64,000 nucleotides of DNA from Spirulina subsalsa FACHB-351 (lineage in GTDB: Bacteria > Cyanobacteriota > Cyanobacteriia > Cyanobacteriales > Spirulinaceae): NCBI RefSeq assembly GCF_026130165.1, contig NZ_JAIHOM010000004.1:1-64000 (forward strand), given 5' to 3'. The translations under genes and the position numbers were made by a program. Position 1 is the stretch's first letter; every line of letters starts with the position of its first letter. Under the pieces are notes generated by a model that saw only the letters and a program-made list of their open reading frames with translations, did not search any database and was not told the DNA's origin. This document shows positions 1-64,000 of this stretch, piece after piece.

Positions 1-126
1 GATCAAGTCGGGATGGGGCATCGCCACGACTCTAAACGGACACGGAGACAGAGTAAGACTGGTTCGCCAGCGTCAGTCGTTGAGGTGTCAAGAATCACCG
101 TTGCTTCAGCACGGTGAGTATGTCAA
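1..126 (+). mobile_element. Right-end remnant of an IS200/IS605 (TnpB) element
   Basis: The first 114 bases read through in frame 1 and stop at TGA (115-117), a basic serine-rich tail of the sort that ends tnpB genes. It overlaps a hairpin, CACCGT (96-101) with ACGGTG (111-116), followed by GAGTATGTCAA. Hairpin plus TGTCAA recurs at five other places here and matches the subterminal right-end hairpin of IS200/IS605 elements. The upstream part of the element is outside the window. The TnpB call for the coding part is weak; the end hairpin is clearer. Confidence 0.45.
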
Positions 127-154
127 TTTAGCCTATTGCCTATTTCCTATTCCC

Positions 155-190
155 TTGTTGAGTCTAGCGTTGGGCTTTTTCAGCAGACCT
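155..190 (-). repeat. Dispersed repeat, copy A
   Basis: On the minus strand this reads GTCTGCTGAAAAAGCCC and then CAACGCTAGACTCAACAA. Near-identical copies lie at 35791-35823 and 51599-51634 on the plus strand. All three are intergenic or run over a stop codon. It may be the end of an insertion sequence or a small non-autonomous element. Confidence 0.7.
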
Positions 191-193
191 AAC

Positions 194-1447
194 CTACCAA
201 ACTCGTAAAACTTTACCCTGTAAGGTTTTCCCCCACCAGTAGGTATTTTGACAGGCGGAATGGAGGGTGGTTGAATCGACGGTCCAAGGGGCTTGGGGAT
301 CGAAGAGAATAAAGCCGCCTTGGGTGCCTGGGGTACATTCTAGGGGCGGTTGTTGTAGGCAACGGTGGGGGGCGGTACTCAGGGCGTTCCAGAGTTGGAG
401 CGGGGTCCAATCGCCTTGGCGGATGAGGTGTTGCCAGAGCAGGGGGAGGGCGAGTTGCAGGCCCAGGGCTCCGGGGGGGGCTTCGGCAAAGGCGACGGTT
501 TTTTCTTCGTAACTGTAGGGGGTGTGATCTATGGCGATCGCATCAATTACCCCGGTTTTAACTCCCTCTTGCAGGGCGAGGCGGTCGGTACTGTTCCCCA
601 ACGGGGGATCTAGGCGCAAATTGGGGTCATAGTCCATGAGGGCGCTGGTATCGAGGAGTAAGTGGTGCCAGGGGGTGCTGGCAGTAATGGAGAGGCCTTT
701 CCCTTTGGCTTGGGCAATGAGTTCCACGGAACGAGCGGTGGAAACCCGCATCAGATGAACGGGGGTGGAGAAGGCGGCGATAATTTCCAACAGGGCGGCG
801 AGGGTGGCACTTTCGGAGTAGGCGGGATCTCCCACCAGTCCCATTTGAATGGAGAGGGGCCCCTCGCGCATTACGCCTTGTTCTTGGAGTTGGGGGTGAG
901 TTAGCCCTAACGCGAGGGGTTTTTGCCAAGGTTGAGCATATTCGAGGGCCCGACGCAATAGGCCCCAATGGGCTAGGGTTTTGCCGTCACTCCAACCGAT
1001 TACGCCGTTTTGCCGGAGGTCGTCGAGTTCGGCCAGTTGTTCTCCAGCGAGATGGCGGGTAATAGCTCCCCAGTAGTGGAATTGAGGTTTTTTGGGAAGG
1101 GTCTGGGCTTTTTGCTGGAGGAATTGACAAGTGGCGGCTGTGTCTAAGGGGGGGGTGGTGTTGGGCAGGAGGGTAATGTGGGTAAAACCGCCTGCTAGGG
1201 CGGCTTGGGCGAGTTGGTCGAGGGTTTCTCGGTCTTCGTGACCGGGGTCGCTACTCTGGCTGTAGAGATCGACTAAACCGGGGGCGAGAATATAGCCAGA
1301 GGGGGGGGTGATTTGGCTGTCGGAGGGGTATTGGGTCAGTTGGGGGGCGATCGCCTCAATTTTGCTGTCACAGATCAAGATGTCTGCAAGGCGATCGCTT
1401 TGGGAGAGAGGATCGAGAATCCGAACTTGTTGGAATAATTCGTTCAT
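194..1447 (-). CDS. pyrC: Dihydroorotase-like protein (PyrC family) lacking the HxH metal motif
   Basis: Amidohydrolase of the dihydroorotase family, which closes carbamoyl-aspartate to dihydroorotate in pyrimidine synthesis. Length (417 residues) and plan fit type I dihydroorotase: a small N-terminal beta domain, a TIM barrel, and the late motif AIDHTPYS with the conserved Asp-His. However, the segment after GLVD, which normally holds the HxH zinc ligands (DxHxH), reads DLYSQSSDPG, so both first-strand histidines are gone. Such proteins occur as non-catalytic partners of aspartate transcarbamoylase in some bacteria, which is an alternative role. The start is taken at ATG 1447; an in-frame TTG at 1459 overlaps the stop of the upstream rfaE2-like gene, so the two are translationally coupled or very close. 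Confidence 0.8.
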   Translation of the reverse strand: MNELFQQVRILDPLSQSDRLADILICDSKIEAIAPQLTQYPSDSQITPPSGYILAPGLVDLYSQSSDPGHEDRETLDQLAQAALAGGFTHITLLPNTTPPLDTAATCQFLQQKAQTLPKKPQFHYWGAITRHLAGEQLAELDDLRQNGVIGWSDGKTLAHWGLLRRALEYAQPWQKPLALGLTHPQLQEQGVMREGPLSIQMGLVGDPAYSESATLAALLEIIAAFSTPVHLMRVSTARSVELIAQAKGKGLSITASTPWHHLLLDTSALMDYDPNLRLDPPLGNSTDRLALQEGVKTGVIDAIAIDHTPYSYEEKTVAFAEAPPGALGLQLALPLLWQHLIRQGDWTPLQLWNALSTAPHRCLQQPPLECTPGTQGGFILFDPQAPWTVDSTTLHSACQNTYWWGKTLQGKVLRVW

Positions 1448-1455
1448 AGGGATGG

Positions 1456-1962
1456 TCAAAGATTTTTCAATTCCGGTTGCTTGCCCAGAATACGCTGAAT
1501 AATACTCGTCGTTGAAGAGGGAATCTCGACCTGTACTAATTCAATCTGTCCACCATAGGCTTGTACGGTGGGATATTCGGGTAATGTGTCCGGGGTGTAG
1601 TCGCCCCCTTTGACATAAATTTCCGGTTTGAGTGTTTCGAGGAGAAAAGTCGCGGTGGTTTGCTCGAAAATAACGACGCCATCCACGGGTTTTAGAGCCG
1701 CTAAGACCTCTGCTCGTTCTTGTTGGGGAATAATGGGGCGAGAGGGCATTCCGGGGCTGTAGGGCTTAATTTGAGCCACAGAACTGTCGCTGTTTAAACC
1801 CACAATTAGGGTTTTGCCCAAGGCTTTGGCCGTTTGTAGGTAGCGCACATGACCCGCATGAATCAGGTCAAAACACCCATTGGTAAACACGAGAGGCCGC
1901 CATTGCTCGGGATGGTTGGCAATTTCCTGTTGTAGTGCTTCAAGTTGGTAGAGGGAAGACAT
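1456..1962 (-). CDS. rfaE2: RfaE2/HldE-type nucleotidyltransferase
   Basis: Cytidylyltransferase-fold enzyme of 168 residues resembling the ADP-heptose synthase C-terminal domain (D-glycero-beta-D-manno-heptose 1-phosphate adenylyltransferase), which makes ADP-heptose for lipopolysaccharide. The signature FTNGCFDLIHAGHVRYL contains the HxGH nucleotide-binding motif; GLNSD and a later SSTTSII (the usual ISSTxxI position) complete the family pattern. The N-terminal kinase domain found in E. coli HldE is absent, the usual split arrangement in cyanobacteria. It is followed directly by the dihydroorotase-like gene and probably shares its transcript. The substrate is inferred from family resemblance only; other sugar or glycerol phosphate cytidylyltransferases share the fold. 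Confidence 0.85.
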   Translation of the reverse strand: MSSLYQLEALQQEIANHPEQWRPLVFTNGCFDLIHAGHVRYLQTAKALGKTLIVGLNSDSSVAQIKPYSPGMPSRPIIPQQERAEVLAALKPVDGVVIFEQTTATFLLETLKPEIYVKGGDYTPDTLPEYPTVQAYGGQIELVQVEIPSSTTSIIQRILGKQPELKNL

Positions 1963-2052
1963 AAGCGTAAGAGGGCGGGAGGAAAGAACCTGAACTATCG
2001 GGGATGCTCACGTCTCTCTTTGACCCATTGAGTTAGGATGGACGAACGGGGA

Positions 2053-2835
2053 TTAGTGGGTGAAACTAGGGTTCTGATCACAGGACGGTTCACGCATTAA
2101 GATCCCGTCTTCGAGGTAGGTGATTTTGTCGGCGACGGTTTTTAAGCGGGGGTCATGGGTCACCATGACAACAGTAGAGTGTTCTTCTTTGGCTAATTCC
2201 CGCAGGAGTTCAATCACCCCATGACCACTGTGGGAGTCTAGGGCGGCGGTGGGTTCGTCTGCCATAATGAGTTGAGGTTTCCCCACTAGGGCGCGGGCGA
2301 TCGCCACTCGTTGTTGTTGACCCCCAGAAAGGTCGCGGGGTAAGTGGTGCATCTTGTTCCCTAACCCCACTTTGTCCAGTAAATGGGTGGCCTCGGGACG
2401 ACGTTCTGCTTTCGGGACGCCCTTCATTTTCATGGCTAACTCTACATTTTCCAAGGCCGTGAGGGCTGGAAATAAGTTAAACCCTTGGAAAATAAACCCA
2501 ATATTGTGTAGACGAAAGCGGGCTAATTGACGACGGGACATCCGGGTAATTTCATGACCGAGGAGGTAGACTTTCCCGTGGCTGGGGGTCAAGAGTCCCG
2601 CTAAAATGGACAGTAAGGTAGTTTTACCAGACCCAGAGGGTCCCATTAAAAGCTGAATGTCCCCCCGTTCAATGGATAAGTCAATACCTTGTAATACAGC
2701 AATTTGCTGTTGTCCCATCGAGAAGGTCATGTCCACCCCACAACACTTGATCGCGCCTTTGGGCATGAATTCGACACAGTGTACAGTAGGAACAACCTGG
2801 TTAGGATGAGTTAGTTGGAGTCGAGATGTGACCAT
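2053..2835 (-). CDS. ABC transporter ATP-binding protein, DevA/LolD/MacB type
   Basis: ATPase subunit of about 260 residues with Walker A GPSGSGKTT, Q-loop FIFQGFNLFPALTA, signature LSGGQQQRVAIARAL, Walker B LIMADEPTAALD and switch histidine VMVTHDP. This pattern fits the exporter group of DevA, LolD and MacB, which works with a permease and a membrane-fusion protein. No devB or devC partner is adjacent, so the partner is encoded elsewhere or the gene is an orphan. The longest frame opens with TTG at 2922; ATG at 2835 or 2766 is more likely, because family members start shortly before the first beta strand. The N-terminal 25 residues before the ABC domain are unusual. Confidence 0.85.
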   Translation of the reverse strand: MVTSRLQLTHPNQVVPTVHCVEFMPKGAIKCCGVDMTFSMGQQQIAVLQGIDLSIERGDIQLLMGPSGSGKTTLLSILAGLLTPSHGKVYLLGHEITRMSRRQLARFRLHNIGFIFQGFNLFPALTALENVELAMKMKGVPKAERRPEATHLLDKVGLGNKMHHLPRDLSGGQQQRVAIARALVGKPQLIMADEPTAALDSHSGHGVIELLRELAKEEHSTVVMVTHDPRLKTVADKITYLEDGILMREPSCDQNPSFTH

Positions 2836-3060
2836 CAAAATTGAGTGAATGACTAAATCTAGAGACGGTATGTTAATCAATGTAACGCTATAGTAGCGAC
2901 TTCTGACCGGACTGGAAATCAAATTATCGATTATAGCTAGAACGAATAAACTAGATCGGGGTTAACCCCTCCGTTGTAAGCTTAAGAGCGTGAATCTGCT
3001 CCAAATGTTTCTGAACCCTATCATATCTCCCCCTCAAATCATGCTAATTTCTAATCGCCT

Positions 3061-3483
3061 ATGAGTTTTACTGCTAGTTATACCATCCATCTTTCGGAAA
3101 CTGACGCGGCCGGGGTGGTTTATTTTGCCAATGTCCCCCACTTGTGTCATGTGGCCTATGAGGACTCATTACTAGCGGTTGGTATTGATCTCAAGGCGTT
3201 GGTCAGTGCCAGAGGTTTGGCGTTACCGATTACTCATTGTGCGGTGGACTTTTTCCAACCTTTGTTTTGTGGCGATCGCATTCTGATTGTCCTCACGCCC
3301 CATACCTTAGATTCAAGCAGCTTTGAGGTGACATATCAAATTTATCACGACCCAGCAGGCGATCGCCGAGTTGCTCAAGTTTTAACCCGTCACGTTGCCA
3401 TTGATCCCATCCAACGTCAGCGTCTGACTCTTCCTCCTGACCTGATTCATTGGCTGACCCAGTGGCAAACCTCAGATTCATAA
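3061..3483 (+). CDS. menI: 1,4-dihydroxy-2-naphthoyl-CoA hydrolase (hotdog thioesterase)
   Basis: Hotdog-fold acyl-CoA thioesterase of 140 residues that probably releases DHNA from DHNA-CoA in phylloquinone synthesis, supplying the photosystem I quinone. The N-terminal segment ETDAAGVVYFANVPHLCHVAYED matches the active site of the 4-hydroxybenzoyl-CoA thioesterase group, with the catalytic Asp in TDAAG. Length fits the cyanobacterial DHNA-CoA hydrolase, for which Synechocystis slr0204 is the known example. It stands alone on the plus strand, divergent from the DevA-type gene. A general YbgC-like thioesterase is the alternative. Confidence 0.8.
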   Translation: MSFTASYTIHLSETDAAGVVYFANVPHLCHVAYEDSLLAVGIDLKALVSARGLALPITHCAVDFFQPLFCGDRILIVLTPHTLDSSSFEVTYQIYHDPAGDRRVAQVLTRHVAIDPIQRQRLTLPPDLIHWLTQWQTSDS

Positions 3484-3577
3484 CCTGAAACTGACTACAA
3501 CAGAAGGGCTAGGATTTCCGGGCAGTCCGGAATATCAGACTTTGCCCTTGTAGGAGAATAGCAAGTGTTCTACAGTT

Positions 3578-4012
3578 ATGATTACTAGAACTATGGGATT
3601 ATCTAGCCAGACTATTTATCAGGGGGGGAGTGCGATCGCTTTAATCGCCCTAGTAGGTGTATTTGCGGTCACCAACCCATCAAAAGAGGCTTATCTCAAT
3701 TATGCCTCGGAAAAATTTGTTCGTGAAATAAAAGAAAGTGCTTGTCAGCAAAATGTTGTAGATCGTATTCCCACCGGAGTCAACAATCTCTTACGAGACT
3801 TGGGTTTAGAAAACACCGGAAACCGTTTACAGCAGCTTTGCCAGGACAGTTTAACCGCAGGAGGCGATCGCTTCAAACCCTTCCTAAAAGATTTCGTCCA
3901 ACAATCCACCACCCAGCAAAACTTTCAAGTCTTTTCTCTCTATCACACAGAAATCCTCGACCAAAAAGTGACTACCCTCGCCCTGCTTGGCAACTTCATC
4001 ACCTTCTCGTGA
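3578..4012 (+). CDS. DUF4359 family exported or membrane-anchored protein
   Basis: Small cyanobacterial protein of 144 residues with one N-terminal hydrophobic segment (about residues 15-33, ending in AVTNPS), then a soluble domain with two cysteines (about 49 and 88) that could form a disulfide, and a C-terminal block QNFQVFSLYHTEI typical of DUF4359. The N-terminal segment may be a signal anchor. Function is unknown. An alternative start at ATG 3593 (MGLSSQ) would trim five residues. Confidence 0.7.
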   Translation: MITRTMGLSSQTIYQGGSAIALIALVGVFAVTNPSKEAYLNYASEKFVREIKESACQQNVVDRIPTGVNNLLRDLGLENTGNRLQQLCQDSLTAGGDRFKPFLKDFVQQSTTQQNFQVFSLYHTEILDQKVTTLALLGNFITFS

Positions 4013-4543
4013 GATCCCCTGCTGATTTTATTGTATCCTGCGTATTATTACGGAAAAATAACACAAATCCCTGACCTAATCCGTATTATTTCTTAATCAA
4101 AAGCGCAACCAAAATAGAGGAATTGGCTATTGTAGAAACCATCCCCATTCGTTAGATTAGAAACATAGAGAACAGACTTGAGGAAAAGACCTCTTTTTTA
4201 GAAAGTTCCGGGTCGTAATGTTCCTGATACTATGACCTGATTCTATGAAACAAAGTCGTCTTGATCTAGGTTCAAGAATCCAGTTCAATAATCCATCCTC
4301 AGTGTTTTCGTTTCTATCCGGGGAATTTTAAACTCTAGAACAGGGTGGCATCATGGAACGGGAAGTAGAACAAACAGTAGAAGAGAAATGTTATAATCTT
4401 TAGTTTTTCTCAGAACATCTACCCAGACAAGTTTTTGAATGCTCACGCCTGAAATCGATGGATAAAGCAGCAAGATTTACCCCTTCTGTTTTGTCCATTT
4501 TTTATTGTGAACAGTTATCAATTGCCATAAAACCAGTATTAGA
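4013..4543. other. Gene-free stretch between DUF4359 and pentapeptide genes
   Basis: This is AT-rich spacer between convergent genes. It holds a weak terminator-like hairpin (GAGG at 4180, CCTC at 4190, then six T) and a TATAAT-like hexamer near 4390. A 16-codon frame begins at the ATG near 4354, but nothing supports its translation. I see no RNA gene. Confidence 0.5.
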
Positions 4544-5551
4544 CTAATTGACCACTGATTCTCCCGTTTGACCATTGGGTAAAATAGCCGTCTCTAGTAA
4601 AGCATGGGAAAAATCAGCCAAACTCAAATTCGCCCCAATCAAATTCGCCCCCTTTAAATTAGCCTGATTAAACTTCGTTCCCATTAAATGAGCCAATAAT
4701 AACCCAGCTTGGCAAAGTCGCGCTTGAGACAAATTAGCATAGGACAAATTCGCACTTAATAAATTCGCCCCCGTCAAATCCGCATGAGACAACTTAGCGT
4801 TTTGTAGATTAGCATTAGTTAATTCTGCCCCTTGTAATTGGGCATAACGCAGATTAGCAGAGGTCAAAATTGCCCCCTTTAAATCTGCACCTTCTAAACT
4901 AGCTCCTTTCAAATTGGCCGCCGTTAAATCCGCATTGCGCAAATTGGTAAAACTTAAATCCGCCCCTTGTAAATTGGCCCCCCGCAAATTCACCCCATTA
5001 AGATAGGCACAGGTTAGAATAGTAGACTGTAAACTAGCCTGTTCTAAGTTTGCTTGAGTTAAGATAGCCCGAGTTAAATTAGCCTGATTTAAGTTAGCTT
5101 TTACCAAAGCACCACGAGTTAAAGTCGCTCCCGTCAGATTTGCACCTTTTAATTTACTCCCTTTGAGGAATTGTGCTTGGACTAAACTACAGCCCACCAA
5201 AGAAGCCCGATTCAGATTAGCCCCAGAAAGATTAGCATTAGAGAGAATCGCCCCACTGAGGTCTGCGGCCATCAAACTCGCTTCAATCAGTGTTGCTCCG
5301 CTCAAATTGGCTTCAATCAAAAGTGCTTGATTGAGTTGGGCATGATTGAGATTCACTTGACTTAAATTACTCCGCATTAACTTCGCTTTCGTTAAGTCTG
5401 CGTGCTTAAGGGAGGAATAACTCAAGTTAATTTGATTCAAGTTAGCGTGAGCAAAGTTCGCCTGACGGACTTTAATCCGGGAAAAATTGCGCTCTCCTTG
5501 GCTCACTCGACGTAAAAGTTCATCAATGCTGAAAAGCTGGCTTTTACTCAT
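4544..5551 (-). CDS. Pentapeptide-repeat protein
   Basis: The protein has 335 residues. After a 25-residue N-terminal region (about MSKSQLFSIDELLRRVSQGE) it is built almost entirely of A(D/N)LXX pentapeptides, for example ANLSG, ADLTG, ANLKG. This predicts a right-handed quadrilateral beta helix of roughly 14 to 15 coils. Cyanobacteria carry many such proteins, few with a known role. There is no signal peptide or second domain, so it should be cytosolic. It is a lone gene; a bidirectional terminator at 5684-5714 separates it from the upstream region. Confidence 0.9.
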   Translation of the reverse strand: MSKSQLFSIDELLRRVSQGERNFSRIKVRQANFAHANLNQINLSYSSLKHADLTKAKLMRSNLSQVNLNHAQLNQALLIEANLSGATLIEASLMAADLSGAILSNANLSGANLNRASLVGCSLVQAQFLKGSKLKGANLTGATLTRGALVKANLNQANLTRAILTQANLEQASLQSTILTCAYLNGVNLRGANLQGADLSFTNLRNADLTAANLKGASLEGADLKGAILTSANLRYAQLQGAELTNANLQNAKLSHADLTGANLLSANLSYANLSQARLCQAGLLLAHLMGTKFNQANLKGANLIGANLSLADFSHALLETAILPNGQTGESVVN

Positions 5552-5683
5552 AAAAAATGGGTGGATGATTTTTGATGGAGTAGACAGAACACTCGATCAA
5601 AATGAATGGGTATAAAGATAGGAACAGGAAAAAATTCGATCCAGTTAAAACGTGACGAGATGAGAAAATTTCTAAGTAGAGGT

Positions 5684-5714
5684 AAAAACTAAGGGGTTTG
5701 ACGGCTTAGTTTTT
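5684..5714. terminator. Bidirectional intrinsic terminator
   Basis: A perfect 10-bp stem, AAAAACTAAG (5684-5693) with CTTAGTTTTT (5705-5714), has an 11-base loop. T runs follow on both strands. Confidence 0.75.
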
Positions 5715-5766
5715 GCGATCTTCCCTCATCTGTCCTGATGGTTGGGGAATTTTCAGGGTGAATCAG

Positions 5767-5913
5767 CTACAAATGGACAAAGGAAATTCCCTGATTTTGC
5801 ATCCAACAGAGGAAATGGGCTGTCCAACCCGGTCTGGGCATTAAGCTTGAGAAGTCTTGGGTTGCGGATAGTCTGGCTAATAACCCGCTCTCTTCCCAGT
5901 TGTTGCGTGACAT
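5767..5913 (-). CDS. Possible 48-residue small protein
   Basis: A short frame from ATG 5913 encodes 48 residues ending QNQGISFVHL. The composition is protein-like, but there is no clear ribosome binding site and no recognised family. It lies downstream of the terminator at 6026-6054 and upstream of the one at 5684-5714, so it would need its own promoter. It could equally be chance; the longer frame reaching 6135 crosses the terminator hairpin and is rejected. Confidence 0.2.
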   Translation of the reverse strand: MSRNNWEESGLLARLSATQDFSSLMPRPGWTAHFLCWMQNQGISFVHL

Positions 5914-6025
5914 ACAGTTAAAACTTGATAAGTAAATTAGATGGATTTGACGTTCAACTGATTCTCTATACCCCTTAAAGATACTCGCTTGAGGGGCGTT
6001 CTGGCAAGGGGAATCCAGACGGTCA

Positions 6026-6054
6026 ATTAAAAACGCACCCTTACATAGGGTGCG
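6026..6054 (-). terminator. Intrinsic terminator of the exported-protein gene
   Basis: A perfect 8-bp stem, CGCACCCT (6034-6041) with AGGGTGCG (6047-6054), has a five-base loop. On the minus strand it is followed by TTTTTAAT. It sits 125 bases after the stop of the gene at 6180-6659. Confidence 0.8.
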
Positions 6055-6179
6055 CCTAGGGGAAAAGGAATTGGACGCTCCTCTGCGGTAATGGGAGAGG
6101 ATTGTTGATTTAACGAGTCCAATGAGATGAGACACCTTGCAGCGTCTAGTCTGGATAGGGTTCTCCTCCCAAGCCTAAC

Positions 6180-6659
6180 CTACCACAAACCGGGGATGGG
6201 GGCTGTTTGAGGAACAGGGGCCATCATGGGGTCAGAGGGAGGCAAAATGGAAGAAGAACGAGGTTCTTGTTGGTTGCGGTCGTATTCAGCCCAGAGGGAT
6301 TCGGTGCGACTGCTGAAGTCGGAGGGAGAAGAGACGGAGATTCCTCTGGGGGCTAATCCCACAATGCGCCGCCCTTGAACAAAGACGGGGGTTCCGCCCA
6401 TTAAGTTCATGGCCCCTAAATCCGATTGGGAAACACCGACCCACATTAGGGGATCTTCGCTCCGTTCCAGTTCAACTAAAACCTGAGTTCCCACAACACT
6501 GCGCACAACTCCGCGAATTTTAGGCTCGCGGGAGGGACTTTCTTGAGCGAGGAGCAGAGGATTGCTACCGGGTTGAGCTTGTACGAGATCGGCAGCGATC
6601 GCACTTAAACAAACAGCCAACGCTGTTCCAGTCAGTACGGTGAATTTCGTAAGACGCAT
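6180..6659 (-). CDS. Exported protein of unknown function
   Basis: A protein of 159 residues starting at ATG 6659 (MRLTKFTVLTGTALAVC), with a clear signal peptide cleaved near LVQAQ. The mature part has a short beta-rich segment (REPKIRGVVRSVVGTQVLVELERSEDP region) that looks like an SH3- or OB-like barrel, then a proline-rich tail without structure. The longer frame to 6806 extends upstream through a GC-rich hairpin and is not used. I do not recognise the family. It should be periplasmic. Confidence 0.7.
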   Translation of the reverse strand: MRLTKFTVLTGTALAVCLSAIAADLVQAQPGSNPLLLAQESPSREPKIRGVVRSVVGTQVLVELERSEDPLMWVGVSQSDLGAMNLMGGTPVFVQGRRIVGLAPRGISVSSPSDFSSRTESLWAEYDRNQQEPRSSSILPPSDPMMAPVPQTAPIPGLW

Positions 6660-6983
6660 GATTAAATCTACCCCATAAGACGATTTACACTTACCGATAA
6701 TAATATGAGCTTTTGCAGTCAATGCAAGCTTTTTGTCTCGGATACTGTGCCAGTGCCATGAATTACCCCGCCGTACAGACGGACGGGGTTTCAGTAACCC
6801 CAGCATCGTCTGTCTGGTTAGAGCTTAATCGCTTCTTCTGCCCCAGTTGCGTTATCCCGTCCCTATGAGTACGAGGAGAATCAGTGGGGAAACCAATCCC
6901 CCCTCAGACTATTGGTTGTTTTCCCGACCGCCAAAAATCGATCTAACATGGAGAAGATAGCTTGCACTGCTCATCGGGGAGTT

Positions 6984-8000
6984 ATGAAACAACCTACACC
7001 GGAAACTGCTGTAACTTTTGGCGATTGGGCTTATATTGCCGTTGCCAAGCATTATAAAAAAATCCTCAAACATGAGCCGGAAGTCCTCAAAGATCAAGAT
7101 CCTGAAGAATTACATCAAATGCGGGTTGGAATGCGGCGTTTACGCACCGTCTTGATTGGTTTTGCCACTGCGTTACGTTTACCCAAAGGCATCCGCGAGC
7201 AAAAAGTGGGTAAGTTTGCTCGCATTTTAGGGGAGTTACGAGATTTGGATGTGTTGGGGGAAAGCCTTAAAAAAGACTATCTCCCCCATTTGCCCAAAAA
7301 AGAACAGAAGGTGCTGCGGGATGTGTTCCCCGCGTTCAAACATCAACGCCACAAAGCTTTTAAACAAGTCCGTAAAGCCCTCCAAGAGAAACCCTACCTT
7401 AAATTCAAACAACGCTTAACAGAATGGTTAGAATTTCCCCAATATCACGCTATTGCTTCTCTACCCATTGAGGAGGTTCTCGCGGATTTACTTTTACCCC
7501 AAGTGAGTCAATTGTTGCTACATCAGGGCTGGTGGGTGGGGGTAGGGAGTTTGACGAATGCTGTTTCTTTAGATCCTTCTCCCCGAGCCTTAATGGAACA
7601 AGTCTTTACTCATGAGATCACTAGCTTACATAGTCTGCGCAAAGAGGCCAAGCGATCGCGCTATCAACTGGAACTATTCACCCAATTCTATGGGGAAACC
7701 TATCAAAGCTATGTTCAAGATATCAAGGAAATCCAGACCGTCTTAGGCGACATTCAAGATAGTTTTGTCTTAGTGGAATTTCTACAAAGTCTTTTTCCAG
7801 ACCCCATTGAGCAAGAATTACCCCATTTAACCCAAAAACTACAGGAAATTCGCTGGGAAAAATGGCAAGCTTGGCAAGGTTTACAAGCTCAATTTACCGA
7901 ACCTTCCACCCGCCATCATTTCCGCTTAACTGTGCAGAAACTAGAACCCCTAAAACAGCAAAGTTTCCCTAAAGATTTGGTTTTACTTCCTGAGTCTTAG
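6984..8000 (+). CDS. CHAD domain protein
   Basis: Alpha-helical CHAD domain protein of about 338 residues. Conserved histidines and basic residues appear in ELHQMRVGMRRLRTVL and in the second half, SLHSLRKEAKRSRYQLELF, the two repeat halves of the domain. CHAD domains bind inorganic polyphosphate and associate with polyphosphate granules. There is no fused CYTH (triphosphatase) domain. The start is taken at ATG 6984, preceded by CGGGGAG; in-frame starts at 6912 (TTG) and 6948 (ATG) would add an unconserved-looking leader. Confidence 0.85.
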   Translation: MKQPTPETAVTFGDWAYIAVAKHYKKILKHEPEVLKDQDPEELHQMRVGMRRLRTVLIGFATALRLPKGIREQKVGKFARILGELRDLDVLGESLKKDYLPHLPKKEQKVLRDVFPAFKHQRHKAFKQVRKALQEKPYLKFKQRLTEWLEFPQYHAIASLPIEEVLADLLLPQVSQLLLHQGWWVGVGSLTNAVSLDPSPRALMEQVFTHEITSLHSLRKEAKRSRYQLELFTQFYGETYQSYVQDIKEIQTVLGDIQDSFVLVEFLQSLFPDPIEQELPHLTQKLQEIRWEKWQAWQGLQAQFTEPSTRHHFRLTVQKLEPLKQQSFPKDLVLLPES

Positions 8001-8030
8001 GAAATTTATCTCGGGGCGTTTTTGAAAAGG

Positions 8031-8085
8031 GTGCGTCAGGATGAAGGGCATGGATCTGAAGCTCGAATGCCTCACTCTGACGCAC
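8031..8085. terminator. Long hairpin between convergent genes
   Basis: GTGCGTCAG (8031-8039) pairs perfectly with CTGACGCAC (8077-8085), and GGCAT (8047-8051) with ATGCC (8067-8071) inside. It sits between the CHAD gene and the convergent HAD gene. There is no T run on either side, so it may stabilise both 3' ends rather than terminate. Confidence 0.55.
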
Positions 8086-8131
8086 TCTATTCTATTTCAG
8101 AGTAGCGGATCACCTAGGGGAACTGATTCTG

Positions 8132-8782
8132 CTAAAATAGTGCTAATATTTCCCACAATGTGGAATCTGTAAAATCCTCAATGACCTGTTTAGCTCCTGC
8201 TCTTAAGAGTGATTCTACTGGATGAGTGGAAGCAATGCCAATGGTATATAATCCTGCCCCCACAGCAGAACGAATTCCAGAAGGAGAATCTTCAAAAACT
8301 AATACTCCGTCGGACTCTATTTCTAAGCGAGAAAGGGCTAATTGATAGGGAGCAGGATCGGGTTTGCCTTTGGGGGCATCATTGGCAACAATGACCACCG
8401 GAAACCGTTCCCATAAGTCCAAGGTTTTGAGCATAAATTCTGCATTCTCACGGGGCGCATTGGTGATAACTCCCTGCTTGAGTTGTTGTTGATCTGCCCA
8501 GTTTAACATCTGGTTTAAACCTGCGACAGGGCTTAGTTTCTCTCCCATTTGACGAAAAAGCCGTTCTTTCTCTTCTGCGACCTTCCTCGCCTCTTCTAGG
8601 GGCAAATGGGAGAGGATATCCTGTACAATATCATCGTTATGTTTGCCGGAAATCACCCGATCATAGGTGGGTCGATCCATGGAGATTCCCAAGGGTTTTA
8701 AAGCGGTGATCCATGTATCAAAATGGAGGGAGTCGGTGTTAACTAATGTGCCGTCTAAATCAAATAAAATGGCGTTGAGCAT
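8132..8782 (-). CDS. HAD-family phosphatase, beta-phosphoglucomutase-like
   Basis: HAD hydrolase of 216 residues with all four motifs: FDLDGTLVNT (nucleophile Asp8 and Asp10), VITNAP (motif II Thr), KGKPDP (motif III Lys) and VFEDSPSGIRSA (motif IV). A helical cap lies between residues 15 and 85. The subgroup includes beta-phosphoglucomutase, phosphoglycolate phosphatase and sugar phosphatases; the substrate cannot be read from the sequence. Lone gene on the minus strand. Confidence 0.85.
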   Translation of the reverse strand: MLNAILFDLDGTLVNTDSLHFDTWITALKPLGISMDRPTYDRVISGKHNDDIVQDILSHLPLEEARKVAEEKERLFRQMGEKLSPVAGLNQMLNWADQQQLKQGVITNAPRENAEFMLKTLDLWERFPVVIVANDAPKGKPDPAPYQLALSRLEIESDGVLVFEDSPSGIRSAVGAGLYTIGIASTHPVESLLRAGAKQVIEDFTDSTLWEILALF

Positions 8783-8880
8783 GGTTGAGTTTAAGGAAAT
8801 AGGGAACAGGTAATAGGTAATAGGTAATAATTATCAATTCCCTGCTCCCCTGCTCCCCTGCTCCCCGACTCCCGCCCTAG
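8783..8880. repeat. Heptamer and octamer tandem repeats
   Basis: Short tandem units TAATAGG occur three times near 8810-8830, followed by CTCCCCTG units ending in CCCGACTCCC. The same motif family recurs at 16351-16405, 25078-25245 and 29262-29310. These resemble the STRR repeats known between cyanobacterial genes. Confidence 0.75.
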
Positions 8881-10086
8881 CTATACTTTCGGAGGGGGAG
8901 TAATGCCACGCTGGGCTAAACCTTGATCCAAACGACGCATAAAGGCCATGTCTGCATCGGGGAGTCCTGAAGAATGTCCTTGTAAAAAGTTGAAGGCTTG
9001 GCGAAATTCCCAAGGGGTGGCGGCGATGGGGGCAGTGAGATGACAGGGTATAATCTGGTCAAAGGACCAACGGGCGACTTGATCAGCCCAGTTTAACACG
9101 GCTTGGGGCGCACGGTTGAGGATCAGGGTTTGTAAGATGGGGGCAACGCGCAACTGTCCACCCCCATGTAACTGGTTAAAGGATTCTTGCCAGTTGGGTT
9201 TCCAGCGAAAGGGGAATAGTCCGAAGTAGGCTTTTTTGCTGCGTTCTGGGGCTTTTACGGCTTCGCGGAGGACGGAGGACCAGGGGGCTACTTCGAGGGT
9301 GCTGGGTTGAAAATAAAAGGCAAATAGGGTGATTCTCTGCCATCCTTGGCGACGGTTTTGGGGGGTGTCTTGGAGGGGATCAAAGGCGCTGTCTCGGGCG
9401 TGAAAGAGGAGGGGGTAGGGATTGAGTTGTAGAATTTCGGGGGGATCTTGGGGGATGGATACAAGGGAGTCGGTGACTAGGAGGGTGCGCGATCGCCGAT
9501 CTAAAAATACCACCTCGGAAAAACGTCCTGGCCCCAGTTCAATGGTGTCTAAAATCGCGTAATCAAATTGTCCTGCAAAAGGGGCTTCACGGCTATCCGG
9601 GGGTAGAATATGAGTCCGTCGAGGAGGCAATCCCAACCAACTCAAAGGCAAATTCACCGGGAAACTCCACTGATTGGGAGCCACATAAATCTGTGCGGTG
9701 GGAAAATGTCGGGCAAAAGGTCCGACAAAAACTTTATGTTCAATCCCTGAAATTGTCGGCATAATGATATACTTCACCGACCCATATTGTGCCTCTAATT
9801 GTCGCACGCCTTGCAAACATTCCCGCGTCGGGGCCACAGGTGCATAAACTAAAAGTCCACCCTCCTCCAATCTCACCACCGTCATACGGATTGGCACCAC
9901 CACATAAAAAATCCCTTGGAGTTGCTCAAAAATCCAAACCTCTCCCTTGACAACTTCTCTTAAGAGGGTTTTTCGTTGTCCGTAGGGATAAATTGGCACC
10001 AGAAACCAAAAAGGCCAAGTGATATCTTGGGGATTTAACTCTTGCGGATGGGGGCTAGTATAAGAAGGGTTTGGGCTATCCTGCAC
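8881..10086 (-). CDS. DUF4336 family protein
   Basis: Cyanobacterial and plastid-lineage protein of 401 residues with the DUF4336 pattern: aromatic opening ITWPFWFLVPIYPYG, FEQLQGIFYVVVPIRMTVV, then YIIMPTISGIEHKVFVGPFA. The fold is predicted to be related to metallo-beta-lactamases, but I cannot see a full HxHxDH set. There are no membrane segments and no known function. The start is GTG 10086, because the conserved block begins near residue 20 and no ATG precedes it. This start is only 24 bases from the divergent antiporter start. Confidence 0.75.
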   Translation of the reverse strand: MQDSPNPSYTSPHPQELNPQDITWPFWFLVPIYPYGQRKTLLREVVKGEVWIFEQLQGIFYVVVPIRMTVVRLEEGGLLVYAPVAPTRECLQGVRQLEAQYGSVKYIIMPTISGIEHKVFVGPFARHFPTAQIYVAPNQWSFPVNLPLSWLGLPPRRTHILPPDSREAPFAGQFDYAILDTIELGPGRFSEVVFLDRRSRTLLVTDSLVSIPQDPPEILQLNPYPLLFHARDSAFDPLQDTPQNRRQGWQRITLFAFYFQPSTLEVAPWSSVLREAVKAPERSKKAYFGLFPFRWKPNWQESFNQLHGGGQLRVAPILQTLILNRAPQAVLNWADQVARWSFDQIIPCHLTAPIAATPWEFRQAFNFLQGHSSGLPDADMAFMRRLDQGLAQRGITPPPKV

Positions 10087-10110
10087 TGTTCAACTTCTCT
10101 CACAGATAAC

Positions 10111-11760
10111 ATGATCTTAGAGTATTTTATCCTAAAGCGGACTCCTGATCTCTTGACTAATCCCCTCATAGCATCGTTACTAGAACAAACTTTACCCAAC
10201 AACTCCGGGCAGTTTACGGGGTTGGTGAATGCTTTAATTGTGCTTTTAATGGTTGCCACAACTGTGGCTCTAATTACTCGATGGTTAAGAATTCCCTATG
10301 TGGTGGGTTTAGTATTAGCTGGATTAGCGATTCCTAAAGGAGCTTTACCGTCAGCTATTGGCTTAAATCCTGATGTTATTCTCAACTTATTTTTGCCGAT
10401 TCTAATTTTTGAAGCGGCGATTAATACCGATATCAGTCGCTTACGCAGTACCCTTAAAATCATTCTCCTTTTAGCGGGTCCAGGTGTGATTTTAGCGGCG
10501 GCCATCACAGCTAGTTTACTCCGATTTGGCTTAGGTTTAGCTTGGATTACAGCCTGTGCGGTAGGGGTCATTTTAACCATTACGGACACGGTTTCAGTGA
10601 TTGTTGCCTTTAGAACGGTTGCTGTGCCTAAAAGATTGGTGACAATTGTAGAAGGAGAAAGCTTATTTAACGATGGCAGCGCTTTAGTTTTATTAAGTGT
10701 CATTACGGCGATTCATACTCGCGGTTCTTTCACAATTGGGGAGGGGATAGAACAGATTTTAATTGCTTTTGTCGGGGGAACGGTTTTAGGGTTAGGTTTG
10801 GGCTATCTCTGTGTAGGTTTATTTCGTCAGTTAGATGATGCGTTAAGTAATATTTTGCTCACGGTTGCCATATCGTTAGGCACCTTTCAAGTAGGGCAAA
10901 TGTTGGGGGTTTCCAGTGCGATTGCGGTGGTGATTGCGGGCTTAGTGATGGGAAATCTAGGCTTTCGACAAACTTCAGCTACTACGAAGGTGAGTTTACT
11001 TAATTTCTGGGATTATGCCGGATTTGGGGCTAATACTTTTATTTTTTTGTTAGTCGGAATTGAAATTGATCCAACAACTATTTACACAACAATACCCGGT
11101 GCAGTATTAGCTATTATTGCTTATCAAATTGGGCGGGTTTTTTCTATTTACCCCTTACTCTTTTTTATGCGTTTCTTTGACCGTCCTCTTCCGTTACGGT
11201 GGCAGCACGTTTTAATTTTAGGCAATGTTAAGGGTTCTCTTTCAATGGCTTTAGCTCTGAGTTTGCCCTTGACTTTGCCGGGACGAATAGAAGTGATTAC
11301 CCTCGTTTTTAGTACGGTGTTGTTGTCTTTGGTGGGGCAGGGATTAAGTCTATCTTGGTTTGTGAAAAAGTTGCGGTTATCTCCGGAATCTCCCCAGCAA
11401 AAACAAATTGAGGAACTTCAATTAAACTTAATTGCTTCCAAAGCGGCTCAACAGGAATTAAGCAGTTTGTTACAATCCGGGAGTTTGCCTAAATCCCTCC
11501 ATGAGGAACTGTTTGCGAGTTATCAGGCGAGAATTGCTCGCTCTGAGGAGGCTTTACGGAATTGGTATAATCAACGGATTAGCCAGCAGTCTAATGGTTT
11601 GCAAGAACAGGGTTATTTAGACGGATTGCGTCGTCGTTTGTATCTAGCGGAAAAGCTGGCGATTCAGGATGCTATGCGGAAGGGATTATTGTCTGATGAG
11701 GTGGGAGCAGTCTATTTGAGGGGAATCAATGAAAAGTTGTTATCTTTAAATGAAGATTAG
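10111..11760 (+). CDS. Sodium/proton antiporter, CPA1 family
   Basis: Integral membrane antiporter of 549 residues with about 12 hydrophobic segments up to residue 410, then a 135-residue cytosolic tail predicted to be helical. Family marks are LPILIFEAAINTD and GESLFNDGSALVLL, the latter containing the conserved ND ion-binding pair of CPA1 exchangers. It exports Na+ (perhaps K+) against H+ in the plasma or thylakoid membrane. It resembles the NhaS/NhaP group of cyanobacteria; the exact member is not assigned. ATG 10111 is preferred over an upstream ATG at 10042 that overlaps the divergent DUF4336 gene. Confidence 0.9.
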   Translation: MILEYFILKRTPDLLTNPLIASLLEQTLPNNSGQFTGLVNALIVLLMVATTVALITRWLRIPYVVGLVLAGLAIPKGALPSAIGLNPDVILNLFLPILIFEAAINTDISRLRSTLKIILLLAGPGVILAAAITASLLRFGLGLAWITACAVGVILTITDTVSVIVAFRTVAVPKRLVTIVEGESLFNDGSALVLLSVITAIHTRGSFTIGEGIEQILIAFVGGTVLGLGLGYLCVGLFRQLDDALSNILLTVAISLGTFQVGQMLGVSSAIAVVIAGLVMGNLGFRQTSATTKVSLLNFWDYAGFGANTFIFLLVGIEIDPTTIYTTIPGAVLAIIAYQIGRVFSIYPLLFFMRFFDRPLPLRWQHVLILGNVKGSLSMALALSLPLTLPGRIEVITLVFSTVLLSLVGQGLSLSWFVKKLRLSPESPQQKQIEELQLNLIASKAAQQELSSLLQSGSLPKSLHEELFASYQARIARSEEALRNWYNQRISQQSNGLQEQGYLDGLRRRLYLAEKLAIQDAMRKGLLSDEVGAVYLRGINEKLLSLNED

Positions 11761-11800
11761 AGGTAAAAGTTGCTTGATTTGGTGAAACCTTAAAACTCGA

Positions 11801-12478
11801 TTAGGAACATAGCCCCATAAAATCAAGCATCTGGTGGACAAGATGGGGCTTTGTGACGGCTAAAATAGTCGATCCTCCTTCTAAAACTGTACCCCCATTG
11901 GGAATACTTAAGTCCTCATGGGGGTGTGCTTGATAGCCGATAATTAGGGTTCCGGTGGGAAATTTTGGATCTCGGGCAATTTCGGCAATGGTTCGCCCGA
12001 CAACGGAACAAACGGGGGGAATGGAGAGTTTTAAGACTTCGATTTGTCCCTGTTCAAAGTGCATCATAGCATCAACTTGGGGGTACTCAATGGCGTTAAC
12101 AATACGGGCAATGGCTAACTCGGATGTGCTAATAATATGAGTGGCTCCGGCGAGTTGATAGGGGGCTGCAAAATCGCGATCGCTCATCCGAACCAAAATC
12201 TGTGAAACTTGATAATGTTTGGACAGAGTGACTATCGCTAGGTTCAGTGCATCTTCGGGGAGGGCGGCAATAAAAGCATCGGCTTTACGGATTCCGGCTT
12301 CTAATAATACACTTGTATTGACGGCACTGCCTTCAAAGGCCATTACGCCGATTTTTTCGCGGGCATACTGACAGGCAAGGGGGTTAATATCAATCACTGC
12401 AATGGTATGACCTGAATCCAAAAGGGTTTTGGCAAGATCCAAACCCATCATGCCTGCTCCGCCGATGATAATGTACAT
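11801..12478 (-). CDS. TrkA-N/TrkA-C (RCK) regulatory protein
   Basis: Cytosolic RCK protein of 225 residues. The N-terminal Rossmann fold opens with YIIIGGAGMMGLDLAKTLL (dinucleotide-binding glycines) and carries the acidic residue at strand-2 end (VIDINP). A TrkA-C domain follows from about residue 140. Such proteins gate K+ channels or transporters in response to NAD(H), ATP or c-di-AMP. It converges on the antiporter gene, so both monovalent-cation proteins lie side by side. The gene is not fused to or next to a channel; TrkH or KtrB should be elsewhere. Confidence 0.85.
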   Translation of the reverse strand: MYIIIGGAGMMGLDLAKTLLDSGHTIAVIDINPLACQYAREKIGVMAFEGSAVNTSVLLEAGIRKADAFIAALPEDALNLAIVTLSKHYQVSQILVRMSDRDFAAPYQLAGATHIISTSELAIARIVNAIEYPQVDAMMHFEQGQIEVLKLSIPPVCSVVGRTIAEIARDPKFPTGTLIIGYQAHPHEDLSIPNGGTVLEGGSTILAVTKPHLVHQMLDFMGLCS

Positions 12479-12534
12479 TCTGGAAAGGTTGATTGAATGC
12501 TGATGACCTGCAATATAGGGTTAAAGGGGACGAT

Positions 12535-12738
12535 TTAGGCGATCGCGACTCTAACGCGACCACGCTGGACTGAACGCAACAGACGGTCTACAGCCCGTCT
12601 TTCTTCTTCGGTTAGATTATCCTCCATAATGGCCGCTAATAGACCATAGCGATCAGTCAGGGTGAGGGTTCCGGTTTGCGCAACCGAAGCCAAAATCTCG
12701 AAGATCGCACCAGGAATCAGTTGATGTTGAATAGTCAT
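12535..12738 (-). CDS. Small conserved cyanobacterial protein
   Basis: A 67-residue protein, helical and charged, with the block LTDRYGLLAAIMEDNLTEEERRAVDRLLRS that I associate with conserved cyanobacterial proteins of unknown function. There is no membrane segment or cysteine motif. It lies 56 bases upstream of the TrkA-like gene on the same strand and may share its promoter. Confidence 0.65.
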   Translation of the reverse strand: MTIQHQLIPGAIFEILASVAQTGTLTLTDRYGLLAAIMEDNLTEEERRAVDRLLRSVQRGRVRVAIA

Positions 12739-13084
12739 GGCCGGGGTTAAAAACTCTCTACTCTCTACTATCTCTAATCAGTGACCCCTCTCCCGTGACA
12801 CCGCATACAATAAATCGTGAACTTCGTCAATATCTAAGATGATGTAAATTACATGACCTATGAGATCAAGTATCCATGAATTTGTGATTTAAATCACTGA
12901 CTCCATTCATTTTTGGGGTAGTCCTGCCCGTCAAAAAATATTGACTAAAGGGTTACAAGGGAGGTAAAGAAGTTTGTTCTTTTGTCATCAATCCTTAATA
13001 TTGCGGCCATTTTCTCTGAGAATGGCTTGACAACGCCGAATATTCGGTTATTCTAATAGTCGAGTGTGAGGAGAAAGTAAGAGG

Positions 13085-13128
13085 AAGCACTCGGGGTCGA
13101 AACAAGGACAGACTCCCGGGTGCTTTTT
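13085..13128 (+). terminator. Intrinsic terminator 1 of tandem pair
   Basis: A 12-bp stem with one or two G-U pairs, a loop of about 17 bases, then TTTTT. Confidence 0.7.
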
Positions 13129-13130
13129 CA

Positions 13131-13164
13131 AAGAGCTAGCTTGGCAACGAGCTAGCTTTTTTTT
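13131..13164 (+). terminator. Intrinsic terminator 2 of tandem pair
   Basis: AGCTAGC (13134-13140) pairs with GCTAGCT (13151-13157) and extends through A-T pairs, with a 10-base loop and eight T. Confidence 0.8.
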
Positions 13165-13371
13165 GGTTGGGTGTCTCTTCTCATTGGGGCGGGAAGTTCA
13201 CCACCATCTAGCCTAGATAATTCTACCGTTGCGGTGCATTCCTTCAGTCTTGTGCAACGGGTCAATATTTGGTACCGTACTAATCAAGCGGAATTTTGAT
13301 GCCCAATGGGGGGGATTCTGCTCAACTGTTTTTTTAATCTCTGTTCATAGCTGTACTGGGAGCATAATAAA

Positions 13372-13560
13372 ATGTCTATTCTCTTTCAATTGGCGTTAGC
13401 CGGGCTGGTTTTCTTGTCTTTAGCCATGGTGATTGGAGTTCCGGTGGCTTATGCCACTCCTCAAAACTGGGATCAATCCAAAAGATTGATTTTCCTAAGT
13501 TCTGGTCTATGGTTAGTCCTAGTGATTGTCGTGGGCGTTCTGAACTTTTTAGTGGTTTAA
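13372..13560 (+). CDS. psbZ: Photosystem II protein PsbZ
   Basis: A 62-residue protein with two transmembrane helices (residues 5-25 and 40-60) and the loop [18 protein letters not shown], the typical PsbZ sequence and length. PsbZ (Ycf9) is a peripheral photosystem II core subunit near CP43 that stabilises PSII and its antenna contacts. The neighbouring ribH downstream on the same strand is the usual cyanobacterial order. Confidence 0.97.
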
Positions 13561-13572
13561 CCCAATGGCTGG

Positions 13573-13609
13573 GAATTCCCCATCTCGCTAGTGGGGTGGG
13601 GTAGTTCAC
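13573..13609 (+). repeat. Solo end hairpin, TTCAC type
   Basis: GAATTCCCCATC, a short loop, then GGGGTGGGG followed by TAGTTCAC. Similar hairpins lie at 39251-39287, 51658-51695 and 55340-55373. It looks like a solitary IS200/IS605-type end between psbZ and ribH, and may also act as a terminator. Confidence 0.55.
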
Positions 13610-13702
13610 GGGGATCTGTTTCGACTGTGCGCTGAGTTTTGCGATCGCCAACCCAGAATATTCTCCTAATCGTTATTGACAAATTAAACTATTGAGGCAC
13701 TC

Positions 13703-14296
13703 ATGGCAGTATTTGAGGGAAATTTCCATCAAGACCCGGCATCCCTTCGTTTTGGGATTGTGATTGGTCGTTTTAATGACCTAGTGACCGGAAAACTACT
13801 GGCCGGATGCCAAGACTGTCTAAAACGTCATGGTGTAGACATCAATCCTCATGGAACACAGGTCGATTATTTCTGGGTGCCGGGGAGTTTTGAAATAGCC
13901 ATGGTAGCCCGTCAAGCTGCGCTGTCTCGGCGTTACGATGCTGTGATCTGTTTAGGGGCCGTAATTCGTGGACAAACTCCCCATTTTGACTTTGTGGCCG
14001 GGGAAGCCGCTAAAGGCATTGCCGCCGCCAGCTTTCAAACCGGAGTCCCGGTGGTCTTTGGTGTAGTGACGACGGACACCATGCAGCAAGCGTTAGAACG
14101 AGCGGGGATTAAGAGCAATTTAGGCTGGAGTTATGCCATGAATGCCCTAGAAATGGCTAATCTGATGAAGCAAATGCGCCACGAGTTAACCATTCCTCCC
14201 TATTCCTATGTGGAAGAAGCCAATCCTGCACTACCGGCTCCCACAGGTGAGGATCTCTTACCGGGTCAAAAAACCGGGGAAGTTAATCAAGCGTGA
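13703..14296 (+). CDS. ribH: 6,7-dimethyl-8-ribityllumazine synthase
   Basis: Riboflavin pathway enzyme that condenses 5-amino-6-ribitylamino-uracil with 3,4-dihydroxy-2-butanone 4-phosphate. Motifs are [16 protein letters not shown], the VPGSFEIA substrate loop, [16 protein letters not shown] with the catalytic His, and [16 protein letters not shown]. The core ends near residue 155; a 40-residue acidic, proline-containing tail is longer than in most homologs. The enzyme assembles into pentamers or 60-mers in the cytosol. Confidence 0.96.
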
Positions 14297-14380
14297 ACTC
14301 TGGAACGGGGAAAAATTGACCCGACCCCTTGACAAAGGTTTCGATTTGTGGAACTATAAAAAGAGTGACTTAAATTTACT

Positions 14381-14452
14381 GCGGGTATAGCTCAGGGGTA
14401 GAGCGTCACCTTGCCAAGGTGAATGTCGCGCGTTCGAATCGCGTTACCCGCT
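14381..14452 (+). tRNA. tRNA-Gly(GCC)
   Basis: A 72-base cloverleaf: acceptor GCGGGTA with TACCCGC, D-loop AGCTCAGGGGTAGAGC, anticodon stem CACCT-TGCCAAG-GTG with anticodon GCC, and T-loop GTTCGAATC. CCA is not encoded. Confidence 0.97.
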
Positions 14453-14477
14453 TAAAAGACTACACAAAGGTTACAGC

Positions 14478-14540
14478 CATTCCTGTACATGTTTTGTAAA
14501 CCATGAATAATCTACTATGTACAGGTTTTGTACAGGAATG
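14478..14540. repeat. Inverted and direct repeats downstream of tRNA-Gly
   Basis: CATTCCTGTACA (14478-14489) is repeated inverted as TGTACAGGAATG (14529-14540), with a further direct copy TGTACAGGTTT at 14519-14529. The spacing and the position 26 bases after a tRNA gene suggest arm-type recombinase sites or an old attachment site, but no integrase is nearby. Confidence 0.4.
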
Positions 14541-14551
14541 ACTACAAAATA

Positions 14552-14581
14552 AGGGTTTCAGAATTTTCTCCTGAAACCCTT
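14552..14581. terminator. Hairpin AGGGTTTCAG/CTGAAACCCT
   Basis: A perfect 10-bp stem with a 9-base loop lies about 100 bases after tRNA-Gly. The T run is short on the plus strand and better on the minus strand. Confidence 0.5.
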
Positions 14582-14672
14582 TGCTGTTGCATTTGTGCAA
14601 CCGTTTTGATAGGAGATTAGATAACATGATGCTAAGTGAAAAACTTCTGTTCTCTTGCTCTAACCCTAGAAC

Positions 14673-15065
14673 GTGCAGAAAATCAACTTAGACCATGAAT
14701 ACCCTTGTCCCTGTCGGCGGAAAGGATTATTGCAGCCTATTGTCCTCACAGAAGCCCTAGGCTGTAATCGATGTCAGCAGATTTTTGTGGTAGATGAGAC
14801 AGGTCAAACCATTGAACAACTGTCTACGACCTATCCCTATAAACGGGTTTGGCGGTGGACTGGGACGCGCTGGGTGACGGCGAATCCGACGGTAAGCGAT
14901 CGCTATTTACCCATTGCCTTAACAATAATTGTTATGTTATTGATTGTCTGGTTGCCCTTAGCTCTGCGATCGCCGTCTGGACTCAGTGTGATTTTTTGGG
15001 TAATGTTAGCCGTGTTACTCGCTCTTCTCCCGGCTTTTATGGTTTGGTTATCCTATCGGCGTTAG
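14673..15065 (+). CDS. Zinc-ribbon-like membrane protein, unknown
   Basis: A protein of 130 residues starting at GTG 14673. The N-terminal 40 residues hold PCPCRRKG and GCNRC, a possible four-cysteine metal site; two hydrophobic segments follow (about 80-100 and 105-127). It ends seven bases before proA and is probably cotranscribed with it. This looks like a conserved cyanobacterial protein; its role is unknown. Confidence 0.7.
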   Translation: MQKINLDHEYPCPCRRKGLLQPIVLTEALGCNRCQQIFVVDETGQTIEQLSTTYPYKRVWRWTGTRWVTANPTVSDRYLPIALTIIVMLLIVWLPLALRSPSGLSVIFWVMLAVLLALLPAFMVWLSYRR

Positions 15066-15075
15066 CAGCAAGGTG

Positions 15076-16380
15076 ATGGAATTAGACAACTCCCAGAACT
15101 CCCTATCCCCCGTTCAGTTGGCCGTCCAACGCGCTTATCAAGCCTCCTTAGAATTGGATACCTTAAGCGGAGTAGAGCGCAGTCGTGGCATTCAAACCCT
15201 TGCTAAAATGCTCGAAAGCGCTCAAGCGGAAATTCTCGAAGCCAACACCCTCGACCTAGAAGCCAGTCGAGAAATGGCCATCCCTGAGATTGTGCAGGAG
15301 TGGCTCAAACTCACCCCAGAACGCCTCCACAAAACCATCCGCCTCCTGCGACGCTTGGCGGAACTCTCGGACCCGATTTTGCGCTTGATGAATGCGCCCC
15401 ACCCCTTGGAAACCTCCCAAACCTACTGTCAATTGATGCCCCTTGGGGTGATTGCTTTAGTTTATGAAGCATTCCCCGAATTAGCCGCCATCGCCGCCGG
15501 ATTTTCCCTAAAAACGGGCAATGCGTTGATTTTGCGCGGCAGTACCGAATCCAGTCACACGGCGGAAATTATCGGTCAACTCATCCAAGAGGCGATCGCA
15601 GAAACCAAACTCCCCCCCAGTAGCATTGAAATTATACCCGCCGAAACCGGCACCCCCATCCAAGAATTAGTCACCCAAGATCACCATCTCAACCTGATTC
15701 TCCCCTACGGACGCGCCAGTTTAGTCCAACAAGTGAGCCAATGGGCAACCGCCCCCGTATTGCGTTCCGCCTTGGGCAACTGTTACCTTTACTATTCCCC
15801 CAGTGGCGACTTAGATTTAATGCGCTGGATGATTCTCGACAGCCACGAAGGAGAACCGGATGCTGTAAATGCCATTGAAAAGGTGTTAATTCAAGACGGG
15901 CAAAAACTGTCTTATTTGATGCGGTTGTTCAGTGATTTACAAGAAAAAGGCTTTGAACTGCGGGGTGATGAGCAACTGGTGGCAGAATTCCCCGATCTGT
16001 TAAAACCCGTTCAAGACAAAGAATGGGATCTAGCTTATTTAACCAAAATTGTCGCCTTTAAGATGGTGCCGGATTTAGAGGGTGCGATCGCCTGGATCAA
16101 CGAACATAGTAGCGGTCATGCCGACTGTCTCGTTACAGAATCCTATCTAGAAAGTCGCCATTTCGCCCAAGAAATCAACAGCGCCCTGATTTACATTAAC
16201 TCCTCCCCCCGTTTCACCCGCAACCCTCAACGGGGCGATGCCGTCTTTTTGGGCATTTCCAACCAAAAAGGGCAACGACGGGGCTTAATCAGCCTAGAAA
16301 GTTTCACCACTGTTAAACAAGTGGTACAGGGGCAAGGCAGGAGAGAAGATAAAGGCGAGAGACGGGGGAATCGGGAATAG
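15076..16380 (+). CDS. proA: Gamma-glutamyl phosphate reductase
   Basis: Proline biosynthesis enzyme that reduces gamma-glutamyl phosphate to glutamate semialdehyde with NADPH. It shows the aldehyde-dehydrogenase fold, PLGVIALVYEAFPE, LRGSTESSHT, the catalytic cysteine in LGNCYLYY, and HSSGHADCLVTE. Length is 434 residues from ATG 15076 (GTG 15073 is the alternative). The last 18 residues, from about VQGQGRRED, are translated from a dispersed intergenic repeat (GGGAATAGGGAACA type) and are not part of the normal fold. Confidence 0.95.
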   Translation: MELDNSQNSLSPVQLAVQRAYQASLELDTLSGVERSRGIQTLAKMLESAQAEILEANTLDLEASREMAIPEIVQEWLKLTPERLHKTIRLLRRLAELSDPILRLMNAPHPLETSQTYCQLMPLGVIALVYEAFPELAAIAAGFSLKTGNALILRGSTESSHTAEIIGQLIQEAIAETKLPPSSIEIIPAETGTPIQELVTQDHHLNLILPYGRASLVQQVSQWATAPVLRSALGNCYLYYSPSGDLDLMRWMILDSHEGEPDAVNAIEKVLIQDGQKLSYLMRLFSDLQEKGFELRGDEQLVAEFPDLLKPVQDKEWDLAYLTKIVAFKMVPDLEGAIAWINEHSSGHADCLVTESYLESRHFAQEINSALIYINSSPRFTRNPQRGDAVFLGISNQKGQRRGLISLESFTTVKQVVQGQGRREDKGERRGNRE

Positions 16381-16405
16381 GGAACAATTATTAATTATTA
16401 ATTCC
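16351..16405. repeat. Heptamer repeat fused to the proA 3' end
   Basis: GGGAATCGGGAATAGGGAAC followed by AATTATTAATTATTAATTCC. The proA stop codon TAG (16378-16380) lies within the repeat. Confidence 0.7.
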
Positions 16406-16432
16406 CATATTTTACTGTTCACTGAATTACTT

Positions 16433-17629
16433 TCAAGAATGGGCTTCCGGGGGATGTTCCGCCCCATTTTCTCCCCCTTGAGCAGGTTTGTGATGTTGGA
16501 AATGGCGCATCCAAGACATTCGACTTGGAACCGGAGTCCGGGCTGGTTGTAGACCTTGCAACACATCCGACAGTTGCAGCCCTTCAAGGTGTTTCGTTTC
16601 CCGCAACTTGTGCCACACCGAGCGAGACATTAACAGAGTGTGTTCGGTGCGTTCTGCCCCCAACTTCTCTAAATACTCTTCCCGTTCCGGTTGATAGTCC
16701 GCCGAAGCGAGGAGGAGAGTTTGAGGAGAGATATCCTGCACCGCCAGCGCCATCTGAGACAGCAGTTCAGGATAAAGCCAAGTATAGGCCGGATGCACCG
16801 TTAACTGGGCTTTATGGGCCTTAACCCCATTTTTAGTAATTTTTAAGTCAAAATAGCCAATGGCTGCCTTGCGTTGGGGTTCAAATACATAACCCTGCAC
16901 TCGTTCTTGTTGATTGAACCATTTTTTCAGGTTATCCAGTAAAGCCTGCCAGAACGGGGTTTTAAAGTCCAGAATATGGCGGTCAAAGACTTGACGCAAA
17001 AGAGGCGGCATGGACACTGTATCCAGTTGATACAACAATTGAGCGTCCGCGTTGCTGACTGGGAGTAAATTGGGGACAGTGGGAGGGGTTGCGGCGAGAT
17101 GCTTTAATAGATCCGGTGCGATCGCCCAGTAGGTGAGTTGAGCTAAAGGTTGAAAGCCATTTTGTCGGTAAATCCCCAGACTTTCATTATCATTCACATT
17201 CACCTCTAACAACCAAGTGCGCGCTTCCCAAATGGTTTCTAAACAGTGCCGCAACAAATGAGAACCCACATCTTGAGCCGGGATCAGTTTCTCACCAGCC
17301 GGAAGAGCCGGATTGACCAAGATTTTCTCCACCCGCCAAGTCGTGCGCGTGCGGTTGAACGGAGAAACGTGAATTAACCCATAAATCACCTCGCCCCTCG
17401 CCGCCACATATAAACAAAAACGATCCTGAGTAGGGTTGGGGAACAGACGCAGCAATTTTAACAAACCATACCACTGGCGAAAGGCCATTAGGGTTTTGCG
17501 GAGATGGTTGGCTTGTTTCTCGTGGTCGTCGGCCAATACCTGATTAACCAGTTGTTCCACCCCATCGAGATCACGGAGTTGCAACGGGCGAATTTCTAGA
17601 TTGAGGTCTTTGATCACAGATGAGGTCAT
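16433..17629 (-). CDS. GNAT-like acetyltransferase, cyanobacterial type
   Basis: The 398-residue protein has an N-terminal GNAT domain (about residues 10-175) containing LNEVNVNDNESLGIYRQNGFQPL-like features: WLLEVNVNDNESLGIYRQNG is the acetyl-CoA end of the fold. The C-terminal half (about 195-360) is another mixed alpha/beta region, perhaps a degenerate second GNAT. The substrate is unknown. The C-terminus is proline- and histidine-rich. It converges on proA and stands alone. Confidence 0.7.
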   Translation of the reverse strand: MTSSVIKDLNLEIRPLQLRDLDGVEQLVNQVLADDHEKQANHLRKTLMAFRQWYGLLKLLRLFPNPTQDRFCLYVAARGEVIYGLIHVSPFNRTRTTWRVEKILVNPALPAGEKLIPAQDVGSHLLRHCLETIWEARTWLLEVNVNDNESLGIYRQNGFQPLAQLTYWAIAPDLLKHLAATPPTVPNLLPVSNADAQLLYQLDTVSMPPLLRQVFDRHILDFKTPFWQALLDNLKKWFNQQERVQGYVFEPQRKAAIGYFDLKITKNGVKAHKAQLTVHPAYTWLYPELLSQMALAVQDISPQTLLLASADYQPEREEYLEKLGAERTEHTLLMSRSVWHKLRETKHLEGLQLSDVLQGLQPARTPVPSRMSWMRHFQHHKPAQGGENGAEHPPEAHS

Positions 17630-18038
17630 AGAATTCCCAAATGCCTGCTAAGAGCGACGAGAGAGCCAAGAGAGGGAACAGAAGGGGCGGATTTCAGACC
17701 TAAAGGCAATCTGTCACACCCACTTATCTCACAGCACTCCTATGCTCTCATTCTAACGGATTTCACCCAACAGGCAGGGTTCGTAACAAAAGATACGATT
17801 GACTCCTCTCTCCTTAGTCTCAGACCTGACTCAAAGTAAAGTATTGTGTACAGATGTAAACTATTGTTTAATAAACTGTGGTGTCATGCTATCTCCAGTC
17901 AGGATAGGCAAACTGTTATCAACCATTGAAATTCCCATTCTAGATGTTACGCAATTCCCCGCCCCCACTGCCCCGAGTTCAGAGCAACGAGCAGTTTGGC
18001 GGGATGAACCACTCAGATTCAAGAGGTTTGCATTTTAG
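17630..18038. other. Spacer upstream of cruF
   Basis: A 79-codon frame (17799-18038) ends one base before cruF, but it starts with TTG, shows no family pattern, and I treat it as chance. The spacer should contain divergent promoters for the GNAT gene and cruF. AAGAGG at 18018-18023 may be the cruF ribosome binding site. Confidence 0.45.
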
Positions 18039-18965
18039 ATGAAAAAACTTGTTATTGCTGAACGCTCCCTGCTCGTTGGCCATATTATCTCGATGGTATT
18101 TGGTTTAGCGGGCTTACTGATCGTCCTCCCCAACGCTCAATTTATTGCTAGTCTGTCAGAGTTTGGCCAATTGGTCTTTCGCTGGTCAATGGCTGGAGGG
18201 GGTGCCAGTTATATGGTTTTAGCAACGGCGGCGGTAGCGATTTATGCTTACCGCCTTTTTGGTTTACGTCGTTGTTTAACCTTCATGGTGCCGGCGGTGT
18301 TCCTTTCTTTAGGAAGTGAACTTTTAGGCACCAGTACCGGATTTCCTTTCGGTCATTACCGTTATTTAAGTGGTTTAGGCTATAAAATCGCGGGTTTAGT
18401 GCCGTTTACTATTCCCTTGTCTTGGTTTTATTTAGGGTTTAGTGCCTATCTTTTAGTTCGTGTAGGTCTAGAGTCTCGTGGGGTAGCCACTCGCTGGAGT
18501 TTAATCAGTGCGATCGCCTTGGGATCCCTACTCCTGACCTCTTGGGATTTCGTCCTCGACCCCGCCATGAGCCAGACTAGCGTTCCCTTCTGGATTTGGG
18601 AGCAACCGGGCGGATTTTTCGGGATGCCTTATCAAAATTTTGCCGGATGGTTTGGGACTGGTGTTGTGTTTATGACGGTTGCCACCCTCTTATGGCCGAA
18701 AACCCCCCTCAATCTCTCCCGTGAACAATTGATCTTTCCCCTCGTGGTTTATGTGAGCAATTTAATTTTTGCCACGGTGATGAGTGTTGGTTCTGGTTTC
18801 TGGATTCCCGCTCTGTTAGGCTGGGTGGTTGGGGTGATTCCCGCGATCGCCTTTTTCACCATTGCTAAATCTCGCAGCGACGTTTTAGCCGAAAACCTAC
18901 AAGAAAGCGTCTTACAGTCCCGTTCTCAGCAATCTCCTACCTTTCCAGCCGGACTGGTTAAGTAG
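18039..18965 (+). CDS. cruF: Carotenoid 1',2'-hydratase CruF
   Basis: Membrane protein of 308 residues of the CruF/CrtC-like (DUF422) family, with about seven hydrophobic segments and conserved acidic and histidine positions in GSELLGTSTGFPFGHYRY and TSWDFVLDPAM. CruF hydrates the psi end of gamma-carotene-type intermediates on the way to myxol glycosides (myxoxanthophyll). The usual partner CruG glycosyltransferase is not adjacent. A 14-bp hairpin follows at 18978-19037. Confidence 0.88.
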   Translation: MKKLVIAERSLLVGHIISMVFGLAGLLIVLPNAQFIASLSEFGQLVFRWSMAGGGASYMVLATAAVAIYAYRLFGLRRCLTFMVPAVFLSLGSELLGTSTGFPFGHYRYLSGLGYKIAGLVPFTIPLSWFYLGFSAYLLVRVGLESRGVATRWSLISAIALGSLLLTSWDFVLDPAMSQTSVPFWIWEQPGGFFGMPYQNFAGWFGTGVVFMTVATLLWPKTPLNLSREQLIFPLVVYVSNLIFATVMSVGSGFWIPALLGWVVGVIPAIAFFTIAKSRSDVLAENLQESVLQSRSQQSPTFPAGLVK

Positions 18966-18977
18966 GGTCTGCTGAGA

Positions 18978-19037
18978 AAGCCCGATTTCTGAATCAATCT
19001 GCCCATTTTAAGGCAAAAATGACCAGAAATCGGGCTT
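18978..19037. terminator. Long terminator hairpin between cruF and Rieske gene
   Basis: AAGCCCGATTTCTG (18978-18991) pairs perfectly with CAGAAATCGGGCTT (19024-19037). An inner TGCC/GGCA pair is present. It serves both convergent genes. Confidence 0.75.
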
Positions 19038-19086
19038 CTTGGTGGGAGCAAAAATCAGGAATCCTAGAACAACCTAGCCACTCCCC

Positions 19087-19512
19087 TTAAATCACGCGAG
19101 CTAGAATTTCATCCCCTTCTACCTTCACCTCATAAGTTGGCAAAGAATCCATTGCCGGTCCTTTTAAAACTTCCCCCTCGGGACTATATTCAGCCCCATG
19201 ACAAGGACAAACGTATTTCCCGGCTTCTGAGTTCCAATCCACAGTACAACCGTTATGGGTGCAGGTGGGATTAACCGCTAGGAATTGCTCAGGATTACTA
19301 GGATTTTCCACGATGGAAATACTACCGATGGGGGAAGATTCATCCAGTAAATGGCCTTCTGCATTAAGGGCTGTCACCGTTGCCACCGCTTGGAATTCCC
19401 CCGGTGTGGCGGTAGTGGTTTCCTCATTATCCGAACAAGCGGCGATCGCAACCGGGAGAAAACTGGCCACAAATCCAACCCCAATCCAATTTAAAAAGTC
19501 TCTACGATTCAT
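19087..19512 (-). CDS. Rieske 2Fe-2S protein, PetC3-like
   Basis: A 141-residue protein with a twin-arginine signal (NRRDFLNWIGVG) leading to AIAAC, so it may be a lipoprotein or cleaved at that cysteine. The Rieske cluster motifs CTHNGC and CPCHGAEYS are intact, with two Cys and two His ligands. Size and architecture match the small PetC3-type Rieske proteins of cyanobacteria, which sit in the cytoplasmic membrane and do not replace PetC1 in cytochrome b6f. No petA or other partner is adjacent. Confidence 0.85.
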   Translation of the reverse strand: MNRRDFLNWIGVGFVASFLPVAIAACSDNEETTTATPGEFQAVATVTALNAEGHLLDESSPIGSISIVENPSNPEQFLAVNPTCTHNGCTVDWNSEAGKYVCPCHGAEYSPEGEVLKGPAMDSLPTYEVKVEGDEILARVI

Positions 19513-19592
19513 AGTTTTTACTCGATACTACTTCAGTTCAGGATCACTCCAGTCCCTACTATAACGTTATATAAAAAAAGTGGATTGATTGA

Positions 19593-22088
19593 CTAGCCAT
19601 GATCTATTTTGCGGGGAGAATGATTGGTAAAAAAATTGACCACATTCCGACTATTAGCAACATAACGATTGCGACCTTTCGCTTTAGCTTGATACAAACA
19701 ACAATCCACCGAAGTCACAAATTCTTGGGGGGACAGATGAGGCTCAGGAATAATCGTAGCCAATCCCATGCTTACCGTTACCCAAGAACTAATTGAAGAT
19801 GCACTATGGGGAATCTGTAAATCTGCCACTTGAGTCTGAATTTTTGCCGCAATTTTTTGGGCTTGCTCCAGGGGAGTATTCGGTAAAATTAGCGCAAATT
19901 CTTCCCCCCCATAACGTGCCACGAGATCACTATTTCGACTTAATGAATGGGTTAAAGCCTGGGCAACTTGTCTCAGGGCATCATCTCCCGCTTGATGACC
20001 ATAGGTATCATTATAAGGCTTAAAAAAGTCAATATCGACTAAAATCAAAGATAACGGGATTTCTTCCTGCTGTCCGCGCTCCCATTGTCGATAAAAATAT
20101 TCATCAAATCGCCGACGATTTGCCACGCCTGTTAATCCATCCATACAGGCTAATTGACTCAATTCTTGATTAGCTTTTTCCAGTTGATGATAGAGACAAG
20201 ATTGTTCAATAGCAATGGCTAAATGATCAGCAATTTCCTGAGCGACTTCGATTTCATGGGGACTCCAGCCTTGTCCTCTCTGGGGAGAACGCATCAAGGT
20301 TAAACTTCCCCACAGTTGATCATCATAACTCAGGGGAATGAGTAACCAAGCCCCCCCAAAGTTTTCGTTCAGGTTTTTATTAATCGGATCATGTAAATGA
20401 CTGGTATCATCAAGTTGAACAATTTCTAGGGTTTTTAGACGGGCTGCAATGGGATTATTTTCATCGTCAATTTTCTGCCCAAGCAACGAAGAAAACTCAG
20501 CCATTTTACGATATTCGGCCACATGAACCCAAACTTTTTCTTGGATACGGTATTCAACAATAACCACCCGATCAACAGCGAGTAAATCTCCGAGTTCATT
20601 CACGACGGTTGAAAAAATTTGGTCTAAATTAAGGGAACGGCGCATTGTTTTGACAACCTGATGAATGGCTTGTTCCCGTTGGGCTTGATATTGGGTTTTT
20701 TCGTAAAGTTGACTATGTTGAATCGCAATTTCTAACTGATTGGCGAGGTCTAATAACAAGCCCATTTCCCACTCTTCCCACTGACGGGGGGCTGTACAAT
20801 GATGGACAACTAATAACCCCCACAATTCTTGGGCTAAAAAGATGGGTAGGACACAATAGGCCTTCACTTCAAGCTGGCGCAATAATTCCACATGACAAAG
20901 ACTTAAAGGGCTTTGCTCAATGTTGGGATGTTGAATCAAAACTCGTTGATTGCGGGATAAGTCTTCAAAGGTTTGGTGAATACAAACATCGGTGAAATAT
21001 TCTCCTTGAATCGACAGCCAAGGGGATACAACGGACTCAGCGACGACTTGCCCTTGATGGGGGTCTAAAAAGCGAAAAATCGCCACTCGATCGGTGGCGA
21101 AAAGTTGACAAAGTTCAGCAACTGTGGTACGCAATATGTCATCTAAATGAAGAGTACGGCGTAAACTTTGGGTAAGGCTATAGCTTAAACGTTGACGGTC
21201 AGCTTGTTGCTTGAGTTTTCGTTCTACAATGAGGCGATCGCGAATATCCCGAGCAATGGCATGAATCCAGCGCTGTTCGTCAATTTCAATCCAACCTAAA
21301 CGCACCTCCACAGGCATTAAGGTGCCATCCTTGCAGCGATAATGATCCATCTGGCGATGTACTTGACCCGTTAACAAACCAGTCCGGCACTGTTGGGGAT
21401 GCCAACGGGAGGTAATCAAGTGCATGGGAAGGTGTAATAACTCCTCCCGACTATAACCGAGAAAATCACAAGCCGCTTGATTGGTGTCTAAGACAAACCC
21501 CATTTCATCATAAATCAGGAACACATCGGCCGCTTGCTCCACAAACTGCCGAAACCGTGACTCGCTGTGCTTTAAAGCCTTCTCCGTGGTCACTAAACGA
21601 CTAGCGGCTAATCGTAAGTCCATTTGTTCTATTACCAACTCCCCCAAAGCGGCCAAAATCGCGCTTTTTTCCTCGTCTAAGGGGTGGGGGTGATAATCCA
21701 TCACACAGAGAGTCCCTAAACGGTGTCCCGTGGTGGTGCAGAGGGGACTGGCCGCATAAAAACGTAACTGTTTCTCGGTTACAAAGGAATGATTGCACCA
21801 GATGGGATGTTCCAGCAAATCGGCTACCCAGTAGATACCTTGAGTAAACATGGCCTGACCACACCAACTCCCCTCTCGATCTAATTCTGGGGGATCAATA
21901 CCTTGCCGAGACTTAAAAAAAATGCGATCGCGCTCCACCAGACTAATCAAAGCAATCGGCACATTCAGAACACGAGTCGCCAAAACAGTGATGCGGTCAA
22001 AAACCGCTTCCGGGGGAGTATCTAAAATCTGATAACGATACAACACCTGGAGACGCTCATGCTCATCCGGCGAGGAAAAATGAACCAT
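19593..22088 (-). CDS. Multi-sensor diguanylate cyclase (GAF-PAS-GAF-GAF-GGDEF)
   Basis: A protein of 831 residues. Order: GAF (about 20-165), PAS (about 175-290; VDVFLIYDEMGFVLDTN), two GAF domains (about 305-460 and 480-630), then GGDEF (about 650-815). The active site is intact (ARYGGEEFALILP), and RNSD five residues before it is the product-inhibition I-site. It should therefore make cyclic di-GMP under feedback control. The third GAF, with phytochrome-like text, lacks an obvious bilin cysteine, so light sensing cannot be claimed. Cytosolic; no membrane segments. Confidence 0.92.
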   Translation of the reverse strand: MVHFSSPDEHERLQVLYRYQILDTPPEAVFDRITVLATRVLNVPIALISLVERDRIFFKSRQGIDPPELDREGSWCGQAMFTQGIYWVADLLEHPIWCNHSFVTEKQLRFYAASPLCTTTGHRLGTLCVMDYHPHPLDEEKSAILAALGELVIEQMDLRLAASRLVTTEKALKHSESRFRQFVEQAADVFLIYDEMGFVLDTNQAACDFLGYSREELLHLPMHLITSRWHPQQCRTGLLTGQVHRQMDHYRCKDGTLMPVEVRLGWIEIDEQRWIHAIARDIRDRLIVERKLKQQADRQRLSYSLTQSLRRTLHLDDILRTTVAELCQLFATDRVAIFRFLDPHQGQVVAESVVSPWLSIQGEYFTDVCIHQTFEDLSRNQRVLIQHPNIEQSPLSLCHVELLRQLEVKAYCVLPIFLAQELWGLLVVHHCTAPRQWEEWEMGLLLDLANQLEIAIQHSQLYEKTQYQAQREQAIHQVVKTMRRSLNLDQIFSTVVNELGDLLAVDRVVIVEYRIQEKVWVHVAEYRKMAEFSSLLGQKIDDENNPIAARLKTLEIVQLDDTSHLHDPINKNLNENFGGAWLLIPLSYDDQLWGSLTLMRSPQRGQGWSPHEIEVAQEIADHLAIAIEQSCLYHQLEKANQELSQLACMDGLTGVANRRRFDEYFYRQWERGQQEEIPLSLILVDIDFFKPYNDTYGHQAGDDALRQVAQALTHSLSRNSDLVARYGGEEFALILPNTPLEQAQKIAAKIQTQVADLQIPHSASSISSWVTVSMGLATIIPEPHLSPQEFVTSVDCCLYQAKAKGRNRYVANSRNVVNFFTNHSPRKIDHG

Positions 22089-22162
22089 AACTCAAGCTCA
22101 ATCTGTTATCCTCTAGGATAGTCTAAAATTTGACGACATAGCACCGTAAATAAACCCAATGT

Positions 22163-22603
22163 ATGGACATACAATTTCGTGAATTCAACCCCTTTGATCT
22201 GTGGATTTGGCTAGAATTTGAAAATATTCCCTCCCCCTTGGAACAGCAATATGTCGAGGAACTCTTCAATTCTTGGTTCTATTTGGGCAAATTAGGAGGG
22301 TTCAACGGGGAAAATCTACAGGTGACAGAAACCGGAGTTGATATTAGTTATATGGAGTATAATCCGGCGATCTCAGAAGCCGCTATGATGGCTCCAATGC
22401 ACAATATGAGTGATTTTGAATATGCAGGAACTTGGGGACGTTGTTGGCTGGATTTAGGCACCAGTGATTTAATCGCCGTTGATGTTTTAATTAATGCTCT
22501 GACCCAACTGAGTCGGGAATATCTCACCCTGCGTCAGGTTATTATTGGGGGAGTGAATGAAGATTGGCCAGTGGATCGTCGCAGTGCAGCAATTTTCAAT
22601 TAG
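22163..22603 (+). CDS. DUF3531 family protein
   Basis: A 146-residue acidic protein conserved in cyanobacteria and plastids, with IQFREFNPFDLWIWLEF at the N-terminus and WGRCWLDLGTSDLIAVDVLINAL in the second half, the DUF3531 pattern. No catalytic motif is visible; plant homologs are chloroplast-targeted. It is followed by the structured region at 22621-22937. Confidence 0.75.
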   Translation: MDIQFREFNPFDLWIWLEFENIPSPLEQQYVEELFNSWFYLGKLGGFNGENLQVTETGVDISYMEYNPAISEAAMMAPMHNMSDFEYAGTWGRCWLDLGTSDLIAVDVLINALTQLSREYLTLRQVIIGGVNEDWPVDRRSAAIFN

Positions 22604-22620
22604 CGGAATCCCCCAACGAT

Positions 22621-22937
22621 AACCGCCCATCCCTAGGCTGAAAGGGGACTGTGACCCCAATAAAAGTGAGGTCGTAGGGGAATTTCGGTCACGGCTGTGT
22701 TATCCTACTGTTATCCTCAAAAGGATTTACGGAGAGGCACCCCGGAAGTAACGCCCAAGTTGGAATCAACCAACTAGATTAGTTAACCAGCCTAATCTGA
22801 AGATACGAGTCAGTAGAGGTCAGTGCCGCTCAGTCTGGGAATCCAATTGGATTGGAATGCAGAGCTAGTAATATCTCTGAGAATCTAGAGCGATAAGCCT
22901 AACTTATTGCTCCAGAGGTTCAATAACCAGTGGTCTT
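22621..22937 (+). ncRNA. Highly structured RNA candidate, HEARO/omega-RNA-like
   Basis: At least seven helices can be drawn in about 280 bases: CTGTGACC/GGTCACGG (22649-22694), ATCCT-CAAA-AGGAT (near 22713), AGTTGG/CCAACT (22758-22775), AGATTAG/CTAATCT (22776-22798), TCCAAT/ATTGGA (22842-22856), GAGCGATAAG/CTTATTGCTC (22888-22912) and GGTT/AACC (22917-22928). The ordered motifs CCCCGGAAGTAACGCC and GCGATAAGCC, and the position directly ahead of a reading frame, recall HEARO RNAs (the omega RNAs of IscB systems). No IscB gene follows. Alternative: an unrelated cis-regulatory leader of the downstream gene. Confidence 0.5.
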
Positions 22938-23318
22938 ATGGCTAGACGAAAGAAACAGTTTCCTTGCGGTCACAAGGGGTATGGTCAGACCTGCCACCGA
23001 TGTGCGCAAAAAGAAGAAGATCGGGAGCGGAAAAAGCGGGAGAAAAAATCGTGGGAGGCCACTTTTGCCCACGATGCCATTGACCTGAGTGAACTACCTA
23101 AAAATGTGGTGATTAAAGCTAGACATATTATCACCAGCCTGCAACAACAGCAAGATTATCGCCAATTTCGCGGTAAACGACTGCGCCACGACCGTTTTGT
23201 AATTAGTATTCCTGTCACCCGAAATTACCGTCTGATCTGTCGAGATCATGGCAATTTAGTCATTCCAGAAGCGGTAATTTCCCATGAAGATTACAATGTT
23301 TGTAAGCCCGGTAGTTAA
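22938..23318 (+). CDS. Cys/His-rich small protein with RelE-like C-terminus
   Basis: A 126-residue basic protein. The N-terminus has CGHKGYGQTCHRCAQ, a likely zinc site of the DUF7682 type, then a highly charged helix (about 25-42). The C-terminal 75 residues, with RGKRLRHDRFVISIPVTRNYRLIC, look like a RelE/ParE-type mRNase or toxin fold, though no catalytic set is certain. No antitoxin is evident. There is no Shine-Dalgarno sequence before ATG 22938, and the upstream structured RNA ends ten bases before it, so translation may depend on that RNA. Confidence 0.65.
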   Translation: MARRKKQFPCGHKGYGQTCHRCAQKEEDRERKKREKKSWEATFAHDAIDLSELPKNVVIKARHIITSLQQQQDYRQFRGKRLRHDRFVISIPVTRNYRLICRDHGNLVIPEAVISHEDYNVCKPGS

Positions 23319-23432
23319 ACCGGGTGGCGATGAGGAATCAGGCCTATCTTGTGGCTTCATTTGCCAAGGGCTTATGGAACCTTTTAGACCGACACCCCCC
23401 CTTGAACTGCTCTCAGACCTTCCCCAAGAATT

Positions 23433-24593
23433 ATGCAAATTTATCTGGATTACAGTGCGACAACACCGCAACGTCCTGAAGTGACTGCCCGCATCCAAGA
23501 AGTCCTTCAACAAGAATGGGGCAATCCTTCGAGTCTTCATGCTTGGGGTCAACGGGCGGCTACGGTGATGGAAATGGCCCGCTTACAGGTGGCCCAGTTA
23601 ATTAATGCCCCCCATCCCGAGAGCATTTTTTTCACCTCTGGGGGGACAGAAGCCGATAACTGGGCGATTTTTGGCGTGACACAACAATACCGGACTCCCC
23701 AGCATTTAATTATTTCCTCGGTGGAACATTCGGCGATCGCAGAACCCGCCCGAATTTTAGAACAACAAGGGTGGCAAGTCACCCGTCTCCCAGTCAATCG
23801 CCAAGGTCGGGTCAATCCCCTTGACCTCAAAGCCGCTTTAAAACCCAATACCGTCCTGGTGTCCATCATTTACGGTCAGAGTGAAGTCGGCACCCTGCAA
23901 CCCATTGAAACCTTAGCCCAAATCGCCCGATGTCACAATGTATTATTCCACACTGACGCGGTACAAGTGGCGGGACGATTACCCCTCGATGTGCAGCAGT
24001 TGGGGGTAGATTTACTCTCTCTATCGGGCCATAAACTCTACGGCCCCCAAGGGTCCGGGGCCTTGTATGTGCGGGAGGGGGTACAACTCGCTCCGATGAT
24101 TTATGGGGGAGGACAGGAACAGCGTTTAAGATCAGGAACCCAAGCGGTGCCAACCCTTGCCGGGTTTGGGGTGGCGGCTGAGTGGGCGCTGGCTGAAATG
24201 ACAAGGGAAACTCCTCGTCTACGGGAATTGCGCGATCGCCTCTTTGATCAACTAGCCTGTTGTTCCTACCTCGTCCCCACCGGAGATCGGTTACACCGTC
24301 TCCCCCACCACGTCAGTCTCTGTTTAACTCAAGGGGAAATTACCGGAAAAACCCTAGTCCGGCAGTTAAACCTAGCAGGCATCGGCATCAGCGCCGGATC
24401 AGCCTGTCATAGTGGCAAATTAACCCCCAGTCCCATTCTCAAAGCAATGGGCTATTCCGATCAAGAAGCTTTAGCCGGAATTCGGTTCACTTTAGGCAGA
24501 GAAACCACCTTAGAAGATATTGATTGGACGGCTATGGTCTTAAAACAAGTCCTAGACCGTTTGTTACCGAAATTTGCCTTATCAGGCTGTTAA
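23433..24593 (+). CDS. Cysteine desulfurase, NifS/IscS type
   Basis: PLP enzyme of 386 residues that removes sulfur from cysteine for Fe-S cluster or other thio-cofactor assembly. The PLP lysine lies in LSGHKLYGPQG, the pyridoxal-binding His-Asp in FHTDAVQ, and the catalytic cysteine loop in SAGSACHSGKLTPS, which is the long flexible loop of class I (IscS/NifS) enzymes. No scaffold gene (iscU, sufE) is adjacent. It is one of several desulfurases usual in cyanobacteria. The start ATG 23433 leaves MQIYLDYSATTP at the N-terminus, as expected. Confidence 0.93.
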   Translation: MQIYLDYSATTPQRPEVTARIQEVLQQEWGNPSSLHAWGQRAATVMEMARLQVAQLINAPHPESIFFTSGGTEADNWAIFGVTQQYRTPQHLIISSVEHSAIAEPARILEQQGWQVTRLPVNRQGRVNPLDLKAALKPNTVLVSIIYGQSEVGTLQPIETLAQIARCHNVLFHTDAVQVAGRLPLDVQQLGVDLLSLSGHKLYGPQGSGALYVREGVQLAPMIYGGGQEQRLRSGTQAVPTLAGFGVAAEWALAEMTRETPRLRELRDRLFDQLACCSYLVPTGDRLHRLPHHVSLCLTQGEITGKTLVRQLNLAGIGISAGSACHSGKLTPSPILKAMGYSDQEALAGIRFTLGRETTLEDIDWTAMVLKQVLDRLLPKFALSGC

Positions 24594-24682
24594 TAGAAAC
24601 GTCACATTGAAGCGAAAGACGAAGATCAAGTAAATCCCTTGAAGACAAATCAACAGTTTTATAATAGGTCAAAAGTTCAGTA

Positions 24683-24919
24683 TTATTCCCGCTCCAACGA
24701 TAAGATGGCATCAAGATTGATGTCTTCATCATAGGCCGCGTCAGATTCTTTCACATCAAAAGGGCGATTCATTTCACAACCGATATTATCTGGACTGATG
24801 GCACAACCATAAGGATCGGAAACTTGGGCTCCCATAACGCTTAACAGTACCCCTCCTGATGTAACAGTAATTACGGAGAAAGTCAAGATCAGACTGGATA
24901 CACTCTGAATCATCATCAT
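24683..24919 (-). CDS. Small exported protein, unknown
   Basis: A 78-residue protein with three consecutive start ATGs and an N-terminal hydrophobic segment (about 5-30), then an acidic mature part with two cysteines (CAISPDNIGC), perhaps a disulfide loop. Function unknown. The stop lies in the convergent spacer after the desulfurase gene. Confidence 0.5.
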   Translation of the reverse strand: MMMIQSVSSLILTFSVITVTSGGVLLSVMGAQVSDPYGCAISPDNIGCEMNRPFDVKESDAAYDEDINLDAILSLERE

Positions 24920-25265
24920 TGTTTACACTTAAAGTAATTTCACTGAGTCTTTACTATATACAGGAAATTACGGAAATTCTATAAAGTTATGATGAAGTTC
25001 TGTCCTCGAAAGTTCTGTTTTGTAAAGTTTTGATAAAGATATATAGCGTTCCCATTTGAGTTTTGTCATCCACAAGGGAAAGCAAAGGGAATAGGGAATA
25101 GGTGATAGGGAATAGGCAACAGGGAATAGGGAATAGGGAATAGGTAATAATTATCAATTGTCAATTATCAATTGCCCTGCTCCCCTGCCCCCCTGCCCCC
25201 CTGCTCCCCTGCTCCCCCTCTCCCCTGCTCCCTGACTCCCGACTCCCCGAGTTATTCAGCAAGCC
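24920..25265. repeat. Spacer with dense heptamer/octamer tandem repeats
   Basis: GGGAATA-type heptamers (about ten units, 25085-25145), then TCAATTGTCAATTATCAATT, then CCCCTGCC/CTCCCCTG units (25170-25245). This is the largest cluster of this repeat family in the window. It ends in TTATTCAGCAAGCCC, which on the minus strand reads GGGCTTGCTGAATAA, a motif common at insertion-sequence ends in cyanobacteria. Confidence 0.8.
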
Positions 25266-25664
25266 CTAATTATCAATTCCCCCCTGATACACCTCAACCG
25301 CTTGCTGTAAAACCGATTGAAGGATTTCCGGCTGACAAGGTTTAGAGACACAACGAAAGACCTCGGCTGAGTTCAAGTCCTCCCCCGCTTCTACTAACTG
25401 TTCATCGGAATACCCTGTCAGTAAAATCCGCACAATTCTAGGATATTGATGCTTAATTTTGCTTAACAACTGGATGCCGCTCATTTCCGGCATACTTTGA
25501 TCTGAAACCACGGCTACAACGTCGCTGTCTTGAGTGAGCATTTCTAGTGCGATCGCCGGACTATCCACTTTCAACACCTTAAAAGTCCGTCGGAAGGTAC
25601 GATACAACAAATCCAGATTGTCCTTCTCATCATCCACGACCATAATTTTCAGTTTTTCAGGCAT
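25266..25664 (-). CDS. Stand-alone response regulator receiver
   Basis: A 132-residue CheY-like receiver. The acidic pocket is VVDDEKD, the phosphoacceptor Asp lies in VVSDQSMPEMSG, the conserved Thr in ILLTGY, and the Lys in VSKPC. There is no output domain. The sequence resembles receivers paired with RpfG or hybrid kinases. No cognate kinase is adjacent, but the CheA-type kinase at 29634 is 4 kb away. Confidence 0.9.
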   Translation of the reverse strand: MPEKLKIMVVDDEKDNLDLLYRTFRRTFKVLKVDSPAIALEMLTQDSDVVAVVSDQSMPEMSGIQLLSKIKHQYPRIVRILLTGYSDEQLVEAGEDLNSAEVFRCVSKPCQPEILQSVLQQAVEVYQGGIDN

Positions 25665-26322
25665 CCCCTTTCATCCGAGTAATATAGCTTCTATTGACAC
25701 TCTCCCACCAACCCTAACAGGTATAGTGCGAGATTCCTGTTTTACAGACCCTGAGCGAGAGCAGTCCCATGACCAACTTCCCGCCGACTGTCTCCCCAAA
25801 AACCATCCCAACGTTACCACAGAGATGACGGGCTAGCTTGCAATGCTAGTCCTTGCGAGTATCAGCAACAAGCATCTGAAGGAAGACGAATAACCGCATC
25901 TCTGACAGACACAAAGTTTTGCCCCCAGCAAACCCATACTTAGTTTTCAGGATTCAGGTTGCTGCTCTCGGAGTCCATTTTTTGATTTTAGCGTTGACAT
26001 CCCCATCCCACCAAATTGCAGATTATGGTGGGAGAATCCCCCGGAGGAATTGAGAGGGGTTGAGCTTGTAACGGAATGTTGTTCGCCTGATCGCAACCCT
26101 CGTTTGCTCCCGCTTGTTCCCCGGTTAAACTCAGTCAATTCCTACCCTTCGCTTCGAGGTGGGGGAATGGGCCGCTCTTTTTGTTCAAAATCCATCAAAA
26201 GCCGATACAATGGGAGGAATGACCGATGATAGCGTGGTGAGATCTGCCCCTCCCCCATCCCGAGGAAAGGGCGAGGAGCAGCCCGTTCAACGTGACGCGA
26301 TGTGATTTTTTTGCAGATTCCT
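25665..26322. other. Long spacer with a hairpin and a solo IS end
   Basis: GGGCTAGC/GCTAGTCC (25839-25861) forms a hairpin. The minus strand 25994-26040 carries an IS-end hairpin (listed separately). The remaining sequence shows no gene; a 63-codon minus frame over the hairpin has no family pattern but could be a worn tnpB 3' end. Confidence 0.45.
25994..26040 (-). repeat. Solo end hairpin, TGTCAA type
   Basis: On the minus strand GATTCTCCCACCA and TGGTGGGA form an 8-bp stem (26026-26033 with 26006-26013), followed by GGGGATGTCAA. This matches the IS200/IS605-type right-end pattern seen at 91-126 and 46524-46556. Confidence 0.6.
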
Positions 26323-27069
26323 ATGAATGATGATGGCCTCAATCCAGTCAACTGGGAGGATGAGTTAGATAGTCCACTTGATGAACTAGACGCAATCGAA
26401 GAAGAAGCGGCACCAGATCCCGAGGAAATGTTACGCTTGTTATCCTCCGACGACACCTCTCAACGGATTGTAGCCGCCCGTGCCTTTAGTCAGATTCAGG
26501 ATTCACGAGCAATTCCCCACCTGATGGAAGCTTTAACGGATATTTGTCCCCTAGTCCGCGTCAGTGCGGCCTATGGTTTAGGACGCAATCCCAGCCCTGA
26601 TGCAGTGGAAGCCCTAATGACTCAGTATTACCAAGATTGGAATGGTTACGTCCGCAAAGGCATTGTCTGGGCATTAGGTAACTGTTTAGATCGTCGCACC
26701 CTTGCCCCCCTCACCCAAGGTTTAAAAATGGACATCTCGGCCGTGCGTCTCTGGGCAGCTAGTGCCTTAGCCCAGATGGCTAAGTTAGATTATGACGTGA
26801 TGATCGGTGCAATTCCGCCATTAATTGAGTCACTCCGTCAAGATTCCGTGGCAGCGGTGCGGAGTAATTGCGCTTGGGCATTAGGGCAGTTATGCCGGGA
26901 GTTACCTTCTAATGTGGTCTATGCCACAGCGATTGATGCCCTGTTAGAGTCTTTAGTAGAAGATTCTGATCTCGGGGTACGGGAAGATGCTAAGGCCGCG
27001 CTGCTTAAAGTCGGAGATCCCCGAGGTTTGCAAATGATTGAGGAGTTGGAGTTAGAAGGTTTGGTTTAA
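26323..27069 (+). CDS. HEAT-repeat protein
   Basis: A 248-residue protein: acidic N-terminus (about 1-35), then five or six HEAT repeats of about 31 residues (for example DSRAIPHLMEALTDICPLVRVSAAYGLG). Its repeats resemble the PBS lyase-like group (CpcE/F, NblB) of cyanobacteria, but the bilin-lyase pair is not present, so a scaffold or binding role is more likely. ATG 26323 is preferred to GTG 26302. Confidence 0.8.
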   Translation: MNDDGLNPVNWEDELDSPLDELDAIEEEAAPDPEEMLRLLSSDDTSQRIVAARAFSQIQDSRAIPHLMEALTDICPLVRVSAAYGLGRNPSPDAVEALMTQYYQDWNGYVRKGIVWALGNCLDRRTLAPLTQGLKMDISAVRLWAASALAQMAKLDYDVMIGAIPPLIESLRQDSVAAVRSNCAWALGQLCRELPSNVVYATAIDALLESLVEDSDLGVREDAKAALLKVGDPRGLQMIEELELEGLV

Positions 27070-27230
27070 CTCAAGTTAAGCTTGTGTGCCTTCCTGATGT
27101 TGAGTGGGGCTTGGATCGCTCTCTACCATAAATAATTTTTTTTGTCAAGATTTCAGGGGTTTATTGTTAACTTAGATAAAGAAATGTTAAGATAATCAGA
27201 GATTCATACCATTTCGCTGAGGGAAAACCC

Positions 27231-27476
27231 ATGCTTCATCACTATAACTTCTGTCGCCATTGTGGTCAGATTAGTAACCCTGCCGCTAGTCTTCTAGAGC
27301 AGGAAAGCTGCCCAGTTTGTGGGAGTGAAGACCTTGAAGCTTGCGCTCCTTCCATCTTGCCTTTAGCAACTCTCCCCGTGGTTGAAAAAACCTCCTTATG
27401 GGTGAAATTCACGCGGAAACTGGCTCAGGATAACTGTACTCCAGTTAATTTTGTGGAAACGGTTGCCATATCTTAA
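27231..27476 (+). CDS. Small zinc-ribbon protein
   Basis: An 81-residue protein with CRHCG and CPVCG, the two knuckles of a rubredoxin-like zinc ribbon (residues 8-30), then a short tail. A good ribosome binding site GAGGGAA precedes ATG 27231. The last 32 bases overlap the end of the convergent kinase-WD40 gene. Function unknown. Confidence 0.6.
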   Translation: MLHHYNFCRHCGQISNPAASLLEQESCPVCGSEDLEACAPSILPLATLPVVEKTSLWVKFTRKLAQDNCTPVNFVETVAIS

Positions 27477-29259
27477 CGGTTTTGTCCTCACTGCCACTGG
27501 CTAAAAGCCGGCCTTGAGGGTGAAACGCTACACTGTGGACTATGCCAGTGTGACCCCGTAACGAACCCAGCGTTAAGCCTCGTTTGACATCCCACAGTCG
27601 CAAGATTCCTTGTTCATCGCCACTAATTAGCAAATGCCCTTGAGGATGAAATGCCAAACTAGAGACGGCATTGTTGCCGCAGACTAAAGCTTTAATCATG
27701 CGTCCAGTGTGGATTTCCCAGAGTAGAATAGCAGGACTGCCCGCCCTTGTGCCTTCAGATATTGACCCAGCCGTTGCCAGAAGTTGACCATTGGGACTAA
27801 AGGCGAGGGCAGAACAGAGGAGTTTGCGGGTCCAGAGGGGTTTTTGTTGCTGAACTGACCAAAGATAGAGACGGGGGGAGTTACTGGCTGTGGCGAGGAG
27901 TTGACTATCAGAGCTCCAGGCGATCGCCTCCACATTAGCAAATAGCCCAGTTAACTTCAATTGGGTCACTTTACGGAAGGGGCAAACTTGCCAAAGCTCA
28001 ACACTATGTTCTCCCCCCCCACTCGCGAGATAATGACCATCGGGGGAGTAGGCCACCGTAAACACACCGCCCCCTAACCCCCCCTTACGCTGTAGAGTTT
28101 TGTGAAAGCGCCCCTGTTGCCAATCCCATAACTTGAGGGTTTTATCCCGACTCACAGAAGCTAAGTGATGGCCTTGGGGGTGGAAACTCAACCCTTGGAC
28201 AGTGTTTTCATGACCGAGAAGAGTGTCTAGTTCCCACCAGTCTTGTTTGCGCCAGAGGTTAATCGTGCGATCGCCACTACCACTGACCAAGACCTCTCCC
28301 TTGGGGTGAAACGCCACCACCTGCACCCCCTCCGTATGACCCCTTAAAGTATCCGTACAGTGCCAGAGGGGACGGGATAACTGGGGCTGTAAATTCGAGG
28401 CACACAACGCCGCTAAGACCTGTTGGGCCGACTCATAGCGATCGCGCACCCCCCGGGCCAACAACTTATCTAAAATCCGACCCAACGCTGGATTGACCGG
28501 ACGAGGCAGAAACTTCCGCCAGACCCAAGCCCCCTCCTGGACACTATACAACTCCAAAGGATCCACCCCTGTTAACAACTGAACACAAGTCACCCCCAAA
28601 CTATACAAATCACTAGCAAACGTCGCCCGACCAAAACTTTGCTCAGGCGCCACATAACCCACACTACCGATCACCGTCCCCCGGCACCCCAAAGCCGTTT
28701 CCGTCGCATACTTCGCCGCCCCAAAATCCACCAACACCAACTCTTGATCCCTCATCCGACGGATAATATTTTCCGGCTTAATATCCCGGTGAATCACCTG
28801 TCCTTCATGGATAAAGCGCAACACAGGCAAGAGATTCAGCAAAACCCGCCCCACTTCCCCCTCCGGAAAACACTTCTGTTGGGCCAACTCTTGGGCTAAA
28901 TTCTGACCATCCACCCACTCCTGAACAATATATTGTTGATTCTCTTGGCTAAAATGGGCATAAAGTTGAGGAATTTGGGCATGGTGTCCCAACTGTTCCA
29001 ACCGTTGCGCCTCTTGTTCAAACAAATCCGCCGCCTTCTGAGATTGATCTTGGGGACAAAATTGTTTAACCGCACAAAAAGGATGGGAAGGTTTATATTC
29101 ATCCCGTCCTAAAAACGTCCGTCCAAACCCCCCCGACCCAATCAAACGTAGCAGGCGATACCGTTCCCCCAATAGCAACCGCGTCCCACAATGCCCACAA
29201 AAGCGCGCATGATCTGCATTTTCAGGTTGTTGACACTGGGGATGGGGACAGTAACTCAT
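27445..29259 (-). CDS. Ser/Thr protein kinase with zinc ribbon and WD40 propeller
   Basis: A protein of 604 residues. It starts with a zinc ribbon (CPHPQC ... CGHCG, 4-25), then a Hanks-type kinase (about 33-285): P-loop GSGGFGRT, catalytic HRDIKPENI, DFG in LVDFGAAK. Seven WD40 repeats follow (about 305-600), each ending in LW or IW, enough for one beta-propeller. This kinase-WD40 fusion is typical of filamentous cyanobacteria. It has no membrane segment. The substrate is unknown; its WD40 part should bind protein partners. Confidence 0.93.
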   Translation of the reverse strand: MSYCPHPQCQQPENADHARFCGHCGTRLLLGERYRLLRLIGSGGFGRTFLGRDEYKPSHPFCAVKQFCPQDQSQKAADLFEQEAQRLEQLGHHAQIPQLYAHFSQENQQYIVQEWVDGQNLAQELAQQKCFPEGEVGRVLLNLLPVLRFIHEGQVIHRDIKPENIIRRMRDQELVLVDFGAAKYATETALGCRGTVIGSVGYVAPEQSFGRATFASDLYSLGVTCVQLLTGVDPLELYSVQEGAWVWRKFLPRPVNPALGRILDKLLARGVRDRYESAQQVLAALCASNLQPQLSRPLWHCTDTLRGHTEGVQVVAFHPKGEVLVSGSGDRTINLWRKQDWWELDTLLGHENTVQGLSFHPQGHHLASVSRDKTLKLWDWQQGRFHKTLQRKGGLGGGVFTVAYSPDGHYLASGGGEHSVELWQVCPFRKVTQLKLTGLFANVEAIAWSSDSQLLATASNSPRLYLWSVQQQKPLWTRKLLCSALAFSPNGQLLATAGSISEGTRAGSPAILLWEIHTGRMIKALVCGNNAVSSLAFHPQGHLLISGDEQGILRLWDVKRGLTLGSLRGHTGIVHSVAFHPQGRLLASGSEDKTVKIWQPFPQN

Positions 29260-29633
29260 AGTGGGGTGTCGAGAATAGGGAATAAGGAATAGGAAAAAGG
29301 AAATAAGTCATACTTCACCCTCCACACCTCACACCCCATCTCCTACCGATTACTATTCATTGTTACCGGGTCACTCCTCAAAAAACCGGATACTATTGTG
29401 AATTGAGGAGAGAGTGATTGTTCAAACTGAGTCAAGATTGGCTAGAGTTAAGTCAGTACCACTCAATAGACCCTAGCGCGTAGGTCAGGGGGGACACCAA
29501 CCCTATTGAGGACTGATAATTGTTGATTAGACATCTCCTACAACCTCCTTTTAGAAACGGTGTAATAGGTGTTTGAGCCTAATTATCGGAAATCTAAGAG
29601 TGATTATTGATAATTGATTATTAATAATTAATT
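29260..29633. other. Divergent promoter region with repeats
   Basis: Heptamer-type repeats (GAATAGGGAATAAGGAATAG) lie at 29271-29290, and an AT-rich run GATAATTGATTATTAATAAT ends at the start of the CheA-type gene. No other element is recognised. Promoters of the kinase and CheA genes must lie here. Confidence 0.5.
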
Positions 29634-32600
29634 ATGGATGCCGAACAACGCCAGAAAATAACCGGATACTTTGTTCTCGAAGCCAAAGAACATCTAGAGG
29701 TAATTGAACAAAGTTTACAAGACCTCCAAAGTACCGTAGACAACCCGGAAATGATACAGGAGGTCTATCGCGGTGCGCACTCCATCAAAGGGGGAGCGGC
29801 CATGCTGGACTTGGAAAGCATTCGCCTAACCGCCAATCGGCTAGAAGACTATTTTAAATTTCTCAAAAACAATCCCCGCCCCGTTGATCAAGGCTTAACC
29901 CGTCTGTTATTCCCCATTCATCAAGGGTTGTGCCGGATGATTGACCAAGTAGAAAAAACAATCACCCTGCCCGAAGAGGTTGCCGCTCCAGTAATGGCAG
30001 AAATTGAACCCCTATTCCCTCAAGTAACCCATTATCTAGAGAGTTCACCCCAAGCCTCCTCAACCGGAAGTTCCCCATTACCCAGCGCCGTCCAGGAAGA
30101 AGATATCCTACCCTCCGCCCAAGATTGGGTTAAAGGTCAGGTTGATCCTATTCATCCCAATTCCCAACTTCAAGCCCTGACAACCCCGCCTATGTCCTCT
30201 CCTGCCGAAGAAAACCTTGATCTAGAGACTCTTGACCTAGATAGTCTGGCTGACCTAGATGATTTCTTTAGTGATGCCTCCCCCACCCCCACCCTCACAG
30301 ACCATCCCCAGATGAATCTAGAAGAACCCGAAGAATTGGGCTTCTTAGACGAGGGAGAATTTGCCGACCTATTCGGAGATTCTGGTTCTGATGATTTAGA
30401 GAGTTTAGTCCTTGATCAAGACCTGGGCGCAGAGGGTCTTGATGATTTAGAAGCCCTTCTACACGATAGTTCTCCCAGTCAAGATTTCCCCTCCTTCCAA
30501 GGAGGGACAGATAAAAACAAAAGTTCTAATCAACTCACAGACCTTGAGTCCATTGAAGCCCTAGAACAGAGTCTAGAGATGGATTTGGAGGGTGCCTTAG
30601 CAGGAGATGACTCCCTCGACAACCTTGATGACCTCTTTGGAGAAGAGGCGGAACTAACGACCGCAGAACAGGACAGTTTAGACCTAGCCGATGATCTCTT
30701 TGGCACAGACACCGACTTCCTAGGAGACAGTGAACAATTCCTTGAATCGGACTTGACCTTAACAGAAGGACAGGAGTTTGATTCCCTAACCGACTTGTTT
30801 GGGGAAGGGTTTTCCTTTGGGGAATCCCCTCCCCCAGTCCCTACCCCCCCCGAACCCGAACCCCCTGTATCCACCCCTGCACCGCCAGAACTCGCCCTAG
30901 AGCAGGAAGAAGACTTTAGTGATCTACTGGATATTTCCTCAGAATCGGCCGTCAATGAGTTGAGTCCAACTGGGGAAACGGCAGAGGTGGAAATTGAGGG
31001 CTTAGACCTTCTAGAGTCCGAGGAGGACATTGAACTGGATGCCTTTACTACCCTCATCCAAAGCACCGATCCCGGTTTTGATTTCAGTGATGCCAACATT
31101 CCCAGCGCTCAAGCTGTTGATGAGGAATTTAACGCCATCCTGAGTGGGGAAGATACGATCATTCAGGATATGGATGATCTAGAAGCCTTCTTTAGCGGGA
31201 AAAATGCTGAAATTGGCATGACCCCCAACTATACCCCGACTCCCGAGGCTGCTAGCCCTATTTCCGAGCCAGAACAGCAAGAGGCGCTATTCGCTGAATT
31301 AGACGATGTGGAAGGGGATCTAGAGGATCTGTTTGGTGATGCCCAAGACCTCGGACTATCTGGGATGCCTGAGTCAGTCAATCGTAGTGGGGTGGGTGAA
31401 CCGGGTCAAATGGGCATTCAAGGGGACGAAAGTTTAGACCTTGATGAATTATTCGCCTCGGCCGAGTCAGAGTCAGAAGCGACATTAGACGATGTGTTGA
31501 GTGGTGGGGTCGAAGGGATGGATGACCTCGAAGCCCTACTCAGTGGGATGCCGGAAGAGTCGCCTGTGGAAGGAGTGGATGACCTCGAAGCCCTACTCAG
31601 TGGGATGCCGGAAGAGTCGCCTGTGGAAGGAGTGGATGACCTCGAAGCCCTGCTCAGTGGTGCGCCAGAAGAATCGGTTATTGCTCCCCAACCCCAAGGG
31701 CAACCTAAACCCCAAGAGGCTGCCCCCTCCACGGCTTCTAATGGGGAAATTAGCTACTATGAACCCTTAGAAGAATTAGCTGCCCTGTTGGAACAACCTC
31801 CGAGTGTGTTCGCCCAGCGTGACCTAGGAAAGGATTTGCCTTTAGCCACGACCTTGGCGGAATTGGAAGCCCTGTTGGAACAGTCGCCTCACCCAGTGGA
31901 CACTGCCCCCCCGTCGCCCACTACCCCAGTGGACCGGGAATCCCATCCTGAAACCGATGATTTTAGTGATTTAGAAGAACTGTTAATTCAAACTCAACAA
32001 CAGGCTGGACCGCCGGGGGATGTAAAACGGCGGACTCCAGCCACCCGACGGACTAAATCATCTAAGGTGGAAGCCACCTTGAAGGTTCCGGTGCGCCAAA
32101 TGGATAACCTCAATAACTTGATTGGGGAGTTGGTGGTGAACCGGAATAGTTTGGAGGGAGATGAGGAACGTCTGCGCCAGTTTTTGGAGAACTTGATGCA
32201 CCAAGTTCAAAACTTGAGCGATGTGGGGGGACGAATGCAAGACCTCTATGAACGCTCGCTGTTGGAGGATGCCTTGTTGCGCAGTCGTCGGGAATATCGC
32301 GCTCAACATAAGCATGAGGTGGTGATTCCGGGGGCGGCTCCGATTACGGTGGAACATGAGAATGATTACGACTCCTTGGAAATGGATAGTTTCACCAAGT
32401 TTCACGAATTAGCTCAGGAGATGATTGAGTTGATTGTGCGGGTGCGGGAGTCGGCTTCGGATATTCAGTTTTTGGTGGATGATATTGACCAGGTGGCGCG
32501 AACCTTGCGACAGGTCACGTCTCAGTTACAGGAGGGGTTAACGAAGTCGCGGATGGTGTCTTTTGGGAATACGGCGAACCGTTTACCTTTGGCGGTGCGG

Positions 32601-35096
32601 CGGATTGCGCCTCAGTTGGGTAAAGAAGCGACGTTACAACTGGAGGGTCAGGAAACGTTAATCGATAAGATGATTTTGGAGCATTTATCGGATCCTTTGA
32701 CCCATTTGGTGAATAATGCGCTGACTCACGGGATTGAGTCGCCGGAAGAACGGCGGAGGGCGGGGAAACCCCCTACGGGACAGGTGAAGGTGAGCGCGCT
32801 GCAACAAGGGAACCAGACGGTGATTGCGGTGAGTGATGATGGGGCGGGGATTAATAGCGATCGCGTTAAGGCTAAAGCGATCCAAAAAGGCTTGATGACC
32901 CACGGCCAAGCTCAACAGCTTTCGGAGTTGGAGGTTTATGATCTCCTGTTCCATCCGGGGTTTAGTACGAAGGATCAGGCGGATAATTTCGCCGGACGGG
33001 GGGTCGGTTTGGATGTGGTGCGCACCAGTATTAATGAGATTCGCGGCAGTGTGAGCATTGATTCTAAACCGGGACGGGGGACGACGTTCACTATTCGTTT
33101 ACCTCTGACCTTGAGTATTTGTAAGGCCCTGTGTTGTATTAGTGAAAATGCCTCCATTGCTTTCCCCCTCGATGGGGTGGAAGATATGCTAGACCTGCCC
33201 CAAACGAATATTCAACGCAATACGAAGGGGCAGTTGTCGATTAAATGGCGGGATACGACCCTGCAATATATGCACCTTTCGGAATTGTTGTCCTTTAACC
33301 GTCGTTTGGGACGGGCGAACCTCTACGCGGGGCGACGGGATGACAATATGATTTCTGTGGTGATTCTGCGCAGTACGAGCAATTATATTGCGGTGGGGGT
33401 GGATCAGGTGCTGGGCGAACAGGAGATTGTAATTAAACAGCTTTTGGGGCCAATTCCTAAGCCGGCGGGGATTGCTGGGGCGACGGTGCAGGGGGATGGT
33501 CGTATTATGGCGATCGCGGATGTTCTAGAATTAATCGAAATTGCCGAGGGTCGCATTCGCAAGGATATGAGTGTGGGAATGTGGCAAACGCCCCCCGCTA
33601 TCCGAGCGCAGGAGGAAAGTCAAATTCAACGGGAGCCGGTGGTGTTGATTGTAGACGACTCCATCACAGTCCGGGAGTTGTTATCCATGACGTTTGCTAA
33701 GGCTGGGTATCGGGTGGAACAAGCCCGGGATGGTCAAGATGCTTGGGAAAAACTGCGCTCGGGTCTGCCCTGCGATATTGTGTTCTGTGACATCGAAATG
33801 CCTAGGGTAGACGGGTTAGAATTGTTAAGCCGTCTGCAAAAAGATGAGGTCTTGGCGGAGTTACCCATTGCTATGTTGACCTCTCGGGGGGCCGAACGTC
33901 ATCGGAAAATGGCGGCGGAGTTGGGGGCCTGTGGCTATTTCACGAAGCCCTATTTAGAGGAAGTGTTGTTAGATGCGGCACAACGGATGATGACCGGGGA
34001 TGTGCTGTTGGCTGGCAGTTCTCGTAAACCGCGCCTTAAGGAGACTCAGACTCCTACCTTGGTTCAAATGCCTGTGGAGACTTCCCCGGGGGCAGCACGG
34101 GGGACTACCCTACCATCTGCTCCCGATACCCACGACGGCCATCCCCCGACGGTGTTAATTGTGGATGATTCGGTGACGGTGCGATCGCTTTTGTCCATGA
34201 CCTTTGAAAAGGCTGGCTATGAGGTGGAACAAGCCAGAGATGGAAAAGAAGCTTGGGATAAACTCCAAGGGGGAATCCGACCGGATTTAGCACTATTGGA
34301 CATTGAAATGCCCCGCATGGATGGTTTAGAACTGTTGGGCAAAATCCAAAGCGATAGCGAACTGGGGACTATTCCTGTGGCTATGTTGACCTCTCGGGGG
34401 GCTGAACGCCATCGCAAAGTGGCGGCGGAACGAGGGGCGAGTGGTTATTTCACGAAGCCCTATGTAGAACAGGATTTATTACAGGCCGCCGAACGGATTC
34501 GCGCTGGGGAGGTGTTATTAGCCAATAGTATCCGCACCCCCGGCCGTACCACAGTCGGGAGCGCTCCCCCAGTGGAAGCCCCTGTTACGCCTCCCCAAGC
34601 CCCAGAGACGGAAGAACCCAGTTTTAGCTTAGACGAATTATTCCCGCCGGAAGAAGCCCCCCGTCCTCCCAGTCCCGGTCCGGTGAGGGTGCAACATTCG
34701 GGACAACCGAGGGTTTTGATTATTGATGATTCGGTGACGGTGCGATCGCTTTTGTCCATGACCTTTGAAAAGGCCGGCTATGAGGTAGAACAAGCGCGGG
34801 ATGGTCAAGATGCCTTGAAAAAACTCAAAGCCGGGTTAAATCCTGATATTACCTTCTGTGATATTGAGATGCCTAAAATGGACGGGTTAAAGTTACTGTC
34901 AGAACTGAAAAATGACCCCGAATTATCAAAGGTTCCCGTAGCCATGTTGACCTCCCGAGGGGCGCGCAAACACCGCCAAATTGCCGCAGAACGAGGCGCT
35001 CGGGGCTATTTTACTAAGCCCTATGTAGATGATATTTTACTCGATGCCGCCCAGCGCATGATTAACGGGGAGATTTTGTTAGAACTAGAACCCTAA
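29634..35096 (+). CDS. CheA-type hybrid histidine kinase with three receivers
   Basis: A protein of 1820 residues. Hpt (1-120) with phosphoacceptor His49 in AHSIKGGAAML; a 650-residue acidic, low-complexity linker (about 150-800) containing exact 19-residue repeats; dimerisation and HATPase (about 810-1150) with N-box NNALTHGIESPEERRRAG, DDGAGI and GRGVGLDVV; CheW-like domain (about 1160-1310); then three receivers (about 1335-1455, 1503-1625, 1693-1815), each with its own DD, D and K set. Relatives control type IV pilus motility and phototaxis in cyanobacteria (PilL/PixL/HmpE type). No mcp, cheW or cheY genes are adjacent. The long linker and three C-terminal receivers suggest multi-step phosphate sinks. 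Confidence 0.93.
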   Translation: MDAEQRQKITGYFVLEAKEHLEVIEQSLQDLQSTVDNPEMIQEVYRGAHSIKGGAAMLDLESIRLTANRLEDYFKFLKNNPRPVDQGLTRLLFPIHQGLCRMIDQVEKTITLPEEVAAPVMAEIEPLFPQVTHYLESSPQASSTGSSPLPSAVQEEDILPSAQDWVKGQVDPIHPNSQLQALTTPPMSSPAEENLDLETLDLDSLADLDDFFSDASPTPTLTDHPQMNLEEPEELGFLDEGEFADLFGDSGSDDLESLVLDQDLGAEGLDDLEALLHDSSPSQDFPSFQGGTDKNKSSNQLTDLESIEALEQSLEMDLEGALAGDDSLDNLDDLFGEEAELTTAEQDSLDLADDLFGTDTDFLGDSEQFLESDLTLTEGQEFDSLTDLFGEGFSFGESPPPVPTPPEPEPPVSTPAPPELALEQEEDFSDLLDISSESAVNELSPTGETAEVEIEGLDLLESEEDIELDAFTTLIQSTDPGFDFSDANIPSAQAVDEEFNAILSGEDTIIQDMDDLEAFFSGKNAEIGMTPNYTPTPEAASPISEPEQQEALFAELDDVEGDLEDLFGDAQDLGLSGMPESVNRSGVGEPGQMGIQGDESLDLDELFASAESESEATLDDVLSGGVEGMDDLEALLSGMPEESPVEGVDDLEALLSGMPEESPVEGVDDLEALLSGAPEESVIAPQPQGQPKPQEAAPSTASNGEISYYEPLEELAALLEQPPSVFAQRDLGKDLPLATTLAELEALLEQSPHPVDTAPPSPTTPVDRESHPETDDFSDLEELLIQTQQQAGPPGDVKRRTPATRRTKSSKVEATLKVPVRQMDNLNNLIGELVVNRNSLEGDEERLRQFLENLMHQVQNLSDVGGRMQDLYERSLLEDALLRSRREYRAQHKHEVVIPGAAPITVEHENDYDSLEMDSFTKFHELAQEMIELIVRVRESASDIQFLVDDIDQVARTLRQVTSQLQEGLTKSRMVSFGNTANRLPLAVRRIAPQLGKEATLQLEGQETLIDKMILEHLSDPLTHLVNNALTHGIESPEERRRAGKPPTGQVKVSALQQGNQTVIAVSDDGAGINSDRVKAKAIQKGLMTHGQAQQLSELEVYDLLFHPGFSTKDQADNFAGRGVGLDVVRTSINEIRGSVSIDSKPGRGTTFTIRLPLTLSICKALCCISENASIAFPLDGVEDMLDLPQTNIQRNTKGQLSIKWRDTTLQYMHLSELLSFNRRLGRANLYAGRRDDNMISVVILRSTSNYIAVGVDQVLGEQEIVIKQLLGPIPKPAGIAGATVQGDGRIMAIADVLELIEIAEGRIRKDMSVGMWQTPPAIRAQEESQIQREPVVLIVDDSITVRELLSMTFAKAGYRVEQARDGQDAWEKLRSGLPCDIVFCDIEMPRVDGLELLSRLQKDEVLAELPIAMLTSRGAERHRKMAAELGACGYFTKPYLEEVLLDAAQRMMTGDVLLAGSSRKPRLKETQTPTLVQMPVETSPGAARGTTLPSAPDTHDGHPPTVLIVDDSVTVRSLLSMTFEKAGYEVEQARDGKEAWDKLQGGIRPDLALLDIEMPRMDGLELLGKIQSDSELGTIPVAMLTSRGAERHRKVAAERGASGYFTKPYVEQDLLQAAERIRAGEVLLANSIRTPGRTTVGSAPPVEAPVTPPQAPETEEPSFSLDELFPPEEAPRPPSPGPVRVQHSGQPRVLIIDDSVTVRSLLSMTFEKAGYEVEQARDGQDALKKLKAGLNPDITFCDIEMPKMDGLKLLSELKNDPELSKVPVAMLTSRGARKHRQIAAERGARGYFTKPYVDDILLDAAQRMINGEILLELEP
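31506..31665 (+). repeat. 57-bp tandem repeat inside the kinase linker
   Basis: The unit encoding VDDLEALLSGMPEESPVEG occurs twice exactly at the DNA level, with a third partial unit diverging near 31655. Identical codons show recent expansion or conversion. Confidence 0.9.
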
Positions 35097-35142
35097 GAGC
35101 AGGAAGTATTGGCGAAGATTTTCATAAAAGGGCAATCAAACT

Positions 35143-35796
35143 ATGATAGCAACGGCAAAAATCTACCCTAACTCAACAATTTCACCCCTAGAAAATGGCG
35201 ATAAACTCACTCGTAGAGAATTTGAGCGTAGATATAATGCCATGCCAAATCTTAAAAAAGCCGAACTCATTGAAGGAATTGTTTATATGGCTTCTCCTTT
35301 AAGAATTAGGAATCATGGCAACCCTCATGCTCGTATTATCACTTGGTTAGGTAACTATTGGTCAAGTACACCCGGAATTGAATTAGGTGATAATTGTACG
35401 GTGCGTCTTGATGCTGATAATGAACCTCAACCTGATGCACTATTAAGGATTACAAACGGTGGACAATCAACAATTAGTGACGATGGCTATGTAGAAGGTG
35501 CGCCAGAATTAATAGTCGAAATAGCAGCAAGTACCGTTTCTCTTGACTTACATCAAAAACTCAATGTTTATCGCCGTAACCAAGTACAAGAATATTTAGT
35601 CTGGCGAGTTGAGGATGGTGAGTTTGATTGGTTTAGATTAACGAATGAAGAGTATATTAAACTTGAACCTAATTCAGAAGGCATAATTTGCTCCCAAATT
35701 TTCCCCGGATTATGGTTAGATAGATCAGCATTATTAGCAGGTGATTTGGCTAAAGTTTTAGAGGTTTTACAATTGGGAATAGCTAGAGATTGCTGA
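35143..35796 (+). CDS. Uma2 family (DUF820) putative restriction endonuclease
   Basis: A 217-residue protein of the Uma2/DUF820 family, a PD-(D/E)XK nuclease-like fold abundant in cyanobacteria. Acidic residues in PQPDALL and PELIVEIAAS, and the following KLNVYRRNQVQEYLVW, form the core. It is a solo gene without a DNA methylase. Base composition is more AT-rich than its neighbours. The stop codon TGA lies inside the dispersed repeat copy B, so the C-terminus may have been altered by insertion. Confidence 0.85.
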   Translation: MIATAKIYPNSTISPLENGDKLTRREFERRYNAMPNLKKAELIEGIVYMASPLRIRNHGNPHARIITWLGNYWSSTPGIELGDNCTVRLDADNEPQPDALLRITNGGQSTISDDGYVEGAPELIVEIAASTVSLDLHQKLNVYRRNQVQEYLVWRVEDGEFDWFRLTNEEYIKLEPNSEGIICSQIFPGLWLDRSALLAGDLAKVLEVLQLGIARDC

Positions 35797-35823
35797 AAAA
35801 GACCAACGCTAGACTCAACAAGG
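35791..35823 (+). repeat. Dispersed repeat, copy B
   Basis: TGCTGAAAAAGACCAACGCT then AGACTCAACAAGG, near-identical to the copies at 155-190 and 51599-51634. It overlaps the stop of the Uma2 gene. Confidence 0.7.
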
Positions 35824-36512
35824 TAATAGGCGATCTTGACAAGTTAAGACCCAAAGTTAGAAAAATTCTTGGTATAGCTTTTTGTCGATTTTCTTCTTTC
35901 GCTTCTTCACTTAGCTCCCCTGTGAAATAGGTTCGCCTCGATTCTGGCTGAAGAGGATTAGTCAACAATCTCTTGAGGGATGCTTTCTGCCCTAAGTTTG
36001 TGTTATAGTCAATCAGTATTTTCGGTTCTGGTGGGGAGCAGCCATCAGACGTAAGGGGGAAAGTCCGGTGCAAATCCGGCGCTGTCCCGCAGCTGTGAGG
36101 AGAGCAAGCACTCTCTCAGTCAGAATGCCCGCCGAATAGTCTCCTCTGGAGATGCGCGAACTTGTTCTATTTCGTCTGCGAGGTACGGATGATAATGTCT
36201 AAAAGCTTTTCTGAATTTATCTTTAAAGGTCGATTTCACCAAAAGCAGGAAAAATCGACCAGCAAAATAGTTTTAGGGAGAGAACAAATCCCCTCAAAGC
36301 TTTCTCTGTTCCCTAATATCAACTAATCCTTTATAGAGCGTTACAGCTTACTGCTCTTTGCACCGGAATGAATCGCAGAAATGCGCTCCGTTTTTGCTAC
36401 TTTTTTTTGCCTTAAAACGTGACTATTATGAACTTTAGAAACCAGAATAAAATCCAGATTGTCTCCCCAAATTATCGGGTAAAGATAAACCAACTTCTAT
36501 GGGGGGATAGTT
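35824..36512. other. Long leader with riboswitch
   Basis: Contains the cobalamin riboswitch and then a 290-base leader with an inverted repeat GGTCGATTT/AAATCGACC (36228-36260) and a T-rich hairpin ending at about 36412. One of these could be the expression platform. No reading frame is supported between 35824 and 36512. Confidence 0.6.
36015..36195 (+). promoter_or_regulatory. Cobalamin (B12) riboswitch
   Basis: The core elements are in order: AGCCATCAGACG near 36040, GGGGGAAAGTCCGGTGCAAA with TCCGGCGCTGTCCCGCAGCT (36055-36093), a GAGAG hairpin, and the B12-box-like TCAGAATGCCCGCC (36120-36134), ending in GGTACGGATGATAATG. This is the cobalamin aptamer family. It is read in the plus direction toward the gene at 36513. 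Confidence 0.9.
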
Positions 36513-36959
36513 ATGCACTCTAGTCATGATCTCTGGCAAAGAAACTCACCTTACTGGCAGGATGCTTTTGTTCAACAAAACCTCATTCTCTTAGCATATA
36601 CCGCCCATTGTGGCTATCTATCTCAGGGGCGAGGTCTTCTAGTTTGCGAGATAACTGAGAAGATACCCAGAACAATAAATTGGCAACTTGAACAGGTGAA
36701 GTTTACTCAAAGGTTTATCGCTCAAAATGAGGCAGCGTGCCACTTTCAGCAAATCAATCTGGAGTGGGAGGCAATTCCTGACCTAATTCAGGCGATCGCA
36801 ACCTATGACCCCACCTACGAAATTATTGTTTCACTTCAAGGAAATGACACCGTTGAGGTTCATTGTTTACAATCCAAGACCCCCTTATGCACAATCCACG
36901 ACCAAGTAAGACGGCGTTGGTCAGAATTCCACCTCGAAAATCCTACTCTAGGAAATTGA
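36513..36959 (+). CDS. Unknown 148-residue protein behind the riboswitch
   Basis: Soluble protein of 148 residues, moderately acidic, with CHF and HCLQSK clusters but no recognised motif. It is the first gene after the cobalamin riboswitch, and the desaturase follows after 13 bases, so it should be B12-regulated. The name, reaction and partner are unknown. ATG 36513 is preceded by GGGGGATAG, a plausible ribosome binding site. Confidence 0.7.
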   Translation: MHSSHDLWQRNSPYWQDAFVQQNLILLAYTAHCGYLSQGRGLLVCEITEKIPRTINWQLEQVKFTQRFIAQNEAACHFQQINLEWEAIPDLIQAIATYDPTYEIIVSLQGNDTVEVHCLQSKTPLCTIHDQVRRRWSEFHLENPTLGN

Positions 36960-36972
36960 CTCAAAATCCATT

Positions 36973-38169
36973 ATGCTCAAAAATTACTTGCATCGTCTAG
37001 GAAAAATTCCCACATCAGTACATCCCTTGGTAAAATCTGCATCTTCCCATCCCCAAAAAACATCAGATCAACTTAAAAAATCTGATTTTGTTTTAACTCC
37101 GTACATCAAAAGTAGCAACCTGCGCGCAACCTATCAAATTCTGAATACCGTTGTGCCGTATGTTCTTTTATGGATATTAGCCATAAAAGTCGCCTCGATT
37201 TCTTTCTGGCTTCTCCCGCCGATTATTACCCTGCTAATTCTCTTCTCCCTACGCTGTTTTTCCTTAATGCACGATTGCGGACACTATTCTTTGTTTCGCT
37301 CAAAACGGATGAACCGAATTATGGGATTTCTGCTCGGTGTAATCAACGCCATGCCCCAATATGGTTGGTCAAGAGATCATGCTTACCATCACAAAACCAA
37401 TGGCGACTGGGAGCGCTATCGGGGTGTTGCCGATTTCCTATCGACTGAGGAATTTTCCCAGCTTGATCCCTTCAATCAAAGATTTTATGAAGTCCTACGA
37501 TATCCCTTAATGGCCATTCCGGGCGGCTTTTTTTACTTAGTTATTAAACCCAGACTCATTTTAATTCTGGGAGTTTATGATTTCGCCCATCATTTATTCA
37601 CAGATTTGCAAAAAGGTTCAGAGTTTAACCTAGCACAAACAACATCCGCCCATTCGTCAAAACACTGGCAGTCAGCTACTGAGTTTTGGGATCTTTTGTT
37701 CAATAACATTTGTGTAATCAGTGGCTGGATTTTTCTCAGTCATGTATGGGGCTTTGGGCTGTTCTGGACGATTTACTCCATTACGCTTAGTTGTTCTGCG
37801 ACTATTTTTATCTGGATCTTTTTTGTACAACATATTTTTGAGGGATCTTACGCCCATAAAACAGCAGGCTGGGATTATGTTTTGGGAGCCGTTAAGGGGA
37901 GCAGTTATTTAGAATTACCAGCCATCCTGAGATGGTTTACGGCAGATATTGGCTATCACAATATTCATCATCTCTCCTCCAGAATTCCCAATTACCATCT
38001 CGCCGCTTGTCATGAAGAAAATCGTCATTTGCTCTCGGAAGTGAAGACACTGCACATCAGAGATTTACTCAACTGTTGCCAATTCCTGCTCTGGGATGCA
38101 GAGTCGAATCGCTTAGTGAGCATCGCTTCTTTTCGTGATACAGCACAGATGGAGACTGCTCTAAAATAG
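36973..38169 (+). CDS. Acyl-lipid fatty acid desaturase (omega-6/delta-12 type fold)
   Basis: Membrane desaturase of 398 residues with the three histidine boxes: HDCGH (about 100), HAYHH (about 138) and HNIHH (about 331). Four to six hydrophobic segments lie between them. This layout fits DesA-type acyl-lipid desaturases, which insert double bonds in membrane lipids using ferredoxin, but position specificity cannot be read. It is the second gene of a riboswitch-led unit, an unusual place for a desaturase. A carotenoid ketolase/hydroxylase-like relative is the alternative. Confidence 0.8.
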   Translation: MLKNYLHRLGKIPTSVHPLVKSASSHPQKTSDQLKKSDFVLTPYIKSSNLRATYQILNTVVPYVLLWILAIKVASISFWLLPPIITLLILFSLRCFSLMHDCGHYSLFRSKRMNRIMGFLLGVINAMPQYGWSRDHAYHHKTNGDWERYRGVADFLSTEEFSQLDPFNQRFYEVLRYPLMAIPGGFFYLVIKPRLILILGVYDFAHHLFTDLQKGSEFNLAQTTSAHSSKHWQSATEFWDLLFNNICVISGWIFLSHVWGFGLFWTIYSITLSCSATIFIWIFFVQHIFEGSYAHKTAGWDYVLGAVKGSSYLELPAILRWFTADIGYHNIHHLSSRIPNYHLAACHEENRHLLSEVKTLHIRDLLNCCQFLLWDAESNRLVSIASFRDTAQMETALK

Positions 38170-38224
38170 TGAACTTTCTCAAGCTTGCTCGTGACTTTTA
38201 AGGAATACCTTTGATCGTTCAACC

Positions 38225-39232
38225 ATGTCTAATCTTTTTGTAATCACCCCGGGCTTAATCCTGTTGGCAATCCTCCTAGGATTAGCACTTTACCTCCTCT
38301 TTCCTCGGAAATATCAATCCGCCGATTCTGTCGCCAACTCCTATGATGATTGGACCAATGACGGCATCCTCGAATTTTACTGGGGGGAACATATCCACCT
38401 CGGGCATTATGGCTCACCACCCCAACGGAAGGACTTCTTAAAAGCAAAGGAGGATTTTGTTCATGAAATGGTGCGTTGGGGAAGATTAAATAACCTTCCT
38501 GCTGGCACAACGGTTTTAGATGTGGGCTGTGGGATTGGGGGCAGTAGTCGCATTCTGGCGCGAGATTATGGTTTTGCGGTTACAGGTGTTACCATCAGCC
38601 CAGAGCAAGTCAAACGCGCTCAGGAACTCACACCCCCCGATCTTACTGCTCAGTTTCAGGTGGATGATGCCTTAGCGTTGTCTTTCCCCGATGGGAGCTT
38701 TGATGTGGTGTGGTCCATTGAAGCGGGTCCCCATATGCCGGATAAAGCCCAATATGCACGAGAGATGATGCGGGTGTTGAAACCGGGGGGGATTTTAGTG
38801 GTGGCGGACTGGAATCAACGAGATGACCGCCAAAAGCCTTTGAATTTCTGGGAAAAGCCTGTAATGCGGCAACTGTTAGATCAATGGGCCCATCCCGCCT
38901 TTGCCAGTATTGAAGGGTTTGCTGAACAACTTGCCGCTACTGGGTTGGTATCTGGGGAAGTTGCCACGGCTGACTGGACGGCGGAAACGTTACCCTCTTG
39001 GCTTGATTCCATTTGGCAGGGGGTAGCACGTCCAGAGGGGCTAATTCGCTTTGGGGTGAGGGGATTCCTGAAGTCTTTGCGGGAAGTTCCCACCTTGTTG
39101 TTAATGCGGGTGGCGTTTGGAGCGGGTTTGTGCCGATTTGGGATGTTCCGGGCGGTTCGCGCTGCGACACCTGTTGGGGAGATGGCGGTATCGGGTCAAA
39201 CCAGTGAACCGTTCACTGCCCAGACCAAATAA
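38225..39232 (+). CDS. MPBQ/MSBQ methyltransferase-like enzyme
   Basis: A 335-residue SAM-dependent methyltransferase with an N-terminal membrane anchor (residues 8-28) and LDVGCGIGGSSRIL (motif I), VWSIEAGPHMPD and LKPGGILVVADWN. It matches the cyanobacterial 2-methyl-6-phytylbenzoquinone methyltransferase (sll0418 type), which methylates MPBQ and MSBQ for tocopherol and plastoquinone. It is the third gene after the cobalamin riboswitch, 55 bases behind the desaturase. A gamma-tocopherol methyltransferase is less likely. Confidence 0.8.
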   Translation: MSNLFVITPGLILLAILLGLALYLLFPRKYQSADSVANSYDDWTNDGILEFYWGEHIHLGHYGSPPQRKDFLKAKEDFVHEMVRWGRLNNLPAGTTVLDVGCGIGGSSRILARDYGFAVTGVTISPEQVKRAQELTPPDLTAQFQVDDALALSFPDGSFDVVWSIEAGPHMPDKAQYAREMMRVLKPGGILVVADWNQRDDRQKPLNFWEKPVMRQLLDQWAHPAFASIEGFAEQLAATGLVSGEVATADWTAETLPSWLDSIWQGVARPEGLIRFGVRGFLKSLREVPTLLLMRVAFGAGLCRFGMFRAVRAATPVGEMAVSGQTSEPFTAQTK

Positions 39233-39250
39233 TATCACTGTGAATATTCT

Positions 39251-39287
39251 GCCCCATCCTGCCTTTGGTGAGAATGGGGTAGCTCAC
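39251..39287 (+). repeat. Solo end hairpin, CTCAC type
   Basis: GCCCCATCCTGCC, loop, GGTGAGAATGGGG then TAGCTCAC. Related in plan to 13573-13609. Confidence 0.45.
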
Positions 39288-39476
39288 TCGGCTCCTAGAG
39301 AGTTTCGTGAAGTTCTCCCCCGCTAACCCTACGGGTATAACGGGCGACCCCTGCTGACTTTAGGTTGGGTCTGGTTGTAGACTGGCAAGTTTATCCTAAT
39401 AATGCTATAGTACTAGGAAACACTTTGTTCCAGGCAGGTTAGCGTCTGGCGCTGATGTAGCTGGCGGGATTGAAAT

Positions 39477-40253
39477 ATGTCTAGCACCCATACGGGTATT
39501 GAGTGGACTGATAAAACTTGGAATCCGACAACTGGCTGTGACAAGGTTAGCCCGGGTTGTCTTCATTGTTATGCTGAAGCTATAACGCAGCGTTTTCACA
39601 AGAACTTTCCTAACGGTTTTGCCTTAACATTGCATCCGGAGAGGTTACAACAACCATTGAGTTGGCGCACTCCCAGCCGAATTTTCGTTAACTCGATGAG
39701 TGATCTTTTCCATGAGGATGTTCCCTTAGAATTCATCCGAGAAGTTTTCTCTGTTATTAATAAAACTCCTTGGCATATCTATCAAATTCTGACCAAGCGC
39801 CATCAACGTTTAGATGATTTATCTTCTCAGTTGGATTTTCCACAGAATGTCTGGTTAGGGGTATCAGTTGAAAATCAGAACTACGTTGAGCGTATTGAAT
39901 ATCTTCGCCGAGTTCCTGTATCTGTACGCTTTATATCGTGTGAACCACTTTTAGGAGAACTTCAACTAAATTTGACTGATATTCATTGGGTTATTGTAGG
40001 TGGTGAATCTGGTCACAAACATCGACCCATACAAATCCAATGGGTAGAGGATATTCGCGACCAGTGCCAAAATGCCGGGGTAGCATTTTTCTTTAAACAA
40101 GTTGGAGGAAGAACACCAAAAGCTGGCGGTAGATTACTTGATAATAGAATCTGGGATGAAATGCCAGATATATGGAATCAGCATATTGACAAATGGGGAA
40201 CTTCTCCAATTAAGGTAACTAAGGGGGGGAATCAGTTAGAGCTTATTGCTTAG
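39477..40253 (+). CDS. Gp37/Gp68-like (three-Cys-motif, DUF5131) protein
   Basis: A 258-residue protein of the phage Gp37/Gp68 family (PF07505). The N-terminal GIEWTDKTWNPTTGCDKVSP is followed by GCLHCYAE, giving the three cysteines that name the family; YQILTKR, SVENQ, FISCEPLLG and VGGESG complete it. Radical-SAM-like Fe-S chemistry is suspected for the family, not proved. It is convergent with, and overlaps by 11 bases, the TcmP gene, its known genetic partner. Base use is AT-rich, which fits acquisition. Confidence 0.85.
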   Translation: MSSTHTGIEWTDKTWNPTTGCDKVSPGCLHCYAEAITQRFHKNFPNGFALTLHPERLQQPLSWRTPSRIFVNSMSDLFHEDVPLEFIREVFSVINKTPWHIYQILTKRHQRLDDLSSQLDFPQNVWLGVSVENQNYVERIEYLRRVPVSVRFISCEPLLGELQLNLTDIHWVIVGGESGHKHRPIQIQWVEDIRDQCQNAGVAFFFKQVGGRTPKAGGRLLDNRIWDEMPDIWNQHIDKWGTSPIKVTKGGNQLELIA

Positions 40254-41379
40254 GTGGAAATTCCACTTTGACCCCATCAGCAAATGTGATTTTTCCCTGG
40301 TATTTTCGCCGTTTATTGGCAGGTGGATCTGCCGTAATTTTTCCCTGAGCTTCAAGATTAATAAGGGCAGTTTTGTAGTTCTTTTTAATATACGGTTTCC
40401 CAACATGATGCTGTTCGTAAATCTCTTGCATTGTCATGGTTTTACCTGAAAACGTATCCAGCAACATCGCTTCGAGTGCATCAAGAGGACGAGTCAACTC
40501 GAACAATAACGGTTGTCGTAGAGTCGCCGGATTGTACTCAAAAGATGGCACACCCTGCGTCTGCTCAGAACTTTCTTTAGCCATTATGTCTTTCATGATT
40601 TCATAGCCTTTGATATGCTTGCTTACAAAGATAAGATGATGGGTAGTGCGATTGCCGCTTTCATGTTTAAATCGGAAGGGAAGAACATACTGAGTCCCCA
40701 TGTCTTTTAAGACTTCACAAATTACTTCTACAATAGTTAACTCACGCTCTCGTGGACTCAGTGGTTCCAATTGTTGGCGGAGTTGATCTGCCCGTACTTC
40801 TCCAAATAGCGCATTAATATGCTCTTGAACGGCATCATTGCTTAATCCCATATTGATCCGGTTATAGTTGAAGAAAAAAATACAATCACAACCCCAATCT
40901 TTGACCACTGAATTAATCAGTTGAAGAGATAAACCTTTGTAGCCCCAAGGATCTACAAAAAATAAGGTGGGAACCAATCGGTGTTCTTGAAAGGTTTTAA
41001 CTATATTATCTCCAACTTCATGATTCCATATTTTGGGAGGGTATTTTAAACGCTGTATGCCGGGAATCTCATTGATAGCTTCTTCAAGAGATTTGACATG
41101 GGTGGCATCGACATCGTTAAAAATTGATACTAACATATCCCGCAGATCTGGATCTGAGATAGCTGTTTCCAGCACTTTCACTGGGGTGGATTTTGAACCA
41201 TCTTCATATCGTCCGGTCCCCGCAAAAAGATCAATATAAGCAATTTTTTTGGGTTTTTTAGAGGATTGTTTGACAGTAGGAATAATTACTTTTGCCCAAG
41301 CCCAGAAATATTTTTCAACAATTCTGGCTTTGATCAAGGACTGTTCTTTCTGTACCTCAAAAAATGAGTTTCTGGTCAT
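40243..41379 (-). CDS. tcmP: Three-Cys-motif partner protein TcmP
   Basis: A 378-residue protein of the TcmP family, known as the partner of the Gp37/Gp68-like protein. It starts at ATG 41379 (MTRNSFFEVQKEQS); the longer frame to 41475 adds an unlikely leader. IDLFAGTGRYEDG looks like methyltransferase motif I and FFVDPWGYKG like motif IV with DPWG in place of DPPY. A C-terminal winged-helix-like region (about 330-375) may bind nucleic acid. Role unknown; a nucleic-acid modification or phage-defence role is inferred. Confidence 0.8.
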   Translation of the reverse strand: MTRNSFFEVQKEQSLIKARIVEKYFWAWAKVIIPTVKQSSKKPKKIAYIDLFAGTGRYEDGSKSTPVKVLETAISDPDLRDMLVSIFNDVDATHVKSLEEAINEIPGIQRLKYPPKIWNHEVGDNIVKTFQEHRLVPTLFFVDPWGYKGLSLQLINSVVKDWGCDCIFFFNYNRINMGLSNDAVQEHINALFGEVRADQLRQQLEPLSPRERELTIVEVICEVLKDMGTQYVLPFRFKHESGNRTTHHLIFVSKHIKGYEIMKDIMAKESSEQTQGVPSFEYNPATLRQPLLFELTRPLDALEAMLLDTFSGKTMTMQEIYEQHHVGKPYIKKNYKTALINLEAQGKITADPPANKRRKYQGKITFADGVKVEFPPKQ

Positions 41380-41585
41380 ATATTGTGTGAATATTAACAG
41401 GATCTGGAATGGAATAATACCCAATATAGCGAACCTATCTGAGTCGTGCAAAAAAGGCTCGCCTGGAATCGACATAGGATAATAGCCCAGAGTTCACATC
41501 TCATTAGGACTAGCTATATATTATTTGATTTTTTGGGTTCATCAAAAAATGGGTCTAAAACTCCGTCCTTCCGGGACGGCCTTTT

Positions 41586-41953
41586 TTGATTCTCAAGATC
41601 AGTATTGAGTATAGCGATGCCCCACCGACCGCAGCTAGAAATTGGTTAAACTAAGTTAGTATAATGCTACAGAACCACTTAACCCACAGTGATGAAAGCA
41701 CGCTATCAGTATAAAATCTACCCCACCACTCAACAGCAGCAAGGACTTGCTCAACTGTTCGGCTGTGTGAGGGTGGCTTTTAAAGAAGATGAACCGAAAA
41801 TCTGCTCGTTTTACTAAAGCAGCATTTAAGCTGAAAGGCTCTAGACGGCGCGAGCGTTTGCGGGGGGCAGTGGCTTGTTTGTCTACCTGTCAGGAGGCTA
41901 TGTAATGGTCAGACTGGGAATGCCCACGCCGTGATAGCTGGGGAGGATGTCAA
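41586..41953 (+). mobile_element. Decayed, internally deleted IS200/IS605 element with both ends
   Basis: TTGAT (41586-41590) is followed by a hairpin CTCAA/TTGAG (41592-41609), the layout of a left end after its target site. At the right, GGGGAGGATGTCAA ends at 41953. Between them lies a tnpB reduced to fragments. About 360 bases remain, so it is now a MITE-sized relic. Confidence 0.65.
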
Positions 41954-41960
41954 TATTGAA
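41692..41960 (+). pseudogene. tnpB: tnpB fragments (IS200/IS605 family)
   Basis: ATG 41692 opens MKARYQYKIYPTTQQQQGLA, the typical TnpB N-terminus, and continues through FGCVRVAF before a TAA at 41815. In another frame NRKSARFTKAAFKLKGSRRR (from 41789) matches the central TnpB region, and GNAHAVIAGEDVNIEG near 41910-41960 the C-terminal tail. The catalytic RuvC parts are deleted. Not functional as a protein. Confidence 0.8.
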
Positions 41961-41986
41961 GGAGTGAATAGGAGAGAAACACCGTG

Positions 41987-42304
41987 ATGGAACTTTGGCG
42001 ACTGTGGTGGCAAACTATTGTTTTATCGAGTCAACACAACCCCCCTCGCTTTATTGAGGCTTTAATGTTATCTTTAGCGATCGCCTTTTTGCTCGTTCTG
42101 CTCTTCACTTGGCGCACCAGTCACCAATGGCCATATCTTGTCTTGAGTCTAAGTTACGGCATTGGGGCCTCGGTATCTATCCTGATTCGCGAGGCCTATA
42201 GTGGCCCTTCTCGTCCCCGTTTCACCCCCGTCATGGGGGTGATTAGTGTTTCTTTACTCATACTTATTTGGGGCTTAATGTTAGTCGTCCAAGATGCTTT
42301 TTAA
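41987..42304 (+). CDS. Small integral membrane protein, unknown
   Basis: A 105-residue protein with three hydrophobic segments (about 24-41, 49-67 and 83-103). ATG 41987 is chosen over GTG 41984. It starts 34 bases after the IS end TGTCAA, so that IS end lies in its leader. Function unknown; it may be cotranscribed with pta, 49 bases downstream. Confidence 0.65.
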   Translation: MELWRLWWQTIVLSSQHNPPRFIEALMLSLAIAFLLVLLFTWRTSHQWPYLVLSLSYGIGASVSILIREAYSGPSRPRFTPVMGVISVSLLILIWGLMLVVQDAF

Positions 42305-42353
42305 AGGGTTTTCTCCTCACCTCAAGCTCATCTTGAACTCTCTATGGTGAACC

Positions 42354-44444
42354 ATGACACACTCCCTATACATTAGTATTAATGAGTCGAAAAGTGGAAA
42401 GTCTCTCATTGCTTTAGGCATTATTGAACTAATTTTACGCAAAACGACAAAGGTCGGCTTTTTTCGCCCTATTATCGGCACTCATCGACCCGAAGAAGCG
42501 GATAAAGATATTAAGCTCATTTTACGGCATTTTCGCTTAAATCAAACCTATGAGGAGTCCTATGGGGTTTCTTTTCGGGAGATGGGAGATTTGGGGAGAA
42601 ATGGGAATGTAGAAGGGGTTTTAGAAAAAATCATTAGTCGCTACAAAAATCTTGAGCAAAAATGTGATTTTATCCTCTGTGAAGGGTCAGATTATTTAGG
42701 ACAAAGTACAGCGTTTGAGTTTAATATTAACCGCACTATTGCGAAGACATTAAATTGTCCCGTTTTAATTATAGGTAATGCTTATGAAAAGACTGTTGAT
42801 GAGGCGATTAATTCCGTTGATTTGTCCTTCCATGCTTACCAAGAAGAAGAATGTCAGGTGGTAGGAATTTTACTAAATAAGGCAAATCCCCGTGCTTTAA
42901 AAGAGTTACAAGAAAATTTAGAGTTAAAATATAATCCCCAAGAATATTTACTGGGAGTGATTCCCTTTAGTAATCGTCTCAATAGTCCTCGGGTGCGGGA
43001 TATTGTGGCTCAACTCAAAGCGGAGGTAATTTGGGGAGGGGATAAACTGGATAATGTGGTATCTGGCTATATTGTGGCGGCGATGCAGGTACAACACGCT
43101 ATTACTCACTTTGTCGATGATGCGTTAATTATTACACCGGGGGATCGAGGAGATATTATTGTTGGGGCATTACAAGCCCATCAATCGGTTAATTATCCCC
43201 GCTTGGCTGGGATTGTTTTATCTACAGGATTTAGGCCAGAATTGCCTATTATGCAGTTAATTGAGGGCTTATCAGATACCTTACCTATTCTCTTGGTGCA
43301 AGAGAATACTTATGAAACAGCTACTCAACTCAATACGGCAGTTTATCCCTCTATTACGGCATCGGATCATGAAAAAATATCCCTGAGTTTACGGCAATTT
43401 AACCGTCATGTCAACTTAGCACAATTGGAGAAGCAAATTAGTACCCTCCGCAGTCAGGGAATCACGCCGAAAATGTTTATTTATAATCGGGTGGAACAGG
43501 CAAAAGCTCTCCATAAACATATTGTTCTCCCGGAAGGCAATGAGCCGCGTATTTTAAAGGCGGCGGCACTGTTATTAAATCAGGATATTGTTGATTTAAC
43601 GCTCTTGGGACAACGGGAAGAAATTGCCCAAATTGTCAAGCAACAAGGGATTCGTTTAGATTTAGATCAAGTGCAGATCATTAATCCCATTGAGTCGGGG
43701 AAAGTGGCTGAATATAGTCAGATTTTGTATGATCTTCGTAAACATAAAGGGATGACCTTAGAAGCGGCTCGGGATTTTGTGTTAGATGTGTCCTATTTCG
43801 GGACAATGATGGTTTATCAAGGGGAGGCGGATGGGATGGTATCTGGTGCTGTGCATACCACGCAACACACCATTCGTCCAGCGCTACAAATTATTAAAAC
43901 AAAGCCGGATTGTGCTATTGTTTCTTCGGTGTTTTTAATGTGTTTAGCGGATCGGGTTTTAGTCTATGGTGATTGTGCGGTTAATCCCAATCCAAACGCG
44001 GAACAATTAGCGGAAATTGCTCTATCTTCGGCGAAAACGGCGGAGTCTTTTGGCATTGAACCTAAAGTGGCGTTATTGTCCTATTCTTCGGGAACATCTG
44101 GACGGGGGGAAGCGGTGGAAAAAGTCCGTCAGGCGGCAGAAATTGCTAAACAACGCCGTCCCGATTTAAAGTTAGAGGGGCCGATTCAATACGATGCGGC
44201 TGTAGATGCAGAGGTGGCGGCGCAAAAGTTGCCGAGTTCGGAAGTGGCGGGACAGGCGACGGTTTTGGTGTTCCCTGACCTGAATACGGGGAATAATACT
44301 TATAAGGCGGTACAACGGGAAACAGGTGCGATCGCCATTGGTCCGATTCTCCAGGGTCTGAAAAAACCTGTGAATGACCTCAGTCGCGGCTGTACTGTAC
44401 CGGATATTGTCAATACTGTAGTGATTACGGCTATTCAAAGTTAA
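42354..44444 (+). CDS. pta: Phosphate acetyltransferase, long form
   Basis: A 696-residue enzyme that interconverts acetyl-CoA and acetyl phosphate. Domains: an N-terminal dethiobiotin synthetase-like P-loop-type domain (about 1-215), a DRTGG regulatory domain (about 220-335), and the catalytic PTA_PTB domain (from about 375), with LPEGNEPRILKAA and GRGEAVEKVRQAAE, FPDLNTGNNTYKAVQR. The first domain reads INESKSGKSL, so the GxxGxGK loop is altered, as is common in this long form. No ackA is adjacent. Acetate overflow and acetyl phosphate supply are its usual roles. Confidence 0.93.
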   Translation: MTHSLYISINESKSGKSLIALGIIELILRKTTKVGFFRPIIGTHRPEEADKDIKLILRHFRLNQTYEESYGVSFREMGDLGRNGNVEGVLEKIISRYKNLEQKCDFILCEGSDYLGQSTAFEFNINRTIAKTLNCPVLIIGNAYEKTVDEAINSVDLSFHAYQEEECQVVGILLNKANPRALKELQENLELKYNPQEYLLGVIPFSNRLNSPRVRDIVAQLKAEVIWGGDKLDNVVSGYIVAAMQVQHAITHFVDDALIITPGDRGDIIVGALQAHQSVNYPRLAGIVLSTGFRPELPIMQLIEGLSDTLPILLVQENTYETATQLNTAVYPSITASDHEKISLSLRQFNRHVNLAQLEKQISTLRSQGITPKMFIYNRVEQAKALHKHIVLPEGNEPRILKAAALLLNQDIVDLTLLGQREEIAQIVKQQGIRLDLDQVQIINPIESGKVAEYSQILYDLRKHKGMTLEAARDFVLDVSYFGTMMVYQGEADGMVSGAVHTTQHTIRPALQIIKTKPDCAIVSSVFLMCLADRVLVYGDCAVNPNPNAEQLAEIALSSAKTAESFGIEPKVALLSYSSGTSGRGEAVEKVRQAAEIAKQRRPDLKLEGPIQYDAAVDAEVAAQKLPSSEVAGQATVLVFPDLNTGNNTYKAVQRETGAIAIGPILQGLKKPVNDLSRGCTVPDIVNTVVITAIQS

Positions 44445-44590
44445 GTTGTCACAGGATTTTCCGAGCATAGCTCGTTACAATATTGTTTGTGTGTAGAATG
44501 TCGGGTTAATGACCTCCCTTGTGAGTGAGCAGATAGGATTATCAAACCTTGGGTATACTCTTGTTCTAACGAGGTAGAACAGTTTTACTT

Positions 44591-46129
44591 ATGACCCATT
44601 CACCCCTCCCCGCTTGTTGGTGTGCGGATGCAAACCTTCAAGCGTCTTTATCAAAGCAGGATCTCGCCGCATGGCGAGACTATATTGCTTTGCAAGAGTT
44701 AGTGACTCGTTTACCCATTGTCATCTGGTTAATGAGTCCTGACTTAAAACAATTGTTCTATAAAAGTCCGGGTTGTGAGGTGTTATGGGATGTGCCGAGT
44801 TCCACGGAGACGGGATGTTTTTGGTTAACGGGGATTTTAGACGAGGATGCAGAACAAGTTACGTTTACCCAAGAACAGGCACTAGACAAGGGAATTCTCA
44901 AGGATACGGTAGAGTTAGAGTATCGCATGGTAGATCCCCAAAACCGGACGTGCTGGGTGTCGGTGCGGTTGTTTCCCATTCGGGATGCAGAGGGAAAAGT
45001 GGAGGGGGTGGCTGGGATTGGGGAAGATATTACCCAACGGAAAAATACGGAAGATGCCTTAAAGTATATTATCCATCAACAGACCTTAGTGAATGCGATC
45101 GCCCAACGCATTCGCCGCTCCTTGGAAATCGAGGCGATTCTAGAGACAACGGTGCAGGAAGTGCAAAATCTCTTGCTGTGCGATCGCGCTTTTCTCTACC
45201 GTTTAGACTTTGATTGGAGTGGGACAGTGGTAGTAGAAGCACTCCGTTCCCCCGATTATTCCCTCCTCGGACGACGACTCACCGATACAGAATTCATCGC
45301 CAACTATGTAGAACTGTACCAAAAAGGACGGATTCATGTAGTGGATGATGTACGGCAGTCCAATTTATCGGAGTGTTATATTCACTGGCTCACGGATTTA
45401 CAAGTGCGTGCTAATTTGGTGGTGCCAGTGCTGCATGATGAGGAATTGTGGGGAATGTTAGTGGTGCAGGAATGCGAACAACCCCGCTCTTGGCAAGCCT
45501 TCGAGATAGAATTATTACAGCAGTTAGCCGTCCAAGTTGCGATCGCCATCCAACAAGCCGAACTGTTAGAAGAACTCAAAACCACCAACACTGAACTCCA
45601 ACAACTCGCCACCCTAGACAGCTTAACCCAAGTAGGAAATCGTCGCTGTTTTGATGAAGCACTCCCCCAAGAATGGGAGAAAATGGCCCTATCTCAGGCT
45701 TACCTCAGCTTAGTGCTAGTCGATGTAGACTTCTTTAAAGCCTACAATGACACCTATGGTCATCCAGCCGGAGATGAGTGTTTACGCACCGTCGCCCAAA
45801 CCCTACGCACGGCTGTTAAGCGGTCTACAGACCTCGTAACACGCTACGGAGGGGAAGAATTTGCCATTTTACTCCCCCATACCGATGCGAACGGAGCCGT
45901 TCAAGTGGCCGGGGAAATTCTCTCCCGAGTGCGAAAACTCAAAATTCCCCATTGTCAATCGAAGGTTAGCAACCATATCACCGTCAGCGTGGGAATTATC
46001 ACCACTATTCCCCATCCCGGACTCTCCTATGAGGATTTCGTCAAACGAGGGGATCAGGCACTCTATGAAGCCAAACACCAAGGACGAGATCGGATGATTT
46101 TCGCCGAATATCCCGAGTTTTTAGCGTGA
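44591..46129 (+). CDS. PAS-GAF-GGDEF diguanylate cyclase
   Basis: A 512-residue cytosolic protein: PAS with PAC (about 35-150), GAF (about 170-325), GGDEF (about 340-510). The active site is TRYGGEEFAILLPH with the I-site RSTD just before it, so it is predicted to synthesise cyclic di-GMP with feedback inhibition. The GAF has a CDRAFLYRLDF segment as in phytochrome-like GAFs, without a clear bilin cysteine. A ComFB-type protein lies 1 kb downstream, and a cyclic di-nucleotide link is possible. Confidence 0.92.
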   Translation: MTHSPLPACWCADANLQASLSKQDLAAWRDYIALQELVTRLPIVIWLMSPDLKQLFYKSPGCEVLWDVPSSTETGCFWLTGILDEDAEQVTFTQEQALDKGILKDTVELEYRMVDPQNRTCWVSVRLFPIRDAEGKVEGVAGIGEDITQRKNTEDALKYIIHQQTLVNAIAQRIRRSLEIEAILETTVQEVQNLLLCDRAFLYRLDFDWSGTVVVEALRSPDYSLLGRRLTDTEFIANYVELYQKGRIHVVDDVRQSNLSECYIHWLTDLQVRANLVVPVLHDEELWGMLVVQECEQPRSWQAFEIELLQQLAVQVAIAIQQAELLEELKTTNTELQQLATLDSLTQVGNRRCFDEALPQEWEKMALSQAYLSLVLVDVDFFKAYNDTYGHPAGDECLRTVAQTLRTAVKRSTDLVTRYGGEEFAILLPHTDANGAVQVAGEILSRVRKLKIPHCQSKVSNHITVSVGIITTIPHPGLSYEDFVKRGDQALYEAKHQGRDRMIFAEYPEFLA

Positions 46130-46145
46130 AAACTCGGGCCTGCTC

Positions 46146-46264
46146 CTACCAGGGGGAACCAATCATGGTAAAAGCACTCCAGTAGTAGGGATGGGTTAAT
46201 TCGCGATCGCCTAAAGCGACTAACTCCGGTGTTAAGGGAAAAGTCCCCGTCGGAGTCACCAACT
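46146..46264 (-). pseudogene. C-terminal fragment of a CHAT-domain protein
   Basis: The minus strand reads LVTPTGTFPLTPELVALG, then DRELTHPYYWSAFTMIGSPW and a stop. HPYYWSAF(T/I)xIG is the characteristic end of cyanobacterial CHAT-domain (caspase-like) proteins. The rest of the gene is missing; upstream a TnpB fragment abuts it in another frame. Confidence 0.75.
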
Positions 46265-46280
46265 GACCCCTCTCTATCGG

Positions 46281-46380
46281 TTCTTCCCACCGTATTTGGC
46301 AATACTATGCCGAGCATTTCTAAGCCTTTGGCTAAGATGTTTATCGCGGCATTATGGTCTCGATTAACAAACTCCGCGTA
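46281..46380 (-). pseudogene. tnpB: TnpB C-terminal fragment (minus strand)
   Basis: The minus strand reads NRDHNAAINILAKGLEMLGI, then VLPNTVGRTDREG. The first part is the conserved zinc-ribbon end of TnpB. It starts at 46380, exactly where a second TnpB fragment begins on the plus strand. Confidence 0.75.
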
Positions 46381-46556
46381 GAAGATAGAGATATTAACGC
46401 CGCTATCAATATTTTAAACAAGGGACTAAGTACCGCTGGGCAAACGGGAACTTACGCTTGGGGAGAGATTCCCTCTGGCTTGGTTGGATACGTCCTGCCA
46501 AGTTAAGGAAACTCGTTGAACCAAGAATCCCTCGCTTTTAGCGATGGGAGTGTCAA
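46381..46556 (+). pseudogene. tnpB: TnpB C-terminal fragment with right end (plus strand)
   Basis: EDRDINAAINILNKGLSTAG, then QTGTYAWGEIPSGLVGYVLP, an in-frame TAA at 46504, and a tail SLNQESLAFSDGSVN. The last 33 bases are the right-end hairpin CCCTCGC/GCGATGGG followed by TGTCAA (46551-46556). The TnpB is of a different subfamily from the minus-strand piece. Confidence 0.8.
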
Positions 46557-46690
46557 TCCAACTGGGGAATCAAAATTTTATCGCAGGTCTTGGGGCGGGT
46601 ATTCTTTGGACTCCCCTGCAAAATTTAGAAATCCGTACTTTGCTGTTTGCTGCGCTATCCTATAAAGGATCAAAACACAATAAGAATATA
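46557..46690 (+). pseudogene. ShlB/FhaC-type transporter fragment
   Basis: Immediately after the IS end the frame reads QLGNQNFIAGLGAGILWTPL, then QNLEIR, the beta-barrel end typical of two-partner-secretion transporters (ShlB/FhaC) of cyanobacteria. The match then fades, perhaps by a frameshift. Only about 26 residues are convincing. Confidence 0.45.
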
Positions 46691-47127
46691 TACTTATTTT
46701 CACCCCATTACCTCTCAAAACATAATCGGTAATCTAGAGTTACATGATCACGATTTTAAACAACTAACAATAAGCAATTGACTGAAACCCATGTTAAAAC
46801 AACGACTAACGACTTTGGATTATGCCATTTTCTGTTAGATTATCCCTAGAGCAGTCTTTTGTGAATCACAATCCTCGGCACATAAATGTATTCCCTCACA
46901 CCTTTTAGAAAACTAAATATTGCGTTCAGATTTGCGCGCATCATGGTCTATAATAGGGCGTAACTGCTCCAGTCTTTATGCAGGGTAGGCAAACTTACTG
47001 AGATAAGTTGATTGGGACAAGTTGATTGGTCAATATTTGTTAATCAATATTGATTAATCAATCTTCTATGAACTCAAAGTCTACGAACTCAAAGCAGTGG
47101 GTAGGAACTCATAACAGGAAGATAAGC
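46691..47127. other. Spacer upstream of ComFB-type gene
   Basis: AT-rich, with repeated TTGATTGG/ATTGATTAATCAAT blocks at 47010-47065 that form inverted and direct repeats; they could be operator sites. ATGGTCTATAATAGGG (46943-46958) contains a TATAAT promoter-like hexamer. No gene seen. Confidence 0.4.
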
Positions 47128-47448
47128 ATGAGCAAAAACTTAGTCAACTTGACACTCCTACAAGTTGAAGAAGAGATGGATCACATCCTAGCAGAACAGC
47201 CCGATCATATTCAAAGAGAATTTATTCGCCGCGATTTATTTCCTGATTTAACTGCTTACGTTTTGAGTCGAGTTCCGAATTTTTACATGGTGTGTGATCA
47301 AGGTCAAGGAAAATCTTTAAAAACCCATCTGATTCATGAGTCAGCAGAACGCCAACTGGCTAGAGAGTCTACTATTCTCAACGGCATTTATTATGTTTTG
47401 GAAAAGAGTCAACATCGCCAACGGAAGAAAGAAAAGGTGATGGTTTAG
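47128..47448 (+). CDS. ComFB-type (late competence) protein, putative cyclic di-nucleotide receptor
   Basis: A 106-residue protein from ATG 47128 (MSKNLVNLTLLQVEEEM), which has a good AGGAAG ribosome site. The block FPDLTAYVLSRVPNFYMV fits the ComFB family, some of whose cyanobacterial members bind c-di-GMP or c-di-AMP and control motility or competence. The longer starts at 47050 and 47068 add a repeat-like leader. The C-terminus is basic and disordered. The match is judged from memory, so confidence is moderate. Confidence 0.6.
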   Translation: MSKNLVNLTLLQVEEEMDHILAEQPDHIQREFIRRDLFPDLTAYVLSRVPNFYMVCDQGQGKSLKTHLIHESAERQLARESTILNGIYYVLEKSQHRQRKKEKVMV

Positions 47449-47501
47449 GCGATTATTGCTTAGGGAATAGGCAAGAGTTTTGACTGTTCCCTGTTCCCGA
47501 T

Positions 47502-49742
47502 TTATTGCACAATTTGCCGCATATAATCCCGCCATAATTGGGCCGCTTGACCACTACTTCCCCGAGTGGGGGAGTTGTCATCGTTACCTAACCAAATGCC
47601 TGTCACTAAATGTTGACGGGGGACATAACCAATGAACCACAAATCCACATTGCGATCGGTGGTTCCGGTTTTGCCCGCTTCTCCTTGTCCGATGGCCGCA
47701 CGTCCTCCAGTGCCTCCTTGGATGACACCCCGTAATAGATTGTGCATGGTTTGGGCGATCGCACCACTAATCACTTGTTGGTTTCCATCCCCATCCCGTT
47801 CCCCATCTTGGGAGAAATCATACATCACCCGACAAGTTTGGAAATCTTGGTCATCTTCGCAGTCACTACTATCTAGAATTCGGCGAATCGTGTGGGGGCG
47901 ATTCCACACCCCATTATTGGCAAATACGGCATAGGCCCCCGTCATTTCCAGCACATTGACCTCACTTTCCCCCAACACTAATCCGGGGGAAGGATTGAGT
48001 TTAGACGTAATGCCTAGCCGTTGGGCCATGCGGATCATATTGTCCATCCCCGCATCTTGAGCAATGCGAATGGCGATCGCATTTTCCGACTGCGCCATCC
48101 CGTGATAAAAATTCGCACCCTCCCCCGCCGTCCGTTCACAGCCTCGATACCGTTGCCCCCGCCACGTCACCGGAGCGCAAGAATAGACCTTACTCGGCGA
48201 AATCCCCCGTTCCAACGCCGCCGCATAGGCAAACACCTTAAACGTCGATCCCGGCTGACGTTGGGCTTGAGTCGCCCGGTTAAATTGACTCTGGGCATAA
48301 CTCACCCCCCCCACCAGGGCCAACACCTCCCCATTGCGACCATCCAACGTCACAATCGCCCCTTGCCTAAAATTTAACCGTCCCCCATCCCGTTCCACCA
48401 TTTGCCGCAAAGACTCCTCCGCCTTCGCCTGCTTATTGAGATCCAGCGCCGTCTCAATCACAAAATTCCCCTCTCGCGCCACCTCCGGAAACAGACGATT
48501 TAACTCCCGCAACACCTGACCATAATAATAGGGAGCCACCGATTGAGATAACGCCTCTCGCGCCCTCGGACTCACCTGAATCCGGGATCTCCGCGCTTGA
48601 CTCGCCTCCTCCTCCGAAATCATCCCCAACTGCGCCATCCGACTAATCACCCGGTCCCGCAACTGCACCGCCGTCCGATAATCCTGCACCGGATTATAGG
48701 CATTGGGCGCAGGCAAAATCGCCACCAGCGCCGCCGCCTCCGCCACCGTCAAATCCGCCGCCGACTTATCAAAATAAAACCGTGCCGCATCCTCAAAGCC
48801 ATAACTTCCCACCCCCAAATAAACCCGATTCAAATAAGTCCGCAACAACTCATTTTTGCTGTAAAACGTCTCCAACTTCAACGCCACAATCGCCTCGCGC
48901 ACCTTGCGCCCCGCCGTATTCGACCGCCCCACATACTCCGGAAACAAACTACGCGCCAACTGTTGCGTGACCGTACTTCCCCCTTGACGAATTCCCTGCC
49001 GTTGCACATTAATCAACACTGCCCGGAAAATCCCCAAAGGATCTACCCCCGGATGCCAATAAAAGCGGCTATCCTCCGAAGCAATCACCGCCTTGGGCAA
49101 ATAGGGCGAAAAATCCGATAAACGGTCAAACTCCCGATGGGCTTCTGTCCGCAAGGGCATCAAAGGCGTTTGCCCATCCCGAGCATAAACCGCCACCGGA
49201 CCCTGCACCCCCAAGGGTAGAGGATAGATGGGAATTTTCGTCCACTCCCACAAAATCGCCGCCGTAATTAATCCCGTCATCCCCGCCACCCCATACAAAC
49301 CATAGCGCAGCCCCCGCACCCATAACGGCGGAGGATTATGATATTGCAAGCGCACCCCATTGGCCAACTCCGGCGGCCCCAGGGTAATAATATCCCCGTG
49401 ACGCAATTCTAGGGAGGTTAGACGACGTTTGCCCAAATAAATCCCATTGGTGGAGTGTTCATCCTTCAGCACAAATTGGCGGGGATGTTTCGGGTCCCGA
49501 CTCACCGATAAATGAACCTGACTGACTACCCCATTGCGCACCACAATATCACTGGACCGGGAACTGCGCCCCAAGGTGTACTTATCCCCCACCAATTTAT
49601 AGGTTTCCGCATGGTCTGCATCGGCATCCTGTACCCACAATTCTGGCACTCGTGCATTAGGACGAAGCGCTAAAACCGTATTTAACCGTTGAACCACTTG
49701 GGTCGCAATACGACTGAGTTGGGTAGGAGGAGGGCTAGTCAT
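47502..49742 (-). CDS. FHA domain fused to class A penicillin-binding protein
   Basis: A 746-residue protein. N-terminal FHA domain (about 40-120; YTLGRSSRSSDI, VSQVHLSV, STNGIYL) that should bind phosphothreonine, one membrane segment (about 150-170), then glycosyltransferase 51 (about 205-385; EDSRFYWHPGVDPLGIFRA and RQGGSTVTQQLARSLF) and transpeptidase (about 430-740) with SXXK in GSTFK, SEN and KTGTTD. It polymerises and cross-links peptidoglycan. The FHA part suggests control by the Hanks kinases of this genome (inference). It follows lspA after 58 bases. Confidence 0.95.
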   Translation of the reverse strand: MTSPPPTQLSRIATQVVQRLNTVLALRPNARVPELWVQDADADHAETYKLVGDKYTLGRSSRSSDIVVRNGVVSQVHLSVSRDPKHPRQFVLKDEHSTNGIYLGKRRLTSLELRHGDIITLGPPELANGVRLQYHNPPPLWVRGLRYGLYGVAGMTGLITAAILWEWTKIPIYPLPLGVQGPVAVYARDGQTPLMPLRTEAHREFDRLSDFSPYLPKAVIASEDSRFYWHPGVDPLGIFRAVLINVQRQGIRQGGSTVTQQLARSLFPEYVGRSNTAGRKVREAIVALKLETFYSKNELLRTYLNRVYLGVGSYGFEDAARFYFDKSAADLTVAEAAALVAILPAPNAYNPVQDYRTAVQLRDRVISRMAQLGMISEEEASQARRSRIQVSPRAREALSQSVAPYYYGQVLRELNRLFPEVAREGNFVIETALDLNKQAKAEESLRQMVERDGGRLNFRQGAIVTLDGRNGEVLALVGGVSYAQSQFNRATQAQRQPGSTFKVFAYAAALERGISPSKVYSCAPVTWRGQRYRGCERTAGEGANFYHGMAQSENAIAIRIAQDAGMDNMIRMAQRLGITSKLNPSPGLVLGESEVNVLEMTGAYAVFANNGVWNRPHTIRRILDSSDCEDDQDFQTCRVMYDFSQDGERDGDGNQQVISGAIAQTMHNLLRGVIQGGTGGRAAIGQGEAGKTGTTDRNVDLWFIGYVPRQHLVTGIWLGNDDNSPTRGSSGQAAQLWRDYMRQIVQ

Positions 49743-49800
49743 AAGTCAATTCGGTAGGATATGAGTAGAGATTGAGCAGAATGGAGATTAGCAATCTTAA

Positions 49801-50289
49801 CTAACTTCTGAGATGAGAGGGAGAACGGAACATGGCATAGAGTAAACAGACAATTCCTATGTTAATAAACACATCCGCCAAATTAAAAACGGGGAACTGG
49901 ATTAAACGGAAATCTAGAAAATCAATCACATAACTATATAAGAACCGACAAACCCCATTGCCAATGGCACCGGCGAGGATAAATCCATAACCTAACTGTT
50001 CCGCCAATCGGAGGGGGGGACTGTACCAAGCAAAGAGCATTAACCCCACACTAACCCCCAAGGACAGCCAACGTAACCAGTCCGCCCCCCCGGTAAAGAG
50101 GCTAAACGCCGCCCCACTATTGGTAACATAGGTGAAGTGAAAAATTCCGGGCAGAATAGGAATAGTATCGAATTCTTGGGCAAAGGTACTTGTTACCCAG
50201 TTTTTAGTCAGTTGGTCGAGTAAGAGTCCCACCAGTGCGGCGAGCCAAAACCAGCGATTGACTGCCAATCTTCTACGTCGCTGCTTCAT
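49801..50289 (-). CDS. lspA: Lipoprotein signal peptidase II
   Basis: A 162-residue membrane protein with four hydrophobic segments, the family motifs NSGAAFSLF and FNLADVFINIG, and the two catalytic Asp residues in VIDFLDF and NLADV. It removes signal peptides of prolipoproteins. No bioY or rluD neighbour is present; the next gene in the same direction is the FHA-PBP, which may share its transcript. Confidence 0.95.
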   Translation of the reverse strand: MKQRRRRLAVNRWFWLAALVGLLLDQLTKNWVTSTFAQEFDTIPILPGIFHFTYVTNSGAAFSLFTGGADWLRWLSLGVSVGLMLFAWYSPPLRLAEQLGYGFILAGAIGNGVCRFLYSYVIDFLDFRLIQFPVFNLADVFINIGIVCLLYAMFRSPSHLRS

Positions 50290-51134
<845 letters not shown>

Positions 51135-51205
51135 AGCTAGGCAAGACGGTTTAAAATAGGGTATACTAAATCGGTTGTCACTTGACTGTCACCTGACGAC
51201 GACTT

Positions 51206-51279
51206 CGGGATGTAGCGCAGCTTGGTAGCGCGCCTGCTTTGGGAGCAGGATGTCGCAGGTTCAAATCCTGTCATCCCGA
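51206..51279 (+). tRNA. tRNA-Pro(UGG)
   Basis: A 74-base cloverleaf: acceptor CGGGATG with CATCCCG, D-stem AGCGCAGCTTGGTAGCGC, anticodon stem CCTGC-TTTGGGA-GCAGG with anticodon TGG, T-arm CGCAGGTTCAAATCCTGT. Confidence 0.97.
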
Positions 51280-51369
51280 TTTAAGTTAAACCTTTGCTAT
51301 ATACCTTTGCTATATATAGGTTTTAAGTATACTGGTAATCTGGTAGAGCAGCCACAAGGAGTCATGATC

Positions 51370-51405
51370 TTGACATCCGCCCCGCCGTAAACGGACGGGG
51401 ATTCC
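51370..51405 (-). repeat. Solo end hairpin, TGTCAA type
   Basis: On the minus strand GGAATCCCCGTCCGTTTAC, then GGCGGGGCGGATGTCAA. A near-textbook IS200/IS605-like right end without a transposase gene, between two tRNA genes. Confidence 0.7.
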
Positions 51406-51454
51406 ATCTATTTCAACAGGTCAAAAAATAATTTGCTCTTGTTTTCCCTTATTA

Positions 51455-51525
51455 AGCGGGTGAGGGGAATCGAACCCCTATTATTAGCTTGGAAGGCTAA
51501 AGTTTTACCACTAAACTACACCCGC
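51455..51525 (-). tRNA. tRNA-Gly(UCC)
   Basis: A 71-base cloverleaf on the minus strand: acceptor GCGGGTG with CACCCGC, anticodon loop CTTCCAA with anticodon TCC, and T-loop GGTTCGATTCC. Confidence 0.97.
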
Positions 51526-51598
51526 AGTTTTTCCACCGAGTTATCACTGTAGCACAGGACTGAGTAGAAAACAACCCCTAATGCTCAATAGATATTTA

Positions 51599-51634
51599 GG
51601 GTCTGCTGAAAAAACCCAACGCTAGACTCAACAA
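51599..51634 (+). repeat. Dispersed repeat, copy C
   Basis: GGGTCTGCTGAAAAAACCC then AACGCTAGACTCAACAA, matching copies A (155-190, minus) and B (35791-35823). Twenty bases later a TTCAC-type end hairpin begins. Confidence 0.7.
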
Positions 51635-51657
51635 ACCCTATGTAAAAAAGATTGCCG

Positions 51658-51695
51658 GGAATTGCCCATCCCGCCAGTGGAGTGGGGGAGTTCAC
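51658..51695 (+). repeat. Solo end hairpin, TTCAC type
   Basis: GGAATTGCCCATCCCGCC, then AGTGGAGTGGGGGAGTTCAC. Same plan as 13573-13609. Confidence 0.55.
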
Positions 51696-51761
51696 AGGCG
51701 AGTATGGCGATGCAACCAAGCCATTCCCGTCATGTTGGGGATGGCTTGGTTGCCCTGACTT

Positions 51762-51983
51762 TTATCCAGAATTAACCCACTCGTACAGTTCTAAGGCTTC
51801 TGGGGAGCAGCTATGACAACCACCACATTTTTTAGTTTCCAGTTGGCGTACTCGTCCTTTACGCACCAGTTGACTCAGCATTCCCCGCAGGGCATCGGGA
51901 GCGATCGCAAAGTGGCAGGAAAGTTCGTCTAAGGTGGTGGTTTTGTGCTGGCGTAGATATTGCTGTAACTCGGTTAAAATCAT
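51762..51983 (-). CDS. feoC: FeoC-like [Fe-S]-sensing regulator
   Basis: A 73-residue winged-helix protein with the C-terminal cysteines KCGGCHSC, the FeoC pattern. FeoC is thought to modulate FeoB stability or activity through a redox-labile Fe-S cluster. It is the last gene of the feoA-feoB-feoC unit, 15 bases behind feoB. Confidence 0.85.
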   Translation of the reverse strand: MILTELQQYLRQHKTTTLDELSCHFAIAPDALRGMLSQLVRKGRVRQLETKKCGGCHSCSPEALELYEWVNSG

Positions 51984-51998
51984 CGCTTGGGTCTCCGC

Positions 51999-54368
51999 CT
52001 AAGATTGCAGTGCTTGATTATTTTGTCTATTGGGGTTGACCTTGGATTTAACGCGATGACTGCGGCTATAGTGGCTCAAGGCGACTAATGTTCCGAACAG
52101 GCTCAGGATTAGGGCAACAATCCAAGCACTGGAACTCAGAGGATGTTCAGTCAAGGTCATGGACTGGTAATAGAACACCGCCACCCAATAACCGAGTCCT
52201 GTAGTCCAAGCGGCAACAAAGATCGTCCAGCCGAGATTGGTTTCCCGATAAACTGCCGCCGTAGCTGCAACACAGGGGAAATACAACAGCACAAATAGCA
52301 AAAAGGCGATCGCCGCCGTGGTACTGCCAAACCGTTGAGACATTTGGCCAAAAGTAGTGTAATGGACTTCCTGAGTTTCGGCAGCCGTTTCTAGATCCCC
52401 GGTATCCCTCATAATACTCATGCCAACAGGGTCAAGCACCTGATCCGCCAAATCCGCTAAGTTCTCGGGAATACTGGCAAAGGCTTCGCCAATCTCCCCC
52501 CAAAAATCAAAGGCTTCTTCCGGCTCACCTGCACCCGCTTCTTGGGCCAGTTGAGTATAGAGAGAATCCATCGTTCCCACCATCACCTCTTTAGCAAAAA
52601 CCCCCGTAAACAACCCAACCGTTGCCGGCCAATTGTCCTGTTGAATGCCCATTGGGGTAAAGACCGGAGTCACAGTACGACTAAAAGCACTGAGAATCGA
52701 GTCTTGACTATCGTGTTTACCAAAAGAACCGTCTAAACCTACGGAGTTAATCAACCCGAGGATCAGCACCATAATCACGATCATTTTCCCGGCTTTGGTG
52801 ATAAAGGCTCTCAGCCGTTCCCAGCCCCGAATTAATACCCCTTTGACGGTCGGAATATGATAGGGGGGTAACTCCATGACAAATGGGGCAGCTTCTCCCT
52901 TAAACAGGGTATTTTTCATCACATATCCCGTAAAAATCGCGGCGAGAATGCCGATAATGTAGAGAACAAAAACAACGTTTTGTCCGTTTGTGGAGAAAAA
53001 GGCTGCACAGAATAGGGCATAGATGGGTAGACGGGCGCCACAAGACATAAAGGGATTCATGATAATGGTCATGAGGCGATCGCGCCGATTTTCTAAAGTC
53101 CGGGTGGCCATAATCCCCGGAATATTGCAGCCAAACCCGACCATCATCGGGACAAAAGACTTACCGGGCAGTCCAATGAACCGCATCAACCGATCCATCA
53201 CAAATGCTGCCCGGGCTAAATAGCCCGAGTCTTCCAAAATAGCCAAGAAGAGGAACAACAGACCAATTTGGGGGATAAAGGTTGAGGTGGTTTGAATGCC
53301 CCCACCTACACCATCGGCTAACAAACCCCTTAACCAACCCGGAGCATTAATTTGTTCTAACAGATGGCCGGTGCCACCGATAAAAATCGCGCCAACGCCA
53401 ATGTCGAAAAAGTCAATAAATGCGCCCCCGACATTAATCGCCACGAAAAACATGACATACATCACCAGCAGGAAGATCGGCAGGCCTAGCCAGCGATTGA
53501 GTACGACATGATCAATGCGATCGCTCATGGTTTGCGTCACCACATTGGTTCGTTCCATCACGTCATTTAACACTTGACGAATCCAGCTATAGCGACTGTC
53601 GGCAATCAACAAATCTGTATCTTCTGCCAAGGTTTGGTGAATGCGATGGCGGTGTTTGACAATCCGTCTCAGCAGGTCGTCACCCAATTCCGGCAGATGG
53701 CGGTCGTCATATTGCAATAAGTTAAGGGCAAACCAGCGAACATTGTGTGATGGCAGGTTTTGGGCTGACAACGTTGGCATCAAATCCTCTAAGGCTTCCT
53801 CGACCACAGGGGGATAGGCCACATAACTTTGAGGGGGGGTCGGGTCTGCTAGGACCCAAGCAATAGTATCACACAACTGAGTAACTCCCTTGCCTGTATG
53901 TGCTTCTAAAGCCACTACTGGGCAGTCCAATCGCTTAGATAGTTGGTCTGGGTCAATGCGAATTTGCCGATTTTTGGCTAAATCCATCATATTCAAGGCA
54001 ATAATCATGGGGATGCCCATTTCCATAATCTGGGTCGTCAGATACAGATTACGCTCTAAGTTAGAGGCATCAACAATGTTCACGATTAAGTCAGCTTCAT
54101 TAGAAACGAGATAATCTCTAGCCACCAATTCATCGAGTCCGGTGGTGGTTTCCCCCACATCAATGGAATAAACTCCGGGTAAATCCACCACGTTGATGGT
54201 GCAAGGTTGTTTAATATTTTTGCCTTGATAGCGATAACTGCCTTCTTTGCGTTCAACGGTGACACCCGGCCAGTTGCCTACTCGTTGATTTGCCCCGGTG
54301 AGGGCATTAAATACGGTGGTTTTCCCACAATTGGGATTCCCCACTAATCCGATAGTTTTTTTCAGCAT
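51999..54368 (-). CDS. feoB: Ferrous iron transporter FeoB
   Basis: A 789-residue inner-membrane Fe(II) transporter. The N-terminal G domain has G1 GNPNCGKTT, G2 WPGVTVERKEG, G3 VDLPGVYS and G4 NMMD. Eight or more membrane segments follow with the Gate-type motifs, for example FVPMMVGFGCNIPGIMATR (conserved Cys). The first 270 residues are cytosolic. A soluble loop lies around residues 610-680. It is cotranscribed with feoA (11 bases upstream) and feoC. Confidence 0.97.
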   Translation of the reverse strand: MLKKTIGLVGNPNCGKTTVFNALTGANQRVGNWPGVTVERKEGSYRYQGKNIKQPCTINVVDLPGVYSIDVGETTTGLDELVARDYLVSNEADLIVNIVDASNLERNLYLTTQIMEMGIPMIIALNMMDLAKNRQIRIDPDQLSKRLDCPVVALEAHTGKGVTQLCDTIAWVLADPTPPQSYVAYPPVVEEALEDLMPTLSAQNLPSHNVRWFALNLLQYDDRHLPELGDDLLRRIVKHRHRIHQTLAEDTDLLIADSRYSWIRQVLNDVMERTNVVTQTMSDRIDHVVLNRWLGLPIFLLVMYVMFFVAINVGGAFIDFFDIGVGAIFIGGTGHLLEQINAPGWLRGLLADGVGGGIQTTSTFIPQIGLLFLFLAILEDSGYLARAAFVMDRLMRFIGLPGKSFVPMMVGFGCNIPGIMATRTLENRRDRLMTIIMNPFMSCGARLPIYALFCAAFFSTNGQNVVFVLYIIGILAAIFTGYVMKNTLFKGEAAPFVMELPPYHIPTVKGVLIRGWERLRAFITKAGKMIVIMVLILGLINSVGLDGSFGKHDSQDSILSAFSRTVTPVFTPMGIQQDNWPATVGLFTGVFAKEVMVGTMDSLYTQLAQEAGAGEPEEAFDFWGEIGEAFASIPENLADLADQVLDPVGMSIMRDTGDLETAAETQEVHYTTFGQMSQRFGSTTAAIAFLLFVLLYFPCVAATAAVYRETNLGWTIFVAAWTTGLGYWVAVFYYQSMTLTEHPLSSSAWIVALILSLFGTLVALSHYSRSHRVKSKVNPNRQNNQALQS

Positions 54369-54379
54369 GATAATTACCC

Positions 54380-55042
54380 CTATACGGATTGGACCACTAA
54401 AGCATCCGCTTCATCTTTGCGTAAACTGAGCCGAAACCCCCGCACTTCAATTTCTGTCGGATCTCCCAGGGGAGCATGACGCTTAACCACAAATTCCGTC
54501 CCTGGGGTCAATCCCATTGCCAGTAACTTCCGTTTATAGTCTGGACAACCCGGTGCATAAGACACAACTTTTAAGCTGGATCCAATGCTGGCTTTCCGCA
54601 ACTTGATCCCACTGTCTTCGTTGGATTGTTTCATGGCTAAAAATCGGCTATGGCTTGGGTTTACGCTCGTCTTAAGGGAAATGTCTGCTTTTTGCACTTG
54701 AATCTGTTGGGCTATTTTGTGTTCTAAGCCCAAACGACTCGCGTTTAGTGCCACAATGGCTGACCCTGTTCCCGTAACACTGACTACTTCGAGTTGGACT
54801 CCTGGCAGGAGTCCCATCCCCATCAAACGGTTGTTTGCTGACCCGCAGTTTAACGAAACGATTCTGATGCGATCGCCTACTTTCGTCTCGGCTAAAGAAA
54901 TCTGGCAGGAGTCATCAGAGGCGATCGCCTCCGATTGATCCGGGTCAAGCTCGGTTTGACCCGATGTCTCGCTCAAATAAACAAAGGACTGCCAACGGTC
55001 TTGCCTGCGTTTGCACAGCAAATTTACAATTCGGTCATTCAT
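54380..55042 (-). CDS. feoA: Tandem FeoA-domain protein
   Basis: A 220-residue protein with two FeoA (SH3-like) domains: about 50-115 (RIVSLNCG ... LMGMGLLPGVQLEVV) and about 145-218 (LKVVSYAPG ... LLAMGLTPGTEFVVK). Most FeoA proteins have one domain of 75 residues, so this is a fused duplicate, as seen in some cyanobacteria. It begins the feo operon. A Fur-like box lies 20-40 bases upstream of its start. Confidence 0.9.
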   Translation of the reverse strand: MNDRIVNLLCKRRQDRWQSFVYLSETSGQTELDPDQSEAIASDDSCQISLAETKVGDRIRIVSLNCGSANNRLMGMGLLPGVQLEVVSVTGTGSAIVALNASRLGLEHKIAQQIQVQKADISLKTSVNPSHSRFLAMKQSNEDSGIKLRKASIGSSLKVVSYAPGCPDYKRKLLAMGLTPGTEFVVKRHAPLGDPTEIEVRGFRLSLRKDEADALVVQSV

Positions 55043-55060
55043 TGGCTTATTGAAAACCTT

Positions 55061-55084
55061 TAATACAAATTATTCTCAATAAGT
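55061..55084 (-). promoter_or_regulatory. Fur-box-like operator upstream of feoA
   Basis: On the minus strand the sequence reads ATACTTATTGAGAATAATTT, which resembles the Fur 7-1-7 consensus TGATAATnATTATCA at about 10 of 14 positions. Its place before an iron-uptake operon supports the assignment. Confidence 0.45.
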
Positions 55085-55494
55085 ATCATGAAAACCTCAA
55101 AGGTAACGGTTACTTCCAAAAAACTTAAGAATGGGTAAAACCCCATTAAATCCCTTCTTCAACGCTATCAAGCGGCGTTGGGCGTTAAAAACAGTGCTAG
55201 GATGCCCTAAATTTTGTTCTAGAGAACAAGTCTCATTTACTTAACAAAGATTATTATTAACTTCCGATGGGTTGAACATAGCCAAGAACCCAACCATGAG
55301 CCAGAAGTTCTCACACCGATTGAATCTGGGCATTTTGAGGTGAGCGACCCTACTCCACTGGTGGGATGGGGAATTAATCTTGTTAAATTTCTATAACCAT
55401 AAAACGACAGAGTAGAGAGCCGTTGCCCTCCACTCTATCGCCTGTTTTGGGCTAGGAAGCCCTGGCTGTAATCCGTGATTTAGCGTTAAGCCGT
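55085..55494. other. Spacer between feoA and rlpA
   Basis: Contains a minus-strand end hairpin of the TTCAC class (55340-55373; GGTGAGCGACCC and CCACTGGTGGGATGGGGAAT in plus orientation). No gene seen. Confidence 0.5.
55340..55373 (-). repeat. Solo end hairpin, CTCAC type
   Basis: On the minus strand ATTCCCCATCCCACCAGTGG, then AGTAGGGTCGCTCACC. It matches the plan of 13573-13609 and 51658-51695. Confidence 0.5.
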
Positions 55495-56523
55495 TTAATC
55501 AATCACTTCCACTTGAACCGGAGCAACACCGCTCCCTAACATTCCAATTGCACTCGCTGCACCCCGAGATAAATCAATAATGCGACCGCGAATAAAGGGC
55601 CCTCGGTCATTGATGCGGACCACCACAGAGCGACCATTATTTAAGTTCGTCACCCGAACTTGTGTCCCAAAAGGTAACGTCCGGTGAGCAGCCGTTAAAG
55701 CGTTTTGATTAAACCGCTCTCCGCTTGCACTCCGACGACCATGGAATCCTGGACCATACCAAGAGGCCATCCCCTGATATTGTCCATTAATCCGCCCTAC
55801 AGCGACCCGTTGAGCCGGACGCACGGAACGAGCGGCACGAGTGGGACGCATTTGCACATCTCCCGCACTGAGGGGAGCAGCGCCTCCCACCAGACGACGC
55901 AAGCGATTTGTCGCTTGTAGTGCGTCTTGATCCCAGTTCTCGGTACTATCGGGTAACTGGGTTTGACGGTCCACTCTCACCAATTCGGTTTCACCCGCTT
56001 TGATGATGTAGGCTTCCTGTTCGGCATTCCACGCTAAGGTAATAGAAGATGCTTCTTCCGGTGACATTTGGTTAATGCGGTCTGCGACCAGCGTAGCGCG
56101 CCAAACGGGGTCTTCATTGGATTGATTAACCTGTAGCCCTTGACCCTGACGGATTTGTTCAGGAGTCAAGAAACTCGGCGTTAAACTCTTAGCGGCAACA
56201 TTCGCAGAGTCAGTCCCCACAAAGGTTAGGAGGGGAATACGACGCACATACAAGGTGGCGCCTTGGGATTCTCCCACCGCATGGGGGAAAATTGTGGTCA
56301 AGCTGCCTCTGTTCCCCGAGATTTGGGAATCACTAGCGGCAATTTCCTCAGCAGTCTGAGCGAGGTAAACAGAATCCCCATACAATTCTGCTAGGGCGGC
56401 TTCTGTTCCTTCAATCCCAACGGGGACGACTGGCTCAGAGGCATTGACGTTATAGGGAACAGCCGCACTCAGCGCGGTGCTGAGGACGGTGGCAGTTAGG
56501 CTAGACCAGAGTTGTTGATTCAT
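55495..56523 (-). CDS. RlpA-like double-psi beta-barrel protein
   Basis: A 342-residue exported protein: signal peptide (1-28), a 210-residue proline/serine-rich middle with no known fold, then the RlpA domain (about 250-340; [41 protein letters not shown]). RlpA-type proteins are lytic transglycosylases acting on peptidoglycan. The SPOR domain is missing, so septal targeting by SPOR is not expected. Lone gene, divergent from purM. Confidence 0.88.
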
Positions 56524-56961
56524 AGGCTTTTTCAGGTACTAGGCTGTTGACTCACAGGGGGTAATGTTGGACGCTCTAACGGGGGTCGTTCTAACGTTTA
56601 CGCTTCTGTGTTGTCTTGACCGACGCGGCACTGAGCGAGGGGGGAAAGACAAGCAACAACTTGTTGACTGATGAAAGGTGTTTCTATGTGCGAGAACTGA
56701 CACAGATTAGCATGAAGTTTTGTAATGAACATCCGTAAGGGAGGGGGGATCGTGAGTCCTCACCCCTGCCAAATTTGACCCTTGGCGGGGTGAACTCTTA
56801 GTCAGGTCAAGGGTTGAAAGGTTTAATAGCTTTTGGGTTATATTTAAAAAACTAAAGCTTTTCTGTAGAAGTTGATTTTTTTTAAATCAATAGCGGGAAA
56901 ATCAGCATTAAATCGCAAGATGGACAGGCGAAAAGAATCAATTGCAAGGTGAACGAGGATT
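56524..56961. other. Spacer between rlpA and purM
   Basis: Holds a 9-bp hairpin CCCTGCCAA/TTGGCGGGG (56764-56790) and a TTGATTT/AAATCAA palindrome near 56871-56890. Promoters of both divergent genes lie here. No gene seen. Confidence 0.5.
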
Positions 56962-57984
56962 ATGGATTATCGAGCAGCAGGGGTTGATGTGGAAGCAGGA
57001 CGCTCTTTTGTGGAGCGTATTCGTCAATCGGTGGAGAGTACCCAACGGCCAGAGGTTTTGGGTCAGTTGGGAGGATTTGCAGGGTGTTTTGCCTTACCGA
57101 CGGGGTATCAGAATCCGGTTTTAGTGTCGGGGACCGATGGGGTGGGAACGAAGCTGAAAATTGCCCAAGCGGTGAATGTTCATCACACGGTGGGGATTGA
57201 TTTGGTGGCTATGTGTGTGAATGATATTCTCACGCTGGGGGCTGAACCTCTATTTTTTTTGGATTATTTAGCGACGGGGAAGTTGAATCCGGAGCAGTTG
57301 GCGGAGGTGGTGGCTGGAATTGCGGAAGGCTGTCGTCAGAGTGGCTGCGCGATTTTGGGGGGAGAAACGGCGGAAATGCCGGGGTTTTATCCGGTGGGGG
57401 AGTATGATTTAGCAGGGTTTTGTGTGGGGATTGTGGAACGGGAGCGGATTTTAGGGGGTTCTCGGGTTGAGTTGGGGGATATTGCGATCGCACTTCCCAG
57501 TCAAGGAGTCCACAGTAATGGTTTTTCCTTGGTGCGCAAAATCATTGAGACGAAGCGGTTAAGCTGGTCTGATTGTCCCCCGGCCTTGGGGGGTGCCAGT
57601 TTGGGGGAAATCTTCCTTACCCCGACTCGCATCTATGTACAGCCGATTCTCAGTGCTTTACGGTCTGGGGTGGATATTCACGGCATGGCTCATATTACTG
57701 GGGGAGGACTGCCGGAAAATCTCCCCCGTTGTGTACAGGAGCATCAAGGGGTGAAAATTGAGCGAAACGCTTGGTCTATTCCCCCTCTATTTGAATGGTT
57801 GGCTCAAATGGGGGATGTTTCTGAAGCGGCGATGTTTGAAACGTTCAATATGGGGGTGGGTTTTGTGGTCATTGTACCCCCCCGTGAGGTGGAATCGGCG
57901 ATCGCCCATTTTCAATCCCATCATCTTTCGGCTTTTGTTCTCGGGGAAGTCATTCCAGGCAACCGGAATCTGGTTATCAATTAG
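56962..57984 (+). CDS. purM: Phosphoribosylformylglycinamidine cyclo-ligase
   Basis: AIR synthetase of 340 residues in purine synthesis. Motifs: [13 protein letters not shown] (ATP/metal), [32 protein letters not shown], and [19 protein letters not shown] 56962 is preceded by ACGAGG. It stands alone. The stop is followed by a repeat, GGGCTTGCTGTACGCGAAGC, and a GATAATTG tandem (58041-58095). Confidence 0.97.
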
Positions 57985-58108
57985 GGCTTGCTGTACGCGA
58001 AGCGTGCCGTTAGGCATATAACTCTACTCGTGGGGCTAGGGAATTGATAATTGATAATTGATAATTGTCAATTGTCAATTGTCAATTGATAATTTCTCCC
58101 CCGCTCCC
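57985..58108. repeat. Repeat cluster after purM
   Basis: First GGGCTTGCTG joined to TACGCGAAGCGTGCCG, a motif common at cyanobacterial repeats, then AATTGATAATTGATAATTG and ATTGTCAATTGTCAATTG units (58041-58095), as in the STRR family. Confidence 0.7.
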
Positions 58109-59023
58109 CTAATTTCTCCCCAATACCTGAATTTTTTGTAAAAAATCATGGGCAACCATGGCGGGATCTTGTTGTTTTCCTGTCACTTCATAATTCAGAT
58201 CCTGCATAATAGAATCTGTGATTTGCGTGGTGATATTATCTAAAATATCCTCAAGTTCTGGGTGTTTTTTTAACACATTGGCCCGCACCACGGGAGCGAC
58301 TTGATAGGGGGGGAAAAAGTTTTTATCATCCTGTAACATGACCAACTTAAACGCGCTAATTTCGCCATCGGTACTAGAACCCACGGCGACATGAGCATCC
58401 CCTGACATTAAGGTGCTGTAGCGAAATTCAGGGGAAACGGCAAGATAATCCTTGAGGGTAAAAGGGCCATAGACTTCCTCAATGCCGGGTAAACCGTCCT
58501 CCTTTTCTTGGAATTCTGGCGGCCCCACCATAACTAAGCGATCTGCTTGGGCAACCAGATCAGAAAGGGTGGTGATCCCATAATCTTGGGACTTTTGGGG
58601 AGTCATCACTAGCGCCTGGGTGTTACTCATGGGAGAGGGCGCTAACCAGATTAAATTAAACTGCTCTTGATAACTTTCTTTCACCGTTTCATAAACCACT
58701 TGGCGATCGCTATTGCCGGGCAATTTCAACACACTTAATAAAGCGGTTCCTGTATATTCCGGGTATAAATCGACTTCGCCTCGGGTTAAACTATTGTGGG
58801 CGGCGGTGGTGCCGGGTAAATTTAAATGGCGTTCTACCGTGAAACCGTGATCTTCTAACGCTAAAGCATACATTTCTCCTAAAATCCACTGTTCGGCAAC
58901 ATTCTTAGAGCCTACCCTAATCACCATCTCCCGGCTGCTGGGGAGATTATTACAGGCGATCGCAATCCAGAACGTGATAACAGCAAGGATGAAGGGCAAC
59001 AGCCAAGAGCGAAGACGAAACAT
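58109..59023 (-). CDS. Osmoprotectant (glycine betaine/choline) ABC transporter substrate-binding lipoprotein
   Basis: A 304-residue protein from ATG 59023 (MFRLRSWLLPFILAV): a lipobox at IAIACNN (Cys about 23), then the OpuAC/ProX-type fold: VGSKNVAEQWILGEMYA and RGEVDLYPEYTGTALLS are the signatures of the OsmF/OpuCC group of quaternary-amine binding proteins. The permease and ATPase are not adjacent, so they lie elsewhere. The start upstream at 59062 is not used. Confidence 0.85.
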   Translation of the reverse strand: MFRLRSWLLPFILAVITFWIAIACNNLPSSREMVIRVGSKNVAEQWILGEMYALALEDHGFTVERHLNLPGTTAAHNSLTRGEVDLYPEYTGTALLSVLKLPGNSDRQVVYETVKESYQEQFNLIWLAPSPMSNTQALVMTPQKSQDYGITTLSDLVAQADRLVMVGPPEFQEKEDGLPGIEEVYGPFTLKDYLAVSPEFRYSTLMSGDAHVAVGSSTDGEISAFKLVMLQDDKNFFPPYQVAPVVRANVLKKHPELEDILDNITTQITDSIMQDLNYEVTGKQQDPAMVAHDFLQKIQVLGRN

Positions 59024-59143
59024 AATGAAATGTGGATAAATTAATCCTTTAGCTTTTCTCATTGTGACATACTCCCTGGGGGACGTAGTGCGACAGGATG
59101 CCGTAAGCTAGGATTATCTTGCCTCTCAATGTGAACAAGCATC

Positions 59144-60622
59144 ATGGCTACAGCGACTCCTCTCCTAAACTACATCAATGGTCAGTGGTACCCCTCCGAG
59201 AGTAAAGACACCCTAGAGGTTCGGAATCCTGCGACGGCAGACTTGTTGAATTATGTTCCCCTCGGCACGGTGGGAGATGTTCACCGGGCGACAGAAGCGG
59301 CGGCGAGGGCTTTTGTCACGTGGCGACGAGTACCGGCCACGGAACGCATTCAGTATTTATTTAAGCTGAAAATCTTGCTAGAAACCCATCTCGATGAATT
59401 GTGCCGTTTAATTACCCTCGAATGTGGCAAAACCTTAACAGAGTCGCGGGGGGAGTGGCAACGAGCCATTGAAAATGTGGAGGTGGCCTGTGGGATTCCC
59501 TTGTTAATGCAAGGATACAATTCTGAAGATATTGCTCGGGGCATTGATGAGATCATGATTCGTCAACCCTTGGGGGTGACGGCCATTATTGCCCCGTTTA
59601 ACTTTCCCGGGATGATCCCTTTTTGGTTTTTACCCTATGCGATCGCCTGTGGCAATACTGTTGTCATTAAACCCTCGGAAAAAGTCCCCCTCACCATGCA
59701 GCGTACCCTTGAACTCCTCGCTGAAACGGGACTGCCGGCCGGGGTGGTGAATTTGGTCAATGGGGCGAAAACGGTAGTCGATGCCATCTTAGAACATCCC
59801 ACCATCCGGGCGATTAGTTTTGTGGGATCTTCCCCGGTGGCTAAATATGTCTATGGGAAAGCGGCCACTCACGGGAAGCGGGTACAGTGTCAAGGGGGAG
59901 CGAAAAATCCGATTATTATTTTCCCCGATGCCGACCCCAATTTAACCCCCAAAATTGCCGCCGATAGTGCCTTTGGTTGTGCTGGACAGCGTTGTTTAGC
60001 GGCCTCTCTCGCGGTGACGGTGGGGGAAGCGCGGGATTGGTTTATTGATGCCATGACGGACGTGGCCGAAACCCGTATTGTGGGGGATGGTTTAAATCCC
60101 GAGGTGCAAATGGGGCCGGTGATTACTCCTCAAAGTCAAGCTAGAATTGAACAACTTATAGAACAAGGGATCGCTGAGGGAGCGACTCCTGTAGTAGATG
60201 GTCGTCATCCTCAGATTTCGGGTTATGAACAGGGCAATTTTATCCGGCCAACCCTGTTAACAAATGTGCAACCGGACAGTATCTTAGCGCAAACGGAAAT
60301 TTTCGGTCCGGTGTTAGGGATTGTGGAAGTGGATCGCTTGGAAACAGCCCTAGAATGGGTCAATGGCGGACAATGGGGCAATATGGCTTGTATTTTTACC
60401 CAAAGTGGTGCGATCGCCCGTCAATTTCGCTATGAGGCTGAAGCGGGTAACATTGGGATTAATATTGGGGTAGCTGCACCGATGGCCTTTTTCCCTTTTA
60501 GTGGTTGGAAAGAGAGCTTTTTTGGGGATTTACATGGTCAAGGAAAACACGCGGTTGAGTTTTTCACTCAAACTAAAGTCGTCGTTGAACGCTGGTTTGA
60601 GGATTGGAGTCGGTCGTTTTAA
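59144..60622 (+). CDS. mmsA: Methylmalonate-semialdehyde dehydrogenase (CoA-acylating)
   Basis: A 492-residue aldehyde dehydrogenase. [52 protein letters not shown] and the catalytic cysteine in [11 protein letters not shown] match MmsA (valine catabolism, CoA-dependent). The GGAKNP with GQRC context is specific to the MmsA/IolA group rather than NAD-only dehydrogenases. Its stop overlaps the start of the ecfT gene (TAATG). Confidence 0.9.
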
Positions 60623-61410
60623 TGTCCTTAAACCTAGCGCAATTCGCCTATACCAACCGTTTACGACGTTTACCCCCAGAACATAAGTTAGGGTTTGCGA
60701 TCGCCCTTTTTATCCTAGGGTACACCGCACCGCCCCCCATCCAGTGGCTCATTACCCTCTGGGTGGGAGTGTGGATTGTGGTGTATGGGGGAATTCCCCT
60801 GTCAGTGTACGGAAAATTATTAAGTCTGCCCTTGGGATTTGGGGTGTTGAGTTTACCCCCCTTAGTCCTCAGTGGGGTGTCTCTCTCCCAAATCTCAGAA
60901 ATACAGGAGGACATCTGGCAAGGGTTTTTCTTGGGGGGATTTTACCTCTATCTTAGCCAACAGGGACTCCAACAGGCCGGGGAAATGCTCAGTCGTGCGA
61001 TCGCCCTCACCTCCTGTTTATACTTTATCCTCCTCACCATCCCCCTCCTTGAAATCATTCGCCTTTTACAAAAACTAAGGTGTCCCTCCTTAATTCTCGA
61101 CTTATTGTTATTAATGTATCGCTTTATTTTCCTTTTAATGGACACAGCTAATGAGCTAATTCTAGCACAAAATGCCCGCTTTGGCTACCATTCTTTTAAC
61201 CGCAGTTTACACAGTTTAGGATTATTAATAACTCAACTATTACACCGCACCCTAGAGAACTATCGCGCTTCAGTATTAGGGTTACAATCCCGAGGATTTA
61301 ACGGAGAATTTCGGGTATTACATCAGCGCCGATATTCCCCCAATTTACGGTATAGTATCGAAGCCGTTTTAGGACTGGTCTTAATCATTTTAGCCACCCT
61401 GAAACTGTAA
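60622..61410 (+). CDS. ECF transporter T component (CbiQ/EcfT family)
   Basis: A 262-residue membrane protein from ATG 60622, overlapping the mmsA stop by one base. It has five to six hydrophobic segments, and cytosolic helices with NARFG and QSRGF, the two short motifs (A-R-G pattern) by which T components couple to the EcfA ATPases. The substrate-binding S component and ATPases are not adjacent, so it is a group II-type ECF T protein; vitamin identity unknown. The B12 riboswitch at 36 kb is too distant to link. Confidence 0.85.
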   Translation: MSLNLAQFAYTNRLRRLPPEHKLGFAIALFILGYTAPPPIQWLITLWVGVWIVVYGGIPLSVYGKLLSLPLGFGVLSLPPLVLSGVSLSQISEIQEDIWQGFFLGGFYLYLSQQGLQQAGEMLSRAIALTSCLYFILLTIPLLEIIRLLQKLRCPSLILDLLLLMYRFIFLLMDTANELILAQNARFGYHSFNRSLHSLGLLITQLLHRTLENYRASVLGLQSRGFNGEFRVLHQRRYSPNLRYSIEAVLGLVLIILATLKL

Positions 61411-61600
61411 AGAGTTTCTGGGTTGGGGGAGCAAAGAAACTGGGTTTTAGGGATGCTATAGCGGGAAAAAAGTCAGAGCAAGAAACCTAATTTCAAGTTG
61501 AACAGTAGAAACCGGGTTTTTGAGAGCGTTTAGAAGGAAAACGAGAGGATGAACCCAACCCGGTTTCTGGATTAGCTGGCGATTAGAAACCGGGTTTTTG
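61411..61600 (+). repeat. Single diverged copy of the 150-bp repeat
   Basis: GAAACTGGGTTTTAGGGATG, then AAAAAGTCAGAGCAAGAAACC, then GAAACCGGGTTTTTGAGAGC at 61508 and CAACCCGGTTTCTGGATTAG near 61556. It is one unit of the repeat tandemly arrayed at 62590-63000, on the other side of the 280-residue gene. Confidence 0.8.
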
Positions 61601-62425
61601 AATTAATCTGCGGAACGTCAGGATTATCCCTCTCAAAAACTGATGAGCAATTGCATAAATTCCCCTCCATTTATCTCGGCGAATTTTGCGCATATAAAAC
61701 CAAATCCCTCGATAAAAATCGACCCAACGGCGACCCAGATAGTCCTTTTGAATGCCACCGGGATCAAGTCTGATACCGTTCAGATTATAGTTATTGCGGT
61801 TTAAAGGGTTGAGTTTAGTTAACCCCTCTTTCTTGGCAAATTCTTGATAGGTTAAGCCCTCACGATTACATAACTTCGATTGCTCATAATCAATCCACTC
61901 ACTCACAACCCAACTCGTACCCGCAAATAAAAACTCAGCCATATCTCTTGTTACCCCACAATATTTCAACCGAATTCCTACCGGAATCTCCCCCCAAGGA
62001 CCATGAATCCATACGAAATCGGGGTCAAAAAATGTTTTAAAAGCTACAGGATTCGCCCCATCTATTATGATTTTTGCCACTCTACCCACCACCCCACAAC
62101 CGATAACTTTTACCGTTATATTTATCGGTTTTTTCAGTTCTTTATCACGACAACTCAGCCAAAAATTAACTGTAGAATTAGGGGTATTAATCAGCCGAAT
62201 ATAAAAGGCTAAACCATCCAAAAACGTCCTAATTTCTGCAATACCTAATCCTCTATCAAAGTCTAAACAACAAGAGATAGGTTCTCCAAAATACAACTTA
62301 TCCGTACCTGTCTTTAAACAAAATTCTTGGCAGAGTTTATAGAATATATAGGGTGAGATTAAGTCAGTTTGCGCCCGAACTATGATCGACTCTAAGCTTG
62401 CTTGATTACAGTTCAAAATCCCCAT
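61583..62425 (-). CDS. Orphan protein with kinase-like fold features
   Basis: A 280-residue protein that I do not recognise. A glycine-rich strand (VKVIGCGVVGRVAKIII), a Lys in VAFKTFF and EWIDYE as hinge, and NLNGIRLDPGGIQKD at the place of a catalytic loop and DFG resemble a protein or small-molecule kinase core. The HRD loop is not intact. AT-rich and rich in Ile, Lys and Asn, unlike its neighbours. The last seven residues (IQKPGF) are encoded by the flanking 150-bp repeat. Its gene is flanked by copies of this repeat. Confidence 0.55.
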   Translation of the reverse strand: MGILNCNQASLESIIVRAQTDLISPYIFYKLCQEFCLKTGTDKLYFGEPISCCLDFDRGLGIAEIRTFLDGLAFYIRLINTPNSTVNFWLSCRDKELKKPINITVKVIGCGVVGRVAKIIIDGANPVAFKTFFDPDFVWIHGPWGEIPVGIRLKYCGVTRDMAEFLFAGTSWVVSEWIDYEQSKLCNREGLTYQEFAKKEGLTKLNPLNRNNYNLNGIRLDPGGIQKDYLGRRWVDFYRGIWFYMRKIRRDKWRGIYAIAHQFLRGIILTFRRLIQKPGF

Positions 62426-62589
62426 GCTCTCGTTGAATAATTCCTAGTTAAATATACAGTAAGCCGGATTTATAAGTGAACTTATTTCAATAAAGTGTTA
62501 CTAGATTATTGTATCAGTAAACATCCGCTTACTCCTATATATCTCCAGATAGAAGCTTAAGTTTATGGGAGCGCAAAATCCAACCCATA

Positions 62590-63000
62590 GAAACAGGGTT
62601 TTTGGGAGCATTTAGGGGGGAAATGAGCAGATGAGCGCAACCCGGTTTCTGGATTAGCTGGCGATTAGAACCCGGGTTTCAGGGAAGTTGTAGCGGAAAA
62701 AAAGTCAGTGCAAGAAACCCCGTTTCAAGTTGAACAGTAGAAACCGGGTTTTTGGGAGCGTTTAGGGGGGAAATGAGCAGATGAGCGCAACCCGGTTTCT
62801 GGATTAGCTGGCGATTAGAAACTGGGTTTCAGGGAAGTTGTAGCGGAAAAAAAGTCAGTGCAAGAAACCCCGTTTCAAGTTGAACAGTAGAAACCGGGTT
62901 TTTGGGAGCGTTTAGGGGGGAAATGAGCAGATGAGCGCAACCCAGTTTCTTGTTTGGGGGAGCAAAGAAACTGGGTTTTAGGGAACGCCTCGACATTTGC
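62590..63000 (+). repeat. 150-bp tandem repeat array
   Basis: Three copies begin at GAAACAGGG (62590), GAAACCGGG (62740) and GAAACCGGG (62890), exactly 150 bp apart, the third partial. Each unit contains GAAACCGGGTTTTT and the inverted AACCCGGTTTCTGG, so every unit can fold. Unit identity is above 95 percent by eye. Not a CRISPR: there are no short direct repeats with unrelated spacers. Confidence 0.9.
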
Positions 63001-63050
63001 GGCTACCCAGAACCCCTCGGCATAGTGCAGGATTGACCTTCTTAGCTGCT

Positions 63051-63214
63051 TTGACGCTCCCCTGCCTAAAGGCGAGGGGATTCTTCCTTCACAGACTCAC
63101 CGTAATTGAGCAGGATTTCTCCAACACAACTAGAGGACAAGTCTCCTGAAGCTTGAGATTTGGTGCGCCCCACCATACTTAATCCTTTTTGCAAGATGGT
63201 CAGGCGTTGGCACT
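63051..63214 (-). pseudogene. tnpB: TnpB C-terminal fragment with right end
   Basis: On the minus strand, LTILQKGLSMVGRTKSQASG, then DLSSSCVGEILLNYGESVKE and ESPRL before TAG (63066-63068). The end matches typical TnpB tails. The next bases form the hairpin CCCCTCGCC/GGCAGGGG and end in GCGTCAA (63051-63057 region), the right-end pattern with C for T. Confidence 0.8.
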
Positions 63215-63455
63215 GAGGGGATAGGGGCGGCAGGCTAACGCGGTATAAGCCCAGCAGTGGGACGGAGCTTGGTAGAATTAAGGAGCGCCAAAGGTATGCT
63301 AGTTTTGAAGCCCTGTGCGTTTTTTTGAGAACATGAGATTGGCGGTCTTATCGCCCCATTGGATTTAAGTTAAGTATAAAGAGGGGATGGTAAAACGTTC
63401 AACTCCAACGTTCAACTCCTCTGTCTCGATATGTTGATCATCTTGTTACCTTCCT

Positions 63456-64000
63456 ATGTCCACCCTTGTTATTGTTGAGTCGCCCACTAAAGCCCGCACT
63501 ATTCGTAATTACCTGCCTTCGGGGTATCGCGTTGAGGCATCGATGGGTCATATTCGTGATCTCCCCTCGTCGGCCGATGAAATCCCCGCTAGTTACAAGG
63601 GCGAGGATTGGGCGCAGTTGGGGGTGAATGTACAAGCCCAGTTTGACCCGTTGTATGTGGTGCCGAAAACGAAAAAGCAGGTGGTGAAGAGTCTCAAGGA
63701 AGCGCTCAAAGCCGCCGATGAGCTAATTCTCGCCACAGATGAAGACCGGGAGGGGGAAAGTATCTCCTGGCACTTGAAAGAGGTTTTAAAGCCGAAAATC
63801 CCCATTAAACGCATGGTGTTCCATGAAATTACTCAGGAGGCCATTCGGGCGGCGTTAAAGGATTGTCGGGATATTAACTACAATTTGGTTCATGCCCAAG
63901 AAACGCGGCGGATTTTAGACCGTTTGGTAGGTTATACCCTGTCGCCCTTGCTGTGGAAGAAAATCGCCTATGGCCTGTCGGCTGGACGAGTGCAGTCGGT
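63456..64000 (+). CDS. topA: DNA topoisomerase I (5' part, cut by window end)
   Basis: Start ATG 63456 and 181 codons seen. TOPRIM domain: [16 protein letters not shown] with the catalytic Glu, and [15 protein letters not shown] with the acidic triad. The following HEITQEAI and [12 protein letters not shown] with AGRVQS match type IA topoisomerase I. It relaxes negative supercoils. The rest of the gene lies beyond base 64000. Confidence 0.97.

Follow-up and report, generated by a model that had tools for sequence, protein, structure and literature searches.

The stretch at positions 22621-22937 of the window, by which we mean the whole 64-kb piece of DNA analysed here, occupies the interval from the stop codon of a DUF3531 gene (22603) to the start of a gene at 22938 (Table 1). 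An earlier note had described it as an orphan structured RNA of the HEARO type, i.e. an IscB omega-RNA lacking its protein gene, and had quoted two strings said to occur in the same order in published IscB omega-RNAs. Both strings are present and in the order claimed, CCCCGGAAGTAACGCC at 22740-22755 and GCGATAAGCC at 22890-22899; the latter is one arm of a hairpin at the right end of the region and reads GCTATAAACT in the copy of a sister genome, and it is therefore not a conserved motif. The ORF at 22938 is also present and, as the note had stated, does not encode IscB: Pfam assigns to it a DUF7682 zinc domain followed by a ParE_like domain, and no IscB/IsrB ORF (RRXRR) follows the RNA. Its start lies 25 bases past the last strong hairpin, which ends at 22912, and the spacing of ten bases given for it holds approximately for a weak stem of four pairs. 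Compared with shuffled sequences, the folding energy corresponds to a z-score of -2.1 for the whole region, -2.9 for 22690-22937, and -2.7 for the sister copy. Because 5 of 80 sampled 250-base windows from the 64-kb window also fell below -2.1, folding energy on its own is weak evidence of structure.

The earlier note had recommended running the HEARO covariance model (RF02033) over 22600-22940; the model gave no match there, either at its gathering score or at E<=10, and no match anywhere in the whole genome. As positive controls, we used 20 IscB loci from the order and 11 RRXRR loci of the same family. The model scored 76-167 bits at all 20 IscB loci and 46-129 bits at six of the 11 RRXRR loci, including two IsrB-like genes of the sister genome; several of the other five are fragments. 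HEARO RNA is likewise an OMEGA guide scaffold of IS200/IS605-type elements, and the general resemblance of OMEGA scaffolds to each other, together with the IscB/IsrB elements in the sister genome, could be taken to favour an orphan HEARO, that is an IscB or IsrB omega-RNA. However, HEARO is located 5' of iscB while the RNA studied here coincides with the 3' end of a tnpB remnant, and both the order of the parts and their neighbours agree with tnpB and not with IscB. Because the model finds nothing at E<=10 while it scores well at the cyanobacterial IscB/IsrB controls, we reject the HEARO identity at the sensitivity of RF02033 and regard it as extremely improbable. Other Rfam models match the window at a Cyano-1 sRNA at 13060-13131 and, above the gathering score, a cobalamin riboswitch at 36006-36150. 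At a HEARO/IscB element of another locus (L175), a Cyano-1 RNA overlaps the 5' edge (1225-1295), as might be expected from an insertion of the element into or beside the gene for this sRNA; the IscB guide would then come from Cyano-1.

At the DNA level, the region was detected elsewhere only in one other genome of the genus (the sister genome, 79% identical), and a search of plasmids, phages, and viral contigs for similar DNA returned nothing; a literature search for the motif CGGAAGTAACGCC returned only an unrelated paper. A covariance model built from the window and sister sequences (R1) was searched in 196 genomes, and its best two non-self matches were the 3' coding ends of tnpB genes (L192/L198 and L193); R1 also matched the same spot in several of thirty additional TnpB loci. 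The homologous copies in related genomes that the earlier note had suggested looking for thus exist, as the sister copy and as tnpB 3' ends. The RNA overlaps the 3' coding end of tnpB, being homologous to L192, L193, L199, and others, and codons of a TnpB tail remain in it: the tails of the TnpB proteins read ...KVTxKxEST..., and a disused frame in the window has a similar ...LRRGTPEVTPKLESTN ahead of its stop. A second model (R3), made from 12 cyanobacterial tnpB 3' ends with the window and sister sequences excluded, scored 45.6 bits (E 4.2e-9) at the scaffold core, its sole hit in the 64-kb window, and 27.6 bits at the sister copy; it also recovered held-out tnpB loci and found nothing strong at IscB loci.

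A lack of covariation among homologs would, according to the earlier note, have spoken against a structured RNA. In an alignment of 24 scaffolds, itself fitted to the model, 96.8% of the cells are paired, 19 of the 23 pairs vary on both sides, and none of 500 shuffles reached as high a value; the covariation looked for is thus present, but it is that of a tnpB-type RNA. In RNAalifold, a twelve-sequence alignment (A6) from which the window was left out gave 13 of 23 pairs that vary on both sides. One stem illustrates the pattern, in that its loop AATCAA is constant and its arms differ, with AGTTGG/CCAACT in the window, AATCTG/CAGATT in L198, and AACCTG/CAGGTT in L199. The predicted structure at 22703-22844 is established by covariation with tnpB 3' ends and not by folding energy. 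Chance folding of ordinary intergenic DNA, with which a z-score that is unremarkable among stretches of the window would agree, is contradicted by the independent match of R3 and by transposon ends shared with related elements, and we dismiss it as having practically no probability. Based on homology and covariation, we identify the structured RNA as the omega-RNA scaffold of TnpB and not of IscB or HEARO. The description as an orphan structured RNA consequently stands in so far as an omega-RNA without an adjacent protein gene is recognized by the tnpB 3'-end model, and fails in its assignment to the HEARO/IscB type. The tnpB 3'-end scaffolds of L198, L199, L232, and L234 had no match in Rfam 15 at E<=0.1, and they seem to represent a cyanobacterial TnpB scaffold class without a curated Rfam model.

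Table 1 Positions of the features at the locus, numbered along the window
Feature	Position	Strand	Basis
CCATC, presumed target / transposon-associated motif at the left boundary	22627..22631	+	Inferred from four left ends
Left end (LE), IS200/IS605	22632..22689	+	Subterminal hairpin 22650-22656 / 22670-22676; left-end alignment
Predicted omega-RNA scaffold core, TnpB-type, overlapping tnpB 3' coding remnant	22703..22844	+	R3, covariation, TnpB-like tail
Scaffold stem CCCA 22754-22757 / TGGG 22836-22839	within 22754..22839	+	Helix of the covariation alignment
Scaffold stem AGTTGG 22758-22763 / CCAACT 22770-22775, loop AATCAA		+	Helix of the covariation alignment
Right end (RE): GAATCTA, hairpin 22888-22897 / 22903-22912, terminal AGAGGTTCAA	22881..22923	+	Shared with L198, L199
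Putative 16-nt guide, host flank TAACCAGTGGTCTTAT	22924..22939	+	Analogy with ISDra2; overlaps the start codon of the next gene
Host gene, DUF7682 zinc-binding + ParE_like, outside the element	22938..23318	+	Pfam; 144/196 genomes

The sequences that flank the scaffold match the two ends of known elements. L198 is a complete element with tnpA (Y1_Tnp, on the opposite strand) and tnpB (OrfB_IS605, TNB), and L199 is an intact tnpB element. The left ends of both carry AAGGGTACTGCG followed by a hairpin, and the window has AAAGGGGACTGTGACC at 22641-22656 (zero occurrences expected by chance) with a matching arm at 22670-22676. Among 245 loci, this left-end motif was present only in the window copies, L198, L199, and L016, the last being a second occurrence in the same genome (G000:C130:3338-3367) ahead of a terminator-like hairpin. 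In the window, L016, L198, and L199, CCATC precedes the AGGG-ACTG of the left end by 11-13 bases, and from these four ends the exact left boundary would lie directly after CCATC. On the right, L198 and L199 also end in GAATCTA, a hairpin, and AGAGGTTCAA, the terminus found at 22914-22923; the pattern GAATCTA..AGAGGTTCAA occurs once in the window and in none of 100 shuffles. Between the two ends there is neither an ORF nor a tnpB body. Because both ends match those of L198 and L199, we interpret 22632-22923 as a relative of these elements from which the core was deleted. The element has lost tnpA and about nine tenths of tnpB and has kept its ends and the scaffold; the terminal hairpin of the right end finishes in TTCAA, and the presumed site before insertion would be CCATC joined to TAACCAGTGG. 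Altogether, we consider it highly likely that 22632-22923 is an internally deleted IS200/IS605 element, a PATE-like relic that contains no HEARO RNA and whose scaffold is most likely inert.

Elements of this anatomy are known. A PATE-like element of Halanaerobium hydrogeniformans has a left-end hairpin, no tnpA, a short tnpB tail, and a complete right end (PMC7290912), and the relic shares this build of an IS605-type ancestor minus its core. The PATEs of Haloquadratum walsbyi arose by core deletion, and their palindromes have often been struck by other mobile elements (PMC3119063), as has the sister copy of the relic. The relic differs from these PATEs in being cyanobacterial, in occurring as a single copy, and in carrying a different TnpB/omega-RNA subfamily in its right end. 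Like PATEs, it has subterminal palindromes related to IS605-type ends, no transposase, and a deleted core, whereas the multiplication or movement in trans that also characterizes them is not seen; because it is present as a single copy and at the same site in the sister genome, we refer to it as a PATE-like relic. The expectation in the earlier note that a lone guide scaffold would be something new does not hold, given that gutted IS200/IS605 elements were already known; the relic is a known kind of gutted element and a new cyanobacterial example of it.

The relic occurs once in its genome, and the sister genome (G001) carries it at the same insertion site. Because the insertion is shared at the same place, the core deletion is probably older than the separation of the two species, and the relic would have been immobile since. 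Within the left end of the sister copy lies the remnant of a different TnpB element (L019:831-1222), and the right end of that element recurs many times in the genome of the window. We considered this remnant as the relic's own tnpB and rejected it, as its TnpB family is a different one, with a repeated right end of its own, and as it is situated within the left end of the relic. Between the window and the sister, the core differs at 23 of 227 sites (10.1%), which is lower than the 64 of 244 (26%) at four-fold sites of DUF3531 and the NifS-like gene (p 6e-6) but equal to the four-fold sites of the adjacent ParE-like gene (5/49) and close to nearby intergenic DNA (12/151). The slower change relative to the four-fold sites of DUF3531 and the NifS-like gene could indicate some constraint on the core; a local effect is as likely, the ParE-like gene having the same low rate. 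As the core evolves no more slowly than its immediate surroundings, we do not claim selection on the RNA. The stems are largely intact, which speaks against taking a loss of function as certain.

The position of the RNA directly upstream of the DUF7682/ParE-like gene and on the same strand would also suit a cis-acting leader RNA that regulates this gene, and many relatives of the gene do have a short hairpin right before the start codon. However, across 196 genomes of the order the gene is present in 144, often with a NifS-like gene behind it, and neither R1 nor R2 found a copy of the RNA upstream of 40-odd of its homologs; moreover, the DNA search finds the RNA only in the genus, and its homologs elsewhere are tnpB 3' ends. 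We therefore dropped the cis-regulatory leader, which we consider very unlikely, and, for the same reason of a gene widely conserved without the RNA, a type III toxin-antitoxin RNA ahead of a ParE-like toxin. The proposal that the scaffold had become coupled to the downstream gene fails likewise, because models of the RNA match nothing upstream of these homologs and the gene only flanks the right end; that the ParE-like gene follows the last hairpin is a by-product of the place where the transposon landed. The DUF7682 + ParE_like homologs surveyed (L048-L127) are mostly single-copy and often near a NifS-like gene, and the short hairpin before the start codon that many of them have varies in sequence; such a gene is untypical of a toxin-antitoxin pair.

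In ISDra2, the RNA bound by TnpB comprises the 3' end of tnpB and the right end, its last ~16 nt being a guide derived from flanking DNA, and cutting by TnpB of the site emptied by excision has been proposed (PMC8612924). The layout of the RNA in the relic is the same as that of the ISDra2 reRNA, with a guide that would come from the 3' flank; unlike in ISDra2 (PMC8612924), the element contains no TnpB, the sequence of the scaffold and the probable target motif differ, and the RNA is a predicted one. By analogy, an intact relative would transcribe its tnpB 3' end and process it to an omega-RNA with flanking DNA as the guide, and TnpB would cut the empty site after excision, thereby preserving the element. 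Because the element has no tnpB body, it carries an orphan scaffold and not a working system. The guide, which by the same analogy would read TAACCAGTGGTCTTAT, is matched nowhere else in the genome when up to 3 mismatches in 18 nt are allowed. A search for promoter-like sequence gave no match.

We also considered that the orphan scaffold is still in use: a TnpB from another place in the genome would take up its transcript in trans, and the scaffold would either keep the relic in place or affect the ParE-like gene via the guide over the start codon. The mostly preserved stems are consistent with this, as are a TnpB that the same genome encodes intact (484 aa; G000:C51, L232), which belongs to the same broad family and has a related scaffold, and the many apparently mobile ORF-less copies with such a scaffold in a related genome. 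Against this, the cognate L198/L199-type subfamily was not found in the genome; the nearest resident TnpB is 43% identical to the query and differs in scaffold and right end; a TGAG/CTCA hairpin of the sister carries a mismatch in the window; and constraint is no higher than in neighbouring DNA. We consider use in trans unlikely. Because neither a second site matching the guide nor a cognate TnpB was found in the genome, no promoter-like match was seen, and the scaffold and right end of the nearest TnpB differ, the scaffold of the core-deleted element has most likely been inherited vertically as an inert relic ahead of the ParE-like gene, and we infer that it has no present function. Two other TnpB-type scaffolds in the same genome (L239, G000:C52:6418-6551, and L236, G000:C143:93250-93369) have a tnpB that is missing or truncated.

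R3 also detected six near-identical ORF-less elements in one genome (L234, L238, L240, L242, L243, and L244 in G004) and two with the same scaffold type in another (L233 and L237 in G011). These elements are about 380 bp long with TTAC before the left end, most copies terminate in GAGTGTCAA (a TCAA right end), and the 3' flank, and with it the guide, differs at every site; they are apparently recently mobile scaffold-bearing PATEs. We speculate, while holding it doubtful, that some IS200/IS605 elements are RNA-only parasites that have dropped tnpA and tnpB, keep a functional TnpB guide scaffold, and depend on TnpA and TnpB in trans, with the G004/G011 elements as active examples and the element in the window as an old, immobile one. 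Such a parasite would be moved by TnpA acting in trans and guarded at the donor site by TnpB acting in trans.

The analysis corrects a plausible HEARO label and indicates that a simple core deletion can yield an orphan guide scaffold. Because Rfam 15 has no match for the TnpB scaffolds of cyanobacteria tested here, such relics are easily mistaken for new regulatory RNAs; they are detected with the alignment and model from this analysis. The apparently mobile ORF-less scaffold copies in G004 offer a route to testing whether TnpB protects transposons that do not encode it.
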